64,000 nucleotides of DNA from positions 1,550,001 through 1,614,000 of the forward strand of contig NZ_JAYKZX010000003.1 in NCBI RefSeq assembly GCF_035989265.1, given 5' to 3'. How positions within the stretch are numbered: the stretch's first letter is position 1; every line of letters starts with the position of its first letter. The notes below the pieces were generated by a model, which saw only the letters and a program-made list of their open reading frames with translations, made no database searches and had not been told where the DNA came from. Below, in pieces: positions 1 to 64,000 of this stretch. The translations under genes were made by a program, and so were the position numbers. The stretch is from Sphingobium sp. HWE2-09. GTDB lineage: Bacteria > Pseudomonadota > Alphaproteobacteria > Sphingomonadales > Sphingomonadaceae.

Positions 1-624
1 GGCCAGCAGGAACTGGTCGACACCCTCCTGCCCGCCATATCGGTGCCGGAAGAAGGCGAAATCACCGCCGCCAACCTCTTCGGCTACGACCGTCCGCTCC
101 ATTTCGAAATCGGCTTCGGCGGCGGCGAACATATGGCCCATCGCGCCGACATGCTGCCCGACCATGGCTTCATCGGCGCGGAGCCGTTCCTCAACGGCGT
201 CGTCACCGCGCTCGGCCATGTCCGCGACGGCGCGCTCGGCAATGTCCGTCTCCACATGGGCGACGCATTGCAAGTCCTGTCCCGCATCCCCGACGGCGCG
301 CTCAGCTTCGTCTATCTCCTCCATCCCGATCCCTGGCCCAAGGCGCGCCATGCCAAGCGCCGCATGATGAACCCCGGCCCGGTCGCGATGATCGCCCGCA
401 AGCTCAAGCCCGGCGGCGAGTTTCGCTTCGGCACCGACCATCCGGTGTATCTGCGCTGGGCGCTGATGGTGATGAACGGCCATCCCGATTTCGAATGGCT
501 GGCAAGCGACCCCAAGGATTTCCAGACCCGCCCCGGCGGCTGGCCCGAAACCCGCTACGAAGCCAAGGCCCGCCGCATCGGCCATGAAGTCTGGTATTTC
601 CGCTACCGCCGCAACCCATATTGA
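1..624 (+). CDS. trmB: tRNA (guanine-N7-)-methyltransferase TrmB, 5' end cut by window
   Basis: Methylates G46 in the variable loop of tRNAs using S-adenosylmethionine. The reading frame is open from base 1, and its first residues (GQQELVDTLLP) match the usual TrmB N-terminal region, so the gene starts before the window. The GTG at 43 is an internal codon. Visible motifs are the SAM-binding FEIGFGGGEH, then GAEPFLNGV, and the family signature HPDPWPKARHAKRR. About 207 codons are present, so only a short N-terminal piece is missing. TrmFO, another tRNA modifier, follows 120 bases downstream on the same strand. Confidence 0.95.
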   Translation, partial: GQQELVDTLLPAISVPEEGEITAANLFGYDRPLHFEIGFGGGEHMAHRADMLPDHGFIGAEPFLNGVVTALGHVRDGALGNVRLHMGDALQVLSRIPDGALSFVYLLHPDPWPKARHAKRRMMNPGPVAMIARKLKPGGEFRFGTDHPVYLRWALMVMNGHPDFEWLASDPKDFQTRPGGWPETRYEAKARRIGHEVWYFRYRRNPY

Positions 625-744
625 CCCCAACGTAGCGGAGGGCCGTCCTACCCCGCCGCCATAGGACTTGCCTCGATCCCCGATATGACCCACTGGCAAC
701 CATCCTTGCCATCAGCGGCGCTATAGAACGAAGATCGATCCATC

Positions 745-2088
745 ATGTCCACGCATCAGGTCCACATCATCGGCGGCGGCCTCGCCGGATCGGAAGCCGC
801 CTGGCAATTGGCGCAGGCCGGAATCCGCGTCCGCCTGTCCGAAATGCGCGGGACCGGAGACATGAGTCCCGCTCACCAGACCGATGGGCTGGCCGAACTG
901 GTCTGCTCCAACAGCTTCCGCTCCGACGATGCGGACAAAAATGCCGTGGGCCTGCTCCATCAGGAAATGCGCCGCCTGGACTCGCTCATCATGGCGAGCG
1001 CCGAACCCGCCAAAGTGCCCGCCGGCTCCGCGCTCGCGGTCGATCGCCATGTCTTTTCGGGCGCCGTCACCCGCGCGCTCGCCGATCATCCCAATGTGGA
1101 GATCGTGCGCGAACGCATCGACACGCTGCCGAGCGACGGCCTGACCATCGTTGCCACCGGCCCGCTCACCGCCCCGGCGCTTGCCACCAGCATCGGCCAG
1201 GCCGCAGGCATGGAGCATCTCGCCTTCTTCGACGCGATCGCGCCGGTCGTCCATCATGACAGCATCGACACGGATCAATGCTGGATGGCGAACCGCTGGG
1301 ACAAGATCGGCCCCGGCGGCGGCGAGGGCAAGGACTATATCAACTGCCCGATGGACAAGGACCAGTATCAGGCCTTCGTCCAGGGGCTGCTCGACGGCGA
1401 AAAGACCGAGTTCAAGGAATGGGAGGCCAGCACCCCCTATTTCGAAGGCTGCATGCCGATCGAAGTCATGGCGTCACGCGGTCCCGAAACCCTGCGACAC
1501 GGCCCGATGAAGCCGATGGGCCTCGACAATCCCCGTACCGGGCGCTGGCCCTATGCCGTCGTCCAATTGCGGCAGGATAATGCCAGCGGCACGCTCTGGA
1601 ACATGGTCGGTTTCCAGACCAAGCTGAAACATGGCGCGCAGGTCGAATTATTCCGCACCATCCCCGGCCTTCAGAATGCAGAGTTCGCTCGGCTCGGCGG
1701 CCTGCATCGCAACACCTTCATCCAAAGCCCCAAGCTGCTCGACCCGACCCTGCGCCTGAAAAGCGCCCCGCATATCCGTTTCGCCGGGCAGATGACCGGC
1801 TGCGAAGGCTATGTCGAAAGCGCTGCCATCGGCCTCATCGCCGGACGCTTCGCCGCCGCCGAACTGCTGGGCCACACCCTGACGCCGCCGCCCGCCGACA
1901 CGGCGCTGGGCGCGCTGCTCGGTCATGTGACCGGCAATGTGGTGAGCGCCGACTATCAGCCGATGAACGTCAATTTCGGCCTGTTCCCGACACTGGACGA
2001 CGTGAAGAAAAAACAGCGCAAAGAAGCCTACACCGCCCGCGCCCGCGCCTCCTTCGGCGCCTGGATGGGCGAGATGCAGATCGCCTGA
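745..2088 (+). CDS. trmFO: methylenetetrahydrofolate--tRNA-(uracil-5-)-methyltransferase TrmFO
   Basis: FAD-dependent enzyme that makes 5-methyluridine-54 in the T-loop of tRNA, taking carbon from methylenetetrahydrofolate. The N-terminus carries the dinucleotide-binding [17 protein letters not shown], followed by the family segment with [16 protein letters not shown]. Near the C-terminus is the second FAD-contact segment [16 protein letters not shown]. The 447-residue length is normal for the family. The upstream Shine-Dalgarno is weak, but the ATG sits directly before the Rossmann strand, so the start is well supported. Alphaproteobacteria commonly use TrmFO in place of TrmA. Confidence 0.96.
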
Positions 2089-2100
2089 ACGGACTGTTGC

Positions 2101-2157
2101 CCGGCGCAGGCCGGGGTCCGGTTTCAAGGCCTGGACTGGACCCCGGCCTTCACCGGC
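2101..2157. repeat. palindromic intergenic repeat
   Basis: Two inverted arms (2101-2119 and about 2138-2156) with a CCGGGGTCC/GGACCCCGG core sit just after the trmFO stop codon. A related CCGGCGAAGGCCGGGG element recurs at 13522-13577. It lies between convergent genes and could fold in RNA, but no clear U-tract follows it. Confidence 0.7.
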
Positions 2158-2202
2158 GAACGGCTAGCGCTTCGACACCGCCCTACCGCCAAACAACCCC
2201 GT

Positions 2203-2222
2203 GCTCCCGCGAAAGCGGGAGC
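2203..2222. repeat. short perfect hairpin between convergent genes
   Basis: Eight-base arms GCTCCCGC and GCGGGAGC around a GAAA tetraloop form a perfect hairpin between the ends of trmFO (plus) and the EF-hand gene (minus). It may help terminate transcription from both sides, but there is no T-run, so intrinsic termination is uncertain. Confidence 0.5.
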
Positions 2223-2267
2223 CCAGCTCCACCCTCGCAGCAGCACGCCAACTTAAGCGGCCTCCCA

Positions 2268-2732
2268 TCAACACTTACACTTGGCCTTCACCGCCCGCTT
2301 GGGCGCTGTCGCAGCAAACTCCGCCGGGGTCAGCTTCCCATCCCTGTCCGCGTCCGCATCGCCGAACCGGTCCGCCGTCGCCACCGCCCATTCCTCGAAC
2401 GACAGCAAATTGTCGCCATCCTTGTCCAGCGCCTTGAACGCCTTGGTGCGGCTGCCCATCATTTCGACCCGCGTGATCACGCCATCCCGGTTCCGGTCGT
2501 AGCGGGCAAAGCGCTTCTGCTCCCGGCTTTGCGGGCTGGCCTCGCCCGGCATCGGCGGCGCATCGCCCACCGCATCGGGATCGCCTTCGGGCAGGCTCTC
2601 TACTTCCGGCGGCGGCGGTGGCGCGGAAGCCAATTGCGGCACCGGCGCATTGTCCGCCCGCCCCTGCCACCAGAACAGCCCGCCCGCGACCAGCAGCAGC
2701 GCCGCCATGCCGCCCGCCAGCAATCGCCCCAT
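2268..2732 (-). CDS. membrane-anchored EF-hand protein
   Basis: A 154-residue protein with one N-terminal hydrophobic segment (about residues 4-20, LLAGGMAALLLVAGGLFWW) that is a signal anchor or signal peptide, a Pro-rich spacer (PPPPPEVE), and a C-terminal calcium-binding-like region. Three EF-hand loops are visible: DRNRDGVITRVE, DKDGDNLLSFEE and DADRDGKLTPAE. It ends in a short Lys/Cys tail. The start was placed at the ATG that begins the hydrophobic segment, because the longer open frame upstream has no protein-like features. It lies 44 bases downstream of the squalene/phytoene-synthase-like gene, probably in one transcript. Role unknown; periplasmic calcium sensing is an inference. Confidence 0.8.
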   Translation of the reverse strand: MGRLLAGGMAALLLVAGGLFWWQGRADNAPVPQLASAPPPPPEVESLPEGDPDAVGDAPPMPGEASPQSREQKRFARYDRNRDGVITRVEMMGSRTKAFKALDKDGDNLLSFEEWAVATADRFGDADADRDGKLTPAEFAATAPKRAVKAKCKC

Positions 2733-2776
2733 GCCTGCCCTCCTCCGACCGTGGAGCGCCAGCCTATCCCGATCGC

Positions 2777-3475
2777 CTAGCGCCCGACAAGCGCGATCCG
2801 CAACAACTGCCACGCCAGCGCGCGCGGCATTCCCATCGGCGCGCCCCGCCCCGCCATCACATCCTGCCGTGCCAGGGTGAAGGCGATCCGCAACGGCTTC
2901 CACGCCCGCGGCCACGTCATCGGCCCGACCGGCGCGATCTCCCGCGCCAGCGCCAAGGCGGCCTCCGCCAGCGCCGTGTCCCCGACATGCCCCGCCAAAT
3001 CCCACAACGCCCAAAGCTGCCCCGCCGCCGCCAGCCAGTCCGGTACATCGCCCGCATCGGCCAGCGCCCGAAACAGCCCGCCACCGCGCCCGATCGCATA
3101 GGTGCGCAAACCCTCGACATCGATCTCCGGCTCGACCACCAGCACTTCCCAGCCGTCGATCATCGCCACCAGCCCCGGCGCAGCCATCGCGCCCGTCGCC
3201 CGCATCGCATCGACCACCGGCTCGCCCTGCCCCTTGATCCCGGCCGCGTCCTCGATGACGTCATTCCACCAGGCGAGCCGCATCTGCCCGATCATTGGCT
3301 CGCGCGTCGTCCGCGCCACCTTCGCCAGCCGCGCATCGAACGCCCACAGCGCACGATGCCGCTCCACCTGCCCGCCACCCGCATGGGCCGCCAGCAACAA
3401 CGCCAGCGGCGGCAACACGTCATCATCCAGCCGCGCTACGACGGGGGCTACGCGGGTTATCGGTCCTTTAACCAT
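2777..3475 (-). CDS. squalene/phytoene synthase family protein (possibly NDUFAF6-like)
   Basis: About 232 residues with the all-alpha trans-isoprenyl synthase fold signature: a helix QMRLAWWNDVIEDA and a later WALWDLAGHVGD helix. Catalytic squalene/phytoene synthases have two DxxxD aspartate motifs for magnesium-diphosphate. Neither is intact here, and the protein is shorter than the usual 280-350 residues. This matches the compact non-prenyl-transferring branch related to mitochondrial complex I assembly factor NDUFAF6. The start at 3475 follows GAGGAAG; ATGs at 3484 and 3490 are alternatives. It is divergent from the TadG-like gene and co-directional with the EF-hand gene. Confidence 0.75.
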   Translation of the reverse strand: MVKGPITRVAPVVARLDDDVLPPLALLLAAHAGGGQVERHRALWAFDARLAKVARTTREPMIGQMRLAWWNDVIEDAAGIKGQGEPVVDAMRATGAMAAPGLVAMIDGWEVLVVEPEIDVEGLRTYAIGRGGGLFRALADAGDVPDWLAAAGQLWALWDLAGHVGDTALAEAALALAREIAPVGPMTWPRAWKPLRIAFTLARQDVMAGRGAPMGMPRALAWQLLRIALVGR

Positions 3476-3573
3476 CTTCCTCATACACATTCTAACGAGT
3501 GCGCCTGCATAGGCGAAAAGGCTGCCCGTCCCATAACCGGGATATCGGGCGCGACATGGGTGATTGCGGGCAA

Positions 3574-5220
3574 ATGGGCAAGACAAAGGATCAGCAGTTG
3601 CGCTTTCTGGCGCGGTTATTGCGTAGTCAGGCAGGTAATACGCTCGCCATCATGGCGATTGCGCTGATCCCGCTGGCGGGCATGATCGGCGGCGGCCTCG
3701 ACATGAGCCGGGGCTATCTGGCCAAGACCCGATTGCAAAATGCCTGCGACGCCGGCGTGCTCGCGGGGCGAAAGGTGATGGCGACCAAGGGCGTGATCGA
3801 CGACGCCGTGCGGACGGAGGTTCGCAAATATACGCTGTTCAACTTTCCCAACGGCTATCTGGGCACGACGCTCGCCAACGGCGACATCAACCCGACGCTC
3901 GGCGCGAACGAGCAGATCGACCTGACGCTGACGACGACCGTGCCGACGGCGGTGATGAAGATGTTCGGCAAGAACACGATCGCCATCAACGCGACATGCA
4001 GCGCGCGCAACGACTATACCAATATCGACATCATGCTGGTGCTGGACACCACGGGGTCGATGGCTTGTCTGCCCAGCATGGATACCGGCACTTGCGGCAC
4101 TTATGCCAATGCCAGTTACGTCACGACCAACCTGCCGCTGATTGGCAAGACGCTGCGCTATGTTCAGGAAAATAGCGGCGGATCACGCATGGCAGGCCTG
4201 CGCAGCGCTCTGTCTACGCTGCAAACGCAGATGGCCACCATCGAAAGCCAGATGAATTTGAGTGACGCGAGTAAGCGTAAACGCGTGCGCTGGGCGATTA
4301 TCCCGTTTTCGCAAATGGTCAATCCGGGTTTTAGCACCGACGCCGCGGGCGCCACGATGCAAAGCCGCAATCCTTCTTGGTTCAATACCAGCGGCACGTA
4401 TCGTACACAAAGCTGTTTTTTCGGCTGGTGCACCACAAATAATAATACGGTCAATCATGATACTAACTGGGTTAATAACACGTGGGATGGGTGCGTCGAG
4501 GAACTGGCGACTAGCAACAGCATAACATCGACGTCCAGCACGATTCCCGCGACCGCCTATGACATGCTGTATGACACCAAGCCGTCTGCCAGCACGTCAC
4601 GCTTCGTCATGGCCGATCCGGCTGCGGTGGGCGCCAATGCACTTCAAGGCACCGGGCCGCAATATGCTTGTCCAAAGGCCATGAGCGAGTTCAAGCAAAT
4701 GAATGCGACGGACTTCAACAACTATTTCGCGGCAAACCGTGGGTTCGTTGCTAATGGCGGCACTTATCTCGACCTCGGCCTGTTGTGGGCAGCGCGCCTT
4801 CTATCGCGCACAGGCAACTGGGCGAGCGATAACCCTAAATCCTTCAATACCTTCCCGGTGTCGCGCTACCTGATTTTCATGACAGACGGCAATATGGACA
4901 CCGGCAACTCGGCCTACAGCGCCTATGCTCAGGAATATCTGTGGAAGCGGATCGCCGCTGACGGAACAACTGGCACAAACATCGCCAATCATACCGCGCG
5001 GATGTTGCTAACCTGCAATGCCATCAAAAATATGGGCGTGAAAATCTACACCATTTCCTTCAGTCTCGGCTCCACGCTCAGCGACGACCTCATCGACTGT
5101 TCGTCTTCCACCAATTCCGACACGCCCGAATTTGCGTACAAGGCCGACAGCAGCAGCCAGTTGAACGACGTGTTCCGCAACATCGGCGAGAATATCGGGT
5201 CGCTGAGGCTGTCGCGATGA
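3574..5220 (+). CDS. TadG-like pilus-assembly protein with von Willebrand A domain
   Basis: About 548 residues. The N-terminus has the TadE/TadG prepilin-like segment: basic residues, then GNTLAIMAIALIPLAGMIGGG, then a helix with CDAGVLAGRK. From about residue 155 a VWA domain begins with a MIDAS-like motif VLDTTGSM, where a Thr replaces the first Ser of DxSxS, and it ends near IGENIGSLRLSR. The protein should be anchored in the inner membrane with the large domain outside. The ATG at 3556 is an alternative start. Its stop overlaps the next start (ATGA at 5217), so translation is coupled to the two TadE-like genes. Confidence 0.82.
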   Translation: MGKTKDQQLRFLARLLRSQAGNTLAIMAIALIPLAGMIGGGLDMSRGYLAKTRLQNACDAGVLAGRKVMATKGVIDDAVRTEVRKYTLFNFPNGYLGTTLANGDINPTLGANEQIDLTLTTTVPTAVMKMFGKNTIAINATCSARNDYTNIDIMLVLDTTGSMACLPSMDTGTCGTYANASYVTTNLPLIGKTLRYVQENSGGSRMAGLRSALSTLQTQMATIESQMNLSDASKRKRVRWAIIPFSQMVNPGFSTDAAGATMQSRNPSWFNTSGTYRTQSCFFGWCTTNNNTVNHDTNWVNNTWDGCVEELATSNSITSTSSTIPATAYDMLYDTKPSASTSRFVMADPAAVGANALQGTGPQYACPKAMSEFKQMNATDFNNYFAANRGFVANGGTYLDLGLLWAARLLSRTGNWASDNPKSFNTFPVSRYLIFMTDGNMDTGNSAYSAYAQEYLWKRIAADGTTGTNIANHTARMLLTCNAIKNMGVKIYTISFSLGSTLSDDLIDCSSSTNSDTPEFAYKADSSSQLNDVFRNIGENIGSLRLSR

Positions 5221-5816
5221 ACCGCTTCACCTATGGGTGCGGCCATTTGGTCCGCGATAGACGGGGCGCGTCCGTTCCTGAATTTGCGCTGATATTGATC
5301 CCCTTGTGCCTGCTCATCCTTGGCGGTCTGGATATGGGATATCAGATTTACGTCCGGTCGGTGCTGCTTGGCGCTATGGAACGCGCAACGCGGCTCGCCA
5401 CCCTTCAAACTGTTGATAATACAGCGGTCGAGAGCGACATCGAAGCTACCATCAAGGGCATTGCTCCCAATGCAACCGTCACCACGACAAAAGGAAGTTT
5501 CAACGCCTACAGCAATATCAACACCATGGAGCGGCTGACGAAAGACACCAATGGCAATAACGTCCTCGACAGTGGCGATTGCTGGGAAGATATCGACGAT
5601 AATGGCATCCGCAATATTGTGGTCAGCGGCAAGGCTGGGAGCATCGGCGGCGCCGATGATATCGTGCGCTATGAAACGACGGTCACCTATAAGCGCATAT
5701 TGCCGATCTGGCGCGTCATCGGAATGGGCGATACCGTCACTATGACGGCCAACACCCTAACGAAACGACAGCCCTATGAAAAACAGGATCCGGTGGTGCC
5801 AAAATGCAAAGCATGA
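5217..5816 (+). CDS. TadE-like pseudopilin
   Basis: A 199-residue protein with a short basic N-terminus, RRGASVPEFALILIPLCLLIL, and then an extracytoplasmic domain. The Glu in VPEFALI is the position-5-like glutamate typical of TadE-type pseudopilins and is presumably near the processing site. It overlaps the TadG-like gene by four bases (ATGA) and the following TadE-like gene by 13 bases. No tadABC, rcpA or flp genes are in the window, so the partner machinery must be elsewhere or these act in a reduced system. Confidence 0.8.
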   Translation: MNRFTYGCGHLVRDRRGASVPEFALILIPLCLLILGGLDMGYQIYVRSVLLGAMERATRLATLQTVDNTAVESDIEATIKGIAPNATVTTTKGSFNAYSNINTMERLTKDTNGNNVLDSGDCWEDIDDNGIRNIVVSGKAGSIGGADDIVRYETTVTYKRILPIWRVIGMGDTVTMTANTLTKRQPYEKQDPVVPKCKA

Positions 5817-6466
5817 TCCATAGCTTGCGCAAGGGGCTCCGTGGACACACTCGTTCAGCCCTAACCGATCAGTCGGGAGTCTCTGCGGTCGAATTTGCGC
5901 TCGGGCTGCCGGTATTGATCGCATTGACGATGGGCGGGGCGGAAGCAGCGAACATGGCGTACACGTCCCAGCAACTGGGCGACATTGCAACCATGACCGC
6001 CGACAGCGTAGGTCGCGTCAAGGAGTTTATCAATAATGGCACCGTCACCGACATATTGACCGCGATGAAAACCATCAGCGACAGGATCGATCTGCGCAAT
6101 CGCGGGCGCATTATCGTATCGAGCATACAGCCCACAACCGACAATTCTGGGAACGTCACCGACCAGAAACTGCGCTGGCAACGCTGTGCCGGTGCGTTGG
6201 TTAAATCATCTGCCTATAGTTCCACAGAGGGCGCTACGCTGGGCGCGGATGGCATCGTGATCTCGAGCACCCGGAAGATTGCTGCGTCCAAAGACAATGA
6301 GATGATCTTTGTGGAGATATATTATACCTACAAGCCATTAATATCATCCGCCTTTCTGGGGACGCCACAACTATCGGCAGTCGCTGCGATGAGCGTGCGC
6401 GAACGGTCGAACAACGATATTGGTGCAGGCGGCACCAATTCTCCCTGCTCGACATATACGGCCTGA
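5804..6466 (+). CDS. second TadE-like pseudopilin
   Basis: A 220-residue protein. Around residues 24-45 is GVSAVEFALGLPVLIALTMGG, the TadE membrane segment with its conserved Glu, followed by an extracytoplasmic region. The start lies inside the end of the preceding gene, so the three genes form a tightly coupled operon that closes with the terminator at 6539. Codon use is less GC-biased at third positions than in the flanking housekeeping genes, which may reflect secreted-protein selection or transfer. Confidence 0.8.
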   Translation: MQSMIHSLRKGLRGHTRSALTDQSGVSAVEFALGLPVLIALTMGGAEAANMAYTSQQLGDIATMTADSVGRVKEFINNGTVTDILTAMKTISDRIDLRNRGRIIVSSIQPTTDNSGNVTDQKLRWQRCAGALVKSSAYSSTEGATLGADGIVISSTRKIAASKDNEMIFVEIYYTYKPLISSAFLGTPQLSAVAAMSVRERSNNDIGAGGTNSPCSTYTA

Positions 6467-6538
6467 TCCGCCCAGACGGACGGATGCGAAGGACCACGTG
6501 CGACGCATTACTCGCCGTCTCGCCTCCCCTCGCATGAA

Positions 6539-6568
6539 AAAAGCGCTGTCGGTTCCGACAGCGCTTTT
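6539..6568. terminator. bidirectional intrinsic terminator
   Basis: A perfect inverted repeat has 14-base arms AAAAGCGCTGTCGG and CCGACAGCGCTTTT separated by TT. The A-run on one side and T-run on the other let it terminate in both directions. It sits between the convergent tad-like operon and pdhB. Confidence 0.9.
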
Positions 6569-6612
6569 GCCCAGTTGAGTACTACCGCGCCATCCTAGGC
6601 GCGGCAGCAAAT

Positions 6613-8013
6613 TTATTTATAACAAACCTTCTTCGCCGCCGCGACGACGCGGCTTGCGTCGATCAGGGCCGCCTTTTCCAGGTTCGCGGCATAGGGCAGC
6701 GGCACGTCTTCGTTGGTGACGCGCAGCACCGGGGCGTCGAGATCGTCGAAGCCCTGCTCCATCACCACCGCGGCGATTTCCGACGCGATCGAGCAGGTCG
6801 GCCAGCCTTCTTCCACCACTACCAGGCGGTTGGTCTTCTTCAGGCTCTCCAGAACCGTCGCGGTGTCGAGCGGGCGCAGCGTGCGCAGGTCGATCACTTC
6901 GGCCTCGATCCCCTCGCCCGCCAGCGTCTCCGCCGCGTCGAGCGCCAGGCCCACGCCGATCGAATAGCTGACCAGCGTCACGTCCTTGCCTTCGCGCATG
7001 ATCCGCGCCTTGCCGATCGGCAGGACGTAATCGTCCAGCTTGGGCACGTCGAAACTGCGGCCGTAGAGCAGCTCATTCTCCAGGAACACGACCGGGTCGG
7101 TCGATCGGATCGCGGCCTTGAGCAGACCCTTGGCATCGGCCGCATCATAGGGCGCGATAACGATCAGGCCGGGAACCGAGGCATACCAGGGACCGTAATT
7201 CTGGCTGTGCTGCGCGCCGACGCGGCTGGCCGCGCCGTTGGGACCGCGGAACACGATCGGGCAGCGCATCTGGCCGCCGGACATATAATTGGTCTTGGCC
7301 GCCGAGTTGATGATGTGGTCGATCGCCTGCATGGCGAAGTTGAACGTCATGAACTCCACGATCGGGCGCAGGCCGCCCATCGCTGCGCCCGTGCCGATAC
7401 CGGCAAAGCCATATTCGGTGATCGGCGTGTCGATGACACGCTTGTCGCCAAACTCGTCCAGCAGGCCTTGGGTGACCTTGTACGCGCCCTGATATTCCGC
7501 GACTTCCTCGCCCATCACGAAGACGCGTTCGTCCTTGCGCATTTCTTCGGCCATGGCGTCGCGCAGCGCTTCGCGCACGGTCGTCTTGACGAACTCGGTG
7601 CCTTCGGGAATCGCCGGATCCTGGACGGACGCCTTGCTCTCGCTGGCCAGCTTGGACGTGCCGCTCTCGGCCTTCTTGGGCGCGTCGGGTGCAGCGTCGG
7701 ACTTGGACGCTTCCTTGGCTTGCGCCTTTGGCGCCTCGTCGGCCTTCGGCGCTGGCGCGGCGTCTTCGCCGCCTTCGCCCGCCATTTCGGCGATCACGGT
7801 GCCGACCTTCACCCCTTCGGTGCCCTCGGCGATCATGATCTTGCCGATCTTGCCTTCATCGACGGCCTCGAATTCCATCGTCGCCTTGTCGGTCTCGATC
7901 TCGGCCAGGATATCGCCGGACTTGACGTCATCGCCTTCCTTCACCAGCCACTTGGCCAGCGTGCCCTCTTCCATCGTCGGCGAGAGCGCCGGCATCTTGA
8001 TTACGATACCCAT
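6613..8013 (-). CDS. pdhB: pyruvate dehydrogenase E1 component, beta subunit with lipoyl domain
   Basis: Beta subunit of the thiamine-diphosphate E1 of the pyruvate dehydrogenase complex, which decarboxylates pyruvate and acetylates lipoyl groups. Residues 1-80 form a lipoyl domain with the lipoylated Lys in ETDKATMEF. An Ala/Lys-rich flexible linker spans about 85-135, and the transketolase-like E1-beta domain fills 140-466. A lipoyl domain fused to E1-beta is characteristic of alphaproteobacteria, including sphingomonads and rhizobia. The start codon overlaps the pdhA stop by one base (TAATG), so the two subunits are translationally coupled. Confidence 0.97.
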
Positions 8014-9089
8014 TAATATTGCTCCACCAGCACGTCGGTATAGAGTTCGGACATTTCAGGTTCGGGTGAGGTTTCCGCGAAATCGGCCGCTTCGGCCACG
8101 GTCTTGCGGATAGCCTGGTCGATACCCTTGATGTCGTCCTCGCTGACGCCGGCCTCGATCAGATATTTCTTCACGCCTTCGATCGGGTCGGACTTGTCGC
8201 GCATCGCCTGCACTTCCTCGCGCGACCGGTACTTCGCCGGATCGGACATGGAGTGACCGCGATAGCGATAGGTCTTCATTTCCAGCAGGATCGGACCATT
8301 GCCCTCCTGCACCCATTTCAGCGCTTCCTCGGTCGCGCCGCGTACGGCCAGCACGTCCATGCCGTTGACCTGCAGGCCGGGGATGCGGAAGCTTTCGCCG
8401 CGGCGATACAACTGGTCTTCCGCCGAAGAACGATTGACGCTGGTGCCCATGGCATACTGGTTGTTCTCGATCACGAAAATGATCGGCAGCTTCCACAGTT
8501 CGGCCATGTTGAACAATTCATAGACCTGGCCCTGGTTGGCCGCGCCGTCACCGAAATAGGCGACGCACACGCCGCCATCGCCATTATATTTGTGGGCGAA
8601 GCCCAGCCCCGCGCCCAGCGACACCTGCGCGCCGACGATGCCATGGCCGCCGAAGAATTTATGTTCGACGCTGAACATATGCATCGAACCGCCCTTGCCG
8701 CGCGAGATACCCGCTTCGCGGCCGGTCAGTTCGGCCATGATGACATTGGGGTCGATGCCATAGGCGAGCATATGCCCATGGTCGCGATAGCCGGTGATGA
8801 CGCTGTCCTTGCCGGGCTTCAAGGCCGACTGGATGCCCACCGCGACCGCTTCCTGGCCGATATAGAGGTGGCAGAAGCCGCCGATCAGGCCCAGGCCGTA
8901 CAGCTGGCCGGCCTTTTCCTCGAAGCGGCGGATGAGGACCATCTGCCGATAGAATTCCAGCAGCTCGTCCTTGCTGGCCTTGTAATCCGTCGGGGTCTGC
9001 GGGCGAGGCCGGTTATGGTCCGCGCCGGCGGCGGGTGCAGCCGCCTTTGCCGTTGCGCGTGAAGGACGCGGCGTCGTTGGTTTCGCCAA
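8013..9089 (-). CDS. pdhA: pyruvate dehydrogenase E1 component, alpha subunit
   Basis: Alpha subunit of pyruvate dehydrogenase E1. It has the thiamine-diphosphate motif [12 protein letters not shown] ending in VIENNQ, and the phosphorylation-loop-like segment [15 protein letters not shown]. An Ala/Pro-rich disordered N-terminal tail of about 40 residues precedes the catalytic domain. I chose a TTG start at 9089, preceded by AAAAGGATAAG, which gives 358 residues starting (M)AKPTTPRP. The open frame continues to an ATG-type start at 9173 but adds no recognisable sequence. Together with pdhB it forms the E1 operon; E2 and E3 are not in the window. Confidence 0.95.
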
Positions 9090-9317
9090 GGCTCTTATCC
9101 TTTTGCGTGGGGTAGGATGGAAGGAGGGCCGATATAGCGGCAGAGTTGCATATATTGCAACGGCGGACCCCACGGAATCCGGGAAGAATCAATAGCCGCG
9201 GGATAAAATTGATCGCCTATCGGCCCAGTCGAAAAAACGACGCGTCGACAAAGCATCATTGTTGCCAGGATCGCTTTTCCGACGCAAAATCCTTGCGTCC
9301 TTCATATCGCGCAAGGC

Positions 9318-9629
9318 TTAGTTGAGCGGAACGACGACTTCATCATGATGGATCACGCCCAATTGGCGGCGGATCAATTCGTCCGAAAGATCGGGATCAA
9401 CGCGGCGCGGGTTGAGCAGGTCGACCCGGTTATGCAATTCGGCGCGCGCTTCCTGCACCTGCTTCAGTTCGGTCTTCGCGGCGCGCAGCTGGCGCGTATA
9501 GTCGCCCCACGCCAACACCCCGTTCGATCCCAGCACGACATAGCCAGCGAAGAACAACAGCAACAGCAGTGCGATAGCCGGACCGATGGCCGACCAGATC
9601 AGAAGACGAAGTTTAGCGATGTGCGCCAT
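9318..9629 (-). CDS. ftsB: FtsB/DivIC-type septum formation protein
   Basis: A 103-residue bitopic protein with a short cytoplasmic N-terminus, one membrane helix (about 13-33, IGPAIALLLLLFFAGYVVLG), then a periplasmic coiled coil (RQLRAAKTELKQVQEARAELHNRVDLL). This is the FtsB/DivIC architecture; FtsB joins FtsL and FtsQ in activating septal peptidoglycan synthesis. Placement directly downstream of eno and before pdhA matches the conserved alphaproteobacterial order. The sequence alone does not rule out another small DivIC-family protein, but context strongly favours FtsB. Confidence 0.88.
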   Translation of the reverse strand: MAHIAKLRLLIWSAIGPAIALLLLLFFAGYVVLGSNGVLAWGDYTRQLRAAKTELKQVQEARAELHNRVDLLNPRRVDPDLSDELIRRQLGVIHHDEVVVPLN

Positions 9630-9652
9630 AACCCTGATAAATCACAGGAAAA

Positions 9653-9692
9653 GGTTGGCCGCAAGCGAAAAATGCGGAACTTGCGGCCAACC
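9653..9692 (-). terminator. intrinsic terminator or attenuator after eno
   Basis: Thirteen-base perfect arms GGTTGGCCGCAAG and CTTGCGGCCAACC enclose a 14-base loop. On the minus strand the stem is followed by TTTTCC. It lies between the enolase stop and the ftsB start, so it probably reduces read-through into ftsB. Confidence 0.8.
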
Positions 9693-9706
9693 GAATCCAA
9701 AGGGCA

Positions 9707-11041
<1,335 letters not shown>

Positions 11042-11209
11042 TTAGCCAGCGCCTCCCCCTTGGCAATGCGGGGCTTGCGCGCGAGCGAAAAATGCCGATG
11101 GTCGAAAATGTAACGGCAACGGAACTGTAGGCCGCCGCGATGCATTTGTGGGATGATGCCCGCTGGCCTTCATGGCCGCCATGCCGAATTCAAGAGGGAG
11201 ATTTAGACC

Positions 11210-11830
11210 ATGGCCGACACACCGGGAACCCCGCCGATCAAGCGCGTGAAGAAGACCGCCGCCGTCAAGCCGGTCAAGGCGAAGGCCGCCAAGTCGGCGA
11301 TCGCGACGCCATCCACCTCGCCAGCCGCGCCGCTCAAGACGGCCGCCACGCGCAAGGCGCCGACCGTGAAAGCAGGCAATGGCGCCGCCTCGCAAAGCTG
11401 GACCGCGCAGATCGCCCCGATCAAGGCGCAGGCCGAAAAGGCAGCGAAGGTTGCGACCGACAAGTTTAACTCCGTCGATTGGAAAGCGCATATCGACCCG
11501 ATCAAGGAACAGGCAGGCAAGACTGCCAAGTCCGCCGCTGGCGTCGCCAAAGACAAGACCGGCACCGCGATGCAGAGCCTGGCAAAGCTGATCGCCGATA
11601 CCGCAGGGACGGTCGACGCTAAACTCGGCCCGCAATATGGCGACTATGCGCGCCAGGCCGCGGAATCGGTGGCTGGTGCCGCCGACACGCTTGACGCCAA
11701 GGATGTCGAACAGTTGCTGGGCGAAGCGCGCGACTTCGTGCGCAAAAGCCCGGCGGTGGCGATCGGTGCGGCGGCCGTGGTCGGCTTCGTGCTGATGCGC
11801 CTCGCCAAGGGGTCGGACGACAAGGCCTGA
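11210..11830 (+). CDS. YqjD/ElaB-like C-terminally anchored membrane protein
   Basis: A 206-residue Ala/Lys-rich protein. The first 65 residues are basic and probably disordered, the middle is a long amphipathic helical region (repeated AEKAAKVATDKF-type sequence), and the C-terminus is RKSPAVAIGAAAVVGFVLMRLAKG, a short membrane helix. That C-terminal signature is the hallmark of the DUF883/ElaB-YqjD family, inner-membrane proteins that associate with ribosomes in stationary phase in E. coli. The start has GAGGGAG upstream. It heads a four-gene run to 13183 and is divergent from eno. A phasin-like role is a weaker alternative. Confidence 0.65.
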   Translation: MADTPGTPPIKRVKKTAAVKPVKAKAAKSAIATPSTSPAAPLKTAATRKAPTVKAGNGAASQSWTAQIAPIKAQAEKAAKVATDKFNSVDWKAHIDPIKEQAGKTAKSAAGVAKDKTGTAMQSLAKLIADTAGTVDAKLGPQYGDYARQAAESVAGAADTLDAKDVEQLLGEARDFVRKSPAVAIGAAAVVGFVLMRLAKGSDDKA

Positions 11831-11887
11831 TGCCGAACAGCATTTCCTGACCGACGCATGATCCTGCACGGCGGGACGGAGGCCCAA

Positions 11888-12295
11888 TTGACAGACGATC
11901 CAACGGATACGGCGGTGACGCCGCACACCGATGGGCAGCCCGATGGCGCGCCCGTGAACGATGCGCCTAGCAGAGAAAGCGTGAAAGAGGTGTTGGCGCG
12001 CCTCTACGCCGATGGTCGCGCCTATGCCGCTGCCGAAGTCGACAAGCAGAAACTGCGCGTCGGCATAGTCGGCGCAGGCATCCGCAATGCCGCGATCTTC
12101 GGCGCCGTGGCGCTGATGTTGGCCTTTGCCAGCATCGTCGCGTTGCTGGTGGGGCTGACCATCTCCCTGTCGCAGTTGATCGCCCCCATCTGGGCCACGC
12201 TGATTGTCGTGGGCGGCGCGTTGTTCTTGGTGCTCCTCCTGCTGCTCGCGGCCAAGGGATGCATCACCCGGATGAAGAAGGCGATTACGCCATGA
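11888..12295 (+). CDS. YqjE/holin-X-like membrane protein
   Basis: About 135 residues. A charged N-terminal region leads to a helix ESVKEVLARLYADGRAYAAA, then two hydrophobic segments (roughly AIFGAVALMLAFASIVALLVG and IWATLIVVGGALFLVLLLLL). This layout matches the YqjE/phage holin-X family of small inner-membrane proteins. I chose the TTG at 11888 because GGAGG lies five bases upstream; the ATG at 11858 has no ribosome-binding site. The stop overlaps the next ATG (ATGA at 12292). Confidence 0.7.
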   Translation: MTDDPTDTAVTPHTDGQPDGAPVNDAPSRESVKEVLARLYADGRAYAAAEVDKQKLRVGIVGAGIRNAAIFGAVALMLAFASIVALLVGLTISLSQLIAPIWATLIVVGGALFLVLLLLLAAKGCITRMKKAITP

Positions 12296-12615
12296 ATTTG
12301 GAAACCCGGTATCGCGAAGCCTGCGAACGCGCGGACGCCGCCCGTGGCCGCTTCCAATTGACAAGTGAACAGGCCAAAGCGCGCGTCTCCCCTGCGCGGC
12401 TTAAGCAGGACGTGAAGGTCAAGGCCAGCGGCATCGTAAAGAACGGCGCAGCCCGGTTGGGGTCCAAAGTGCAACAGCGCCCGGTCGCCGTCGGCGCAGC
12501 GGCAACCGCCTTAGGGCTATTTTTGGCGCGGCGTCCGCTGACGGCACTTTTCCGTCGGCTATACGTTCGCTTCCAGGACACCCAGACAGACAATTCGGAG
12601 AATGACGATGGCTGA
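12292..12615 (+). CDS. small YqjK-like or DUF3618-like protein
   Basis: A 107-residue basic protein with an N-terminal helix (NLETRYREACERADAARGRF) and a C-terminal hydrophobic segment QRPVAVGAAATALGLFLARRPL followed by a charged tail. It overlaps both neighbours (ATGA with the upstream gene, eight bases with the downstream gene), so it is surely co-translated with them. Position and shape recall YqjK in the E. coli yqjCDEK operon, but sequence similarity cannot be judged by eye. Confidence 0.6.
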   Translation: MNLETRYREACERADAARGRFQLTSEQAKARVSPARLKQDVKVKASGIVKNGAARLGSKVQQRPVAVGAAATALGLFLARRPLTALFRRLYVRFQDTQTDNSENDDG

Positions 12616-13183
12616 CATTCGCGCTCAACTGAACCGCGCTCGCGAAGCGGCGAACGACGCTGCCGCGACCGCGACCGACCGGATCAAGGACACGAGCGGA
12701 AAGGCGCGCGAAAGCGCTGGCGAGCTGATCCAGACCAGCCGTGACAAGGCTAGCGAAGCCTATGGCGAAGCCCGCGACAAGACCCAGCGTGCCGCCACGC
12801 GCGCTAATGAAATCGTCCAGCAGCATCCGATAATCGCCGTCGCTGGCGCGGTTGCCGTGGGCGCTGCGGTCGCCTGGATGTTCCCCAAGAGCCGCGCCGC
12901 GATGAAGGCGCTGCCGGGTCTGGCCGCCACCGCCGGTTCGCGCGTGCTGGAAGCCGCCATCGCTGCCCGCTCGGTCGCCGCGGAAAGTGCCCAGACGGTC
13001 AAGCAAAGCGCCACGGAAGCCTACCACGCTGCCGGCGACGCAGCATCGGACGCGCGTGACAGCGTCGCCGCCGCCGATCTGCCGGCCAAGGCGTCGAAGC
13101 TGGCCGACGAAGTGACCGCGCTGGTCGCGGCCAAGGTCGATGCGCTGAGCGACGCGATCAAGGCACGATTGCCCAAAAACTGA
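12608..13183 (+). CDS. second YqjD/DUF883-like stress protein
   Basis: A 191-residue Ala-rich helical protein. Residues 1-70 have repeats of the KARESAGELIQTSRDKASEAY kind seen in LEA-like and DUF883 proteins. A short membrane-prone segment IIAVAGAVAVGAAVAWMF follows, then another long Ala-rich helical half ending in DAIKARLPKN. The start at ATG 12608 is seven bases after GGAG; ATG 12602 is too close to that site. It ends the four-gene cluster that starts at 11210. Confidence 0.65.
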   Translation: MADIRAQLNRAREAANDAAATATDRIKDTSGKARESAGELIQTSRDKASEAYGEARDKTQRAATRANEIVQQHPIIAVAGAVAVGAAVAWMFPKSRAAMKALPGLAATAGSRVLEAAIAARSVAAESAQTVKQSATEAYHAAGDAASDARDSVAAADLPAKASKLADEVTALVAAKVDALSDAIKARLPKN

Positions 13184-13231
13184 TGACGATTGCGGCATAT
13201 GCAATCGCTATGCCGCCCTGCTCTTCTTGGC

Positions 13232-13265
13232 GTATCGTGGTGACGATGCTAAGGCACCACGATAC
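13232..13265 (+). promoter_or_regulatory. hairpin in the leader of the DUF4170 gene
   Basis: Eleven-base perfect arms GTATCGTGGTG and CACCACGATAC around a 12-base loop lie 23 bases before the DUF4170 start, just upstream of AAAGGAG. No T-run follows, so it is not an intrinsic terminator for the upstream genes. It may be a leader structure or an operator. Confidence 0.4.
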
Positions 13266-13288
13266 ACCAAAGGAGAATAGATAACGCC

Positions 13289-13510
13289 ATGAGCAAAATG
13301 CATCTGGTGATGGGTGGTCGCGTGACCGATCCGCAGACCCTCGAATTTCAGGATCTCAGCAAAGTCGACTTGGTCGGCGTATTTCCCGATTATGCGTCGG
13401 CTGAAAAAGCCTGGCGCGGCGCAGCGCAGCGTACGGTGGACGACGCAGAAATGCGCTATGTGATCGTACACCTGCATCGCCTGCTCGAACCCGAACTGCC
13501 CGGCGTATAA
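13289..13510 (+). CDS. DUF4170 domain protein
   Basis: A 73-residue soluble protein with the DUF4170 pattern: an opening beta strand MHLVMGGRV, then VGVFPDYASAEKAWRGAAQRTVDDAE and a closing strand YVIVHLHRLL. The family is small, widespread in alphaproteobacteria and uncharacterised. The gene stands alone between the membrane-protein cluster and a palindromic repeat, with its own leader hairpin. Confidence 0.85.
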   Translation: MSKMHLVMGGRVTDPQTLEFQDLSKVDLVGVFPDYASAEKAWRGAAQRTVDDAEMRYVIVHLHRLLEPELPGV

Positions 13511-13521
13511 TAGCGCTTACT

Positions 13522-13577
13522 GTTCCCCGGCGAAGGCCGGGGTCCAGACCCGCACACCCCGGCCTTCGCCGGGAAAC
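13522..13577. repeat. palindromic intergenic repeat (CCGGCGAAGGCCGGGG type)
   Basis: Inverted arms at 13522-13542 and 13557-13577, with core CCCCGGCGAAGGCCGGGG and its complement, lie between the convergent DUF4170 and rhomboid genes. The sequence resembles the repeat at 2101-2157. Confidence 0.75.
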
Positions 13578-13583
13578 ATCTTA

Positions 13584-14243
13584 TCAATGCACCGCGCGCG
13601 GCTTCTTGCGGAATCGCCACCGCAGCAGCGGCCGGGTCATCGCCAGCCCGACCAGGAAGCCGCCGATATGCGCAGCGATCGCGATCTGGCCCAGTTCGCT
13701 CATGCCCGCGCCACTCGCCAGCCCGATCATCAGTTGCACTGCGATCCATCCCCCCGCCAGCCATAATAGCCGCACGACATTGGCAGACAGCGGCCCGATC
13801 GCGCGAACCTGTTGCTGGCTGTAGAGCAGCGCATAGGGCGCGATGATCGCGGAAATCGCGCCGCTCGCGCCGACCATCGGGTTGGTCGACCCCGGATCGA
13901 TCACCCATTGCGCCAGGCACGCGCCATACGCACCCACTACATAGAGCAACAACGTGCCGCCCCAGCCCAGTACATGCTCCACCTGCCGCCCGCAAAAGAT
14001 CAGCATCAGCAGGTTGAAGCCGATATGCATCCATCCGGCATGAATGAGCGTGCAACTGAGCGGCGTCAGCCAGGCAGGCACCGCCGCCATGCCATCCAGA
14101 AGTGCCGGATCGCCCAGCCGCGCAGGCATGAAACCGCCGATCACGGCCGCCTCGTCGATCCGTCCTGTCAGATACAGCAACAGAAAAGCGGCGAAGGTGA
14201 TCGCCGCTATCCCATTGGTCAATCGGCCTGCCGGCAATTTCAC
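13584..14243 (-). CDS. rhomboid family intramembrane serine protease
   Basis: A 219-residue polytopic protein with about six membrane helices. It carries the rhomboid signatures LIHAGWMHIGFNLLMLIFCG (helix 2, His and Asn of the oxyanion region), GASGAIS with the catalytic Ser, and AAHIGGFLVG with the catalytic His. It should cleave substrates within the inner membrane; the substrate is unknown. The GTG start lies only two bases after the greA stop, so it is probably co-transcribed with greA. Confidence 0.92.
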   Translation of the reverse strand: MKLPAGRLTNGIAAITFAAFLLLYLTGRIDEAAVIGGFMPARLGDPALLDGMAAVPAWLTPLSCTLIHAGWMHIGFNLLMLIFCGRQVEHVLGWGGTLLLYVVGAYGACLAQWVIDPGSTNPMVGASGAISAIIAPYALLYSQQQVRAIGPLSANVVRLLWLAGGWIAVQLMIGLASGAGMSELGQIAIAAHIGGFLVGLAMTRPLLRWRFRKKPRAVH

Positions 14244-14245
14244 GG

Positions 14246-14722
14246 TCAGATGAAATCGATCTTGTCGACCTGGTAGAATTTGTCGCCCGACGGCACCGAC
14301 ACTTCCACATCTTCGCCGACGGTACGGCCGATCAGTGCGCGGCCCAGCGGGCTGTTATAGCTGATCATGCCCAGCTTGGCGTCCGCCTCGGCCTGGCCCA
14401 CGATCTGATATTTGACCGGCTTGTCGTCTTCGTCCAGCAACGTCACCGTCGCGCCGAACACGATCTTGTCGCCCGACAACGTCGCCGGATCGATCACCTG
14501 CGCGCGGGACAGCTTGTCCTCCAGGTCGTTGATCGTCGCTTCGACCTGGCCCTGCCGTTCCTTGGCAGCGTGATATTCCGCATTTTCCGACAAGTCGCCA
14601 TGCGCGCGCGCTTCTTCGATGGCGTCCACGATCAGTGGCCGCTCGGCTTTCAGTTCGCGGAGCTGCGCGTTGAGCTTGTCATAGCCCATCTGCAGCATCG
14701 GCATCTTCTCGACCGTCGCCAT
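14246..14722 (-). CDS. greA: transcription elongation factor GreA
   Basis: Rescues backtracked RNA polymerase by stimulating transcript cleavage through its secondary channel. The 158 residues show an N-terminal coiled coil with the acidic tip in [20 protein letters not shown] and a C-terminal FKBP-like domain with [23 protein letters not shown] sequence. The gene follows carB on the minus strand after 80 bases and precedes the rhomboid gene by two bases. Confidence 0.97.
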
Positions 14723-14802
14723 TATCGTAAATCCTTCGTCAAAACTTCCCTTCGGCGACCCGAACGTCGGGCCGCCCGCAGCATGTGTCCTTGTGCAGGG
14801 TA

Positions 14803-17800
14803 TCAGGCGTGCGACAGGGGATAATAGGACTGGAGCGAGCGCACTTCAAGGGGATGTCCCCGTAAAGCCTCGATCGCATCGGCCGCAGCGACGCTGGCGG
14901 CCGCCGTGGTGAAGCTCGCCACCTTCTGACGCAGCGCGCTGGTGCGGATCGCCTTGCTGTCCTTGAGCGACTGCCAGCCCTCGGTCGTGTTGAAGATCAA
15001 CTGCACATCGCCGTCGGTGATCTTGTCCACGATATGCGGCCGGCCTTCGGCGACCTTGTTCACCTTTTCCACCGCGATACCGTGCGCGACCAGATAGTCC
15101 GCCGTGCCGCCGGTTGCGATCAGCTTGAACCCCATGTCCACCAGCTTGCGCGCGGCAGGCAGGATCACCGGCTTGTCGCTGTCCTTGAGCGAGATGAAGA
15201 CCGTGCCGGACGTCGGCAATAGGGTTCCCGCGCCGATCTGCGCCTTGGCAAAAGCGATCGCGAAATTGCTGTCGATCCCCATGACTTCGCCCGTGCTTTT
15301 CATTTCCGGCGACAGCACCGGATCGACGCCCGGGAAGCGACCGAAGGGGAAGACGGCTTCCTTCACCGCCACATGGTCGATCGCATTGCGGTCGATCCTG
15401 GGCAGATCCTTGATCTTTTCCCCAGCCATCACGCGGCTGGCGATCTTGGCGATGGGCGTGCCGATCGCCTTGGCGACGAAGGGCACGGTGCGGCTGGCGC
15501 GCGGATTGACCTCGATCAAATAGACGACGCCATCCTTCACCGCGAACTGGATGTTCATCAGGCCGCGCACCGACAGGGCGTGGGCCAGCACTTCGGTCTG
15601 CCGTTCGATCTCGGCGATGATCTCGTCCGACAGGCTGTAGGGCGGCAGCGAACAGGCGCTATCACCGGAGTGCACGCCCGCTTCCTCGATATGCTGCAAC
15701 ACGCCCGCCACGACCACATCGTCGCCATCGCACAGCGCATCGACATCGACCTCGATCGCGTCGCGCAGATATTGGTCGATCAGCACCGGAGAATCGCCCG
15801 ACACCTTGACCGCGGTGGTGATATATTCCTCCAGCTGCGCCTGGCCGTCGACAATCTCCATCGCCCGGCCGCCCAGCACATAGCTCGGCCGCATCAGCAC
15901 CGGATAGCCGATCCGGTTGGCGACCGCGATCGCCTCTTCCCGGCTGCGCGCGATACCGTTGGCGGGCTGGCGCAGTTTCAGCTTGTCGATCAGCGCCGCG
16001 AAGCGCTCGCGATCCTCGGCCAGGTCGATCGCGTCCGGCGACGTACCCAGGATCGGGATACCCGCATCTTCCAGCGCCTGCGCCAGCTTGAGCGGCGTCT
16101 GCCCGCCAAACTGCACGATCACGCCTTTGAGCGTCCCGTTCGACATTTCGACGTTCAGGATTTCCAGCACGTCCTCGGCCGTCAGCGGCTCGAAATAGAG
16201 GCGGTCCGACGTGTCGTAATCGGTCGACACCGTCTCAGGATTGCAGTTGATCATGATGGTTTCATAGCCGACTTCGCTCAGCGCGAAGCAGGCATGGACG
16301 CAGCAATAGTCGAACTCGATCCCCTGCCCGATCCGGTTCGGCCCGCCACCCAGGATCACCACCTTTTCGCGGCTCGTGGGCGCGGATTCATTCTCCGCCT
16401 CGCCAAAGATCGGCGCTTCATAGGTCGAATACATGTACGGCGTCTTCGCCTCGAACTCGGCGGCGCAAGTGTCGATGCGCTTGAACACCGGCCGCACGCC
16501 CAGCTTGTGGCGCAGCTTGCGGACTTCATCCTCGGTCACGCCGCCGGTCATCGCTTTGACCGCTTCATGGATCAGGCCGCTACCGCGAGCGATGCTGCGT
16601 TCCATGCCGCGCAGATTGGCGGATTTTAGCGCCAGCCAGGCAAGCCGCTTGTCCGAAAAGCCCATGGCTTTCAGGCGGCGCATCCCGTCCGCATCCTGCG
16701 GCAGGCCGTTTTCCAGCACTTCGCCTTCCGCGTCCACGATTTCCTTGATCCGTTCCAGGAACCAGGGATCGAACTTTGCGATATTGTGGATTTCTTGGAC
16801 GCTCAGGCCTTCGCGCAGCGCTTGCGCCGCGACCAGCAGCCGGTCGGGCGTCGGCTGCGCCAGCGCGGCGATGATATCGTCCTTGGGCGCGCCGACCAGA
16901 TGATCGACCTGGTTGAAACCGCTCAGCCCGGTTTCCAGACCGCGCAGCGCCTTCTGCATCAACTCATGGATATTCCGGCCGATCGCCATGACTTCGCCGA
17001 CGGACTTCATCGCCGTGCCCAGCAACGGCTCGGCGCCCTTGAACTTTTCGAACGCGAAGCGCGGGATTTTGGTCACGACATAGTCGATCGTCGGCTCAAA
17101 CGACGCCGGCGTCGCGCCGGTGATGTCGTTCGTGATCTCGTCCAGCGTGTAGCCGACCGCCAGCTTGGCCGCGACCTTGGCGATCGGGAAGCCGGTCGCT
17201 TTCGACGCCAGCGCGGACGAGCGCGACACGCGCGGGTTCATCTCGATCACGACCAGGCGGCCGTCCTTGGGATTGACCGCGAACTGGACGTTGGATCCGC
17301 CTGTTTCGACGCCGATTTCCCGCAATACCGCGATCGAAGCGTTGCGCATGATCTGATATTCCTTGTCGGTCAGCGTCAGCGCTGGAGCGACCGTAATGCT
17401 GTCCCCGGTATGCACGCCCATCGGATCGACATTCTCGATCGAACAGATGATGATGCAATTGTCGTTGCGGTCGCGCACGACCTCCATCTCATATTCCTTC
17501 CAACCGAGGAGGGACTCCTCGATCAGCACCTCGGTCGTGGGCGACGCATCCAGCCCGCCGCGCACGATCGTCATGAACTCGTCGCGATTATAGGCGATGC
17601 CGCCGCCGGTGCCGCCCATGGTGAAGCTGGGCCGGATGATCGATGGCAGGCCGGTGAACTCCAGCCCCTCCAGCGCCTCTTCCATCGTATGCGCAATGCG
17701 CGAGCGGGCCGATTCCAGTCCGATCTTGTCCATCGCGTCGCGGAACTTGATCCGGTCCTCCGCCTTGTCGATCGCTTCGGCGTCGGCACCGATCATCTGC

Positions 17801-18138
17801 ACGCCGAACTTCTCCAGCGTGCCGTCGTTGAAAAGCGCCAGCGCCGTGTTGAGCGCCGTCTGCCCGCCCATGGTCGGCAGCACCGCGTCCGGCCGCTCCT
17901 TCTCGATGATCTTCGCCACAATCTCCGGCGTGATCGGCTCGACATAGGTCGCGTCGGCAAATTCCGGATCGGTCATGATCGTAGCCGGGTTGGAATTGAC
18001 CAGGATGATGCGATAGCCCTCTTCCTTGAGCGCCTTCACCGCCTGCGTGCCCGAATAATCGAACTCGCACGCCTGGCCGATGATGATCGGGCCAGCGCCG
18101 ATGATGAGGATGGAAGAGATGTCGGTTCTTTTAGGCAT
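14803..18138 (-). CDS. carB: carbamoyl-phosphate synthase large subunit
   Basis: Makes carbamoyl phosphate from ammonia released by CarA, bicarbonate and two ATP, for arginine and pyrimidine synthesis. At 1111 residues it is full length. Two homologous ATP-grasp halves are visible, each opening with an [10 protein letters not shown] or [10 protein letters not shown] motif and containing EMNPR or [10 protein letters not shown]-terminal MGS-like allosteric domain holds [11 protein letters not shown]. The start was set at ATG 18138 ([17 protein letters not shown]), because the upstream extension reads into a palindromic repeat. carA lies upstream on the same strand, separated by the DUF559 cassette and the rraB-like gene. 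Confidence 0.97.
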
Positions 18139-18157
18139 TGACTGTAACGCTCCAAAG

Positions 18158-18190
18158 CCCTCTCCCTTGAGGGAGAGGGTTGGGTGAGGG
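18158..18190. repeat. palindromic unit, left flank of DUF559 cassette 1
   Basis: CCCTCTCCC-TTGA-GGGAGAGGG forms a hairpin followed by TTGGGTGAGGG. It lies between the carB start and the DUF559 start and occurs again in inverted orientation at 18650-18684. Confidence 0.8.
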
Positions 18191-18199
18191 TGTGAAACG

Positions 18200-18556
18200 G
18201 TGGCGGAAAAGCGCTTGACCAGCACCGCGCGAAAGCTGCGCGGTGAACCGACCGAAGCGGAAAAATCTCTTTGGGTGCGATTGCGGGCCAGTCAGATCGA
18301 TGGCTTCAAATTCGTCCGGCAATTCCCCATCGGCCCGCATGTGGTCGACTTTGCCTGCCGCAGCGCGAAACTCGTCGTTGAACTGGATGGCGGACAGCAC
18401 GCGACCAGCGAAACGGACGCCCCGCGCACAGCGCTCATCGAAGCCCATGGCTATCATTTGATCCGCTTCTGGAACCACGACGTTTTGTCCAATATGGAAG
18501 GCGTCCTGGAAACGATCCGGTCCGAACTGTATCTCGCCAGAAACCTTCTCCCTTGA
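18200..18556 (+). CDS. DUF559 endonuclease-like protein, copy 1
   Basis: A 118-residue protein of the DUF559 family, which has a PD-(D/E)XK, Vsr-like nuclease fold. It shows the typical order: basic N-terminus [49 protein letters not shown] (the D and ExD region fits the catalytic core), then [20 protein letters not shown]. The start is GTG. Its TGA stop lies in the loop of the hairpin at 18544-18565. It sits on the opposite strand to carB and carA, interrupting the car region, and is bracketed by inverted palindromic repeats. A function in repeat mobility is an inference. Confidence 0.85.
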
Positions 18557-18565
18557 GGGAGAAGG
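18544..18565. repeat. palindromic unit at the 3' end of DUF559 copy 1
   Basis: CCTTCTCCC-TTGA-GGGAGAAGG with perfect nine-base arms. The TGA stop codon of the DUF559 gene is in the loop. It differs from the left unit at one position per arm (compensated), so the pairing is conserved. Confidence 0.8.
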
Positions 18566-18649
18566 ATACGAAGCCTTGCCAGCGTGCTGGCTAGGCGAAG
18601 TTGGATGGGGATGTGGTGCGACGACTGCATATTCCATCAGCGCAGTCCC

Positions 18650-18684
18650 CCCTCACCCCGACCCTCTCCCCGCAGGGGAGAGGG
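18650..18684. repeat. palindromic unit, right flank of DUF559 cassette 1
   Basis: Reads CCCTCACCC, then ACCCTCTCCC-CGC-AGGGGAGAGGG. This is the left unit (18158-18190) inverted with a few changes, so the pair brackets about 490 bases with imperfect inverted ends. Confidence 0.75.
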
Positions 18685-18704
18685 GGAAGAAAAGCGACGC
18701 GAAC

Positions 18705-19073
18705 TCAATGCACCGCCCCCGTCTGCGCCTCGCACCCCCAACCGTCATATTCGACGCCGCAGAGGATTTCGATCTGAAGGCATTTGCGGGTCAGCGCGCG
18801 GATCGATTGTTCGTCGACCGGCTGCACGCATTCCAAGAACAGGAACAGGTCGCCCTCCTCATCCTCTTCCCGGTCCAGTTCGACAAAGCCGAACTGGCTG
18901 GCGATGGTGAGCAACCGGTCGAAATCCTTTTCGCTGCCCCGGAAGGACACGTCCACCGGCCGCGCGATCCGCGCCACGTCGCCATTGGCGGCAAGGTTGG
19001 CGAGAACGGCCTTGTCCGCCTCCCATTCCGCGTCGAGGCGCGCTTCATCGACCGGGGGCAGCTTGATGCTCAC
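18705..19073 (-). CDS. RraB-like ribonuclease E regulator family protein
   Basis: About 122 residues, acidic. The pattern DEARLDAEWEADKAVLANLA, then VDVSFRGSEKDFDRLLTIASQFGF, then an acidic stretch DREEDEEGD followed by a hydrophobic strand matches the RraB family (regulator of RNase E activity B). In E. coli RraB binds RNase E and inhibits it; the target here is not shown. The GTG start overlaps the carA TGA stop (GTGA), so it is translationally coupled to carA. The long frame upstream of it is only the shadow of carA. Confidence 0.8.
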   Translation of the reverse strand: MSIKLPPVDEARLDAEWEADKAVLANLAANGDVARIARPVDVSFRGSEKDFDRLLTIASQFGFVELDREEDEEGDLFLFLECVQPVDEQSIRALTRKCLQIEILCGVEYDGWGCEAQTGAVH

Positions 19074-20335
19074 GCCGCGACCGACCCTTTGAGGCCCGCG
19101 ACGAACCGTTTGAACAGATAGAAGCTGTCCTGCGGCCCCGGCGAGGCTTCGGGATGATATTGCACCGAAAAAGCGTTCTTGTCGGTCAGTTCGATGCCGC
19201 AATTGCTGCCGTCGAACAGCGACACATGGGTCGCGCGGACATTGGCGGGCAGCGTGTCGGCATCGACCGCAAAGCCATGGTTCATCGATGTGATCTCGAC
19301 CAGTCCGTCGTCCAGCCGCTTGACCGGATGGTTCGCGCCGCGATGGCCCTGGTGCATCTTGATCGTCTTGGCGCCGACCGCCAGCCCCAGCAACTGATGC
19401 CCCAGGCAAATGCCGAAGATCGGCACATTCTCGGTCAGCAACGCCGCGATTACCGGCACCGCATAGGCGCCGGTCGCGGCCGGATCACCCGGCCCGTTGG
19501 ACAGGAACACGCCGTCGGGCTGCAAGTCCATCACCTGCTCGAACGTCGCGGTCGCGGGCAGCACGGTGACGCGCGCGCCTGCCTTCACCAGATTGCGGAA
19601 GATATTGTTCTTCGCGCCATAATCGATCGCCACGACATGCGGGCGCGGCGCGGGGGTCGGCAAGTCCTGCTGGTCGAACAGCAACGCATTGCCCTCCGCA
19701 TCGCTGGCCGGATAGCCCGCCGCGACCGTCTCCAATTGCTCGGTGGCGTCAACCTCATAGCCCTTGCCCAGCGTCCAGCCGCCATCCTTCCACAGCCGCG
19801 TTTCCTGGCCGGTGACTTCGATGGCGAGGTCCATGCCCTCCAGCCCCGGCCAGCCCGCCGCCTTCGCGCTAAGCGCTGCGATGTCGAACTGCCCGTCGGG
19901 ATCGTGGGCGATCACGACATTGGGCGCGCCCTTGACCCGGATCAGCCGCGTCAGCGCACGCGTATCGACGCCAGCCAGCCCGATACGGCCATTGTCCGCC
20001 ATCCATTGGTCGAACGCCAAGACGTTGCGGAAATTGCTGGGCGCGGTCACATCCTCGCGCACGATGCAGCCCAGTGCATAGGGACTGTCGGCTTCCACGT
20101 CGTCCAGGTTGGTGCCGACATTGCCGATATGCGGGAAGGTGAAGGTGATGACCTGCCCCGCATAGGACGGGTCGGTCATGATCTCCTGGTAACCGGTGAT
20201 CGACGTGTTGAAGCACAATTCGCCCACCGCATCGCCGATCGCGCCGAAACCGCGCCCGAACACCGCGGACCCATCGGCGAAAACCACGACCCCTGTCGCT
20301 CCTTTAGGCACGGTAAGGGTTTTGGCGTCAGCCAT
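19070..20335 (-). CDS. carA: carbamoyl-phosphate synthase small subunit
   Basis: Glutamine-hydrolysing subunit that channels ammonia to CarB. The N-terminal CPSase small domain (TGYQEIMTDPSYAGQVITFT) is followed by a class I glutamine amidotransferase domain with the nucleophile in GICLGHQLLGLAVG and the catalytic His and Glu in YHPEASPGP. At 421 residues it is slightly longer than the E. coli protein. It shares four bases with the downstream rraB-like gene. The separation of carA and carB by a mobile-looking cassette suggests that an original carA-rraB-carB run was interrupted. Confidence 0.97.
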   Translation of the reverse strand: MADAKTLTVPKGATGVVVFADGSAVFGRGFGAIGDAVGELCFNTSITGYQEIMTDPSYAGQVITFTFPHIGNVGTNLDDVEADSPYALGCIVREDVTAPSNFRNVLAFDQWMADNGRIGLAGVDTRALTRLIRVKGAPNVVIAHDPDGQFDIAALSAKAAGWPGLEGMDLAIEVTGQETRLWKDGGWTLGKGYEVDATEQLETVAAGYPASDAEGNALLFDQQDLPTPAPRPHVVAIDYGAKNNIFRNLVKAGARVTVLPATATFEQVMDLQPDGVFLSNGPGDPAATGAYAVPVIAALLTENVPIFGICLGHQLLGLAVGAKTIKMHQGHRGANHPVKRLDDGLVEITSMNHGFAVDADTLPANVRATHVSLFDGSNCGIELTDKNAFSVQYHPEASPGPQDSFYLFKRFVAGLKGSVAA

Positions 20336-20489
20336 GGCGGTCGGTCCTTTATGCTTTTGCGGGAACCCGTCTGGTGCGGGTTAAACGGCCGGTCACCTAT
20401 GCCCCCACGCCCGCAAGGTCAACGTCTGTTAAAAATCTCTTTTGGCGCTATATCTGCTCTTTTCCGCAAGCAACAGGATTAATGCGTCG

Positions 20490-20942
20490 ATGATTCGCGA
20501 TACCATCAAGAGCGCCCAGGTCACCGCCATGAAGGCTGGCGACAAGGAAAGGCTGGCCGCCGTCCGCCTGATCCTGGCGAAGCTGAAGGACCGCGACATC
20601 GAATTGCGAACCGCGTCCAGCGTGCCGGACGACGACGCCATCGTGGTGGAAGTCCTCCAGAAGATGGTGAAGCAGCGCCGCGAATCGATCGACATGTTCA
20701 AGTCCGGCGGCCGCGACGAACTGGCCGCCAAGGAACAGGCCGAACTCGACGTGATCGAAGGCTTCCTGCCCGCACAACTGAGCGAAAAGGAAACCAAGGC
20801 CGCGATCGAAGGGATCAAGGCGGAGATCGACGCGCAGAGCGTGCGCGACATGGGCAAGGTGATGGCCGTGCTGAAGGAACGCCATGGCAGCGTGATCGAT
20901 ATGAGCAAGGCGAGCGGGCTGGTGAAGGCGGCGCTTTCGTAA
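20490..20942 (+). CDS. GatB/YqeY domain protein
   Basis: A 150-residue protein of the YqeY family, homologous to the tail domain of the tRNA-dependent amidotransferase subunit GatB. It starts IRDTIKSAQVTAMKAGDKERLAAVRLI and has ELDVIEGFLPAQLSEKE and a closing region DMGKVMAVLKERHGSVIDMSKAS. Such free-standing YqeY proteins often sit upstream of dnaG and rpoD, as here, but their function is not settled. The start at 20490 follows AGGATT. Confidence 0.92.
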   Translation: MIRDTIKSAQVTAMKAGDKERLAAVRLILAKLKDRDIELRTASSVPDDDAIVVEVLQKMVKQRRESIDMFKSGGRDELAAKEQAELDVIEGFLPAQLSEKETKAAIEGIKAEIDAQSVRDMGKVMAVLKERHGSVIDMSKASGLVKAALS

Positions 20943-20966
20943 CAGAGTGAACCGGGGCTGACATAT

Positions 20967-21006
20967 AAAGCCCCTCCCTTCCAAGGGAGGGGTTGGGGTG
21001 GGTGAT
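20967..21006. repeat. left 40-bp terminal inverted repeat of DUF559 cassette 2
   Basis: Contains the palindrome CCCCTCCCTT-CC-AAGGGAGGGG followed by TTGGGGTGGGTGAT. Its exact reverse complement, all 40 positions, is at 21365-21404. The DUF559 start codon (21005) lies inside it. Confidence 0.95.
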
Positions 21007-21406
21007 GGCGCTACGCATCAATGCAAAACTCGGCCGATATGCGCACGATATGCGCCAGGAACCCACCTACTATGAACGGCGCCTATGGAACGCCTTGAGG
21101 GCATCGCAGCTAGGCGGATTCAAATTCCGTCGCCAAGCTGTGATCGAACCTTATATCTGCGACTTTCTGTGCCCTCTTATCGGCCTGATCGTCGAAGTTG
21201 ACGATGACCGCCATGACCCGATCAAGGATCAAGATCGCGACTTTGATCTTGCTCATCAAGGCTATTTGGTTTTGCGTTTTTCCAATGCCGACATTCGTGA
21301 CAATCTCGAAGGTGTGCTGACTGTCATTCTCGAACGCGCAATCACATTGCCTGAACGGCAGAAGATCACCCACCCCAACCCCTCCCTTGGAAGGGAGGGG
21401 CTTTAG
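21005..21406 (+). CDS. DUF559 endonuclease-like protein, copy 2
   Basis: A 133-residue DUF559 (Vsr-like PD-(D/E)XK) protein. Typical segments are MRQEPTYYERRLWNALRASQ, FKFRRQAVIEPYICDFLCP, IGLIVEVDDDRHD (candidate catalytic acids), and VLRFSNADIRDNLEGVL. It is about half identical by eye to copy 1 in these blocks. The last residues, THPNPSLGREGL, are encoded by the right inverted repeat, and the start codon is inside the left repeat, so the gene and its repeats behave as one unit. Third-position GC is lower than in yqeY and dnaG on either side, fitting an inserted element. Confidence 0.85.
   Translation: MALRINAKLGRYAHDMRQEPTYYERRLWNALRASQLGGFKFRRQAVIEPYICDFLCPLIGLIVEVDDDRHDPIKDQDRDFDLAHQGYLVLRFSNADIRDNLEGVLTVILERAITLPERQKITHPNPSLGREGL
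21365..21404. repeat. right 40-bp terminal inverted repeat of DUF559 cassette 2
   Basis: Perfect reverse complement of 20967-21006. It encodes the DUF559 C-terminus and the first base of its TAG stop. Its AGGGAGGGG also lies about nine bases before the dnaG ATG (21409) and probably acts as that gene's Shine-Dalgarno. Confidence 0.95.
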
Positions 21407-21408
21407 CC

Positions 21409-23292
21409 ATGACCCTCACCCCCCAATGGCTGGACGAACTGCGCGCGCGCACGTCGCTCTCCACCCTTATCGGCAAGACCGTCAAGGTCACCAAAGCAGG
21501 CCGCGAGTACAAAGCCTGCTGCCCGTTCCATAACGAAAAGACGCCCAGCTTCACGATCAACGACGAGAAGGGCTTCTACCATTGCTTCGGCTGCGGAGCG
21601 CATGGTGATGCGATCCGCTGGATGACCGACCAGCGCGGCCTGCCCTTCATGGAGGCGGTGAAGGAACTTGCCGCCGCCGCCAGCATGGACGTCCCCGCCG
21701 CCGACCCGCGCGCCGCCAAGCGCGCCGAAGTGGCCAAGGGACTGCATGACGCCATGACCGCCGCGCAGGGTTTTTTCGAGGAGCAACTGGGCGGCATCGA
21801 CGGCGGCGAAGCCCGCGCCTATCTGCAAAAGCGCGGCATCAGCGACGCCACCCGCCGCACTTTCGGCTTCGGCTTTTCCCCCGACGGGCGCAGTCGCCTG
21901 AAGAGCGCGCTCAAGGATTTTGGCGAACCGATGCTGGTCGAAGCCGGGTTGCTGATCGATCCGGACGGCGAACGCGACACCTATGATCGCTTCCGCGGCC
22001 GCCTGATGCTCCCCATCCGCGACATTCGCGGCCGCGTCATCGCGTTCGGCGGTCGCATATTGGGCGCTGGCGAACCCAAATATCTCAACTCCCCCGACAC
22101 GCCGCTCTTCGACAAGGGCCGCACCCTTTACAATATCGATCGCGCTTCCCCCGCCAGCCGCCAGACCGAACGGGTGATCGTGGTCGAAGGCTATATGGAC
22201 GTGATCGCGCTGGCTCAGGCGGGATTCGGCGACGCCGTCGCCCCGCTCGGCACCGCGCTCACCGAACATCAGATCGAACGGCTGTGGAAGATGGTCGAAG
22301 TGCCCATCCTATGCTTCGATGGCGATTCGGCGGGACAGAAAGCCGCGATCCGTGCCGCTACCCGCGCCCTGCCCCTGCTGCGCCCCGGCCATAGCCTCTG
22401 CTTCGCCACCCTGCCGCCCGGCCAGGATCCCGACGACCTGCTGCGCGCCAGCGGTCCCAAGGCGATGGAAGCGATCCTCGACGCCGCAGAGCCGCTGATC
22501 GAACGGCTGTGGAGCCATGAACTGTCCGCCATGCCGCTCGACACGCCCGAACAGAAAGCCGCGCTTAAACAGCGGCTCCGCGCCATCACCGACGCGATCG
22601 CCCATTCCGACGTGCGCGCCCATTATGCCCATGAATTTCGCGAACGCTATGATGCGCGCTTCTTCGCCCGCCGCGACGCCGCCCCGGCCCAGGGACAGCG
22701 CCGCAGCACGGCCGGTAGTGACGGCGGCCGCTGGCAGCGCGACAAGCGCGGCAATTGGAAACCGCCGATTCCCGGCGCCGGGACTGAAGTCCGCGCGATC
22801 GGCGCCAGCGGCATGGAACAGCGGTTGCTGCGCGCGATCCTGGCCGGCCTGTTGCGCCATCCGGCCCAGATCGCGCGCCATCGCGAGATGCTGTCGGGCC
22901 TGCAAATCGGCGATCCGCTGCTCGCTCAACTGCTCGCCGCGATGGTCGCCATGTCGTTTCGCAAAGAAACAGTTGAAACGCACGCCCTCCTTACCATATT
23001 GGGGCAAGGTGAAGTGTATAATATGGCTAAGGGAATGCTCCGGGCCGACACGTTCACACTCACCCCTCACAGGATGACAACCGATCCTGATCGCCTTGTC
23101 CGCGATCTGGAGGAAGCCATCCGGGTGATGGCGCAGGGTCCAGAGCTGGAGGCTGCGCTGGCAGAGGCGACGAGGCGGTTCGAAACGGATTTCAGCGAGG
23201 CGAATTTCGCCGAGCAACAGCGTATCCGCGCACTCAAGGCCGATCATGATCGTCGGCTGGCGGAACTGGCGCAGTCCGAAGACATTGTTTGA
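21409..23292 (+). CDS. dnaG: DNA primase
   Basis: Synthesises RNA primers at the replication fork. The 627 residues show a CHC2 zinc-binding domain (CPFHNEKTPSFTINDEKG, then CFGCGAHGD), the RNA-polymerase domain with EGYMDVIALAQAGF and the TOPRIM acid pair in FDGDSAGQKAA, and a C-terminal helicase-interacting region of about 180 residues. It begins two bases after the DUF559 stop, and its ribosome-binding site is supplied by the palindromic repeat. rpoD follows 75 bases downstream, the conserved remnant of the macromolecular-synthesis operon. Confidence 0.97.
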   Translation: MTLTPQWLDELRARTSLSTLIGKTVKVTKAGREYKACCPFHNEKTPSFTINDEKGFYHCFGCGAHGDAIRWMTDQRGLPFMEAVKELAAAASMDVPAADPRAAKRAEVAKGLHDAMTAAQGFFEEQLGGIDGGEARAYLQKRGISDATRRTFGFGFSPDGRSRLKSALKDFGEPMLVEAGLLIDPDGERDTYDRFRGRLMLPIRDIRGRVIAFGGRILGAGEPKYLNSPDTPLFDKGRTLYNIDRASPASRQTERVIVVEGYMDVIALAQAGFGDAVAPLGTALTEHQIERLWKMVEVPILCFDGDSAGQKAAIRAATRALPLLRPGHSLCFATLPPGQDPDDLLRASGPKAMEAILDAAEPLIERLWSHELSAMPLDTPEQKAALKQRLRAITDAIAHSDVRAHYAHEFRERYDARFFARRDAAPAQGQRRSTAGSDGGRWQRDKRGNWKPPIPGAGTEVRAIGASGMEQRLLRAILAGLLRHPAQIARHREMLSGLQIGDPLLAQLLAAMVAMSFRKETVETHALLTILGQGEVYNMAKGMLRADTFTLTPHRMTTDPDRLVRDLEEAIRVMAQGPELEAALAEATRRFETDFSEANFAEQQRIRALKADHDRRLAELAQSEDIV

Positions 23293-23296
23293 TATA

Positions 23297-23348
23297 TCGC
23301 CCCTTGGAGGGGCGACGGATTTGATGTGATCGTCCCTCCAAGGGACGA
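23297..23348. repeat. pair of small palindromes between dnaG and rpoD
   Basis: Two hairpins, TCGCCCCT-TGG-AGGGGCGA-like (23297-23315) and TCGTCCCT-CCA-AGGGACGA-like (23330-23348), are themselves near-inverted copies of each other. They resemble the CCCCTCCC-type palindromes elsewhere in the window and lie in the rpoD leader. Confidence 0.65.
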
Positions 23349-23366
23349 CGGAGTTAAGGCGAATAG

Positions 23367-25418
23367 ATGGCGACCAAGGCGAACAGCAAGAGTGCGGGTG
23401 CAGGCGATGGCGGGGATGAAGGCGGCGACGCTCCCCTGCTCGACCTCAACGAAGCCTCGGTCAAGAAGCTGATCGCCCGCGCGAAAAAGCGCGGCTACAT
23501 CACCTATGACGAATTGAACGACGCCCTGCCGCAGGACCAGATGTCCTCTGAGCAGATCGAGGACGTCATGTCCGCGCTCAACGACATGGGCGTCAACATC
23601 GTCGAGAATGAGGAAGCGAGCGAAGACGGCGACGAGCAGCGCGAGCGCGAGGATGCCGAGGACGCCGAAGACGAATCGAGCGATGATGACGGCCCCAAGC
23701 TGATCACCGAAAAGAAGAAGGAAACGGTCGATCGCACCGACGATCCCGTGCGCATGTATCTGCGCGAAATGGGTGCCGTCGAACTGCTCAGCCGCGAAGG
23801 CGAAATCGCCATCGCCAAGCGGATCGAGGCTGGCCGCGACACGATGATTCTGGGCCTGTGCGAAAGCCCGACCACCTTCAACGCGATCATCGAATGGTCG
23901 ACCGCGCTCAACAACGGCGAAATGCAGCTGCGCGAGATTCTCGATCTCGACGCCATGCTCTCCAAAGATCCCGCCCCGGAAAGCCTGGAGGAAGGCGCCG
24001 AGGATGATGATGGCGAAATCAGCGAGAAGACCGCTGGTCCCAGCTTCAAGGAAGAGGAAGAGCCGGAGGAAGAATCCGCCGACGCTGACGAGGATGAGGA
24101 CGGCACCGAACGCCGTGCCAAGCGCGTCGAAGAGGAAGAGGAGGAGGACAACACCCTCTCCCTTGCCCAGATGGAAGAGACGCTCAAGCCGATGGCGCTT
24201 GAGAAGTTCGCCACCATCACCGACATTTTCCGCGCCTTTTCCGCGGCGCAGTCCGCGCGCATGGTCGCTATGGGCACCGGCGAAGTGCTCAGCCAAAAGG
24301 ATGAGGACGACTATCAGGAACTGCGCGAAAGCCTGACCGCGCAGGTCGAAAGCGTCCAGTTCCACCAGCAGAAGATCGAATATCTGGTCGATCAGCTGTA
24401 CGCCTATAACCGGCGCCTGACCGCGCTGGGCGGACAGATGCTGCGTCTGGCCGAACGGCACAAGGTGCCGCGCAAGGACTTCCTCGATCGCTATGTGAAC
24501 CATGAGCTGGACGATGGCTGGCTCGACAAGGTCGGCGGCCTGGACAAGAAATGGACCGCATTCGTCGCCGCCGAAGGGCGCGCCGTCGATCGTATCCGCA
24601 ACGAAATCGGTGAAATCGCCCAGGCGACCGGCATGTCGCTCAGCGAATTCCGCCGCATCGTCAACATGGTGCAAAAGGGCGAGCGCGAAGCGCGGATCGC
24701 CAAGAAGGAAATGGTCGAAGCCAACCTGCGCCTCGTCATCTCCATCGCTAAAAAATATACGAACCGCGGCTTGCAATTCCTTGATCTCATTCAGGAAGGC
24801 AATATCGGCCTGATGAAGGCGGTGGATAAGTTCGAATATCGCCGCGGTTACAAGTTCAGCACCTATGCGACCTGGTGGATCAGGCAGGCGATTACCCGCT
24901 CGATCGCGGATCAGGCGCGGACCATCCGTATTCCTGTCCACATGATCGAAACGATCAACAAGCTGGTCCGCACCAGTCGCCAGTTCCTGCATGAGCAGGG
25001 CCGCGAGCCGACCCCGGAGGAAATGGCAGAGCGTCTGTCCATGCCGCTGGAAAAGGTCCGCAAGGTGATGAAGATCGCCAAGGAGCCGATCTCCCTCGAA
25101 ACGCCGATCGGCGACGAGGAAGACAGCCATCTGGGCGACTTCATCGAAGACAAGAATGCGATCATTCCGGTGGACGCCGCGATCCAGGCGAATCTGAAGG
25201 AAACGGTCACCCGCGTCCTAGCCTCGCTCACCCCACGCGAAGAACGCGTGCTGCGCATGCGCTTTGGCATCGGCATGAATACCGACCACACCTTGGAAGA
25301 AGTGGGCCAGCAGTTCAGCGTGACCCGCGAACGCATCCGTCAGATCGAGGCGAAGGCGCTGCGCAAGCTCAAGCACCCGTCGCGCAGCCGGAAGATGCGG
25401 TCCTTCCTCGACCAATAA
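23367..25418 (+). CDS. rpoD: RNA polymerase primary sigma factor RpoD
   Basis: Vegetative sigma-70. Of 683 residues, about 20-80 form region 1.1, and [22 protein letters not shown] marks region 1.2. A Glu/Asp-rich non-conserved insert lies around residues 205-265. Region 2 contains [19 protein letters not shown] and [20 protein letters not shown], the -10-recognition helix. Region 3 follows, and region 4.2 holds [21 protein letters not shown] terminator at 25462-25488 closes the unit. Confidence 0.98.
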
Positions 25419-25461
25419 ATTAAAACGCATCGGTAAATGTAAATTAACCATCGTTGACGGA

Positions 25462-25488
25462 AAAGGGCGGCTTTCACGGTCGCCCTTT
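25462..25488 (+). terminator. intrinsic terminator after rpoD
   Basis: Arms AAAGGGCG and CGCCCTTT around an 11-base loop, ending in TTTCT. It lies 43 bases after the rpoD stop codon. Confidence 0.85.
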
Positions 25489-25572
25489 CTGATTCCGTAA
25501 ACCGGACGTTTACTTGACCGAGTTATTCCTGTGCCCTCAGCCGCACATGCGGGGCATCACAGGGATTTGGGC

Positions 25573-26253
25573 ATGAGCGAAGCGGCACCGCGCTATCAAT
25601 TCGGCGATATAGCGCGAATCCTGGAGGCGCTGGTCGCCGCCGACGGCACCGCCGCCCATGCCTATGCCCATCGCGCCAGCACCGGCGTGGCCCGCGACAC
25701 GCTGTTGTCGCTGTCCGATCTCGCCGACGCGGCCTATTATCTCTGCATGCTCCATGGCCGCCATCCCGGCGTCATCGATCATGCCGCCACCCGGTCCGCC
25801 GACAATGCCGCGCGCCAGTGGCTGATCGAAACGGCCGACGCCTTCGCCGGGGAGCGCGCCTATCTCGCCCAGGTGACGGTCGCCACCGGTCCCGCCCCCA
25901 GCACCGCAGGCCAGGCCGATTGCGAAACCGCGGTCAGCCAACAACGCCACGCGCTCGACATGCTCGCCCAGTCCGACCGGCGCGGTTGCGCCATGGGCGC
26001 GGCGATGGCGCTGGTGCTCGACTGGCGCGCCGTGCGCCATGTGCTCGACATGGCGGCACTGCGCGCGGGGATCGAACCTCAGACCTGCGCCCTGCCCGAC
26101 CGTAGCGCCACGCTCGACGTCGCCCGCGCCATCGGCGGCGACGACGCCATCGACCGCGCCATTCAGTTCGGCGCACGCCAGCTGCTCAACCAGCATCGCG
26201 GCCTGTGGGACTTGCTCGCCGCCCGCGCCGACGTTCGGGCGCGCCAGGACTAA
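25573..26253 (+). CDS. uncharacterised helical protein
   Basis: About 226 residues, not recognised as a characterised family. It has no signal peptide or membrane segment. The sequence is Ala-rich and helical, with ARQWLIETADAFAGERAYLAQVTVATGPAPSTAGQ and many His and Asp residues in the first third (HAYAHRAS, MLHGRHPGVIDHAATRS). The start was set at ATG 25573 (MSEAAPRYQFGD) rather than the upstream frame opening at 25531, whose residues look non-coding. It follows the rpoD terminator and precedes the MoxR gene by 71 bases, so it may share that transcript. Coding bias is strong, so I consider it real. Confidence 0.7.
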   Translation: MSEAAPRYQFGDIARILEALVAADGTAAHAYAHRASTGVARDTLLSLSDLADAAYYLCMLHGRHPGVIDHAATRSADNAARQWLIETADAFAGERAYLAQVTVATGPAPSTAGQADCETAVSQQRHALDMLAQSDRRGCAMGAAMALVLDWRAVRHVLDMAALRAGIEPQTCALPDRSATLDVARAIGGDDAIDRAIQFGARQLLNQHRGLWDLLAARADVRARQD

Positions 26254-26324
26254 CCCTTTCCCGATTGCGCCGGTCCGCGCGATTGCCTAGTCCGGTTGCC
26301 ATCGGCAACGGATGGACCAGCATT

Positions 26325-27170
26325 ATGCGCTTTGAAGGTACGCAGGATTATGTCGCCACCGACGATCTGAAGGTCGCGGTCAACGCCGCCGTATTGCTGC
26401 GCCGCCCCCTGCTGGTGAAGGGGGAACCGGGCACAGGCAAGACCGTCCTCGCCCAGGAAATCGCCACCGCGCTGGACGCCCCGCTGATCGAATGGAACGT
26501 CAAGTCCACGACCAGGGCGCATCAGGGTCTGTACGAATATGACGCCGTCGCCCGCCTGCGCGACGGGCAATTGGGCGACGATCGCGTGCATGACATCGCC
26601 AACTATATCCGCAAGGGAAAATTGTGGGAGGCGTTCACCGCGCCAAAGCTGCCCGTGCTGCTGATCGATGAGATCGACAAGGCCGACATCGAATTTCCCA
26701 ACGACCTGTTGCAGGAACTCGATCGCATGGCCTTCCACGTCTATGAAACCGGCGAAACCGTTGCCGCCGCCGATCGCCCGATCGTCATCATCACGTCCAA
26801 CAATGAAAAGGAACTGCCCGACGCTTTCCTGCGCCGCTGCTTCTTCCACTATATCAAATTCCCAGATCGCGACACGATGCAGGCCATCGTCGACGTCCAC
26901 TTCCCCGGCATCCAGAAAATCCTGGTCAGCAAGGCGATGGATATCTTTTACGAGATTCGCGACGTGCCGGGCCTCAAGAAGAAACCCTCGACCAGCGAAT
27001 TGCTCGACTGGCTGAAACTGCTGCTGAACGAGGATATGCCGCTCGACGTCCTCCAGAACAGCGATCCCACCAAGGCGATCCCGCCCCTCCACGGCGCACT
27101 GCTCAAGAATGAGCAGGACATCATGATGTTCGAACGCCTCGCCTTCATGGCGCGTCGGCAGGGGCGGTAA
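26325..27170 (+). CDS. MoxR family AAA+ ATPase
   Basis: A 281-residue AAA+ ATPase of the MoxR class, chaperone-like ATPases that work with VWA proteins on metal-centre insertion or complex assembly. Visible are Walker A GEPGTGKT, Walker B LLIDEIDKAD, sensor 1 IITSNNEKELPDAFLRR (with the arginine finger region), and a C-terminal lid. The usual genetic partner, a CoxE-like VWA protein, is not adjacent but lies at 31246-32421 on the same strand. The start at 26325 is chosen because MRFEGTQDYVATDDL opens the conserved domain; the ribosome-binding site is weak. Confidence 0.92.
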   Translation: MRFEGTQDYVATDDLKVAVNAAVLLRRPLLVKGEPGTGKTVLAQEIATALDAPLIEWNVKSTTRAHQGLYEYDAVARLRDGQLGDDRVHDIANYIRKGKLWEAFTAPKLPVLLIDEIDKADIEFPNDLLQELDRMAFHVYETGETVAAADRPIVIITSNNEKELPDAFLRRCFFHYIKFPDRDTMQAIVDVHFPGIQKILVSKAMDIFYEIRDVPGLKKKPSTSELLDWLKLLLNEDMPLDVLQNSDPTKAIPPLHGALLKNEQDIMMFERLAFMARRQGR

Positions 27171-27180
27171 ACCCCTAATA

Positions 27181-27202
27181 CCCCTCCCGCCTGCGGGAGG
27201 GG
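27181..27202. repeat. solo palindromic unit (CCCCTCCC type)
   Basis: CCCCTCCCGC-CT-GCGGGAGGGG with perfect ten-base arms lies just after the MoxR stop codon. The same palindrome is at 37225-37246. It could also act as a transcript-end hairpin. Confidence 0.8.
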
Positions 27203-27278
27203 CAGCGAGACTTACGAGCGTAGCGCGTTAGTCGCAGCGGAGTGGCCAACGCCCCGCAATTGACAAGGAGTAACCCTC

Positions 27279-27692
27279 ATGCCCCACCAAGCCGGATGCC
27301 TCTGCGGTGCCGTCCGCATCACCATCGACGCAGACCCTATCGCCGCGCGCATGTGCTGGTGCCGCCTGTGCCAATATCTGGGCGGCGGATCGGCGACCGT
27401 GAACGTCTGCTTCCCGTCCGACGCAATCACTACGACCGGCAAAGTGCAATGGCATGACAGCGTCGCCGACAGCGGCAACGCCATGAAACGCGGCTTCTGC
27501 CCCAACTGCGGCACGCCGCTGTTCAGCCTGGCCGAATCGCGCCCGCACCTAACCTTCATCCGCGCGGGCGCACTGGACGATCCGTCGCTGATCGGCCCGC
27601 AGGCGGTGATCTGGACCGATGCCGCCCCGCACTGGGCGCATCATGATCCCGCACTGCCCCATTATCCGGCGCAAATCCCGCCCGTCGCCTGA
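27279..27692 (+). CDS. GFA (glutathione-dependent formaldehyde-activating-like) family zinc protein
   Basis: A 137-residue protein with the GFA/Mss4-like fold. The zinc-binding cysteines are visible as CLCGAV, CWCRLC and FCPNCGTPL, and the typical closing region with IRAGALDDPS is present. Members of this family are named after formaldehyde activation, but most have no proven substrate. A good ribosome-binding site (AAGGAG) precedes the ATG. It stands between the MoxR gene and a secreted protein gene. Confidence 0.9.
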   Translation: MPHQAGCLCGAVRITIDADPIAARMCWCRLCQYLGGGSATVNVCFPSDAITTTGKVQWHDSVADSGNAMKRGFCPNCGTPLFSLAESRPHLTFIRAGALDDPSLIGPQAVIWTDAAPHWAHHDPALPHYPAQIPPVA

Positions 27693-27777
27693 AAAGCCGC
27701 TTGCGCCCTCGCGCATAGTCTGTAGCCTCTCTGTCATAGTTCAAGGCCGCGCCAAGACGGTCTGGATCTGGAGAGCG

Positions 27778-28833
27778 ATGACGATGCCGAAGTGCGCCCG
27801 AAATGTCATGACAGGCCTGTTGTCCGTGGCGGCCCTGAGCCTGGCCGCCCCCACGCTGGCGCACGCCGCCGACACCGAAGCCTGGACGCCCAGCGACACC
27901 GCCATCCGCGCCGCGTCCGCGGGCATCAGCCTGCCGCAGACCGTGGCGGGCCTCTCCCTCGCCAAAAGCGGCGAAGCCTCCAACGGCGGCCGGGCGGTCG
28001 ACAATTATGCGCAATATCTTTCCGAAGACGGCATCATTCAGGCCACCCTTTACGTCTATCTCCCCACCTATGCGGACGCATCGCTGGCCGCCTATATGAC
28101 CGACAAGGCCGTCATGGCCCGGTTCGGCTCGAAGACCCGCCGCACTGCCTATGCCAGCGCCCCCGTCGCGGGCCATGCCGACAGCGCGATCCGCGCCGTT
28201 TATGATGACGCCGCCAATGGCGCACTGACGACGGCGGCAGGCTTCGTCCATGCCGGGCGCTGGATCGCCAAGATTCGCGTGACCGGCCCGACCGAACGCC
28301 GGGCCGAGGTGCTGGCGGGCCTCGACGGGATGCTCGCCAACCTGTCCATCGACGATCCCACCAGCCTGCACGTCACCGCGCCCGCCAGCTTCGCCGCCTG
28401 CCCCGCCGCGCCGACCGCCGACGCCCGCCTGACCCCGGCCAAGCCGACCGAGCAGGCCGTGCCGCAGGATGTACGCATACCCCGCGACGGCAAGGACGCG
28501 CTTTGCATCCGCGGCACCGTGGCGACGGCGGACGGCAGCTACGACATGCTCCAGCAGACCGGGCGCAGCGACGGCGCGATCATCGTGCCGGTGGACGATA
28601 GTGGCACCGTTCTCGCCTTCGACCCCGCGACCGACGCCAAAGGGTATAAGCTCTCCATCCACATGGTCGGCCAGACCGACCTCTATGGCGTCTATGACCG
28701 CGTCCCCAACCCGCATCAGGTCGCCGCGATCCTGGATGGCAAGGATCCCCAGACCGCCCAGGCCCAAGCCACCGCCGCTTATGCCGCCAATGGCGATGTC
28801 ACGATCAGCCGCCTGGCGCAGAAAGGCCACTGA
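27778..28833 (+). CDS. secreted protein of unknown function
   Basis: About 351 residues with a clear Sec signal peptide: MTMPKCARNVMTGLLSVAALS and then LAAPTLAHA, with likely cleavage after AHA. The mature part has no membrane segment and looks globular, with a Pro-rich hinge near residue 220. I do not recognise a family. GGAG lies four bases before ATG 27778; the ATG at 27784 is an alternative. Probably periplasmic. The gene is followed 43 bases later by the DUF817 membrane protein on the same strand. Confidence 0.75.
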   Translation: MTMPKCARNVMTGLLSVAALSLAAPTLAHAADTEAWTPSDTAIRAASAGISLPQTVAGLSLAKSGEASNGGRAVDNYAQYLSEDGIIQATLYVYLPTYADASLAAYMTDKAVMARFGSKTRRTAYASAPVAGHADSAIRAVYDDAANGALTTAAGFVHAGRWIAKIRVTGPTERRAEVLAGLDGMLANLSIDDPTSLHVTAPASFAACPAAPTADARLTPAKPTEQAVPQDVRIPRDGKDALCIRGTVATADGSYDMLQQTGRSDGAIIVPVDDSGTVLAFDPATDAKGYKLSIHMVGQTDLYGVYDRVPNPHQVAAILDGKDPQTAQAQATAAYAANGDVTISRLAQKGH

Positions 28834-28876
28834 CGGGGCTTTTCTTGACCCTGAAAATCGGCTCTGATCGGATCGC

Positions 28877-29734
28877 ATGATCCAGCCGACAGACGCGACC
28901 CGCTTTGCCCGCATCCGCGCCCGGCTGGAAGCGATCCGGATCGCACCCGGCCCGTCGGCATGGGCGTTCGAATTTCTGCTGTTCGGTTTCAAGCAGGGCT
29001 GGGCCTGCCTGTTCGGCGGTCTGATGCTGGCGCTCCTGCTGGCAACGCATCTCTTCTATCCGCCCGGCGCGCCGCTCCACCGCTACGATGCACTGACGCT
29101 GGCGGCGATCATGATTCAAGTCGCCATGCTCGCCCTCCGCCTCGAAAGCTGGAACAAGGCGAAGGTGATCTTCGCCTTCCATCTGATCGGCACGGTGATG
29201 GAATTGTTCAAGACCCACGCCGGTTCCTGGATATACCCGGAAGCCAGCCGGCTCCATATCGGCCCAGTGCCGCTCTTTTCAGGCTTCATGTATGCGGCAG
29301 TGGGCAGCTATATCGCGCGTATCTGGCGCATCTTCGATTTTCGCTTCACCCATTATCCGCCGGTCTGGACCACAGGCCTGCTGGCGCTTGCCATCTATAT
29401 CAATTTCTTCGCGCATCACTGGCTGCCGGACATTCGCCTCGCTCTTTTCGCAGCGGCTATCCTATTGTTCGGGCGGACGTGGATATTCTTCACCCCCTGG
29501 CGCGCGCCACGCCGGATGCCGCTGCTTGTCGGCTTCTTCCTTGTCGCGCTCTTCATCTGGTTCGCGGAAAATATCGGCACCTTCGCCAATGCCTGGACCT
29601 ATCCCGATCAACGACATGGCTGGCAGATGGTCAGCCTCGCCAAGCTGGGCAGCTGGTATCTTCTGATCATCATCTCCTTCGTGCTCATATCCTTGATCCA
29701 CGGCATCGGCCCGAAACGCAATCAGATCAGATAG
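28877..29734 (+). CDS. DUF817 family integral membrane protein
   Basis: A 285-residue protein with about seven hydrophobic segments, for example LFGGLMLALLLATHLFY, AAIMIQVAMLALRL and LLIIISFVLISLIHGI. The DUF817 signatures FEFLLFGFKQGWACLFGG, FKTHAGSWIYPE, FSGFMYAAVGSY and WFAENIGTFANAWTYPDQ are all present. The conserved Trp, His and Glu residues suggest ligand or metal binding, but the family is uncharacterised. Its 3' end overlaps the convergent chemoreceptor gene by 13 bases. Confidence 0.92.
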   Translation: MIQPTDATRFARIRARLEAIRIAPGPSAWAFEFLLFGFKQGWACLFGGLMLALLLATHLFYPPGAPLHRYDALTLAAIMIQVAMLALRLESWNKAKVIFAFHLIGTVMELFKTHAGSWIYPEASRLHIGPVPLFSGFMYAAVGSYIARIWRIFDFRFTHYPPVWTTGLLALAIYINFFAHHWLPDIRLALFAAAILLFGRTWIFFTPWRAPRRMPLLVGFFLVALFIWFAENIGTFANAWTYPDQRHGWQMVSLAKLGSWYLLIIISFVLISLIHGIGPKRNQIR

Positions 29735-31101
29735 CCCACCTCATATAATCCCCATCGCCGCCCGCCGAAGACCAGCGGCACGAACACGCTGCGCAACGCC
29801 CGATATCGCCCTTCGCCCAGATCCTGGCGATAGGTGTAGAGGAAGAAATCCCCTTCTTCGTTCAGCGCCCGCCGCGTCTGGCTGTCCATGAATATCTGCC
29901 GGTTGCGCGCATGTTCCATGTTCCAGTCCGGCGCACCGGGCCGCTGGGGCTGGCACCGCGCGCTGACATGGGTCGGCAGATAGCCATTGCCATCGAGCAG
30001 GCAGCACCCAACGATCGCGCTGTCCTCGCTCGTCCGCCGGTCCAGCACCGGCCGCAGCGACCGATCGGCAAAATCGGTAAAGCCGTTGAGATATTGCACC
30101 GGCATCGACCCGGCGATCGGGCGATAATCGACGTCGAACAATTGCGACAGGCTAAGCTCGCCCCGGTGCAAAGCCCGCTCGATCAACGCGCCGACCTCTT
30201 CCGCTCCCTCCTCCGCCAGCGCGATATAGCGGCTGTTGCGCGTCTTTTGCGGGCCATGCGCGGCGGTGTTGAGCATGGCGTTCGCCATCCCCTCCAAATG
30301 CTCCAGCTGTTCGCGTGCCCCATCGACCCGCGCGGCGTTGTCGCTGGCAGACCGGCTGAACGTCGTCAGCCCCTCGCGCAGCGCGCTTACATCGCCATCG
30401 GCCGCGTCGGTGCAGGTGACGATCGCATCGGATCGTTCGCCAAACTGGGTAACGAGCGAGGCGATCTCCGCCAGGCTCAGCCGCAGCCGGTCGATATGCG
30501 CGCCTGCCCCCCGGCCGCGCACGATATTGGCCTCCACCCCGCCGATCAGATGGCGGGCGTCGCGGTCCAGCTGGGTCAGCTTCTCGCCGGCCGAAGCGGC
30601 GGACTCCCCCGCCTGCGCCGCCAGTCGCCGGATTTCGTCCGCCACTACGGCAAAGCCCTGCGTCGCCGCGCCGCCCCGCGCCGCCTCGATCGCAGCATTC
30701 ACCCCCAGCATCCGGGTCTGCCGCGCGATCGCACCCAGTTCCTCGCTAATGTCGCCCACCGCTTCGATCACGGTCAGGAACTGGCGCAAATGCCCCTCCA
30801 GCCCGGTGACATGCTCGACCAGCCCCGCCACTTCGCCCAGCGACAGGCCGATCACCGCATGACCGTCCGCAACGATCGTGCCCGCCCGCCGCGCGGTCAG
30901 GCTCAATTCCTGCGCCGCGGCGACGCTTTCATTCTGGCTTGCGGCCAGCGTTTCCATATTGGATTGCAGGTCGGCCAGATGCGCAGCGTCGCCCTGGATC
31001 CGGCGATTGACCTCGCCCAGATACCCGGCCGTCTCGCTGCACTGCAATGCGATGTCGCCCGACCGTTCCCCCAGGTCAGCCAACAAATCCCTGTTTTCCA
31101 A
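29722..31101 (-). CDS. soluble chemoreceptor-like (MCP) protein with C-terminal sensor region
   Basis: About 459 residues with no membrane segment. The N-terminal two thirds form a long coiled coil with a methyl-accepting signalling tip: IARQTRMLGVNAAIEAARGG and then GFAVVADEIRRLA, close to the canonical hairpin. The last 150 residues (from about SLSQLFDVDYRPI) look like a PAS- or Cache-like sensor, with FADRSLRPVLDRRTSEDSAI and a closing WGLYEVGYLI, so the sensor follows the signalling domain. A TTG at 31101 is preferred as start. The frame extends to 31215, but that would leave only 30 bases before the divergent VWA gene. No che genes are nearby. Confidence 0.8.
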   Translation of the reverse strand: MENRDLLADLGERSGDIALQCSETAGYLGEVNRRIQGDAAHLADLQSNMETLAASQNESVAAAQELSLTARRAGTIVADGHAVIGLSLGEVAGLVEHVTGLEGHLRQFLTVIEAVGDISEELGAIARQTRMLGVNAAIEAARGGAATQGFAVVADEIRRLAAQAGESAASAGEKLTQLDRDARHLIGGVEANIVRGRGAGAHIDRLRLSLAEIASLVTQFGERSDAIVTCTDAADGDVSALREGLTTFSRSASDNAARVDGAREQLEHLEGMANAMLNTAAHGPQKTRNSRYIALAEEGAEEVGALIERALHRGELSLSQLFDVDYRPIAGSMPVQYLNGFTDFADRSLRPVLDRRTSEDSAIVGCCLLDGNGYLPTHVSARCQPQRPGAPDWNMEHARNRQIFMDSQTRRALNEEGDFFLYTYRQDLGEGRYRALRSVFVPLVFGGRRWGLYEVGYLI

Positions 31102-31245
31102 AGCCCGCCCCGCTTCAAATGCTTGCCGTGGATAGTGGCGGATTAACCATGCGCTGCAACACTTAATATTCGGACAATCTGCCGGGATAGGCGGCGCGGA
31201 CGGCGCGGCTTGCATCCGCGCCCGCCCTGTCCGACAAGCAATGCC

Positions 31246-32421
31246 ATGCTGCTCAACTTTCTCGACGCGCTACGCGCCGCCGGCATCAATGCCAGCATCA
31301 AGGAGCATCTGCTGCTGCTCGAAGCGCTGGACCGCGACGTCATCGCCCGGCGGCCGGAAGATTTCTACTATCTCGCCCGCGCCACCTATGTGAAGGACGA
31401 AGGGCTGCTCGACCGCTTCGACCAGGTGTTCGCCAAAGTCTTCAAGGGCGTGTTGGGTCAGGAAGGCGAAGAAACCGCCATCCCCGAAGAATGGCTGCGG
31501 TTGGTCGCGCAAAAATATCTCAGCCCCGAAGAGATGGAAAAGATCCAGTCCCTGGGCGACTGGGACACGATCATGCAAACGCTCAAAGAGCGGCTGGAAG
31601 AGCAGAAGGGCCGCCATCAGGGCGGCAATAAGTGGATCGGCACCGGCGGCACCTCGCCCTTCGGCCATGGCGGCTATAATCCCGAAGGCATCCGCATCGG
31701 CGGCGAATCCCGGCATAAGCGCGCGATCAAGGTCTGGGAAAAGCGCGAGTTCGCCAATCTGGACAATGGCAAGGAACTGGGCACCCGCAATATCAAGGTC
31801 GCCCTGCGCCGCTTGCGCCGCTTCGCGCGAGAGGGCGCAGCGGACGAACTGGACCTTGATGAAACCATACGCGGCACCGCACGCCAGGGCTGGCTCGACA
31901 TCCGCATGCGCCCGGAACGCCACAATGCAGTCAAGCTGCTCCTCTTCCTCGACGTCGGCGGATCGATGGACCCATTCATCACGCTTTGCGAAGAACTCTT
32001 CTCCGCCGCGACGGGCGAATTCAAGAATATGGAATTTTTCTATTTCCATAATTGCCTCTACGAAGGCGTGTGGAAGGATAATCGCCGCCGCTTCGCCGAG
32101 CGCATACCCACCTGGGATATCCTCCATAAATATGGCCATGATTACAAAGTGATCTTCGTCGGCGACGCGGCGATGAGTCCCTATGAGATCAGCTATCCCG
32201 GCGGCTCCGTCGAACATATGAACGAGGAGGCGGGCGCAACCTGGCTGCAGCGCGTCACCCATAACTACCCCGCCTGCATCTGGCTCAACCCGGCGGCGCA
32301 GGCCCATTGGGGCTACAGCCAGTCGACCAAGATGATCCGCGAGTTGATGACCGACCGCATGTATCCGCTGACGATCGCGGGCATCGATGAAGCGATGCGC
32401 GAACTGACGCGGAAGCGGTGA
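31246..32421 (+). CDS. CoxE-like VWA domain protein, probable MoxR partner
   Basis: A 391-residue protein with the typical layout of MoxR-associated VWA proteins. It opens NFLDALRAAGINASIKEHLLLLEAL, has a charged middle, and a C-terminal VWA domain around FLDVGGSMDPFITLCEELFSA. The MIDAS motif reads DVGGS, lacking the first Ser of DxSxS, which may alter metal binding. Late in the protein are IFVGDAAMSPYEI and WLNPAAQAHWGYSQSTKMI. Its expected ATPase partner lies at 26325-27170, 4 kb upstream. Confidence 0.9.
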   Translation: MLLNFLDALRAAGINASIKEHLLLLEALDRDVIARRPEDFYYLARATYVKDEGLLDRFDQVFAKVFKGVLGQEGEETAIPEEWLRLVAQKYLSPEEMEKIQSLGDWDTIMQTLKERLEEQKGRHQGGNKWIGTGGTSPFGHGGYNPEGIRIGGESRHKRAIKVWEKREFANLDNGKELGTRNIKVALRRLRRFAREGAADELDLDETIRGTARQGWLDIRMRPERHNAVKLLLFLDVGGSMDPFITLCEELFSAATGEFKNMEFFYFHNCLYEGVWKDNRRRFAERIPTWDILHKYGHDYKVIFVGDAAMSPYEISYPGGSVEHMNEEAGATWLQRVTHNYPACIWLNPAAQAHWGYSQSTKMIRELMTDRMYPLTIAGIDEAMRELTRKR

Positions 32422-32460
32422 CGGGTATTTAGATCGCCTCGATAACCGTTAAAAGCGGCC

Positions 32461-32943
32461 CTATAACGGCCTGAACATGACCAGCGCATCGACATAGCCA
32501 TGCGCCGGATGCCGAAAGGCCAGCGGCAATCGCCCGACGATCTCGAAACCCAATTTCTGCCACAGGGCGACGGCGCGCTCATTGCTACTGACCACGAAGT
32601 TGAACTGCATCGCACGAAATCCGCGCGCGCGGGCATGGTCCAGCGAATGCTCACCCATGCGTCTCGCCACGCCCCGTCCCGTCGCCGCTGCGCTGGTCAT
32701 ATAGCCGCAATTGCTGACATGATCGCCGCCGCCCGATTGGTTCGCGCGGATATAATAGGTGCCGACGATCGCGCCCTGATCCTCCGCGACGAAGGTCTCC
32801 TTGTCCGGACCAAGCCAATAGGCCAGCGCGTCGGCTTCGCTCATTTGAGGCGGCAACGCATAAGTTTCACCCGCGCGGATGGTCGGCGCGATGATGTCCC
32901 AAATTGCAGCGTAATCTTCGGGACGGGCAGGGCGGATCAACAT
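32461..32943 (-). CDS. GNAT family N-acetyltransferase
   Basis: A 160-residue acetyl-CoA-dependent N-acetyltransferase. It shows the GNAT order: N-terminal IRPARPEDYAAIWDII, the acetyl-CoA-binding turn in ATGRGVARRMGEHSLDHARARG (Q/RxxGxG/A variant), and the C-terminal FNFVVSSNERAVALWQKLGFEIVGRLP. The substrate cannot be inferred. It converges with the VWA gene and lies 65 bases downstream of anmK on the same strand. Confidence 0.92.
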   Translation of the reverse strand: MLIRPARPEDYAAIWDIIAPTIRAGETYALPPQMSEADALAYWLGPDKETFVAEDQGAIVGTYYIRANQSGGGDHVSNCGYMTSAAATGRGVARRMGEHSLDHARARGFRAMQFNFVVSSNERAVALWQKLGFEIVGRLPLAFRHPAHGYVDALVMFRPL

Positions 32944-33008
32944 CGCGCGCCTGTAGGATCCCGGCTCGGGTCAGGCAATCGCCAATCTGGCAAACCACAT
33001 CCAAACCC

Positions 33009-34106
33009 TCACGCCCGATACAGCACCCCGCCCGTCATCGGCGCGGACCCACCGGTCGTGCCGGGAAAGCTGATCGGCAAGCCTGCCAGATGCCGCACTG
33101 CCATATAGGCAAAACCCTGCGCCTCCAGCGCGTCGCCGTCCCAGCCCAGCCCATCTACCGGCAGCATCGCCGCCCCGGTCCGCTCTGCCAGCATCGCCAT
33201 CAACGTCGCATTATGCCGTCCGCCGCCTGCCGCATAGATGCGCGCTGGGCGCTCGGGCAGATGATCCACCCCCCGCGCCACCGCCGCCGCCGTGAACGCC
33301 GTCAATGTCGCCGCGCCATCCTCCAGGCTCATGTCCTGTACCGCATCGATACTATATTGCTCGCGATCGATGCTCTTGGGCGGGGGCGCTGCGAACCAGG
33401 GATCGGCCATCATCGCCGCCAGCCGCGCATCGTCCACCCGTCCCCGCGCCGCGCAGGCGCCGCCAGCATCATAGGCCACACCGCCATGCGTTTGCATCCA
33501 GTTGTCGATCAGCCCGCTCGCCATGCCGGTGTCGAACGCGATCAGCGTGTCGTCCGACCCGATAAAGGTGATGTTCGCCACCCCGCCCAGATTGAGCACC
33601 GCTACGGGCCGCACCAACCCGGCCGCCAGCGCACGATGATAGACCGGCATCAACGGCGCACCCTGCCCGCCCGCCGCCACATCCGCGCTGCGCAGGTCGC
33701 CCACCACCGCTATCCCGAACGCCCCGGCCAGCGCCGCGCCATCGCCGATCTGCCAGGTCCACCCCCGTTCAGGCCGATGCGCCACGGTATGCCCGTGAAA
33801 GCCGATCACCCCCACATCCTGCGCGATATAGCCGCCCCGCCCCAGCAGGTCCGCGACCGCCTCCACATGCCGCTCGGTCAGTTCCGCCTCGACCGACGCG
33901 ATCAGCGGCTCAAACCCCGGCCTCTCCATCGCCATCGCCCGCGCGCACGCCTCGGCAAGCCGCACGCGAAAACCCTCATCATAGGCCATGGCGTGAAACG
34001 CGACCGGCCGCACCACGCCCTCCCCATCCGTCTCGATCAGCGCGGCATCGATCCCGTCGCGCGACGTGCCGGACATCAGGCCGATTGCCAAAGTCGATTG
34101 CGCCAT
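33009..34106 (-). CDS. anmK: anhydro-N-acetylmuramic acid kinase
   Basis: Phosphorylates and opens 1,6-anhydro-MurNAc recovered from peptidoglycan turnover, giving MurNAc-6-phosphate. The 365 residues start [22 protein letters not shown] (the ATP-binding MSGTSxDG motif), contain [38 protein letters not shown] and [12 protein letters not shown], and end with [12 protein letters not shown] and a GGSAP segment. It is divergent from tyrS, a common arrangement in alphaproteobacteria. Confidence 0.97.
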
Positions 34107-34117
34107 ATCTAAACACT

Positions 34118-34185
34118 TCCGTTCGGGCTCAGCCTGTCGAAGCCTCTTCCTTACGGACAAGCGACGCCCTTCGACAAGCGAAGGC
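34118..34185. repeat. degenerate inverted repeat pair between anmK and tyrS
   Basis: The left half CCGTTCGGGCTCAGCCTGTC and a decayed right half containing GCCCTTCGACAAGCGAAGG belong to the same repeat type as the well-kept pair at 54637-54724. It occupies most of the divergent anmK-tyrS spacer and may overlap their promoters. Confidence 0.55.
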
Positions 34186-34222
34186 TTTTCGTAACTGGGC
34201 CGCGATGCTACAGGCGCGCGCC

Positions 34223-35440
34223 ATGAGCAACTATCAGTCCGATCTCCTCCGCCTGCTCGACGCGCGCGGCTATATCCACCAGCAGACCGATGCGGAGGGT
34301 CTCGACGCCCTTGCCGCGCGTCAGGTGGTGCCGGGCTATATCGGCTTCGATCCGACCGCACCGTCGCTCCATGTCGGCAGCCTGGTCCAGATCATGATGC
34401 TGCGCCGCATGCAGCAGGCCGGGCACAAGCCCATCGTGCTGATGGGCGGCGGCACCGGCAAGATCGGCGACCCCAGCTTCAAGGACGAAGCGCGCAAGCT
34501 GATGACCGGCGACACGATCGCGTCGAACGTCGCCAGCATCAAGCGGGTGTTCGAAAAATTCCTGACCTTTGGCGAAGGCCCCACCGACGCTGTGATGGTC
34601 GATAATGCCGACTGGCTGGACCGCCTCGAATATATCCCGTTTCTGCGCGACATCGGCCAGCATTTCTCGGTCAACCGGATGCTCAGCTTCGATTCGGTGA
34701 AACTGCGCTTGGACCGCGAACAGTCGCTCAGCTTCCTCGAATTCAACTATATGATCCTCCAGGCCTATGATTTCCTGGAGCTGTCGCGCCGATCGGCCTG
34801 TCGCCTGCAGATGGGCGGCTCCGACCAGTGGGGCAATATCGTCAACGGCGTCGAACTGTCGCGCCGGGTGGACGGCACCCAGGTCTTCGGCCTCACCAGC
34901 CCGCTCATCACCACAGCCGATGGCGGCAAGATGGGCAAGACCATGAGCGGCGCGGTCTGGCTGAACGCCGACGCCCTGCCCGCCTATGACTATTGGCAAT
35001 TCTGGCGGAACACGCAGGACGCTGATGTCGGTCGTTTTCTGCGCCTCTTCACCGACCTGCCGCTGGAGGAAATCGCCCGGTTGGAAAAGCTGGAGGGTGC
35101 GGAGATCAACGAGGCGAAGAAAATCCTCGCCCACGCCGCCACCGCGATGGCTCATAGCGAAGACGCCGCCACCGCCGCCGCCGAAACCGCGCGCAAGACA
35201 TTCGAGGAAGGCGCGTCGGACGCGAACCTGCCGACCGTCAGCCTGGGCACGGACGGCCTCACCGTCGTGCAGGCGACCACGGCCCTCGGCTTTGCGCCCT
35301 CCAACAAGGAAGTCCGCCGCAAGCTGACCGAAGGCGCGATCCGCGTGAACGGCCAGGTCATCACCGACCCCGCCGTCACGCTTCAGCCCGGCGACAAGCT
35401 AAGCTTCGGCGCAAAGAAGCACGGCCTGGTCATCGCCTAA
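34223..35440 (+). CDS. tyrS: tyrosyl-tRNA synthetase
   Basis: Class I aminoacyl-tRNA synthetase charging tRNA-Tyr. The 405 residues contain [16 protein letters not shown] (HIGH-type motif as HVGS), [14 protein letters not shown] in the tyrosine-binding site, [10 protein letters not shown] (KMSKS-type motif) and a C-terminal S4 RNA-binding domain ([17 protein letters not shown]). The start at 34223 follows the conserved alignment ([16 protein letters not shown]); the frame extends upstream into a repeat. Confidence 0.97.
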
Positions 35441-35445
35441 CTCCT

Positions 35446-35515
35446 CCGTGTTCCCGCGCAGGCGGGAACCCAGTCCCGCCTTTTCGACTGGGTTCCCGCC
35501 TGCGCGAAACCACGG
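35446..35515. repeat. palindromic repeat after tyrS
   Basis: Arms at 35447-35474 and 35486-35515 with core GTTCCCGCGCAGGCGGGAAC and its inverse GTTCCCGCCTGCGCG. It forms a long stem shortly after the tyrS stop and may stabilise or end the transcript. Confidence 0.75.
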
Positions 35516-35604
35516 CACGTTTAGAAAGAACCAAACAGCCTTGCCGCCCTATTAACCCTTTTTCCTATCAAAGCCTCCACATCCGCGCCCCTAGGCTCGG
35601 CTCC

Positions 35605-35961
35605 ATGTCCTCATCGGTCTTCGCCAATCTCGGCCATGTGCTGCGCTCACGCGATCCGTCGGTCGATCAGCGCCGCGCCAGCCGCGATCTGGTGGACATG
35701 GTCAGCCACATCACCGCGCGGGGTCAAAACCACGGCGTCCGCATCATCAACATTTCCGCGCTCGGCCTGATGTGCCGCTGCGAAGAGCCGCTGGCGGCAG
35801 GCGAGCAGATCAGCATCTGGCTCCCCATCCTCCAACATTATCCCGCAGACATCCGCTGGGTAGAGGATCATCGCGTCGGTATGGAATTTCTTCAGCCGAT
35901 CACGCCCACCATCTACGGCGCGATTCGCGCGCTCATGCCGCCGCGTCGGACAGGCTGGTGA
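35605..35961 (+). CDS. PilZ domain protein
   Basis: A 118-residue single-domain PilZ protein, expected to bind cyclic di-GMP. The two ligand motifs are visible: an Arg-rich QRRASR (RxxxR type) near residue 22 and NISALG (D/NxSxxG) near residue 49. It is followed by LPILQHYPADIRWVEDHRVGMEF, the barrel end typical of PilZ. Its last 29 bases overlap the 3' end of the convergent mscS-like gene. Confidence 0.88.
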   Translation: MSSSVFANLGHVLRSRDPSVDQRRASRDLVDMVSHITARGQNHGVRIINISALGLMCRCEEPLAAGEQISIWLPILQHYPADIRWVEDHRVGMEFLQPITPTIYGAIRALMPPRRTGW

Positions 35962-37021
35962 CGCGCATCGGGGTAAAGCCCTCCCCGGCCTCCATACGCT
36001 GACGCCCGCGCACCAGCGCTTCAGGCATATCCGTGCGCAGATAGTCCAGCATCGCCTCGCGCACATCGCAGCGCAGGTCGAACGCCACGCCCGCATTGCG
36101 CGCCGACAACAGGCACCGCAACTCCAGCGCATCGGCGCGATGATCGGTCACCTGCAATAGCACCACCCGCCCGTCCCAGCGCGGGTTCGCCTTGGTCACC
36201 TCGATCAGTTTTTCCCGGATGCGCGGCACATTTGCGGTAGGATCAACATAAAGGAACACCGTGCCCAGCAGGTCGGATGTCTTCGTCGTCCAGTTCTGAA
36301 ACGGCTTTTCCAGGAAATAGGATACCGGCACCACCATGCGTCGGTCGTCCCAGATGCGCACGACGACATAGGTCAGCGTGATATCCTCGATCCGTCCCCA
36401 TTCGCCCTCCACGATCACCACATCGTCCAGCCTTATCGGCTCGGAAAAGGCCATCTGGATGCCCGCGATCAAATTCTTGAGCGCCGGTTGCGCGGCCGCA
36501 CCCACCGCCAAGCCGACCAGGCCCGCCGACGCCGCCAGCGTAACGCCGATCGTCCGCACGCCCGGAATCGCGATCAGCATCATCGCGATCACCAGCACCG
36601 CAACGATGCTCTGCGCGATCCGATAAAGAATGCGCACCCGCGTATGCCGCTTGCGCGCCTTGAGATTATCCTCGGCGCTGATATCCGCGCCGCGCTCGAT
36701 CATGATCCGCATGGCCCGCATCAGCCGCAGGAGCAGCCACCCGGCCAGCAGCGCGAACACCATCTTCGACCCGATCGACCACAAACTCTCAATCCGCCGC
36801 CCCATATCGAGCGGCTGCAACCCCGCCCCCAGCGCCAGCAACACCACCAGCCACCGCGTCGGCTGAAAGATCGCCGGCAACAAAACCGGGTCCATCCGCC
36901 GCCGCACGACCCGCAACGCCACGGCATAAAGCGCCCAATGGATCAGGAACGCAGACACCACCGCAGCCGAGATGGAGAAGGCGGCGGTCGACGTGATATG
37001 GGTCAGGCTGATATCGGTCAT
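35933..37021 (-). CDS. MscS family mechanosensitive ion channel
   Basis: A 362-residue protein with about four N-terminal membrane helices, then the pore-lining TM3 GVTLAASAGLVGLAVGAAAQPALKN, with the small-residue packing pattern of MscS. The beta domain follows (FSEPIRLDDVVIVEGEWGRIEDITLTYVVV) and a C-terminal alpha/beta domain. It should open on membrane tension to relieve osmotic stress. The start at 37021 (MTDISLTHITSTAAF) is preferred over 37048. It overlaps the PilZ gene tail-to-tail. Confidence 0.93.
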   Translation of the reverse strand: MTDISLTHITSTAAFSISAAVVSAFLIHWALYAVALRVVRRRMDPVLLPAIFQPTRWLVVLLALGAGLQPLDMGRRIESLWSIGSKMVFALLAGWLLLRLMRAMRIMIERGADISAEDNLKARKRHTRVRILYRIAQSIVAVLVIAMMLIAIPGVRTIGVTLAASAGLVGLAVGAAAQPALKNLIAGIQMAFSEPIRLDDVVIVEGEWGRIEDITLTYVVVRIWDDRRMVVPVSYFLEKPFQNWTTKTSDLLGTVFLYVDPTANVPRIREKLIEVTKANPRWDGRVVLLQVTDHRADALELRCLLSARNAGVAFDLRCDVREAMLDYLRTDMPEALVRGRQRMEAGEGFTPMRVTSLSDAAA

Positions 37022-37114
37022 GCAGGGGCAACGCGACCGAGCGGGCATTTGTTTCGCAGGTGCGGTATGATCGGCAGGCTTTGTAAGGGGAGCGGCCCCT
37101 CGACCTCCGCACAG

Positions 37115-37202
37115 TCATCCCCGCGCAGGCGGGGATCCATCTTCCCAACTTGGTGCTTGGCGCAATATCTGGAGATGGATTCCCGCCTTCGCGGGAATGA
37201 CG
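37115..37202. repeat. paired palindromic repeat (GTCATCCCCGCG type), copy A
   Basis: Inverted halves GTCATCCCCGCGCAGGCGGG (from 37115) and its mirror ending in GCGGGAATGAC at 37202 enclose a variable spacer. The same pair, with 28-base halves, is at 40143-40230. Confidence 0.85.
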
Positions 37203-37224
37203 AGAAGGTTGGTTCCTGTCATTC

Positions 37225-37246
37225 CCCTCCCGCTCGCGGGAGGGGG
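37225..37246. repeat. solo palindromic unit (CCCCTCCC type)
   Basis: CCCCTCCCGC-TC-GCGGGAGGGG with perfect ten-base arms, essentially identical to the unit at 27181-27202. It lies beside the pseudogene and the paired repeat. Confidence 0.8.
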
Positions 37247-37267
37247 AATAATGCGGCTCTTGGCCGA

Positions 37268-37537
37268 TCAGCACCGATCGAATGCGATTGTCTGACTTGC
37301 TGCAAAAGGAGGCTGGACGACGGCCTCATACCAATCAGCGCGAAAGCCCGGCAACCTTGCGAGATGGGCAATCAGTTCGTCCTAACCCTTTTGTTCCTCA
37401 TGAAACGTCCAAATGTGATCGGATATTGCAACATCGCAACAGATAAGGTCGGTAGTGATCTCGTGCCGCTTGTAGAAAGTGACAGCATCAATATTAGGCA
37501 ACGCCAATTGCGTGATGATGTCGGGCGTGGTTGTCAT
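37268..37537 (-). pseudogene. small conserved-looking gene interrupted by an in-frame TAG
   Basis: Read by eye on the minus strand: ATG at 37537 opens MTTTPDIITQLALPNIDAVT, continues through FYKRHEITTDLICCDVAI to WTFHEEQKG, hits TAG at 37384-37382, and then continues in the same frame with DELIAHLARLPGFRADWYEA to a TGA at 37268 (90 codons in all). The part after the stop keeps protein-like composition. A single TGG-to-TAG change would explain it (Trp followed by DELIAHL). Codon use is less GC-rich than in the neighbours. I do not recognise the family. No ribosome-binding site is evident. Confidence 0.6.
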
Positions 37538-37595
37538 CGCGCCATGCTGGCTTGTTGAACGGACGCCCGCAATAGCAATTCTCGTGCGCTTCCAA

Positions 37596-39656
37596 CTACC
37601 CGCCCCTTAGCAACCCAACAGCCGCATCCTTCTCGAACAAATACAAACAAATCCGCGCCGCCTGCCCGCGCGCGCTGTCCAGCCCGCCATCGCGCTCGAT
37701 CAGCAGATGCGCGTCGTCCCGCGCGCTATCCACCAGGGCCGCCACATGCTCAGGCGTCGCGATCTTCAAAGCCGCCTCGCCCGACTGGCGCGTGCCCAGC
37801 ACTTCACCAGCCCCCCGCAGCTTCAGATCCTCCTCGGCGATCCGAAACCCGTCATTTGTATCCTTCATCAGCGCCAGCCGCGCGCGCGACGTTTCGCCCA
37901 GCGCATTGCCGCGTAGCAGCAGGCAGACCGACGGCTTGTCGCCACGCCCCACCCGCCCGCGCAACTGGTGCAACTGCGCCAGCCCAAAACGATCCGCGCC
38001 CTCGATGATGATCAGGCTGCTATTGGGCACGTCCACCCCCACTTCGATCACAGTCGTCGCCACCAATATCTGCTTCCGATTGGCGGCGAAGGCCTCCATC
38101 GCCGCGTCCTTGTCCGGTCCCTTCATGCGCCCGTGGACCAGGCCAACCCGATCCCCGAACCGCCCACGCAGCGACTCCGCCCGCGCTTCCGCCGCCGCCT
38201 GGTCGCTCGTCTCGCTTTCTTCGACCAGCGGGCACACCCAATAGGCCTGCCCGCCCCCTTCGACATGGCGGGCCAGCGCATCGACCACTTCGTCCAGACG
38301 ACTCGCCGCCATCACCAAGGTCTGGATCGGCTGCCGCCCCGGCGGCATCTCGTCCAGCCGCGATACGTCCATCTCGCCATAATAGGTCAACGTCAGCGTG
38401 CGCGGGATCGGCGTCGCCGTCATCACCAGCAGATGCGGCGACCGCTCCGCCTTGCTCGCCAGCATCATCCGCTGCGCCACGCCGAAGCGATGCTGCTCGT
38501 CGATCACGGCCAGCCCCAGCGCCTTATACTGCACCGCTTCCTGAAAGATCGCATGGGTGCCGACGAGCATGTCGATGCTCCCGTCCGCCAGCCCCATCAG
38601 CGTCGCCTCGCGCACCTTCCCCTTCTCGCGCCCGGTCAAAATCGCGATCTCGACCGGCAGGCCCAACGCCATTTTCCGCAGCGTCTCATAATGTTGCCGC
38701 GCCAGGATTTCGGTCGGGGCCAGCATCGCCCCCTGCATCCCGGCCTCTACGGCATTGAGCAGCGCCATCAACGCCACCAAAGTCTTGCCCGACCCGACAT
38801 CCCCCTGCAGCAACCGCAGCATCGGCGTCGCCTGCGCCATGTCGCCCTCGATCTCCGCCGTCGCCCGCCGCTGCGCCCCGGTCGGCGCGAAAGGCAGCTT
38901 CAACATGGCGCGCAGCCGCCCATCCCCCTCGATCGGCACGCCCCGCCGACGCCGCGACGATTGCCGCACCAGCATCAGCGCCAACTGCCCCGCGAAAATC
39001 TCGTCATAGGCCAGCCGCTCACGCGCCACAGCGTCCGCCGGATCGGCATGAATCCGCGTCAGCGCGTCGTGCCAGCACGGCCAATCCTTGCGCGCCAACA
39101 GGCTCGGTTCGATCCATTCGGGCAGGTCGGGCGCTCGGCTCAGCGCCTGCGCCACGATATCGCGCATCCGGTTGTTGGTCAGTCCCTCCGACAGTCCATA
39201 GACCGATTCGCGCGCGGGCACCGTGCTGGCCTCTTCAGGCGCCAACACGTCAGGGTGGACCATCTGCAACGTCTCGCCATAGCTTTCCAGCTTGGCCGAC
39301 ACGAATTTGGCTTCGTTCAATGGCAGCAATTTGCGCGGCCAGCCGCTATTCCGGCCGAAATAGACCAGGCTGACGGCATTGCCGTAACGATCGACCGCCT
39401 GCACCCGAAACGGTGTCCGCGCGCCCCCGCTGGCGCGATAATCCACCGGCGTCAGCTCGATCCCGACCACGCGCCCGGCGTCCGCCATGTCCAGCCGGTC
39501 GGTCAGATGCCTGTCCACCCAGCTGACGGGCAGATGAAAGGCGACATCGACCGCACGCGCCAGCCTAAGCCGCTCCAGCGGACGGGCCAGCGCGGGGCCG
39601 ATCCCCTTGAACAGGGATATTTCGGCAAAGAGCGGATTGAGAATATCGGGTCGCAT
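37596..39656 (-). CDS. recG: ATP-dependent DNA helicase RecG
   Basis: Branch-migrates Holliday junctions and remodels stalled forks. The 686 residues show an N-terminal wedge/OB domain (GIGPALARPLERL, then VSLVYFGRNSGWPRKLL) and superfamily 2 helicase motifs: Walker A GDVGSGKT, DEQHRFGVAQR (motif II), TATPIPRTL (III), TTVIEVGVDVPNSS (V) and HQLRGRVGRG (VI). The start at 39656 (MRPDILNPLFAEI) fits the family. It is divergent from sdhE and mfd, a conserved alphaproteobacterial neighbourhood. Confidence 0.97.
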   Translation of the reverse strand: MRPDILNPLFAEISLFKGIGPALARPLERLRLARAVDVAFHLPVSWVDRHLTDRLDMADAGRVVGIELTPVDYRASGGARTPFRVQAVDRYGNAVSLVYFGRNSGWPRKLLPLNEAKFVSAKLESYGETLQMVHPDVLAPEEASTVPARESVYGLSEGLTNNRMRDIVAQALSRAPDLPEWIEPSLLARKDWPCWHDALTRIHADPADAVARERLAYDEIFAGQLALMLVRQSSRRRRGVPIEGDGRLRAMLKLPFAPTGAQRRATAEIEGDMAQATPMLRLLQGDVGSGKTLVALMALLNAVEAGMQGAMLAPTEILARQHYETLRKMALGLPVEIAILTGREKGKVREATLMGLADGSIDMLVGTHAIFQEAVQYKALGLAVIDEQHRFGVAQRMMLASKAERSPHLLVMTATPIPRTLTLTYYGEMDVSRLDEMPPGRQPIQTLVMAASRLDEVVDALARHVEGGGQAYWVCPLVEESETSDQAAAEARAESLRGRFGDRVGLVHGRMKGPDKDAAMEAFAANRKQILVATTVIEVGVDVPNSSLIIIEGADRFGLAQLHQLRGRVGRGDKPSVCLLLRGNALGETSRARLALMKDTNDGFRIAEEDLKLRGAGEVLGTRQSGEAALKIATPEHVAALVDSARDDAHLLIERDGGLDSARGQAARICLYLFEKDAAVGLLRGG

Positions 39657-39734
39657 GTCTATCTGACGCGCTCTACTCCAGGCAGAACATATACTCAAAC
39701 GCACGTTCCGCCCGGCTGCTTTTGCTCAACCCTA

Positions 39735-39855
39735 CTCCCGTTCGTGCTGAGTAGGGGCTGAGCGAAGTCGAAGACCCGTATCGAAGCATCCTGCCATGGG
39801 CTTGATCCTTCGATACGCCATTTCGACTTCGTTCAATGGCTACTCAGGACGAACG
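39735..39855. repeat. inverted repeat pair between recG and sdhE
   Basis: CCCGTTCGTGCTGAGTAGGG on the left and CTACTCAGGACGAACGG on the right are mirror halves, with internal GAAGTCGAA/TTCGACTTC arms, filling most of the divergent recG-sdhE spacer. This type also appears at 45795-45869. Confidence 0.65.
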
Positions 39856-39864
39856 GAAACGAGA

Positions 39865-40137
39865 ATGACCATGAACGACGATCCCCTGATGCGCCGCCTC
39901 AAATTCCGGGCCTGGCACCGCGGCACGCGCGAAGCGGATTATAGCGTCGGCGGTTTCTTCGAACGCTATCATGCCGAATGGAACGCGGAGGAGATCGCCT
40001 GGTTCGAACGTTTCATGGAAGAACAGGATGCCGACATCATCGGCTGGGCGCTCGGCACCATTCCGGTCCCCGACGCATGGAAAGGCCCGATGATGGACAA
40101 ATTCCTGAAACTCGATTTCGTGAAAATCACGAACTGA
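39865..40137 (+). CDS. sdhE: FAD assembly factor SdhE (succinate dehydrogenase assembly factor 2)
   Basis: A 90-residue protein of the SdhE/SDH5 family that helps attach FAD covalently to the flavoprotein of succinate dehydrogenase. It shows the hallmark RRLKFRAWHRGTREAD (RGxxE motif), then ERYHAEWNAEEIAWFERFMEEQD and IIGWALGTIPVPD. ATG 39871 is an alternative start six bases later. It lies between recG and mfd. Confidence 0.93.
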   Translation: MTMNDDPLMRRLKFRAWHRGTREADYSVGGFFERYHAEWNAEEIAWFERFMEEQDADIIGWALGTIPVPDAWKGPMMDKFLKLDFVKITN

Positions 40138-40142
40138 TGTTC

Positions 40143-40230
40143 GTCATCCCCGCGAAGGCGGGGATCCATCTCCCAACGGATCAATTGGGCGACAGGCTGG
40201 GAGATAGATTCCCGCCTCCGCGGGAATGAC
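40143..40230. repeat. paired palindromic repeat (GTCATCCCCGCG type), copy B
   Basis: Halves at 40143-40170 and 40203-40230 in inverted orientation, each with a GTCATCCCCGCGAAGGCGGG-like core, separated by 32 bases. Same family as 37115-37202. It ends nine bases before the mfd start codon and starts five bases after sdhE, filling the whole spacer. Confidence 0.9.
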
Positions 40231-40239
40231 TAGAACAAA

Positions 40240-43200
40240 ATGACCGATCTCCAGAAAATCCTGCGGGCAAAGGCGCCCCTCACCCTGTCCGGCGTCCCCG
40301 CAGGCTTCCAGCCCTGGCTGCTGGCCGACATCGCCCGGGCAGCAGGCGCCGCTGGCGGCCGCGCCGTTTTCGTCGCGTCGGACGAGCAGCAGGCCCGCGC
40401 CATCGCGGACACGGCACAGTATTTCGCGCCGGAGATCGAGATGATCGACATCCCCGCATGGGACTGCCTGCCCTATGACCGGGCCAGCCCCTCGCTCCGC
40501 GCCGCCTCCGCGCGCTTGGCGGGTTTCTACGCCCTACAAGCGCCACCCAAAGGCCCGCAACTGGTCCTCACCACGCTGGCCGCCATGACCCAGCGCACGC
40601 TCACCCCCTTCCGCGTGCGGCAACTGGTCGCCAAACTCGCGCCCAAGGAACGGATCGCGATCCAGACGCTGGCCGCCATGCTGCAGGCCAACGGCTATGT
40701 CCGCACCGACACGGTCCACGACCGGGGCGAGTTCGCCATTCGCGGCGGCATCGTGGACCTCTTTCCCGGCGGCGAGGAACAGCCGCTGCGCCTCGACTTC
40801 TTCGGCGACGAGATCGAGACCGTCCGCCGCTTCGATCCGTCGGACCAGCGCACCACCGGCAGCGTCGACGGCTTCACCCTCCTCCCCGCCTCCGAAGCGC
40901 TGCTGGACGAGGACACGATCAAGCGCTTCCGCAGCCGCTACCGCGAAACCTTCGGCGCCACCGCGACCGGCGACCCACTCTATCAGGCGGTCAGCGAAGG
41001 CCGCCGCCTGGCTGGCATGGAACATTGGCTTCCCCTGTTCGAAGACAAGCTGGTCCCCCTAGCCGACCATCTGGGCGAAGGGGCCGTCATCATCCGCGAC
41101 CATGGCGTCGCAGGGGCCGCCGACAGCCGGTTCGAAGCGATCCGCGACTATCACGCCAACCGCATCCAGGCGAAGACGTCAGATCCCGGCGCCTACCGCC
41201 CACTCAAGCCCGACACCCTCTATCTTGACGCCGCTCAGTGGGACGCCGCCGTCGCCACCCTGCCGATGCACGCCAGCACGCCCTTCCATGAACCCGAAAG
41301 CGCCACCGTCCTCGACTTCGCCGTAGACGGCCCCCGCGATTTCGCCCCCGAACGCGCGCAAACCACCAACGTCTACGAAGCCGTCGGCAAGCATATCGCC
41401 GCGCTCCGCCGCGATAAGAAGAAAATCATCATCGCCAGCTACTCGCTCGGCGCACGCGAGCGCCTCTCCGGCCTGCTCGCCGACCATGACGTCTCCCGCC
41501 TCGCCACCGCTGACGGCTGGCAGGAAGCGCTCGGCATCGCCGCCAAAGGCAGCGTCACACTCACCGTCCTGCCGCTCGACCATGGTTTCACCGCGCCCGA
41601 CATCGCCGTCCTCACCGAACAGGATATGCTGGGCGACCGCCTCGTCCGCCGCGCCAAGCGCAAAAAAAGCGCCGACGCTTTCCTCCAGGAACTCGCCACC
41701 CTCTCCCCCGGCGATCTCGTCGTCCATATGGATCACGGCATCGGCCGCTATGAAGGGCTGACGCAAATCCCGGTCAGCAAGGCCGCGCATGATTGCGTCG
41801 CCCTGACCTATGCCGGCGGCGACAAACTCTACGTTCCGGTAGAAAATCTCGAAGTCCTCTCCCGCTACGGCTCCGAAAACGAAGGCGTCAGCCTCGACAA
41901 GCTGGGCGGCGAAGCCTGGCAGCGGCGCAAGGCCAAGATGAAGGAGCGCATCCGCGAAATCGCGGGCGAACTCCTGAAAACCGCCGCCGCCCGCGCCCTG
42001 CGCGCCGCCACCGTGGCCGAACCCGACCATGCCGGTTACCCCGCCTTCGTCGATCGCTTCCCCTATCAGGAAACCGACGATCAGGACCGCGCGATCAGCG
42101 ACGTGATCGAAGACCTTGGCGCAGGCAAGCCGATGGACCGTCTCGTCTGCGGCGATGTCGGCTTCGGCAAGACCGAGGTCGCTTTGCGCGCCGCCTTCGT
42201 CGCAGCGATGGCCGGGATGCAGGTCGTGCTGATCTGCCCCACCACATTGCTAGCGCGCCAGCATCATATGCAGTTTGAGGAGCGCTTCCGCGGCTTCCCC
42301 GTCAATATCGGCCGCCTCTCCCGCCTCGTCCCCGACAAGGAGGCGAAAGCGACCAAAGCGGGCTTGGCCGACGGCACGATCGACATCGTCATCGGCACCC
42401 ACGCCCTGCTGGCCAAGGGGCTGGACTTCAAACGCCTGGGCCTTGTCGTCGTGGACGAAGAACAGCGCTTCGGCGTCACCCACAAGGAACGGCTGAAGTC
42501 GCTCAAGACCGACGTCCACGTCCTGACGCTCACCGCCACGCCCATCCCGCGCACGCTGCAAATGGCGATGTCGGGCCTGCGCGAACTCTCCGTCATTCAA
42601 ACCCCGCCGGTCGATCGCCTCGCGGTGCGCAGCTACATCATGCCCTGGGACGGCGTCGTCATCCGCGAAGCTCTGCTGCGCGAACATTATCGCGGCGGCC
42701 AGAGCTTCTTCGTCGTCCCGCGCATCGCCGATCTTACTGAGATCGAGGAGTTCCTGCGCAACGAAGTCCCGGAAATCAAGGCCATCGTCGCCCACGGCCA
42801 GATGAGCGCCACCGATGTCGAAGAGCGCATGTCCGCTTTCTACGACAAGCGCTACGACGTGCTGCTCTCCACCACCATCGTGGAATCCGGCCTCGACATC
42901 CCCAGCGCCAACACACTCATCATCCACCGTGCCGACCGCTTCGGCCTCGCCCAGCTTTACCAGCTGCGTGGCCGCGTCGGCCGGTCGAAGACCCGCGCCT
43001 ATGCCTATTTCACTACGCCCGCCAATCGCATCATCACTGAAACCGCGGAAAAGCGGCTGAAAGTCCTGTCCGACCTCGACACGCTGGGCGCAGGCTTCCA
43101 ACTCGCCTCCCACGACCTCGACATTCGCGGCGCGGGCAATCTGGTCGGCGACGAACAGTCGGGCCATATCAAGGAAGTCGGGTTCGAACTCTACCAGTCG

Positions 43201-43713
43201 ATGCTGGAAGAGGCGATCATGGACGCCAAGGCAGGCGGGGTCGGGATCGAGAAACGCAGCGACAGCTTCTCCCCCCAGATCAGCGTCGACGCGCCCATCC
43301 TCATCCCCGACGATTATGTGCCCGACCTCGACCTGCGCATGGGCCTCTACCGCCGCATCAACGAGATCGAGGATCGGGGTGGCCTGGAATCCTTCGCCGC
43401 CGAACTGATCGACCGCTTCGGCAAGCTGCCTTTGCCCACGCAAAACCTGCTCAAGATCATCGAGATCAAGCAGAATTGCGTCACCGCCAACATCTCGAAG
43501 ATCGACATGGGGGCCAAGGGCGCGCTCGTCAGCTTCTTCGAAGACCGCTTCCCCAACCCGGCTGGCCTCATCGCCTATGTCCAGCGCCTCGACGGCGTCG
43601 CCCGCCTGCGCCCCGACAGCAAAGTCGTCGTCAACCGCGCCTGGCCCGACCCACAGGCAAGGCTCAACGGCGCGCTGCAATTGTCGAAGGGGCTGGCGAA
43701 AGCGGCAGGGTGA
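40240..43713 (+). CDS. mfd: transcription-repair coupling factor Mfd
   Basis: Displaces RNA polymerase stalled at lesions and recruits UvrA. The 1157 residues show the UvrB-like N-terminal module (GEFAIRGGIVDLFPGGEE), the RNA-polymerase-interacting domain (LSPGDLVVHMDHGIGRYEGL), helicase motifs GDVGFGKTEVALRA, DEEQRFGVTHKE, TATPIPRTLQMAMSGLREL and QLRGRVGRSK, the translocation motif region, and a C-terminal TRCF domain. Full length for the family. A palindromic repeat occupies the spacer immediately before the start. Confidence 0.98.
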   Translation: MTDLQKILRAKAPLTLSGVPAGFQPWLLADIARAAGAAGGRAVFVASDEQQARAIADTAQYFAPEIEMIDIPAWDCLPYDRASPSLRAASARLAGFYALQAPPKGPQLVLTTLAAMTQRTLTPFRVRQLVAKLAPKERIAIQTLAAMLQANGYVRTDTVHDRGEFAIRGGIVDLFPGGEEQPLRLDFFGDEIETVRRFDPSDQRTTGSVDGFTLLPASEALLDEDTIKRFRSRYRETFGATATGDPLYQAVSEGRRLAGMEHWLPLFEDKLVPLADHLGEGAVIIRDHGVAGAADSRFEAIRDYHANRIQAKTSDPGAYRPLKPDTLYLDAAQWDAAVATLPMHASTPFHEPESATVLDFAVDGPRDFAPERAQTTNVYEAVGKHIAALRRDKKKIIIASYSLGARERLSGLLADHDVSRLATADGWQEALGIAAKGSVTLTVLPLDHGFTAPDIAVLTEQDMLGDRLVRRAKRKKSADAFLQELATLSPGDLVVHMDHGIGRYEGLTQIPVSKAAHDCVALTYAGGDKLYVPVENLEVLSRYGSENEGVSLDKLGGEAWQRRKAKMKERIREIAGELLKTAAARALRAATVAEPDHAGYPAFVDRFPYQETDDQDRAISDVIEDLGAGKPMDRLVCGDVGFGKTEVALRAAFVAAMAGMQVVLICPTTLLARQHHMQFEERFRGFPVNIGRLSRLVPDKEAKATKAGLADGTIDIVIGTHALLAKGLDFKRLGLVVVDEEQRFGVTHKERLKSLKTDVHVLTLTATPIPRTLQMAMSGLRELSVIQTPPVDRLAVRSYIMPWDGVVIREALLREHYRGGQSFFVVPRIADLTEIEEFLRNEVPEIKAIVAHGQMSATDVEERMSAFYDKRYDVLLSTTIVESGLDIPSANTLIIHRADRFGLAQLYQLRGRVGRSKTRAYAYFTTPANRIITETAEKRLKVLSDLDTLGAGFQLASHDLDIRGAGNLVGDEQSGHIKEVGFELYQSMLEEAIMDAKAGGVGIEKRSDSFSPQISVDAPILIPDDYVPDLDLRMGLYRRINEIEDRGGLESFAAELIDRFGKLPLPTQNLLKIIEIKQNCVTANISKIDMGAKGALVSFFEDRFPNPAGLIAYVQRLDGVARLRPDSKVVVNRAWPDPQARLNGALQLSKGLAKAAG

Positions 43714-43726
43714 AAGACATACGCCC

Positions 43727-43747
43727 CCCCTCCCTTCCAGGGAGGGG
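43727..43747. repeat. solo palindromic unit (CCCCTCCC type)
   Basis: CCCCTCCCT-TCC-AGGGAGGGG followed by CCGGGGGTGGGTAG. Its sequence is close to the termini of DUF559 cassette 2 (20967-21404). It lies just after mfd. Confidence 0.8.
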
Positions 43748-43815
43748 CCGGGGGTGGGTAGCGAGCGCAGCGAGCATCAGCCCCATCGGAGCAAAAACCC
43801 GCAAGCCCCCAATCC

Positions 43816-43845
43816 GTCACCCCGGGCTTGACCCGGGGCCCCGCT
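43816..43845. repeat. left 30-bp inverted repeat flanking the GIY-YIG gene
   Basis: Contains CCCCGGGCTTGACCCGGGG, itself a palindrome. Its reverse complement occurs at 44169-44198 with 29 of 30 positions identical. Confidence 0.95.
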
Positions 43846-43862
43846 TCTTAGATCCTCCAGCG

Positions 43863-44162
43863 ATGGAACGCGCACGACGGGGCGGCTGGGTTTATATCAT
43901 GGCCGATCGGTATCGCGGCACGATGTATGTCGGAGTGACATCCGATCTGACCCTGCGCATCCATCAGCACCGCTCCGGCGACGGGTCGGATTTTTGCGCG
44001 CGCTATGCTCTCCGCCGCCTCGTTTGGACGGAACGCGGCGACGACATCGTGGCGTGTATCGAGCAGGAAAAACGCATCAAGCGCTGGCGGCGGCAATGGA
44101 AATTTGAGTTGATTGAAAAAATCAATCCCGAGTGGCGGGATATGTTTGAAATGCTCACCTAG
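43863..44162 (+). CDS. GIY-YIG family nuclease-like protein
   Basis: A 99-residue single-domain GIY-YIG protein of the short UPF0213/YhbQ-like type. It has GGWVYIMADRYRGTMYVGVT, where VYI and YVG are the two halves of the GIY-YIG signature, then LTLRIHQHRSGDGSDF with the catalytic Arg, RLVWTERGDDIVACIEQEKRIKRW with the metal-binding Glu, and a closing FELIEKINPEWRDMF. Start ATG 43863 is 18 bases inside the left repeat, and the stop is six bases before the right repeat. The tight bracketing parallels the DUF559 genes. Confidence 0.88.
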   Translation: MERARRGGWVYIMADRYRGTMYVGVTSDLTLRIHQHRSGDGSDFCARYALRRLVWTERGDDIVACIEQEKRIKRWRRQWKFELIEKINPEWRDMFEMLT

Positions 44163-44168
44163 CAAGGT

Positions 44169-44198
44169 AGCGGGACCCCGGGTCAAGCCCGGGGTGAC
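44169..44198. repeat. right 30-bp inverted repeat flanking the GIY-YIG gene
   Basis: Reverse complement of 43816-43845 with one mismatch. It begins six bases after the GIY-YIG stop codon. Confidence 0.95.
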
Positions 44199-44591
44199 GA
44201 TTGAGGACAAGCCACCTCCCTCTTTCCTACTCCCCGCCTGCTGCTTATCCTACCCAATGGACCAGTCCCGCCTTCACACCACGCGCGCCTTCCAACATCC
44301 GATTAACTATGCGACCTACAAGGCGCGTCGGCGGTGCATCGCACTGACCCTCCAGGCGCGTCGGGGAAGCGCAACCCAAACCCTACGGCACCTCCATCCC
44401 AGCTTTCCCGCCACTTTTGCCAGCAAACCTCCACCCTACGATGGTGTGAACTTCGCCAGTGCCGCGTCACCATGGCCCACGCGTCAAATCGCCCTTCCTC
44501 ATCATCCGGCAAAGAAGCAGCAACAGGTCAAACCTAAATCTAGATCCGACGACCAGGCACCAAAGCATGGCGTCATCGCAGGAGACTTCAC
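44199..44591. other. intergenic region without a supported gene
   Basis: About 390 bases between the right GIY-YIG repeat and the next gene. Open frames on both strands here (for example on the minus strand around 44303-44512) lack ribosome-binding sites and protein-like sequence. It presumably contains the promoter for 44592; the only clear signal is GGAG at 44581-44584, the ribosome-binding site of that gene. Confidence 0.5.
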
Positions 44592-45002
44592 ATGAGCATC
44601 ACTCTGATCGCGATCGCCGCCGCCGCCGCGACGCACAGCATTCCGATAGAGCATCATGGCACCAGGATGCAGGCGACCTACACCGCCCGCGCCGATGTGC
44701 AGACCCGCACGGTCGGCGCAAAAACGCCTAATCGCATGGATATGCAGCGCTGCAACTGGACCGCCACGGTGGTCGTCGATCGCAAACTGGACCATGGTCC
44801 GGCGCTGGCCCGCACGCTTCCCAGCGATACGCGCTTTTCCGGCAGCGAAGCGGGCGCCTGCACGCGCGGCGCAAAGATCGAACAACGGGTGCTGGCCCAG
44901 CATCAGGACCGCATCCATGCGCAACTGATGGCTGTGGCCGATCAGGATCGGGCGCCGCTGCTGGCCGAACTCGACGCGGTGCGCAACCTTGCCGCCAATT
45001 GA
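44592..45002 (+). CDS. small secreted protein of unknown function
   Basis: A 136-residue protein with a short N-terminal hydrophobic stretch (SITLIAIAAAAATHS) that looks like a signal peptide. The mature part has a Cys in RCNWTATVVVDRKL and another in AGACTRGAK, which could form a disulfide. The family is not recognised. The ribosome-binding site GGAG is seven bases before the ATG. It is followed 13 bases later by a putative porin, so both are probably co-transcribed envelope proteins. Confidence 0.75.
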   Translation: MSITLIAIAAAAATHSIPIEHHGTRMQATYTARADVQTRTVGAKTPNRMDMQRCNWTATVVVDRKLDHGPALARTLPSDTRFSGSEAGACTRGAKIEQRVLAQHQDRIHAQLMAVADQDRAPLLAELDAVRNLAAN

Positions 45003-45015
45003 ACCGAACCGCCGC

Positions 45016-45741
45016 ATGGCATGGCTCGGCACGCTTCTGCTCATCGGCCATGCCTTTCCGGCCGCCGCCCAATATGCGTCCGGCCCCGCCATCACGCTCG
45101 AAGCCGCCAGCGACGAACGCCGCCGCGGCCTTAGCTGGAGCGATGGCGATCCGGTGCTGCGCGGTGCCGTCTCCGTGCCCATCGCCGATGGCTTCAGCCT
45201 AGACGGCGCGGCGACGACATTGTGGGCCAGCGGTCGCCATGGTGGCGCGGATGCGGTGATCGATCTTGGCACGACCTATGCCCGGCAGTTGGGCGGCTTC
45301 CGGCTGACGGCGGAGGGGCGCTACCACCTCTTCCCCGGCGCATCGCGCGCCAATGATGACGGCTGGGGCTATGGCGAAATCGGTGCGGGGGCAGGCTTCC
45401 TGATCGGCCCGGCCAGCCTGGACCTGTCCGCCAGCTACGCGCCGCGCCAATCGGCGATCGGCGGCGACAATCTCTATCTGTCCGCGTCGGCCGCCACCGC
45501 CATCCCCGGCACGCCGCTCACCGTCTCGGCCCGGATCGGCCGATCCTCGGGCGACGTTCGCGATCCCTTCCGCGCCGCCCGTCTGCGGCCGGACGGCACC
45601 TATTGGGACCATGGCGTCAGCATCGACTACACCAAAGGCCGCTGGTCCACCGGCCTGCGCTACGCCAACAGCAACATCGATGGCCCCGGCCGCGACCACG
45701 CCGGCGCAACCCTGATCGGCAGGGTAAGCCTCACCCTGTAA
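45016..45741 (+). CDS. TorF family putative porin
   Basis: A 241-residue protein with a signal peptide (MAWLGTLLLIGHAFPAAAQ, cleavage probably after AAA) and then alternating beta strands typical of an outer-membrane barrel, such as GFRLTAEGRYHLFPG and GLRYANSNIDGPGRD, ending in a C-terminal VSLTL strand. The pattern fits the TorF/gcw_chp proteins frequent in sphingomonads. The ATG at 45016 is preferred; a TTG at 44989 would overlap the upstream gene. Confidence 0.72.
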   Translation: MAWLGTLLLIGHAFPAAAQYASGPAITLEAASDERRRGLSWSDGDPVLRGAVSVPIADGFSLDGAATTLWASGRHGGADAVIDLGTTYARQLGGFRLTAEGRYHLFPGASRANDDGWGYGEIGAGAGFLIGPASLDLSASYAPRQSAIGGDNLYLSASAATAIPGTPLTVSARIGRSSGDVRDPFRAARLRPDGTYWDHGVSIDYTKGRWSTGLRYANSNIDGPGRDHAGATLIGRVSLTL

Positions 45742-45794
45742 CCTCCCTCCGTTCCCGGCGAAACGCCTCTCTCCGTTCGCTTTTCGTCCCCTCT

Positions 45795-45869
45795 CCGTTC
45801 GCTTCGAGCGTAGTCGAGAAGCAACCGGCACAACGCTTCCGCTTCTCGACTGCGCTTCGAAACGAACGG
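45795..45869. repeat. inverted repeat with 28-base arms
   Basis: Left arm CCGTTCGCTTCGAGCGTAGT through GAGAAGC (45795-45822) and right arm GCTTCTCGACTGCGCTTCG through GAACGG (45841-45869) form a long imperfect stem after the porin gene. Related to the repeat at 39735-39855. Confidence 0.75.
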
Positions 45870-45933
45870 CGTTGGCGTCCCCCTGTCCTACACCCCCGCA
45901 ATTTGCTAAACGGATCGCGAAGGGAACCACATC

Positions 45934-46329
45934 ATGCCTGTAGAACTCACGATTCTCGCTTGGGGCATGGTGCTGCTCCTGGTCCATATCTTCGCCGCCG
46001 CCCATGTGAAGACGAAACAATATGGCCCGAAATGGAATATGGGCGCCCGCGACGAAAGCCTGCCGCCGATGAATGCGCTCGCCGGACGCCTCGCCCGCGC
46101 GCAAGCCAATTTCATGGAAACCCTGCCCATCGCCATCGTCGCGCTGATCGGCGTCGTCGTGGCGGGCAAGACCAGCGAATGGACCGCGATGGGCGGCTGG
46201 ATCTGGCTTGGCGCGCGGATCGTCTATCTGCCGCTCTACGGCTTTGGCGTGCCCGTCGTGCGCACCATCATCTTCATGGCCAGCCTGGTCGGCATCCTCA
46301 TCGCGCTCTGGCCACTGCTGACCGTCTAA
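45934..46329 (+). CDS. MAPEG family membrane protein
   Basis: A 131-residue protein with four hydrophobic segments: ELTILAWGMVLLLVHIFAAA, ETLPIAIVALIGVVVAG, WIWLGARIVYLPLYGFG and RTIIFMASLVGILIALWPLL. The segment between helices 1 and 2 carries RLARAQANFMETLPI, the MAPEG signature. MAPEG proteins include glutathione-dependent and eicosanoid enzymes in eukaryotes; the bacterial role is unclear. Its stop overlaps the convergent EAL gene by four bases. Confidence 0.88.
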   Translation: MPVELTILAWGMVLLLVHIFAAAHVKTKQYGPKWNMGARDESLPPMNALAGRLARAQANFMETLPIAIVALIGVVVAGKTSEWTAMGGWIWLGARIVYLPLYGFGVPVVRTIIFMASLVGILIALWPLLTV

Positions 46330-48340
46330 CCCGCCAGCACCAGGTTGATGAGATCGGCGGACGGCACCCCCGCCGATCGCAGGAAGCCCTGATAATAGTC
46401 GCACCCCTCACGAGCCAACAGGCCAAGTTGCTCTTCCGTCTCCACCCCCTCGGCGATCACTTTGAGGCCCAGCGACTTCGCCATATGGATCACCCCGCGC
46501 ACAACGATGCGGTCCCGCGCGGTCCCGGCGATGTCCTGCGCCAGCCCGCTGTCGATCTTGAGATAGTCGAGCGGCAGGCTTTTAAGATAGGCGAGACTGG
46601 AATAGCCCGTGCCGAAATCATCGATCGCCACCGCCAGCCCCTCTGCCCGCAGCGCGGTGAGCAGGGCGGACGCCGCGCCGATATCCTCGATCAGCCCGCT
46701 TTCGGTAATCTCCACCGTCAAACGGGACCGGGGAAAGCCGCTGCGATCGACCAGCCCCAACAGGCTCGCCATGAATCCCGGCTGGGCGATGTCGGCGGCC
46801 GTGACGTTGATCGACAGGCGCAGGTTGGACAGCGCCCGGGGCCAGGCCGCCGCCTGCCGCAGCGCTTCGGCCTGAATATGCGCGGACAGCGGCAGCATAT
46901 AGTCGGACCGTTCCGCCGTGGCGAACAATATGCCCGCGCCCAGCGGCCCATAATGCGGGTGATTCCACCGTGCCAGCGCTTCCACCCCGCTGATCCGGTC
47001 GGACGCGACAGGATATTGCGGCTGGAATACGATAGTGATTTCCCCCGGTCCAGCGCCAGCCGCAGGTCCGTTTCGAGCCGGTCGCCATCGACCTGGCGGC
47101 TATGCTTTTCGGCCGAGAGGATGCGGATGCCCTCGCCCCCCGCCTGCCGTGCGTCGGCCAGCGCCGTCCCCGCCCGGCGCAGCAACTGCGTCACGTCATC
47201 TTCCGCCCGCGCCTGTGCAATGCCGCAGCGCGCAGTCAGCCGGATCAGATGGTCGCCCGCGCTGAACGGCTGCCCGACCGCGCCGATCAACTGCCGCGCC
47301 AGGAAGGTCGCCCGGTCGCTCCCCGCCACCTCGCCGGTCAGACCGACCAGAAACTCGGTGCCCGCGATCCGCGCCACCATCGCGCCGGGCGCGACGTCGT
47401 CCACCATCCGCTCGATCCGCCGGGCGATACGGCCCAGCAGTGCGTCGCCCACCACCTGCCCATAGGCCGCGTTCATGCGGTCGAACTGGCTGATCGACAA
47501 CAGCAGGATCGTCGTCGCCAGCCCCTCGCGCCGGTCCAGCCAGTCGAGCGCCACCTGCCGCGATCGCAATCCCGTCAGGAAATCGCGCGTCTCGCTATCG
47601 CGTCCTGGCCCGTCGGACAACCACTCGACGTCCGCCGCCACGCCGCCGTCGGCCAGCCGCAGATGATGCACCAGCCGCTGGCCGGGCCGATTGGGCAAGC
47701 CATGCGCCAATGCAGCGGGCCGACCCGCCCGGATCATCGCCCGCAATGCGACCAGCACCGCGCGCCGTTCCGATCGCGGCAACCGTCGCAGCAGCGCCGA
47801 CGGAGCAATATGCCGGTCGCTCACATCCAGATGCGCCGCCAGGCTGTCGCTCAGCCGCAACAGCGATCCCGCTCTCGCCAATTCCCAATAAAGCGCGTCG
47901 CCACGCCGAATTCGCTGGGCGCGCTGGTTGTGCACCGCGCCGCCGCCGACCCGCTCCACCAGCCGGTGTGCCGACGCCAGCGCGGCATGCAGCGTCCCAT
48001 CCGTAACCGGTCCCACCAGATAATGGGTCGCCCCCGCCGCCAGCAATGCGGGCAGATGCGCCTGATCCTGCGGATCGACCAGCACCAGCAACGCTCCGCC
48101 GCCCGCTTCCATCGGCGGCACCAACGGCGCCAGCAGCCGATTGGCCTGCCCGCCCGATCGCAGGTCCACCAGCGCGACCTGCGCTTCGCTATGCAGATAT
48201 CTTTGCGGCGCGTCCTTGGCCCGTCGCGCCCCGATCGCACGCCACCCCACGCGCTGCGCGGCCTGGCACAGCCCGTCGCGGTCGCCCGGCGACAGGATGA
48301 AGAGGCTGCGTTGCCCGTCTGCGGTATGGTCCCCGCTCAC
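46326..48340 (-). pseudogene. GGDEF/EAL cyclic-di-GMP protein split by a one-base frameshift
   Basis: The N-terminal part (GTG at 48340) has a receiver-like region (VALVDLRSGG), a middle region, then a GGDEF domain whose active-site motif reads AGTEF, so it is unlikely to be a cyclase. At the C5 tract 47042-47046 (G5 on the coding strand) the frame is lost. Inserting one G restores DRG followed by EITIVFQPQYPV and runs into an intact EAL domain: EALARWNHPHYGPL, then TVEITESGL, DDFGTGYSSLAYLKSLPLDY and AEGVETEEQ, ending at 46326. As read the product stops without a phosphodiesterase domain. Sequencing error or a real slippage-prone tract are both possible. Confidence 0.85.
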
Positions 48341-48476
48341 TTAATAATGTTTCCCGGCGCAGCGCATCGTCACCCCTTAACATTCAGCAGTTACCGACCT
48401 CTTGCCATGGCTGCAACTTTGCAGTCCCACCACGGCGGCGCTTGCGCCGGGGCGACCCATCGCCTAGCTAGTCGGC

Positions 48477-49487
48477 ATGGTCATGGCCGATCCCGCGCGC
48501 AAACCGATGACCGACGGCCTTGGCCGCCGGATCAGCTATCTGCGCATCTCCGTGACCGACCGCTGCGATCTGCGCTGCCGATACTGTATGGCGGAAAAAA
48601 TGCAGTTCCTGCCCAAGGATCAGGTGCTGACGCTGGAAGAGATCGCGCTGCTCGCCGATCTGTTCATCGCCCGCGGCATTACCAAGATCCGCCTGACCGG
48701 CGGCGAACCGCTGGTACGGCGCGATATCGGCGATCTGGTCCACCGGATCGGCCGCCATATCGGGGCGGGGCTGGAGGAACTGACGCTCACCACCAATGGC
48801 ACCCGCCTTGTCGACCATGCCGACATGCTGGTGGATGCAGGCGTGCGACGCATCAATGTCAGCCTCGACAGTCGCGACCCAGAGCGCTTCGCCCATGTGA
48901 CGCGCGGCGGCCGGATCGAACAGGTTTTGGCCGGACTGGACGTGGCGCGCGACGCAGGCCTTGCGGTCAAGATCAACATGGTGGCGCTCAAGGGCGTCAA
49001 CGAAGATGAAATTCTGCCGATGCTGCGCTGGTGCGGCAGCAAGGGCTTTGACCTGACGCTGATCGAAACCATGCCGCTGGGCGACACCGGCGAGGATCGC
49101 ACCGATCATTATCTGCCGCTGACCCAGGTGGCCGACAGGATTCGTCGCGATCACAAGCTGACGCCCCTCTCCCACCGCACCGGCGGCCCGGCGCGCTACC
49201 ACGCGGTCGATGGCATGGGGATCAAACTCGGCCTCATCACTCCGCTCACCCAGAATTTCTGCGCCGATTGCAACCGCATCCGCATGACATGCGAGGGCAA
49301 GATCTTCATGTGCCTGGGCCATGAGGACCATGTCGATTTCAAGGCCGCCCTGCGCGAAGGCGGCCTGCCCGCCGTCGAACCGCTGATCGATCGGGCGCTC
49401 CGCCTGAAGCCCGCCGCCCACGACTTCCGCATCGGCGCAGGCGAAGGCGCGGCCACCCGCCGCCACATGAACGTCACCGGCGGATGA
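48477..49487 (+). CDS. moaA: GTP 3',8-cyclase MoaA
   Basis: Radical-SAM enzyme for the first step of molybdenum cofactor synthesis. The 336 residues hold the N-terminal cluster motif CDLRCRYC, the SAM-binding GGEPLVRRDI region, a C-terminal second cluster in NFCADCNRIRMTCEGKIFMCL, and the C-terminal Gly-Gly tail (NVTGG) needed for activity. ATGs at 48483 and 48507 are alternative starts. The stop overlaps the NAD kinase start (ATGA). I looked for a molybdenum-cofactor riboswitch upstream and saw none. Confidence 0.96.
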   Translation: MVMADPARKPMTDGLGRRISYLRISVTDRCDLRCRYCMAEKMQFLPKDQVLTLEEIALLADLFIARGITKIRLTGGEPLVRRDIGDLVHRIGRHIGAGLEELTLTTNGTRLVDHADMLVDAGVRRINVSLDSRDPERFAHVTRGGRIEQVLAGLDVARDAGLAVKINMVALKGVNEDEILPMLRWCGSKGFDLTLIETMPLGDTGEDRTDHYLPLTQVADRIRRDHKLTPLSHRTGGPARYHAVDGMGIKLGLITPLTQNFCADCNRIRMTCEGKIFMCLGHEDHVDFKAALREGGLPAVEPLIDRALRLKPAAHDFRIGAGEGAATRRHMNVTGG

Positions 49488-50260
49488 GCAGCGAGCCACG
49501 GCGCGCCCTCGTCGCGTCCCCGACCCAGGCCGCGCGCGCGGCGGAAGAACGACTGCGCGCCACATACGATTTCGTGGCCGTGGACCAGGCCGACATGATC
49601 ATCGCCCTAGGCGGCGACGGCTTCATGCTCCAGACGCTCCATTCGATGCTGGAGGGGCGACGGATCGTCCCGATCTTCGGGATGAACCTCGGCACGGTCG
49701 GCTTCCTGATGAACGAATGGCGGCTTGAACGGCTCGACCAGCGGCTGGAAAAGGCCAAGAGCTTCAAGGTCAATCCGCTGCGCATGACGGTGGACACCGT
49801 CGATGGCGAACGTTTCTCTATTCCTGCCATCAACGAAGTCTCTCTGCTGCGCGAAACCCGCCAGACCGCCAAGCTGGAGGTGCAGGTGAACGGCCGCGCC
49901 GTGCTGCCCGAATTGGTGTGCGACGGCGTCCTGGTGGCGACCCCGGCCGGGTCCACCGCCTATAATCTGTCGGCCCATGGCCCTATCCTGCCGCTGGGAT
50001 CGGCGCTGATGGCGCTCACGCCGATCAGCCCGTTCCGCCCGCGCCGCTGGCGCGGCGCCATCCTGCCGGAAAACACCATCATCCGCTTTACCGTGCTGGA
50101 CCCAGTCAAACGGCCCGTCAGCGCCGTGGCCGACCAGCGCGAAGTACGCGACGTGGCCCAGGTGGAGGTCGGCATAGACCGCGCCACCCCGCTGACCTTG
50201 TTGTTCGACCCCGAACATACGCTGGACGACCGCATCGCCGCCGAACAATTCATCGCATAA
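49484..50260 (+). CDS. nadK: NAD kinase
   Basis: Phosphorylates NAD to NADP. The 258 residues contain the GGDG motif (ALGGDGFMLQTLHSM), NLGTVGFLMNEW, and the second signature TPAGSTAYNLSAHGPILPLG. The start overlaps the moaA stop by four bases, so translation is coupled. Two tRNA-Asn genes follow on the same strand. Confidence 0.96.
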   Translation: MSSEPRRALVASPTQAARAAEERLRATYDFVAVDQADMIIALGGDGFMLQTLHSMLEGRRIVPIFGMNLGTVGFLMNEWRLERLDQRLEKAKSFKVNPLRMTVDTVDGERFSIPAINEVSLLRETRQTAKLEVQVNGRAVLPELVCDGVLVATPAGSTAYNLSAHGPILPLGSALMALTPISPFRPRRWRGAILPENTIIRFTVLDPVKRPVSAVADQREVRDVAQVEVGIDRATPLTLLFDPEHTLDDRIAAEQFIA

Positions 50261-50336
50261 TTTTCCGTCATTTGGCGCTTGCCATGGCGTGAAACCCGCT
50301 GCTATAGGCGCGGCCTGCCCAGCGGAAGCGGGTTGC

Positions 50337-50411
50337 TCCCCGATAGCTCAGCGGTAGAGCATTCGACTGTTAATCGAATGGCCGTAGGTTCGAATCCTAC
50401 TCGGGGAGCCA
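50337..50411 (+). tRNA. tRNA-Asn (GTT), copy 1
   Basis: 75 nucleotides including an encoded CCA. Acceptor TCCCCGA pairs with TCGGGGA, the D-arm has GCTCAGCGGTAGAGC, the anticodon stem TTCGA/TCGAA encloses CTGTTAA with anticodon GTT at 50369-50371, and the T-arm is GTAGGTTCGAATCCTAC. Identical to copy 2 at 50591-50665. Confidence 0.98.
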
Positions 50412-50590
50412 CATTTTCCAGCCCAAGCGGCTTGGCCTTTTCCATCGTATCGCCTGTATCGCGCAAAGCGAATAGCCCCGTTCCGCGCTTTTGCACTGAT
50501 CCAAATTTTTGCGATCAAGCGACCCCGAAGCCCTTGCCATTTCCCATCGTGCGCGGCATAGGCGCGGCCTGTCCGGCGCAAGCCGGTCGT

Positions 50591-50665
50591 TCCCCGATAG
50601 CTCAGCGGTAGAGCATTCGACTGTTAATCGAATGGCCGTAGGTTCGAATCCTACTCGGGGAGCCA
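50591..50665 (+). tRNA. tRNA-Asn (GTT), copy 2
   Basis: Same 75-nucleotide sequence as copy 1, with anticodon GTT and encoded CCA. The preceding 30 bases also resemble those before copy 1 (shared ATAGGCGCGGCCTG), so the duplication probably included a promoter. Confidence 0.98.
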
Positions 50666-50724
50666 TTTCCTGACATGGCATCACCCTGTCGGCGCACCCG
50701 CCAGTTACAGCCGCTCGCGACCCA

Positions 50725-50760
50725 AGAAAAAACGCGCAAAGCCCGAAGGCGTCGCGCGTT
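50725..50760 (-). terminator. intrinsic terminator of the parA-SPOR operon
   Basis: On the minus strand, AACGCGC/GCGCGTT arms with an inner GCC-GAAG-GGC-like step are followed by TTTTTTCTTG. It lies 25 bases after the stop codon of the SPOR-TPR gene. Confidence 0.85.
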
Positions 50761-50785
50761 CCAGGTTACGCTTCGGGGAGAAGCT

Positions 50786-52138
50786 TCAGCGTGATGCGAA
50801 TTGGCGGCCCTTGGTGGCGATGGCCCAGCGCTGCGGCGTTGCGCCCTGCGCGCCTTCGCGCACGAAGCACTGGCCGCTCTTGGCGCGGATCGTCCGGCAC
50901 GCTGTCATGGCGTCGGCGCGGCTGCCAAAACCGCTGATCGCCAGACGATGATAGGGCTTGCCCTTCACCGTCGCCTGGCTGGTCAGCACCGGGAAGGCGG
51001 CGAGCGTGCTGCTGCGCCCCGCCATGCTCATCCATTTTTCCTTGGCGATCGCCGCTGTGTCATAGGCACCCAGTTGCACCACCCAGTTGCTCGCGCCCGT
51101 GGCGACCGGCTTGATGAAGGCCGCCTGCTGCATCCGGGCGATCGGCGCAGCCTCGGCGCGGCCCTTGGCGGGCATAGGCCTGGCGTTATGATCTTCGATG
51201 ATGAAATCGCGGGTAGCGACACGCACTGGCTTAGGCGCAGCCTTGACGACTCGCGCGGGCGCGACCGGTGCGGGCTGCACCACCGGCTGCGGTGCGGGAT
51301 CGGCTTGCGCCATCTGCACCGGCGCTGGTGCCTGGGCTTCCGGCAAGGGCGCAACCTCGGGCGCGGCTTGCGCCATTTCAACGGGAGCATCCGCGACAGG
51401 GGCCAGCGCCAAAGCGACCGGCTGACCGGCATCGCCCTCGTTGATGGTCACGCCCATCAGCGCGGCGACACGCATGGGCGCCAATGAGGGTTCAGCGATC
51501 TGCGCCCAGTCCGAAATGCGCTTGTTCGCGGCCAGCGGCTCCATGTCCAGACCCACGATCATACGCGCATCCTTCCAGCGCCCGGCCAGCGCATAGGCAT
51601 AGGCGAGGTTCTGGCGCGTGCGCGCCGTGGCCGACGGATCGTGGATCGCTTCGGACAGGATGCGGACGCCTTCGCCCGGATCGCCTGCCATCGCCATCGC
51701 CAGACCATAATCGGCAGCAGGCACAGTATCGGCATGAGCGGCCAGCAGCGCGCGCGCGTCGTCCGGACGACCCTGCGCCACCTGCACCAGCGCCAGGCTG
51801 ACGATCGTGCTCGCGTCGCTGTTACCCAGCGTCATCGCATCACTCAGCGCCGTCTGCGCGGACGCGAACCGCCCGGCCAGCACATAGGCGCGGCCCAATA
51901 TCTGGCGATAGGCGGCGTTTTGCGGCTCCAGTTGCACGGCGGCTTCGGCGGCTTCCACCGCCTTGGCGCCATTGCGATCGGCCAGCGCCTTTTCCGCTGC
52001 GATGGCAAGCTTGCCGGGATTGCCCTTCTGCTGGACGGTCGATGCCGACGGGCGGAAAGCCGCACCGGTGCAGCCGACCATAGTCGTCGCGACGAGCAGC
52101 GAGGACAGCGCCGCCTTAGCGAATGTCTTGCGTTTCAT
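50786..52138 (-). CDS. TPR and SPOR domain lipoprotein-like protein
   Basis: About 450 residues. The N-terminus KRKTFAKAALSSLLVATTM followed by VGC looks like a lipoprotein signal peptide with Cys near residue 23. Residues 40-190 are TPR-like helices (KAVEAAEAAVQLEPQNAAYR and ALSDAMTLGNSDAS), then a long Ala/Pro/Gln linker, then a C-terminal SPOR domain (NWVVQLGAYDTAAIAKEKW to CFVREG). SPOR domains bind denuded septal peptidoglycan. The start is ATG 52138 after GGTGG; a GTG at 52150 is an alternative. Last gene of the parA operon. Confidence 0.85.
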   Translation of the reverse strand: MKRKTFAKAALSSLLVATTMVGCTGAAFRPSASTVQQKGNPGKLAIAAEKALADRNGAKAVEAAEAAVQLEPQNAAYRQILGRAYVLAGRFASAQTALSDAMTLGNSDASTIVSLALVQVAQGRPDDARALLAAHADTVPAADYGLAMAMAGDPGEGVRILSEAIHDPSATARTRQNLAYAYALAGRWKDARMIVGLDMEPLAANKRISDWAQIAEPSLAPMRVAALMGVTINEGDAGQPVALALAPVADAPVEMAQAAPEVAPLPEAQAPAPVQMAQADPAPQPVVQPAPVAPARVVKAAPKPVRVATRDFIIEDHNARPMPAKGRAEAAPIARMQQAAFIKPVATGASNWVVQLGAYDTAAIAKEKWMSMAGRSSTLAAFPVLTSQATVKGKPYHRLAISGFGSRADAMTACRTIRAKSGQCFVREGAQGATPQRWAIATKGRQFASR

Positions 52139-52157
52139 AACTTTACCCACCTTTCAT

Positions 52158-52661
52158 TCACTGGCCGTCGCGCAGATGCGGCAGCTGCTGAGTCAGCCGG
52201 TCGATATCCGGCAGGTCGTTCAAAAGATCATCGAGTGCCTGGGTGACGATCTGCTGGGCCGAACGCCCGGTGATCGCGCAGGCCAGGCGCAATTTGAGAT
52301 GCCGTTCCGCGTCGAGCCGCAACGTGAAGGCGGTCTTGCGACCACCCGCCGCGGCCGGGACCGACGCGACCTTGGCCGCGATCCGCTTGGCCAACAGCGT
52401 GCGCTCCACCACCACCGGCGGCACGGGCACGGCCGGGGTCATCGGCGTCAGGCCGATCGGCGCGGCCGGTTCCTCGCTCGGTTCATGCACCGGCTCGACA
52501 TCGAAACCCATGTCGTTCCAGCCCAGATCATCCTGCGGCGTCGCCAGGCTCGATGCCCGATTGAAGCCCGGCATCGGGCGGCGCATCGCCGGCTGCGCTG
52601 CGCCCTTGCGCGCCAGCAGGCCGGAGGTCAGCGACGCGAGGGGTTTGGGTTCCGCCATCAT
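52158..52661 (-). CDS. ribbon-helix-helix-like partner of ParA
   Basis: A 167-residue protein. The first 100 residues are Pro/Ala-rich and likely disordered. The C-terminal part, KTAFTLRLDAERHLKLRLAC followed by ITGRSAQQIVTQALDDLL, has the strand-helix-helix spacing of ribbon-helix-helix DNA-binding proteins such as ParG or CopG. It starts eight bases after the ParA stop, as expected for a partition partner. ATG 52658 is an alternative start. DNA binding is inferred, not shown. Confidence 0.7.
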   Translation of the reverse strand: MMAEPKPLASLTSGLLARKGAAQPAMRRPMPGFNRASSLATPQDDLGWNDMGFDVEPVHEPSEEPAAPIGLTPMTPAVPVPPVVVERTLLAKRIAAKVASVPAAAGGRKTAFTLRLDAERHLKLRLACAITGRSAQQIVTQALDDLLNDLPDIDRLTQQLPHLRDGQ

Positions 52662-52669
52662 CCTGTCCC

Positions 52670-53389
52670 TTACTGGCCGATCACGCGGCGGCCAAAGCCC
52701 CCGCCCGACGATCGGGCGGCGATCGTACCGACGCTGCCCTGGGGCACGGAAAAGACCGTGCGACGAAAATTCTTTTCTAGCCGATCCGACACATAGGACC
52801 ACAGCGCCTCCACTTCGGCAGCAGAGCGCCCCTTGGGATCGACCTCCATCACCGTGCGGCCGTCGATCATCGACGCGGCGAAATCGGTGCGATGGTGCAG
52901 AGTCACCGGCGCGACCGTGCCATGCTGCGACAGCGCGACGGCGGCTTCGGACGTGATCCGCGCTTTGGGCGTCGCGGCGTTGACGACGAAGATCAAAGGC
53001 TTCCCCGCCCGTTCGCACAGGTCGACCGTGGCGCCGACGGCGCGCAGGTCATGCGGGCTGGGCCGGGTCGGCACGACGATCAGTTCGGCGACCGAAATCA
53101 CGCTCTGGATCGCCATGGTGATGGCAGGCGGCGTATCGATGACGGCCAGCTTGAACCCCTGTTGGCGCAATATTTCCAGGTCGGCAGCCAGCCGGGCAAC
53201 GGTCGTCTGGGCAAAGGCGGGGAACTCGGCTTCCCGCTCGTTCCACCAGTCGGCCAGTGACCCTTGCGGATCGATATCGATCAAGACCACCGGCCCCGCC
53301 TCGGCACGTTGCGCCTGCACGGCCAGATGGCCCGACAAGGTCGTCTTGCCCGATCCGCCCTTCTGCGACGCCAATGCCAAAATCCGCAC
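52670..53389 (-). CDS. ParA family ATPase
   Basis: A 239-residue deviant Walker-A ATPase: KGGSGKTT near residue 10, the DIDPQGSLADWW switch, and DTPPAIT (Walker B). The family includes plasmid and chromosome partition ATPases and positioners of cell-surface machines. It is an orphan here: no parB, gidAB or replication genes are nearby. It is the first gene of a minus-strand run with the RHH-like protein and a SPOR lipoprotein, and is divergent from another SPOR protein, which suggests placement of envelope or division components. Confidence 0.9.
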   Translation of the reverse strand: MRILALASQKGGSGKTTLSGHLAVQAQRAEAGPVVLIDIDPQGSLADWWNEREAEFPAFAQTTVARLAADLEILRQQGFKLAVIDTPPAITMAIQSVISVAELIVVPTRPSPHDLRAVGATVDLCERAGKPLIFVVNAATPKARITSEAAVALSQHGTVAPVTLHHRTDFAASMIDGRTVMEVDPKGRSAAEVEALWSYVSDRLEKNFRRTVFSVPQGSVGTIAARSSGGGFGRRVIGQ

Positions 53390-53591
53390 GAATACCCCCC
53401 AGGAAATTCAATTCCGGCTGGGATTGCCACGACTGCCGCTAAAAATTGGTTAATCCCGTGCGAAACTTCCCGTTTGAACGATGCAGGATAGTTGAGCGGA
53501 CCGCCTGCTTTGTGCCATTACGCTAACAAGACCTTAACCTTGTTTCGCCATTGCGGTCATCGATTATCCTTTCGCACTGGAGCCTGTGCAT

Positions 53592-54611
53592 ATGAAGCCT
53601 ATCTGGGGAACGGCGGCGCTGGCCGCGATGCTGATCGCCGCGCCGCTCGCGCTGGCGGACGTGAAGACGGGAGTCGATGCATGGCAGCAGGGCGATTATG
53701 CCAAGGCGATCGCCGAATGGCGGCCGCTGGCGCAATCGGGCGATCCCGACGCGCAATTCAACCTGGGCCAGGCCTATAAGCTGGGCCGCGGCGTCCAGGC
53801 CGACGTCAACACTGCGCTGGACTGGTATCGCAAGGCGGCGGTCCAGGGGCATTTGCGCGCCGAAGACAATCTGGGCCTGCTGATGTTCCAGCAGGGCGAC
53901 CGCACCGGCGCCATGCCCTATCTGCAGCGCGCATCGATGCGCGGCGAACCGCGCGCGCAATATATCGTCGGCACCGCCCTGTTCAACGGCGACACGCTCG
54001 GCAAGGATTGGGTACGCGCCTATGCGCTGATGACGCGCGCTTCGGCGTCCGGCCTGCCGCAGGCGACGACCAGCCTGGAGCAGATGGACAAATATATCCC
54101 GGAGGACCAGCGCAAACAGGGTCTGGCGATGGCGGCGAGCATGGAAAAGGGCGACAATGGTTCGGCCTTGGCTGCTGCGACGCCCGCCACGCCGCCGCCG
54201 CCCCGCAAGAGCGCCTCGGCGGTTCGCACGACTCCCTTGCCTCCTTCCACCGTCAACCAGCCGGCGCCTAAACCGACCCCCGCACCCGCGGCGCCCAAGC
54301 CCGCGCCGCAGGTCGCCGTCGCGAAGCCCAAGCCAGCACCGGCCCCGGAACGCGCCGCAGCCCCCGCTCCTGCCGCCTCGGGTAGCTGGCGCGTGCAATT
54401 GGGCGCATTCGGCGAAGAAGGCCGCGCTCGCGCGCTGTGGAGCCAACTCAGCCGCAAGGTCAGCGGCCTGTCCGCCTATCAGCCCTATCTTGTCAAAGCG
54501 GGAAGCGTCACCCGGCTTCAGGCCGGTCCCATCGCCAGCGGCACCGACGCCGCCCGCCTGTGCGGCGCGATCAAGGCGGCCGGTGCCGACTGTATGCCCA
54601 AGAAGATGTAA
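53592..54611 (+). CDS. Sel1-repeat and SPOR domain protein
   Basis: A 339-residue secreted protein. The signal peptide is KPIWGTAALAAMLIAAPLALA, with cleavage after ALA. Sel1-like repeats follow (YAKAIAEWRPLAQSGDPDAQ, then YKLGRGVQADVNTALDWY and AAVQGHLRAEDNLGLLMFQ), then a Pro/Ala-rich linker, then a C-terminal SPOR domain (SWRVQLGAFGEEGRARALW to CMPKK). The ATG at 53592 has GGAG nine bases upstream. It diverges from parA across 200 bases and shares its domain logic with the SPOR lipoprotein at 50786. Confidence 0.9.
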   Translation: MKPIWGTAALAAMLIAAPLALADVKTGVDAWQQGDYAKAIAEWRPLAQSGDPDAQFNLGQAYKLGRGVQADVNTALDWYRKAAVQGHLRAEDNLGLLMFQQGDRTGAMPYLQRASMRGEPRAQYIVGTALFNGDTLGKDWVRAYALMTRASASGLPQATTSLEQMDKYIPEDQRKQGLAMAASMEKGDNGSALAAATPATPPPPRKSASAVRTTPLPPSTVNQPAPKPTPAPAAPKPAPQVAVAKPKPAPAPERAAAPAPAASGSWRVQLGAFGEEGRARALWSQLSRKVSGLSAYQPYLVKAGSVTRLQAGPIASGTDAARLCGAIKAAGADCMPKKM

Positions 54612-54636
54612 GGTCTTCGAAGCCGGTATCTCTCTT

Positions 54637-54724
54637 CCGTTCGGGCTGAGCCTGTCGAAGCCCTTTACTTGGTCTTACGGCTTGGACAGACAGGGAAGCC
54701 CTTCGACAGGCTCAGGGCGAACGG
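54637..54724. repeat. inverted repeat pair (CCGTTCGGGCTGAGCCTGTC type)
   Basis: Mirror halves at 54637-54663 and 54698-54724 with a 34-base spacer lie between convergent genes (the SPOR protein and the LysR regulator). A decayed copy is at 34118-34185. Confidence 0.85.
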
Positions 54725-54752
54725 CCATCATAGAAGCTGGCGCTCGACGCGC

Positions 54753-55649
54753 TTAATCCCGCGCCTGCGCCAGCATCCATTCGCGAAAATGCGCCAACGG
54801 CCCCCTGTCGGGCGCCCCGGGCGGATAGACCAGATAATAGGCCTGGTCGGTCGACAGCGGCCGGGCGAAGGGGACGACCAGCGTCCCCGCCTCCAGTTCC
54901 GGCTGGATCAGGAAGCTGGGGATCAACGCCACGCCTACCCCGGCGGCGCAGGCCTGCGCCAGCATCAGGAAATGCTCATAGGCCGCTCCCTGCGCCAGCG
55001 TTGCAACATCCACCCCCGCCGCCGTCAGCCAGCGCGCCCAGGCGTCTCGCCGCGAAATCTGCGCGAGCAGCGGCGCGTGCAACAGGTCGGCCGGTTCGCG
55101 CAGCGGATGCGCCGCCAGCCAGGCGGGCGCGCAGACCGGCACCGCCTCCTCCCGAAATAGGAAGTCCATCGTCACGCCCGGCCAGTCGTCCGCGACACCG
55201 AAATGGACAGCTGCATCGAAGGCTTCATGCCCGAAGTCGAAGGGCTGCGACCGGGCAGCGAAGTCGATCACCAGATCGGGATAGCGCGCGGTCAATTGCG
55301 GCAGGCGCGGCGCCAGCCATCGCATGCCGAAGCTGGGCAGCGTCGCGATCCGCAGCGCGGTGGGCGATGGCCGTGCCGAAGCCCGCGCCGTCGCCCGACG
55401 GATCGCGTCCAGCGCTGGTAACAGCTCTTCGGCATAGGCTCGCCCGGCTTCGTTCAGGCGCACCCGCCGACCGATCCGGTCGAACAGGGGCGTTTGCAGC
55501 ATCGCCTCCAACTGGGCGATCTGTCGGCTGACTGCACTCTGCGTCAGGCCGATCTCCTCGCCTGCACGGGAAAAGCCGCCATGCCGCGCGGCCGCCTCGA
55601 ACGCTGTCAGCGCACTCATCGGCGGCAGATATTTGCGGGAGCCGTTCAT
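54753..55649 (-). CDS. LysR family transcriptional regulator
   Basis: A 298-residue LysR regulator. The winged helix-turn-helix is in ALTAFEAAARHGGFSRAGEE, then LTQSAVSRQIAQLEAML, and the C-terminal effector domain has DLVIDFAARSQPFDFGHEAF and ACAAGVGVALIPSFL, typical of the GcvA-like branch. The ATG at 55649 is the family start. It is divergent from the DUF1338-astD operon across 86 bases containing palindromes, so it probably regulates that operon. Confidence 0.93.
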   Translation of the reverse strand: MNGSRKYLPPMSALTAFEAAARHGGFSRAGEEIGLTQSAVSRQIAQLEAMLQTPLFDRIGRRVRLNEAGRAYAEELLPALDAIRRATARASARPSPTALRIATLPSFGMRWLAPRLPQLTARYPDLVIDFAARSQPFDFGHEAFDAAVHFGVADDWPGVTMDFLFREEAVPVCAPAWLAAHPLREPADLLHAPLLAQISRRDAWARWLTAAGVDVATLAQGAAYEHFLMLAQACAAGVGVALIPSFLIQPELEAGTLVVPFARPLSTDQAYYLVYPPGAPDRGPLAHFREWMLAQARD

Positions 55650-55660
55650 TCCAAACTCGC

Positions 55661-55712
55661 ATCTACAGATGATAGGTCGCCATTTTGAAACTGACACTTA
55701 TCCTGCGATAAG
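55661..55712. promoter_or_regulatory. candidate LysR operators
   Basis: Two palindromes lie in the divergent spacer: ATCTACAGAT at 55661-55670, and CTTATC-CTGC-GATAAG at 55697-55712 with perfect six-base arms. LysR proteins usually bind inverted repeats in such spacers. No -35/-10 pair could be fixed by eye. Confidence 0.5.
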
Positions 55713-55735
55713 GGTGGTGTCATCTGGAGCATATC

Positions 55736-56764
55736 ATGTCGAATGCGAATATGGGAACCGTAGAAGCGCTGATCGTCGCGACGCTGGGCGAGGAGGCCGG
55801 AAGACGAACGCTCGCCATGCTGGCGATCGATCCGGCCCTGCTCGCCGAGCGTGGCGACACTGTGTCCCGCGCCGCCTTCGCCATGGCGCTCAACGTCCTG
55901 CTGTTCGAAGACCTGCTGCGCCGGGTGCCCAGCGGCAACGCCTATGTCGCCGACACGCTGACGCGTGGTGGGAAGGTCGTGTTCGACCATGGCGCCCTCC
56001 GCTCGATCCGCTTCCCCGACGGCCCGACCGGCGCGCTGCCGGGCGGCGAAGACGCATTCACCCGTATCTTCCTGCCACTGGGCTACGCAATGGCGGCGGT
56101 CTATCCGCTCGATCGCCTCAAAATGACCGGCCGCGCCTATCGCCATGTCGACCACCCTGAATCGATCCCGCAATTCTTCCTGTCCGAACTCCATGTCGAC
56201 CGGTTCGATGCCGCATTCGGCGAAGCGGCAACGCGGGTTTTCGGCAGTTCGCGCGACCCGCTGGACGATCATGCTCGGTCCGTCCTGGCCCGTTATGAAG
56301 CGCGTACAACTGTCCAACTCGCTGACGCAGTCGCTGCCTTGCCGGTGATCCTCTCCGCCTTCGACCGACAGCATGAACCGCCCAGTTTCGCCGATTATCA
56401 ATTGCTTCTGTCCCGTTCCAACGAAGCGGCCTGGATCGCGACGGAGGGCAATGGCTTCAACCATGCGACCGACCGGGTGGCGGACGTCGCCGCACTCGCC
56501 GATCGGCTGAAAGGAGAGGACCGCCCGATGAAAGCCAAGCTCGAAATCTCCGCCACCGGCCGGGTGCGCCAGACTGCCTTCCGCGCCGACAGCGTGGCGC
56601 GGCCCTTTGCCGATGGCGAATGGCGGCAGGTGCCCGGCTCCTTTTATGAGTTCATCAGCCGCGACATCGACCCGGAAACGGGACGGCTCGACCTGGCGTT
56701 CGACACCGGCAATGCAACCGGGATCTTCGCCATGACCAGCGCGCAGGAAGGCACGGCACGATGA
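55736..56764 (+). CDS. DUF1338 protein (2-oxoadipate dioxygenase/decarboxylase family)
   Basis: A 342-residue protein of the DUF1338 family, whose characterised member HglS converts 2-oxoadipate to D-2-hydroxyglutarate with non-haem iron. Likely metal ligands are His in DHGALRS, His in GNGFNHATDRV and Glu in GSFYEFISR. It is shorter than HglS-type members of about 460 residues, so the substrate may differ. GGAG precedes the ATG by seven bases. The stop overlaps the astD-like start (ATGA), placing both enzymes in one pathway. Confidence 0.88.
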   Translation: MSNANMGTVEALIVATLGEEAGRRTLAMLAIDPALLAERGDTVSRAAFAMALNVLLFEDLLRRVPSGNAYVADTLTRGGKVVFDHGALRSIRFPDGPTGALPGGEDAFTRIFLPLGYAMAAVYPLDRLKMTGRAYRHVDHPESIPQFFLSELHVDRFDAAFGEAATRVFGSSRDPLDDHARSVLARYEARTTVQLADAVAALPVILSAFDRQHEPPSFADYQLLLSRSNEAAWIATEGNGFNHATDRVADVAALADRLKGEDRPMKAKLEISATGRVRQTAFRADSVARPFADGEWRQVPGSFYEFISRDIDPETGRLDLAFDTGNATGIFAMTSAQEGTAR

Positions 56765-58170
56765 GCGCGATGCTACAATCCTTTGACCCGGCATCCCGCG
56801 AGTTGGTGTGGGAAGGCCCGGTCGCCAGCGCCGACGATTGCCATCGCGCCGTCGCCACAGCCCGCGCCGCCCTGCCCGGCTGGCGCGCGCTGCCGGTGGA
56901 CGACCGCATCGCCATTGCCCGCCGCTACGCCCAGGTGCTGGGGGAACGCCGTGCCGCGCTAGCGCAACTCATATCGCGCGAAACGGGCAAATTGCTGTGG
57001 GAAAGCGACGCCGAAATCGGATCGATGATTGCCAAGGTCGATGTGTCGATCAAGGCCCATGCCGAACGCACCGGCGAGCGCACCGCCGACATGCCCTTTG
57101 GCCGCGCAGTGCTGCGTCATCGCGGCCATGGCGTGATGGCGGTGCTTGGCCCCTATAATTTCCCCGGCCATCTGCCCAACGGCCATATCGTTCCCGCCCT
57201 GATCGCGGGCAATGCCGTTGTGTTCAAACCGTCGGAGATCACCCCCGCCACCGGCGCCGCCATGGCCGACGCCTGGGCTGCGGCAGGCCTGCCCGATGGA
57301 TTGCTGACCATCGTGCAGGGTGGCCGCGCGACCGGAGAGGCACTGGTCGCTGGCGACATAGACGGGCTGCTCTTCACTGGATCGGCGGGCGCTGGCGCAG
57401 CCTTGCGGCGGGCGCTGGTCGATCGGCCCCATGTCATCATGGCGCTGGAATTGGGCGGCAACAATCCGCTGATCGCCTGGGACTCGCCCGAAGCTACCGC
57501 GTCGATCATCGTCAATTCCGCCTTCATCACCACTGGTCAGCGCTGTTCCTGCGCCCGCCGCCTGATCGTGCCCGAAGGCAGGGTGGGCGACGCCATCGTG
57601 GAGGCAACCGCCGCGCTCGCTGCCCGCTTGCCGATCGCCGCCTGGAACGAACCGGGCGATGCCTTCATGGGACCGCTGGTGTCGGACCAGGCCGCCGCCG
57701 CGGCGAATCGCGCCGTCGGCGACCTGATCGCACGCGGCGCGCGGGTCATACGCGCCTTTGACGGGGTGCCGGGCCGCAGCGCCGCCTTCGTCACCCCGGC
57801 TTTGCTCGACCTGACCGGCGTGGATGCCCCGGACGCGGAGATCTTTGCGCCAGTGCTGACGATCGTGCGCGTGCCGGATTTCGACTCTGCGATCGCCGCC
57901 GCCAACGCTACTAGCTTCGGCCTGTCCGCCGGGCTGATCTCGCAAGACGATGCGCTATGGAACCGGGTGGTGGAGGAAAGTCGCGCCGGCGTCGTCAACC
58001 GCAACCGCCCGACCACCGGCGCGGCGGGCAACATGCCCTTTGGCGGCCTGGGCGCGTCGGGCAATCATCGGCCCAGCGCCTATTACGCCGCCGATTATTG
58101 CGCCTATCCCATCGCCAGTTTCGAAGCGCAAAGCGTGGCCGCCGTGCCGGTGACGGGGCTGAACGATTAA
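56761..58170 (+). CDS. astD: succinylglutamate-semialdehyde dehydrogenase-like aldehyde dehydrogenase
   Basis: A 469-residue NAD(P)-dependent aldehyde dehydrogenase. It shows the general base in MALELGGNNP and the nucleophile in TTGQRCSCARRL (GQRCxC is typical of AstD), plus GPYNFPGHLPNGHI and a C-terminal NRPTTGAAGNMPFGGLGASG. AstD oxidises N-succinylglutamate semialdehyde in arginine catabolism, but the other ast genes are not in the window. Coupled to the DUF1338 gene and probably controlled by the divergent LysR. Confidence 0.88.
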   Translation: MSAMLQSFDPASRELVWEGPVASADDCHRAVATARAALPGWRALPVDDRIAIARRYAQVLGERRAALAQLISRETGKLLWESDAEIGSMIAKVDVSIKAHAERTGERTADMPFGRAVLRHRGHGVMAVLGPYNFPGHLPNGHIVPALIAGNAVVFKPSEITPATGAAMADAWAAAGLPDGLLTIVQGGRATGEALVAGDIDGLLFTGSAGAGAALRRALVDRPHVIMALELGGNNPLIAWDSPEATASIIVNSAFITTGQRCSCARRLIVPEGRVGDAIVEATAALAARLPIAAWNEPGDAFMGPLVSDQAAAAANRAVGDLIARGARVIRAFDGVPGRSAAFVTPALLDLTGVDAPDAEIFAPVLTIVRVPDFDSAIAAANATSFGLSAGLISQDDALWNRVVEESRAGVVNRNRPTTGAAGNMPFGGLGASGNHRPSAYYAADYCAYPIASFEAQSVAAVPVTGLND

Positions 58171-58230
58171 AGGCGATCACGGCTGGAGCATTGTATCTTC
58201 GACGCAAACCCCAGCCCTGAACGATCGGGA

Positions 58231-58386
58231 TTACAGCCCCAGCCGCGCCCAGAAATCGTCGGGCGCGATGGCGCCGCCGGTCACCGCCTTGCGATCGCTA
58301 CGGTTCCAGCTGCTATGTGGGACGTAGATGTGGTCGTCCGCCCGAACTGGGCGTGGCGAGCGGGGACGGGTGATTATGCGGGTCAT
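58231..58386 (-). CDS. small 51-residue protein
   Basis: Found by reading the minus strand: ATG at 58386 with GGAG six bases upstream, then MTRIITRPRSPRPVRADDHI and YVPHSSWNRSDRKAV, ending DDFWARLGL before TAA at 58231. The Arg-rich start, the strong ribosome-binding site and the balanced C-terminal composition argue that it is real. I do not recognise a family. It lies alone after astD (convergent, 60 bases), and its upstream 260 bases hold no other gene. Confidence 0.65.
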   Translation of the reverse strand: MTRIITRPRSPRPVRADDHIYVPHSSWNRSDRKAVTGGAIAPDDFWARLGL

Positions 58387-58653
58387 CGTCTTCTCCTCGA
58401 ACAAGGGAACACGAAACCTGGCGTGGTCGCTTCGGCACCGTGCGCTTTAGCCGTTGGTGACGCGGAGCAAGCTGACATCCTTCAAAAGCCGCGGAGCATG
58501 ATGCTCGCGACTCTATCTAGCGATCTGGTTGAAAAAGTCGAAATAGCTTTGCTTGGGGCGGGCGCACGCTGCGTTTAATCGTGTGTCAGACGCGCATGTC
58601 TTTTGCTTTGCAACACCCTGGCGAAAAGATGCATTGAGCCAGCCCTGCGTGGA

Positions 58654-59034
58654 TCAACCGATCCGGTGCAATCCGCATAGCTTATTGCCTGCAGGATCAC
58701 GCAGATAGGCAAGGTAGAGTTTGCCGAACCCGCCTTCGCGAACCCCCGGCGGGTCTTCGCACGGCGTGCCGCCGGACGCGACGCCAGCCTCATGCCAGGC
58801 ATCCGCCTGCTCGGGCGACGCCATGGCAAAACCGATGGTGCCACCATTGGCGTGGCAGGCCGATGCGCCATCGATCGGCTTGGTCACGATGAACAGCGCG
58901 CCATCATGCATATAAATGATGCGGCCCATATCGTCGAAGAAGCCCGGCTTGCCAGCGACCGCGCCGAATATCGCATCATAAAAGGCCTTGGACGCCGCCA
59001 GATCGTTGGCGCCCACCATGATGTGGCTGAACAT
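58654..59034 (-). CDS. VOC family (glyoxalase/bleomycin-resistance-like) protein
   Basis: A 126-residue vicinal-oxygen-chelate protein. It opens MFSHIMVGANDLAASKAFYD and closes with LYLAYLRDPAGNKLCGLHR, the typical beta-alpha-beta-beta-beta half-module pair with a His near the start and a C-terminal metal or substrate strand. The substrate is unknown. The start at 59034 has GGA seven bases upstream; the frame extends to 59064 without a better site. Confidence 0.88.
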   Translation of the reverse strand: MFSHIMVGANDLAASKAFYDAIFGAVAGKPGFFDDMGRIIYMHDGALFIVTKPIDGASACHANGGTIGFAMASPEQADAWHEAGVASGGTPCEDPPGVREGGFGKLYLAYLRDPAGNKLCGLHRIG

Positions 59035-59159
59035 GCTGTTTTCCAAGGACAAGACATCAAACACCGACGATTTGCGTCAGCGCACCATCAGAACGATCGA
59101 TGTGGAATGGACATGGACCACAACCCGGCCCTGTCGTCAGGACAGACCCAGCGGTCGGA

Positions 59160-59249
59160 TCAGAAAATCGTGCTGTACAGGAACCAGCCCACGATCAGCA
59201 GGCTCGATACGATGCAAATACGATCACCAAAGACGTCGATACGAGACAT
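59160..59249 (-). CDS. possible 29-residue single-pass membrane protein
   Basis: Minus-strand reading from ATG 59249 gives MSRIDVFGDRICIVSSLLIV followed by a short hydrophobic end (GWFLYSTIF) and TGA at 59160. One membrane helix fills most of it. AGGA lies about ten bases upstream. An in-frame ATG at 59270 would add seven residues. It lies in a 400-base spacer with no other gene. Plausible, but evidence is limited. Confidence 0.4.
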   Translation of the reverse strand: MSRIDVFGDRICIVSSLLIVGWFLYSTIF

Positions 59250-59440
59250 CAGAAAAACATCCTTCCACATGTTGAGCGATCTCCGTCGCTTCCGTGGAAA
59301 GATTACATCAGTTTTTACCGTATCGGAATAGCAAAGTTGCGACGAATAGCGCATTATCGGCGCTGAACCGACGTTCAGTGTCTCTTGAACGTAAAATCGA
59401 TGTCGCTACTCAGGTTTAAAGGACGTTTCCGACCATTAAC

Positions 59441-59656
59441 CTATCGAAAATCGCTTCCGCGATGCTCCAGGAAGGATCGAGTCGCCTCCTGCGGCCCGCG
59501 ATAGGCCTCCTGAAATTCCGCGCTCCAATATTTCAGATCCTCCAGATCGATTCGCGCACCCGACACGGCGCACAGCACGAACTGCCCCGACCGCACGATA
59601 TCGAAATGCGGCGTATCGTAACGCAGCACGGCCAGCCCGGGAATATCGGTCACCAT
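59441..59656 (-). CDS. DUF2093 protein
   Basis: A 71-residue protein, MVTDIPGLAVLRYDTPHFDI and onward, with the DUF2093 core CAVSGARIDLEDLKYWSAEF followed by QEAYRGPQEA. The family is small, alphaproteobacterial and of unknown function. The ATG at 59656 shares a base with the TGA of the upstream flavoprotein gene (TGATG), so the two are translationally coupled. Confidence 0.85.
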   Translation of the reverse strand: MVTDIPGLAVLRYDTPHFDIVRSGQFVLCAVSGARIDLEDLKYWSAEFQEAYRGPQEATRSFLEHRGSDFR

Positions 59657-61065
59657 CAATCGCCCGTCAGGATGCGATCGACCAGCTGCTTCACCGTCGG
59701 GACGAAGCCGTTGGAGTAGAAGGGATCCTGCTTGAATTTATAGGCGCCGTGGCCCGCGAAGATCAGGTTCTGATCCAGGTCGCCGCCATGCACCGCCTCC
59801 TGCAACGCCTTCTGGATGCAGAAGCTGCGCGGATCGGCCAGGCGACCGGTCGAGTTGGTTTCGCTATCCATCCAGGACGAGAAGGAACATTGGCTAAGGC
59901 AGCCCATGCAGTCCGTCTGATCCTTGCGGATTACGTTCTTTTCCTCTTCGCCCACGAACACCAGCGTGTTGTCCGGCGTCTTGAGCGCGGCGGTGAAGCC
60001 CTGCCCCACCCATTCGCGCGCGCGATTGAGGTCGCCCAACGTGACCCAGAAATTCTTGCCCTTCACGCCCACGTCCAGCTGGTGCGTATGGTCGCCCGCC
60101 TGTTCGGTGCTGAAGGGAATCTGCCGTTCCGACCGCGCTTCCAATTGACGCAGAAAGGGATTGCGCACCGCCGAACTGTAGAAGCCGGTGGGCGAGAATT
60201 TATGCAGCAGAACGTCGCCGGGATTGAGCTGGGTCAGCCGATCCTTCCACTCCTGCGGGATCGGGCTTTCCTGCGTCAGCAGTGGTCGGGTGCCGAACTG
60301 GAAGGCGATGCTGCCCAGTTCGGGATTGTCGATCCAGTCGTTCCAGTCCTTGAGCGCCCAGACGCCGCCCGCCATGATGATCGGCACATCGTCCGAAATG
60401 CCGCCTTCACGCATCGTTTCGCGCAGCGCTTTCACGCGCGGATAGGGGTCTTGGGGCACTTTGGGGTCTTCGGCGTTGGACAGGCCGTTATGCCCGCCCG
60501 CCAGCCAGGGGTCTTCATAGACGACCGCCGCCAGCCATTCAGACGCCTTGGAATAGGCGCGCTTCCACAGCGCGCGGAAGGCGCGGCCGGAGGATACGAT
60601 GGGCAGGTAGCTGACATTGTAGGAGGCGGCGATTTCCGACAGCTTATAGGGCATGCCCGCGCCGCAGGTGACGCCTGCCACCATGCCGCGCGTCTTTTCC
60701 AGGACGCCGTGCAGAATGCGCTGGGCGCCGCCCATTTCCCACAGCACGTTGATGTTGATCGCGCCCTTGCCACCGGCGATCTCATAGGCGCGCTTCACCT
60801 GTTCGACCGCGCCGTCGATGGCGTAGGCGACCAGTTCCTCATGGCGATCGCGCCGGGTGCGGCCATGGTAAATCTGAGGGATGACGTTGCCGAAACTGTC
60901 ATAGCTGTCGGCATTGACCGCCGACACCGTGCCGATGCCGCCGGCCGCCGCCCAGGCGCCCGAACTGGCGTGGTTGGACACAGCAACGCCCTTGCCGCCT
61001 TCGACCAGCGGCCAGACTTCACGGCCACCATAGACGATGGGCTTCAACCCCTTGAACAACGACAT
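59656..61065 (-). CDS. nitronate monooxygenase-like flavoprotein with C-terminal Cys cluster
   Basis: A 469-residue protein of the nitronate monooxygenase/2-nitropropane dioxygenase family, an FMN TIM barrel. Barrel signatures are HASSGAWAAAGGIGTVS near the start, GVTCGAGMPYKLSEIA, and PIIMAGGVWALKDWNDW, followed by the phosphate-binding IAFQFGTRPLLTQES. It is about 100 residues longer than typical members. The extension contains DQTDCMGCLSQCSFSSW and a later FCIQKALQ, a Cys arrangement that could bind a metal or iron-sulfur cluster. The DUF2093 gene is coupled downstream. Confidence 0.85.
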   Translation of the reverse strand: MSLFKGLKPIVYGGREVWPLVEGGKGVAVSNHASSGAWAAAGGIGTVSAVNADSYDSFGNVIPQIYHGRTRRDRHEELVAYAIDGAVEQVKRAYEIAGGKGAININVLWEMGGAQRILHGVLEKTRGMVAGVTCGAGMPYKLSEIAASYNVSYLPIVSSGRAFRALWKRAYSKASEWLAAVVYEDPWLAGGHNGLSNAEDPKVPQDPYPRVKALRETMREGGISDDVPIIMAGGVWALKDWNDWIDNPELGSIAFQFGTRPLLTQESPIPQEWKDRLTQLNPGDVLLHKFSPTGFYSSAVRNPFLRQLEARSERQIPFSTEQAGDHTHQLDVGVKGKNFWVTLGDLNRAREWVGQGFTAALKTPDNTLVFVGEEEKNVIRKDQTDCMGCLSQCSFSSWMDSETNSTGRLADPRSFCIQKALQEAVHGGDLDQNLIFAGHGAYKFKQDPFYSNGFVPTVKQLVDRILTGD

Positions 61066-61150
61066 CTCCCGCGAAAACGGCCCGGTCCCTCGACCGGGTA
61101 AATAGCGACCCTATAGCAGCTTTTGCTGCCTGTGACGAATGCGGCGGCCC

Positions 61151-62281
61151 CTAGCGCAAAATCATGGGACTTGCCAGAGCCTCCCCATATAATGACGCAT
61201 AGGCGTCGACCATGTCGTCTTCGGCATAATCGCGGGCCGCGCGCTGGCGATTGGCGGCGCCCAGGCGCGCGCGGAGATCGGCGTCGGCGGCGAGGGCGCC
61301 AAGGGCGTCGGCCAATCCTTGCTCATTCCCGACCACGAAGCCCCGGTTCTCCGGCGCGACCATATTGGCGACATCGCCTACATTCATGGACGCGGCTGGC
61401 ACCCCCGCCGCCATTGCCTCCACCAGCGAGATCGGAAATTGCTCGCTGTCGGACGACAGGACGAAGATGTCGAACAGGCCGACGAAGCGCCAGGGGCGGT
61501 CCATGAAACCGGCCATATGGATATCGTCCAGCCCCTGCGCGGCGGCTTCGGCCAGGATCGCGTCGCGTTCCGGCCCCTCGCCCACTACAACCAGTTGCAG
61601 GCGATCCTTGTGCGCAGCGACCGCGCGGACGAGGCGCGGGATATTCTTGACTGCGCGCAGGCCCGCCAGCGTACCAACCAGCAACTTGCCCGGCGATCGG
61701 ACCAGGCCGGGTATCGCATCGGGCGCGGGCGGCATGGCATAGCGCGCCACGTCGATACCGTTGCGGATCAACCGCACTTTGTCCGCCGGTTGCTTCCACA
61801 CGTTACGCGCGATTCCCTCCAACCGCACCGATGGCACGACCATGGCGTGGGCGCGTTGCAGGGCCACGCGGCGGAACAGATTGCGCTTGGTCTTCAGCCC
61901 ATTGGTCTCATCGGCGTTGAAGCCGTCTTCATGATGGATGAGCGGCGGCAGTCCCGCCGCCGCACCCGCCAGCCGGTGCGCCATGACTGCGTCCATCGAT
62001 CCCCAATTATAGGTCAGCACCAGATCGAACTGCTTGAGGAAAGCGGTGATGACTTTGTAGCGGGCGAGACCCGGCTTGCCCGCGAAAGATGGCCCGTCGG
62101 GGAAATCGACAGCGACACCCGGATCGATCGCGTCGCGCGCGCCTATGGCCTGCGGATCGGCGCTGACGATGCTATGGCGCGCCTTGTCGCCCCAGATGTT
62201 CATCAGACGCACAGCCCGCGCTTCCTTGCCGCCCAGCGTGAAACTGCCATGGACGTGCAGGATATGCGGCCGATCAGCCAT
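61151..62281 (-). CDS. glycosyltransferase family 4-like
   Basis: A 376-residue GT-B glycosyltransferase. The N-terminal domain has ILHVHGSFTLGGKEARAVRL (GG motif), and the C-terminal donor-binding domain has LLVGTLAGLRAVKNIPRLVR, VVVGEGPERDAI, and FILSSDSEQFPISLVEAMAAG-type sequence with the E-x7-E motif around SEQFPISLVE. The acceptor is unknown; no polysaccharide cluster is nearby. It overlaps the upstream alpha/beta hydrolase by eight bases. Confidence 0.9.
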   Translation of the reverse strand: MADRPHILHVHGSFTLGGKEARAVRLMNIWGDKARHSIVSADPQAIGARDAIDPGVAVDFPDGPSFAGKPGLARYKVITAFLKQFDLVLTYNWGSMDAVMAHRLAGAAAGLPPLIHHEDGFNADETNGLKTKRNLFRRVALQRAHAMVVPSVRLEGIARNVWKQPADKVRLIRNGIDVARYAMPPAPDAIPGLVRSPGKLLVGTLAGLRAVKNIPRLVRAVAAHKDRLQLVVVGEGPERDAILAEAAAQGLDDIHMAGFMDRPWRFVGLFDIFVLSSDSEQFPISLVEAMAAGVPAASMNVGDVANMVAPENRGFVVGNEQGLADALGALAADADLRARLGAANRQRAARDYAEDDMVDAYASLYGEALASPMILR

Positions 62282-63143
62282 GCAGCACGCGCGCGAGCAA
62301 TTGATCGATCGCGACGACGCTCTCCGGCTCGTCCAGAGCAGGCGCATGGCCGACATCGGGGATGGTGGCGCATAGGGCGCTGGTTCCGATCGCCTCCACC
62401 ATGCGCTGCGCGGTCGCGGCGGATAGCAGGTCGGATCGTTCGCCGCGCAGCAGCAAGGTCGGAATGCCCTGAAACGCCTGCATCACCGGCCACATATCGA
62501 CGCCCGCCTCGCTGCCGGTGGCGCGGATCGGATCGGCGATCTTCATGTCATAGTCGAGCACCACGCGCCCGCCGCTGTTGAGGCGATAGAGACGCTTCGC
62601 CATCGCCAGCCATTGTTCCAGATCATAGCCGGGATAGACATCCGCATTGGCCTCCGCCAAGGCGCGGGCGGCGTGGACCCAGGTGGGGTGCGACTGGCCG
62701 ACGCCGACATAGGCGCGAATACGCGCCAGCCCGGCTTCGTCCAGCGTCGGGCCGACATCGTTCAGCACCGCGCCCGCCAGCCATTCCCGGTGGGTCGCGG
62801 CGATCAACATCGTGATGATGCCGCCCAGCGATGTGCCGACCGCCACGAAACGGGTGATGGCAAGATCGGCCAGCAAGCGACTGATATCCTGCAAATAAGT
62901 CAGCGGGACATAGGTCATCGCGTCCTTGGCATAGGCGCTTTCGGCGCGCCCGCGCATGTCCGGGCAGATCAGCCGCCATTCGCCCGCCAGCCTGTCGGCA
63001 AGCGGCTCGAAATCGCGGGCATTGCGGGTCAACCCCGGCAGGCAGAGCAAAGGCGGACGCCCGTCCGCGCCGCCCGCATAGTCCCGATAATGAAGCCGCA
63101 GCCCATCAGGTGACCACCAATATCCGTCGCTATAACCGACCAC
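62274..63143 (-). CDS. alpha/beta hydrolase
   Basis: A 289-residue alpha/beta hydrolase. It shows the oxyanion region LLCLPGLTRNARDFEPLADR, the nucleophile elbow VGTSLGGIIT, the acid region around LLLRGERSDLLS, and the catalytic His in DVGHAPALDEPE. Substrate unknown. The GTG at 63143 after AAAGGATC is preferred; the frame extends to 63206, which would overlap the divergent selO start. Translationally linked to the glycosyltransferase. Confidence 0.9.
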   Translation of the reverse strand: MVGYSDGYWWSPDGLRLHYRDYAGGADGRPPLLCLPGLTRNARDFEPLADRLAGEWRLICPDMRGRAESAYAKDAMTYVPLTYLQDISRLLADLAITRFVAVGTSLGGIITMLIAATHREWLAGAVLNDVGPTLDEAGLARIRAYVGVGQSHPTWVHAARALAEANADVYPGYDLEQWLAMAKRLYRLNSGGRVVLDYDMKIADPIRATGSEAGVDMWPVMQAFQGIPTLLLRGERSDLLSAATAQRMVEAIGTSALCATIPDVGHAPALDEPESVVAIDQLLARVLHG

Positions 63144-63180
63144 GCTTGATCCTTTGGGTGAAGCACCCCCATATCGCCAT

Positions 63181-64000
63181 ATGAACCAGACGCCGCAAGC
63201 CGCCAATTATCGTCCCGCCACCGAAATCGACAGGTTGATGCCCGACATCGGCGATCCTGTCGTCGCGGCGGACTTTCCGCAGACGATCCTGCGCTATCGC
63301 AATGACCGCGCCGCTGCTTCGGTGGGGCTTGAGGGCTTGAGTGACGAGCAATGGATCGCCCATTTCGGCCGGTTCGCGCCGCTGGAGGGCAGCCTGCCCC
63401 AACCGCTGGCGCTGCGCTATCATGGTCATCAGTTCCGCCATTATAATCCCGACATCGGCGACGGGCGCGGATTCCTGTTTGCACAGTTGCGCGACAGTGC
63501 GAGCCGCCTCCTCGACCTGGGCACCAAGGGATCGGGCCAGACGCCCTATAGCCGCTTCGGCGACGGACGGCTGACGCTGAAAGGCGGCGTGCGCGAAATA
63601 TTGGCGACCGAGATGCTGGAAGCGCTGGGCGTCATCACGTCCAAGACCTTTTCCATCATCGAAACGGGCGAGGCGCTGGAGCGCAATGACGAGCCATCCC
63701 CCACGCGCGGGGCGGCGATGGTGCGCCTGAGCCATTCGCATATCCGTATCGGCTCGTTCCAGCGCGCGGCTTATTTGGATGACAAGGCGCTGCTGGGCAA
63801 GCTGACCGACTATGCGCTGATACAGCTTTATGGTGAAACGCCGGGCGACAATCCGGCGGCCGAGTTGCTGGGCCGGGTGGTGGAGCGCACCGCCGACCTC
63901 GCCGCCAGCTATATGGTCGCAGGCTTCGTCCATGGCGTGCTCAACAGCGACAACATCAATGTGACCGGCGAGAGCTTCGACTATGGTCCCTGGCGCTTCA
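63181..64000 (+). CDS. selO: protein adenylyltransferase SelO (YdiU), 3' end cut by window
   Basis: Pseudokinase-fold enzyme that transfers AMP from ATP to proteins. The ATG at 63181 opens MNQTPQAANYRPATEID, and the frame is still open at base 64000 (273 codons). Signatures seen are LRYHGHQFRHYNPDIGDGRG, LGTKGSGQTPYSRFGDGRLT, LKGGVREILATEMLEALG, and the catalytic-loop-like FVHGVLNSDNINVTGESFD. The usual motif is MNTDN, while this one reads LNSDN. Only 37 bases separate it from the divergent hydrolase start. Confidence 0.95.
   Translation, partial: MNQTPQAANYRPATEIDRLMPDIGDPVVAADFPQTILRYRNDRAAASVGLEGLSDEQWIAHFGRFAPLEGSLPQPLALRYHGHQFRHYNPDIGDGRGFLFAQLRDSASRLLDLGTKGSGQTPYSRFGDGRLTLKGGVREILATEMLEALGVITSKTFSIIETGEALERNDEPSPTRGAAMVRLSHSHIRIGSFQRAAYLDDKALLGKLTDYALIQLYGETPGDNPAAELLGRVVERTADLAASYMVAGFVHGVLNSDNINVTGESFDYGPWRF

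Follow-up and report, generated by a model that had tools for sequence, protein, structure and literature searches.

A small nuclease gene in Sphingobium sp. HWE2-09 is packaged between inverted palindromes, and we read the packaged unit as a REP-bounded mobile element that is built like REPIN-RAYT systems but carries a nuclease of the Vsr fold. The unit occupies positions 20966-21405 of the 64,000-nucleotide stretch of DNA that was analysed, referred to here as the window. We consider it probable that it represents a minimal mobile element, in which a DUF559 nuclease gene is ended by inverted REP-like palindromes, gene-less doublets are its non-autonomous relatives, and the nuclease drives homing-like copying with rarer moves to new sites. 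Comparison across genomes shows the anatomy of the unit, its generality, the match between arm type and nuclease clade, the common ends, the presence at several sites, and the turnover of occupants at one junction. That the unit moves is what we infer from this comparison, and the nuclease would be the agent that drives the movement.

The two arms of the unit are exact reverse complements of 41 bp with 358 nt between them (Table 1). They form the longest perfect inverted repeat in the 64-kb window among arms up to 600 bp apart, and the runner-up, at 24 bp, surrounds a GIY-YIG gene (43815-43838 and 44176-44199). A perfect 41-bp match at such spacing is not due to chance, because the rough estimate of its occurrence is 64000 x 600 / 4^41. 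Each arm contains a hairpin, CCCCTCCCTT-CC-AAGGGAGGGG, followed by a G-rich tail, TTGGGGTGGGTGAT, the layout of a REP-like palindrome. An earlier, sequence-only reading of the window had described an exact 40-bp inverted repeat with an internal palindrome in each copy; the repeat is perfect and the palindrome corresponds to the hairpin found in both arms, but the arms (20966-21006 and 21365-21405) are one base longer. The same reading had placed the start codon inside the left repeat, which holds for the first two bases of the in-frame ATG (21005-21007) but not for the third (21007), which lies beyond the arm edge at 21006; the gene start therefore coincides with the inner edge of the left arm (GTG at 21002 and TTG at 20993 are also in frame). 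The stop codon, TAG at 21404-21406, does begin inside the right arm as had been claimed, since the arm extends to 21405, and the right arm also encodes the final residues, THPNPSLGREGL. On our reading the arms are the ends of the element, and they contribute both the start region of its gene and the stop. DUF559 (E 5.4e-30) was the sole Pfam family found in the window protein. The neighboring genes, at 20490..20942 (+) on the left and 21409..23292 (+) on the right, we take from their families to be yqeY and dnaG, respectively.

Table 1. Packaged nuclease genes and their palindromic arms in the window.
Feature	Position	Strand	Remarks
Left arm, REP-like palindrome	20966..21006	+	Hairpin 20971-20992, inward G-rich tail; carries the first two bases of the ATG
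DUF559 nuclease gene	21005..21406	+	133 codons, ATG start, TAG stop
Right arm	21365..21405	-	Exact reverse complement of left arm; hairpin 21379-21400; encodes C-terminal residues and most of the stop codon
Left arm (type A1), second DUF559 package	18158..18190	+	
Second DUF559 gene	18200..18556	+	GTG start
Hairpin CCTTCTCCC-TTGA-GGGAGAAGG	18544..18565	.	Overlaps the end of the second DUF559 gene
Right arm (type A1, inverted), second DUF559 package	18650..18684	-	
GIY-YIG package, left arm	43815..43838	+	Palindrome unrelated to DUF559 arms
GIY-YIG nuclease gene	43863..44162	+	99 codons; PF01541 match G000:C3:1593884-1594102
GIY-YIG package, right arm	44176..44199	-	Exact reverse complement of left arm, 24 bp

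Two further packages of the same build are present in the window, one with a second DUF559 gene (18.2 kb) and one with a GIY-YIG gene (43.9 kb). Elsewhere in the window, the palindromes ATCCCCGCG..GCGGGGAT (37117-37245) and ATTCCCGCC..GCGGGAAT (40146-40227) look like the arms seen in a second GIY-YIG group within the genus. Neither DUF559 protein of the window matched a PADLOC model (0 models), and a reading as a known anti-phage defence gene was set aside.

We found nine DUF559 matches in Sphingobium sp. HWE2-09, seven in small genes and two within open frames of 2040 and 2057 residues. Perfect hairpins of the CCYTCCC or CCTCCCC type flank both sides of 6 of the 7 small loci, and the arms of the seventh (L003) are less perfect; hairpins of this kind were absent from the two large frames. 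Across the genus, 37 of 41 genomes contain DUF559 (144 matches in total), and 116 of these places entered the flank test, one of which had no strand call, leaving 115. Using a score of 16 or more as the threshold, we found inverted flanks at 106 of the 115 genus loci compared to 0 of 460 shifted positions. Within the phylum, sampled at one locus per genome, DUF559 was present in 112 of 299 genomes, and 15 of the 30 best-scoring loci had inverted flanks (2 of 60 controls). Named, more distant loci had them in 53 of 74 cases (0 of 139 controls); 80 loci were taken, four had short flanks, and 55 of the remaining 76 passed before two artefacts (a run of N and a poly-C) were removed. These include loci of Devosia, Rhodopseudomonas, Parvibaculum, Comamonas, Lysobacter, and an NC10 genome, while loci of Pseudomonas, Dyella, and two loci of Novosphingobium are among those lacking inverted flanks. 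The loci without inverted flanks at this threshold (15 of 30 in the phylum and 21 of 74 named) count against the reading as a mobile element. GIY-YIG genes of the genus are also flanked in this way (26 of 30 loci versus 0 of 60), with arm families that differ from those of DUF559. At six loci (L003, L041, L106, L121, L125, and L131) a palindrome with a CACGTG core lies within the REP arms, a picture that insertion of a different repeat family into their hairpins would give. A G-quadruplex was considered as a shared principle and dropped, the motif being confined mostly to type A arms (70 of 74 left and 50 of 74 right arms) rather than general: in types B, C, and D none of 37 left arms and 4 of 37 right arms have it, and in control segments it occurs in 0 of 230 on one strand and 3 of 230 on the other.

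Arms were assigned by their tails to types A1-A4, B, C, and D, using patterns drawn up from these same arms. The type was identical on both sides at 73 of the 74 loci with both arms typed, with one or no arm typed at the other 41 of 115. Mapped on a nuclease tree with 105 rows, arm type shows 9 changes, compared to a least possible number of 6 and a shuffled mean of 59.6. Many of these rows are orthologous, and grouping by flanks placed the 115 loci at 33 sites, the largest with 14 loci. When each of 31 sites contributed a single row, arm type changed 7-8 times, while shuffling gave a minimum of 15 and a mean of 18.2. Arm type and nuclease clade go together, also when each site is represented once. 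For one arm type we searched the exact tail in 41 genomes and found it at low copy, with 17 copies outside elements in 12 genomes that have its nuclease and 5 in 29 that do not, a weak surplus that was counted by hand and ignores kinship.

Elements at different sites are often alike over gene and arms, and their similarity then stops at or close to the outer arm edge; some different-site pairs align within the gene only. Such likeness is found even within single genomes, where pairs at different sites are alike across gene and arms at 81% (G015) and 96% (G021). In G021 (L133, L166, L353, and L354), the left ends of DUF559 elements share approximately 20-34 bp outside the arm, and L133 and L166 are alike approximately 30 bp past the arms; either the unit is longer than arm to arm or the target sites are alike, so the arm edges may not mark the precise ends. 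G021 also has further element pieces at contig ends, where whole copies are not resolvable. Contig ends of another genome, G036 (L348-L351), carry a 438-bp block with a GIY-YIG gene that is 100% identical at four of them, which suggests recent copying; here too, whole copies are not resolvable.

The palindromes also occur in pairs with no gene between them. A strict search of the HWE2-09 genome gave 53 rows, corresponding to 46 distinct type A copies (reversed control, 0), of which nine convergent gene-less pairs span 93-121 bp between outer edges and two convergent pairs of 428-429 bp each hold a DUF559 gene. Matches to a related pattern were found in 33 of 41 genus genomes, and among the matches listed (150 copies, none of them from HWE2-09) all 33 close pairs are convergent, 27 of them gene-less at 93-133 bp and 6 gene-bearing at 428-446 bp. 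This convergent layout, in HWE2-09 and in the genus, is that of the REPIN doublet. Gene-less doublets and gene-bearing copies share ends, and arms of this kind were found both with and without a DUF559 gene inside, as the sequence-only reading had proposed to look for. The doublets of HWE2-09 have a second hairpin that is typical of a nine-member nuclease clade absent among the DUF559 loci of that genome, which counts against a simple reading. Genomes with an intact nuclease of this clade hold more copies (8 versus 33 genomes, Mann-Whitney p 8e-4), a surplus that is significant only if phylogeny is ignored, with 2-4 independent pairs and classes entered by hand. At one yqeY-dnaG junction (L029, G038), a GIY-YIG package retains residues 1-25 and 81-98 and both arms, and looks like an internal deletion en route to a gene-less doublet.

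A dnaG match was present in 40 of 41 genus genomes, and 30, that of HWE2-09 included, were examined at the yqeY-dnaG junction. The DUF559 lineage of the window occupies 5 of the 30 (one copy frameshifted), two other DUF559 lineages occupy 9 and 4, a GIY-YIG gene or remnant occupies 10 (L021 is a remnant), and a 15-bp spacer without occupant is found in 2. The GIY-YIG genes have inverted repeats unrelated to the DUF559 arms, and overall 26 of 28 occupied spacers have inverted ends (score 16 or more). The occupant changes 15 times over the DnaG tree, of whose 27 inner branches 8 have strong support. Conserved presence of the same DUF559 copy and repeats here in all relatives had been named beforehand as an outcome that would speak against a self-contained mobile unit; only the 5 of 30 genomes above hold that lineage, and related elements at other sites and arm-only versions support the claim, with mobility still deduced from comparison. 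The relatives lacking the segment that had been looked for exist in part: two have the short spacer, but none of the relatives compared has a clean empty site, identical except for the absence of precisely this segment and with the target duplication of a classical insertion sequence. A repeated ATGACC is hinted at around arm-only doublets of another family. Near relatives gave no insertion boundary at the L051 site, where intergenic content differs in 4 of 4 genomes compared. Between glyQ and glyS, HWE2-09 alone among 30 genomes has a DUF559 element, gene-less palindromic inserts of several families are present in 15 (in L219 the arms are of type D), and the spacer is missing in 14. Escherichia coli was also tried as an empty-site test. 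In 3333 of 5426 genomes an allele of its DUF559 gene, ycjD, spans 80% or more of a 1.5-kb query, and E. coli gives no clean empty site because both records examined that lack this coverage carry an RND efflux operon beside fabI instead.

We compared 40 pairs from the three DUF559 lineages at yqeY-dnaG (16 of 18 loci) and found pN/pS values of 0.10-0.30, within the range of dnaG, and a synonymous divergence that in 30 of 40 pairs is no lower than the value for dnaG. Judged by these rates, the DUF559 gene at the junction is old and under purifying selection and is no recent invasion. Many sites are common to several species, and most genus loci lie in such sites, which speaks against recent mobility. 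Purifying selection would also be expected if the arm-bounded unit is mobile but moved by something else, whether a transposase in trans or recombination between the arms, with the nuclease as cargo kept for another job. We regard this as unlikely. A Y1_Tnp gene is present in 12 of 41 congeners, and HWE2-09 has doublets typical of a nuclease clade that was not found in that genome, both of which favor such an external agent; however, each arm type has its own nuclease clade across sites, the unrelated folds of DUF559 and GIY-YIG are packaged alike with different arms, and HWE2-09 has no match to Y1_Tnp (PF01797, RAYT-type), the sole transposase family searched.

The predicted structure of the window protein has a mean pLDDT of 85, and its arm-encoded C-terminus (residues 120-132) is predicted at low confidence and without secondary structure. 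Residues E23, D52, E63, and D65 are invariant and H69 is nearly so (counting the Ala at 21008 as residue 1), which makes them candidates for the E, D, H, and D catalytic residues of EDxHD homing endonucleases. The nearest solved structure by Foldseek is another DUF559 protein (3hrl, E 5e-7), followed by the homing endonuclease I-Bth0305I (3r3p, E 2.9e-4), the closest of known function, and further by AbaSI, PvuRts1I, and mitoribosomal proteins of Toxoplasma; Vsr is a weaker match (0.04). From its sequence the nuclease had been called Vsr-like, a name that agrees with the fold; among solved structures of known function, however, a homing endonuclease comes nearest. The similarity to I-Bth0305I, the occupant turnover at yqeY-dnaG, and the large groups of orthologous sites would all suit a pure homing nuclease gene, spread only by allelic replacement at fixed loci, whose palindromes are target remnants and not transposon ends. 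We think this improbable: members of one nuclease clade are found at different sites, even within one genome, and their homology stops at or close to the arms, and gene-less doublets have the same ends. It is more doubtful still, to the point of being very improbable, that DUF559 is an ordinary Vsr-like repair gene with incidental REP sequences as terminators or mRNA stabilisers, a reading consistent with the source names of homologues (very-short-patch-repair endonuclease), the weak match to Vsr, and the tie of the Caulobacter DUF559 protein VsrA to cytosine methylation (PMC12907096), but at odds with paired inverted arms at most genus loci and at none of the controls, the tracking of nuclease clade by arm type, several copies per genome, and alternative nuclease occupants at one junction.

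The flank counts, the match of arms to clades, the likeness across sites, the doublets, the 15 occupant changes, the packaging of GIY-YIG genes, the absence of Y1_Tnp from HWE2-09, and the nearness to I-Bth0305I all point to the reading as a mobile element that copies itself with its own nuclease. We hypothesize that the nuclease, with its Vsr/EDxHD fold, introduces a nick or cut at its cognate hairpin arm, or at a junction lacking the element, that host repair then copies the element in as in homing, and that rarer moves would bring it to new sites. Cutting at cognate arms is suggested because arm type and nuclease clade appear to co-evolve and because of the fold, and copying-in by repair is suggested because occupants turn over. 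Gene-less arm doublets would be the non-autonomous relatives of the element, in the role that REPINs have beside RAYT transposases.

Repeats of the REP-like palindrome kind are common in bacterial genomes. To our knowledge, and in the open-licence PMC literature exclusive of preprints, no agent of their spread has been named outside RAYT-linked families. In the same literature DUF559 was not found together with "repetitive extragenic palindromic", nor GIY-YIG with "extragenic palindromic", although earlier accounts may use different terms. The recurrence of packages built in this way at many sites in related bacteria suggests that these enzymes contribute to the spread of some common bacterial palindromic repeats. 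More tentatively, and with slightly less than even confidence, we propose a class of bacterial mobile elements that carry small non-HUH nucleases, either DUF559 of the Vsr fold or GIY-YIG, with a particular palindrome for each clade. These nucleases would mobilise widespread REP-like repeats that no RAYT explains, through structure-specific cutting of hairpin arms and host repair. If true, a large protein family whose annotation is either very-short-patch-repair endonuclease or unknown gains a mobile-element role, and gene-less doublets are non-autonomous copies of DUF559 or GIY-YIG elements. The idea is testable with one protein and its own arms.

Several known systems resemble the DUF559 element in part. 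Like Vsr and Caulobacter VsrA, which has a DUF559 domain and is tied to cytosine methylation (PMC12907096), the window protein is a PD-(D/E)XK nuclease with a Vsr-like fold; unlike them, the element is REP-bounded and present at many sites, and no cytosine methyltransferase gene is among its two neighbors, yqeY and dnaG. E. coli YcjD is a homologous protein, and in K-12 (L179) a REP-like hairpin with a G-rich tail lies approximately 190 bp downstream of ycjD, the 3' end of which runs into a degenerate CCCTCTCCC; unlike in the window element, REP-like sequence in K-12 was seen only 3' of ycjD and not as an inverted pair. DUF559 has been assigned to the EDxHD homing endonuclease family in PMC9403480, and the passages on DUF559 in that paper and in PMC12907096 make no connection to REP repeats. 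The predicted model shares its nuclease fold with the EDxHD homing endonuclease I-Bth0305I (3r3p), whereas the DUF559 element lies outside any intron or intein, has inverted palindromic ends, and has gene-less doublets. TnpAREP is the subject of PMC8266576, and REP sequences have been surveyed in PMC12306157 and PMC3733652. In REPIN-RAYT systems, as described in PMC2817692 and PMC3116915, inverted REP doublets are non-autonomous units and REP type is matched to the enzyme, and DUF559 elements have both gene-less inverted doublets and an arm type matched to the enzyme. The window arm has no GT(A/G)G tag directly before its hairpin, where TAAAG is found, and GTGG occurs only in the tail behind. 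DUF559 elements were found here mainly in Alphaproteobacteria, while the RAYT paper of these two puts the origin of RAYTs within gammaproteobacteria, and the enzyme of the DUF559 element is a Vsr-fold nuclease rather than a Y1/HUH transposase.
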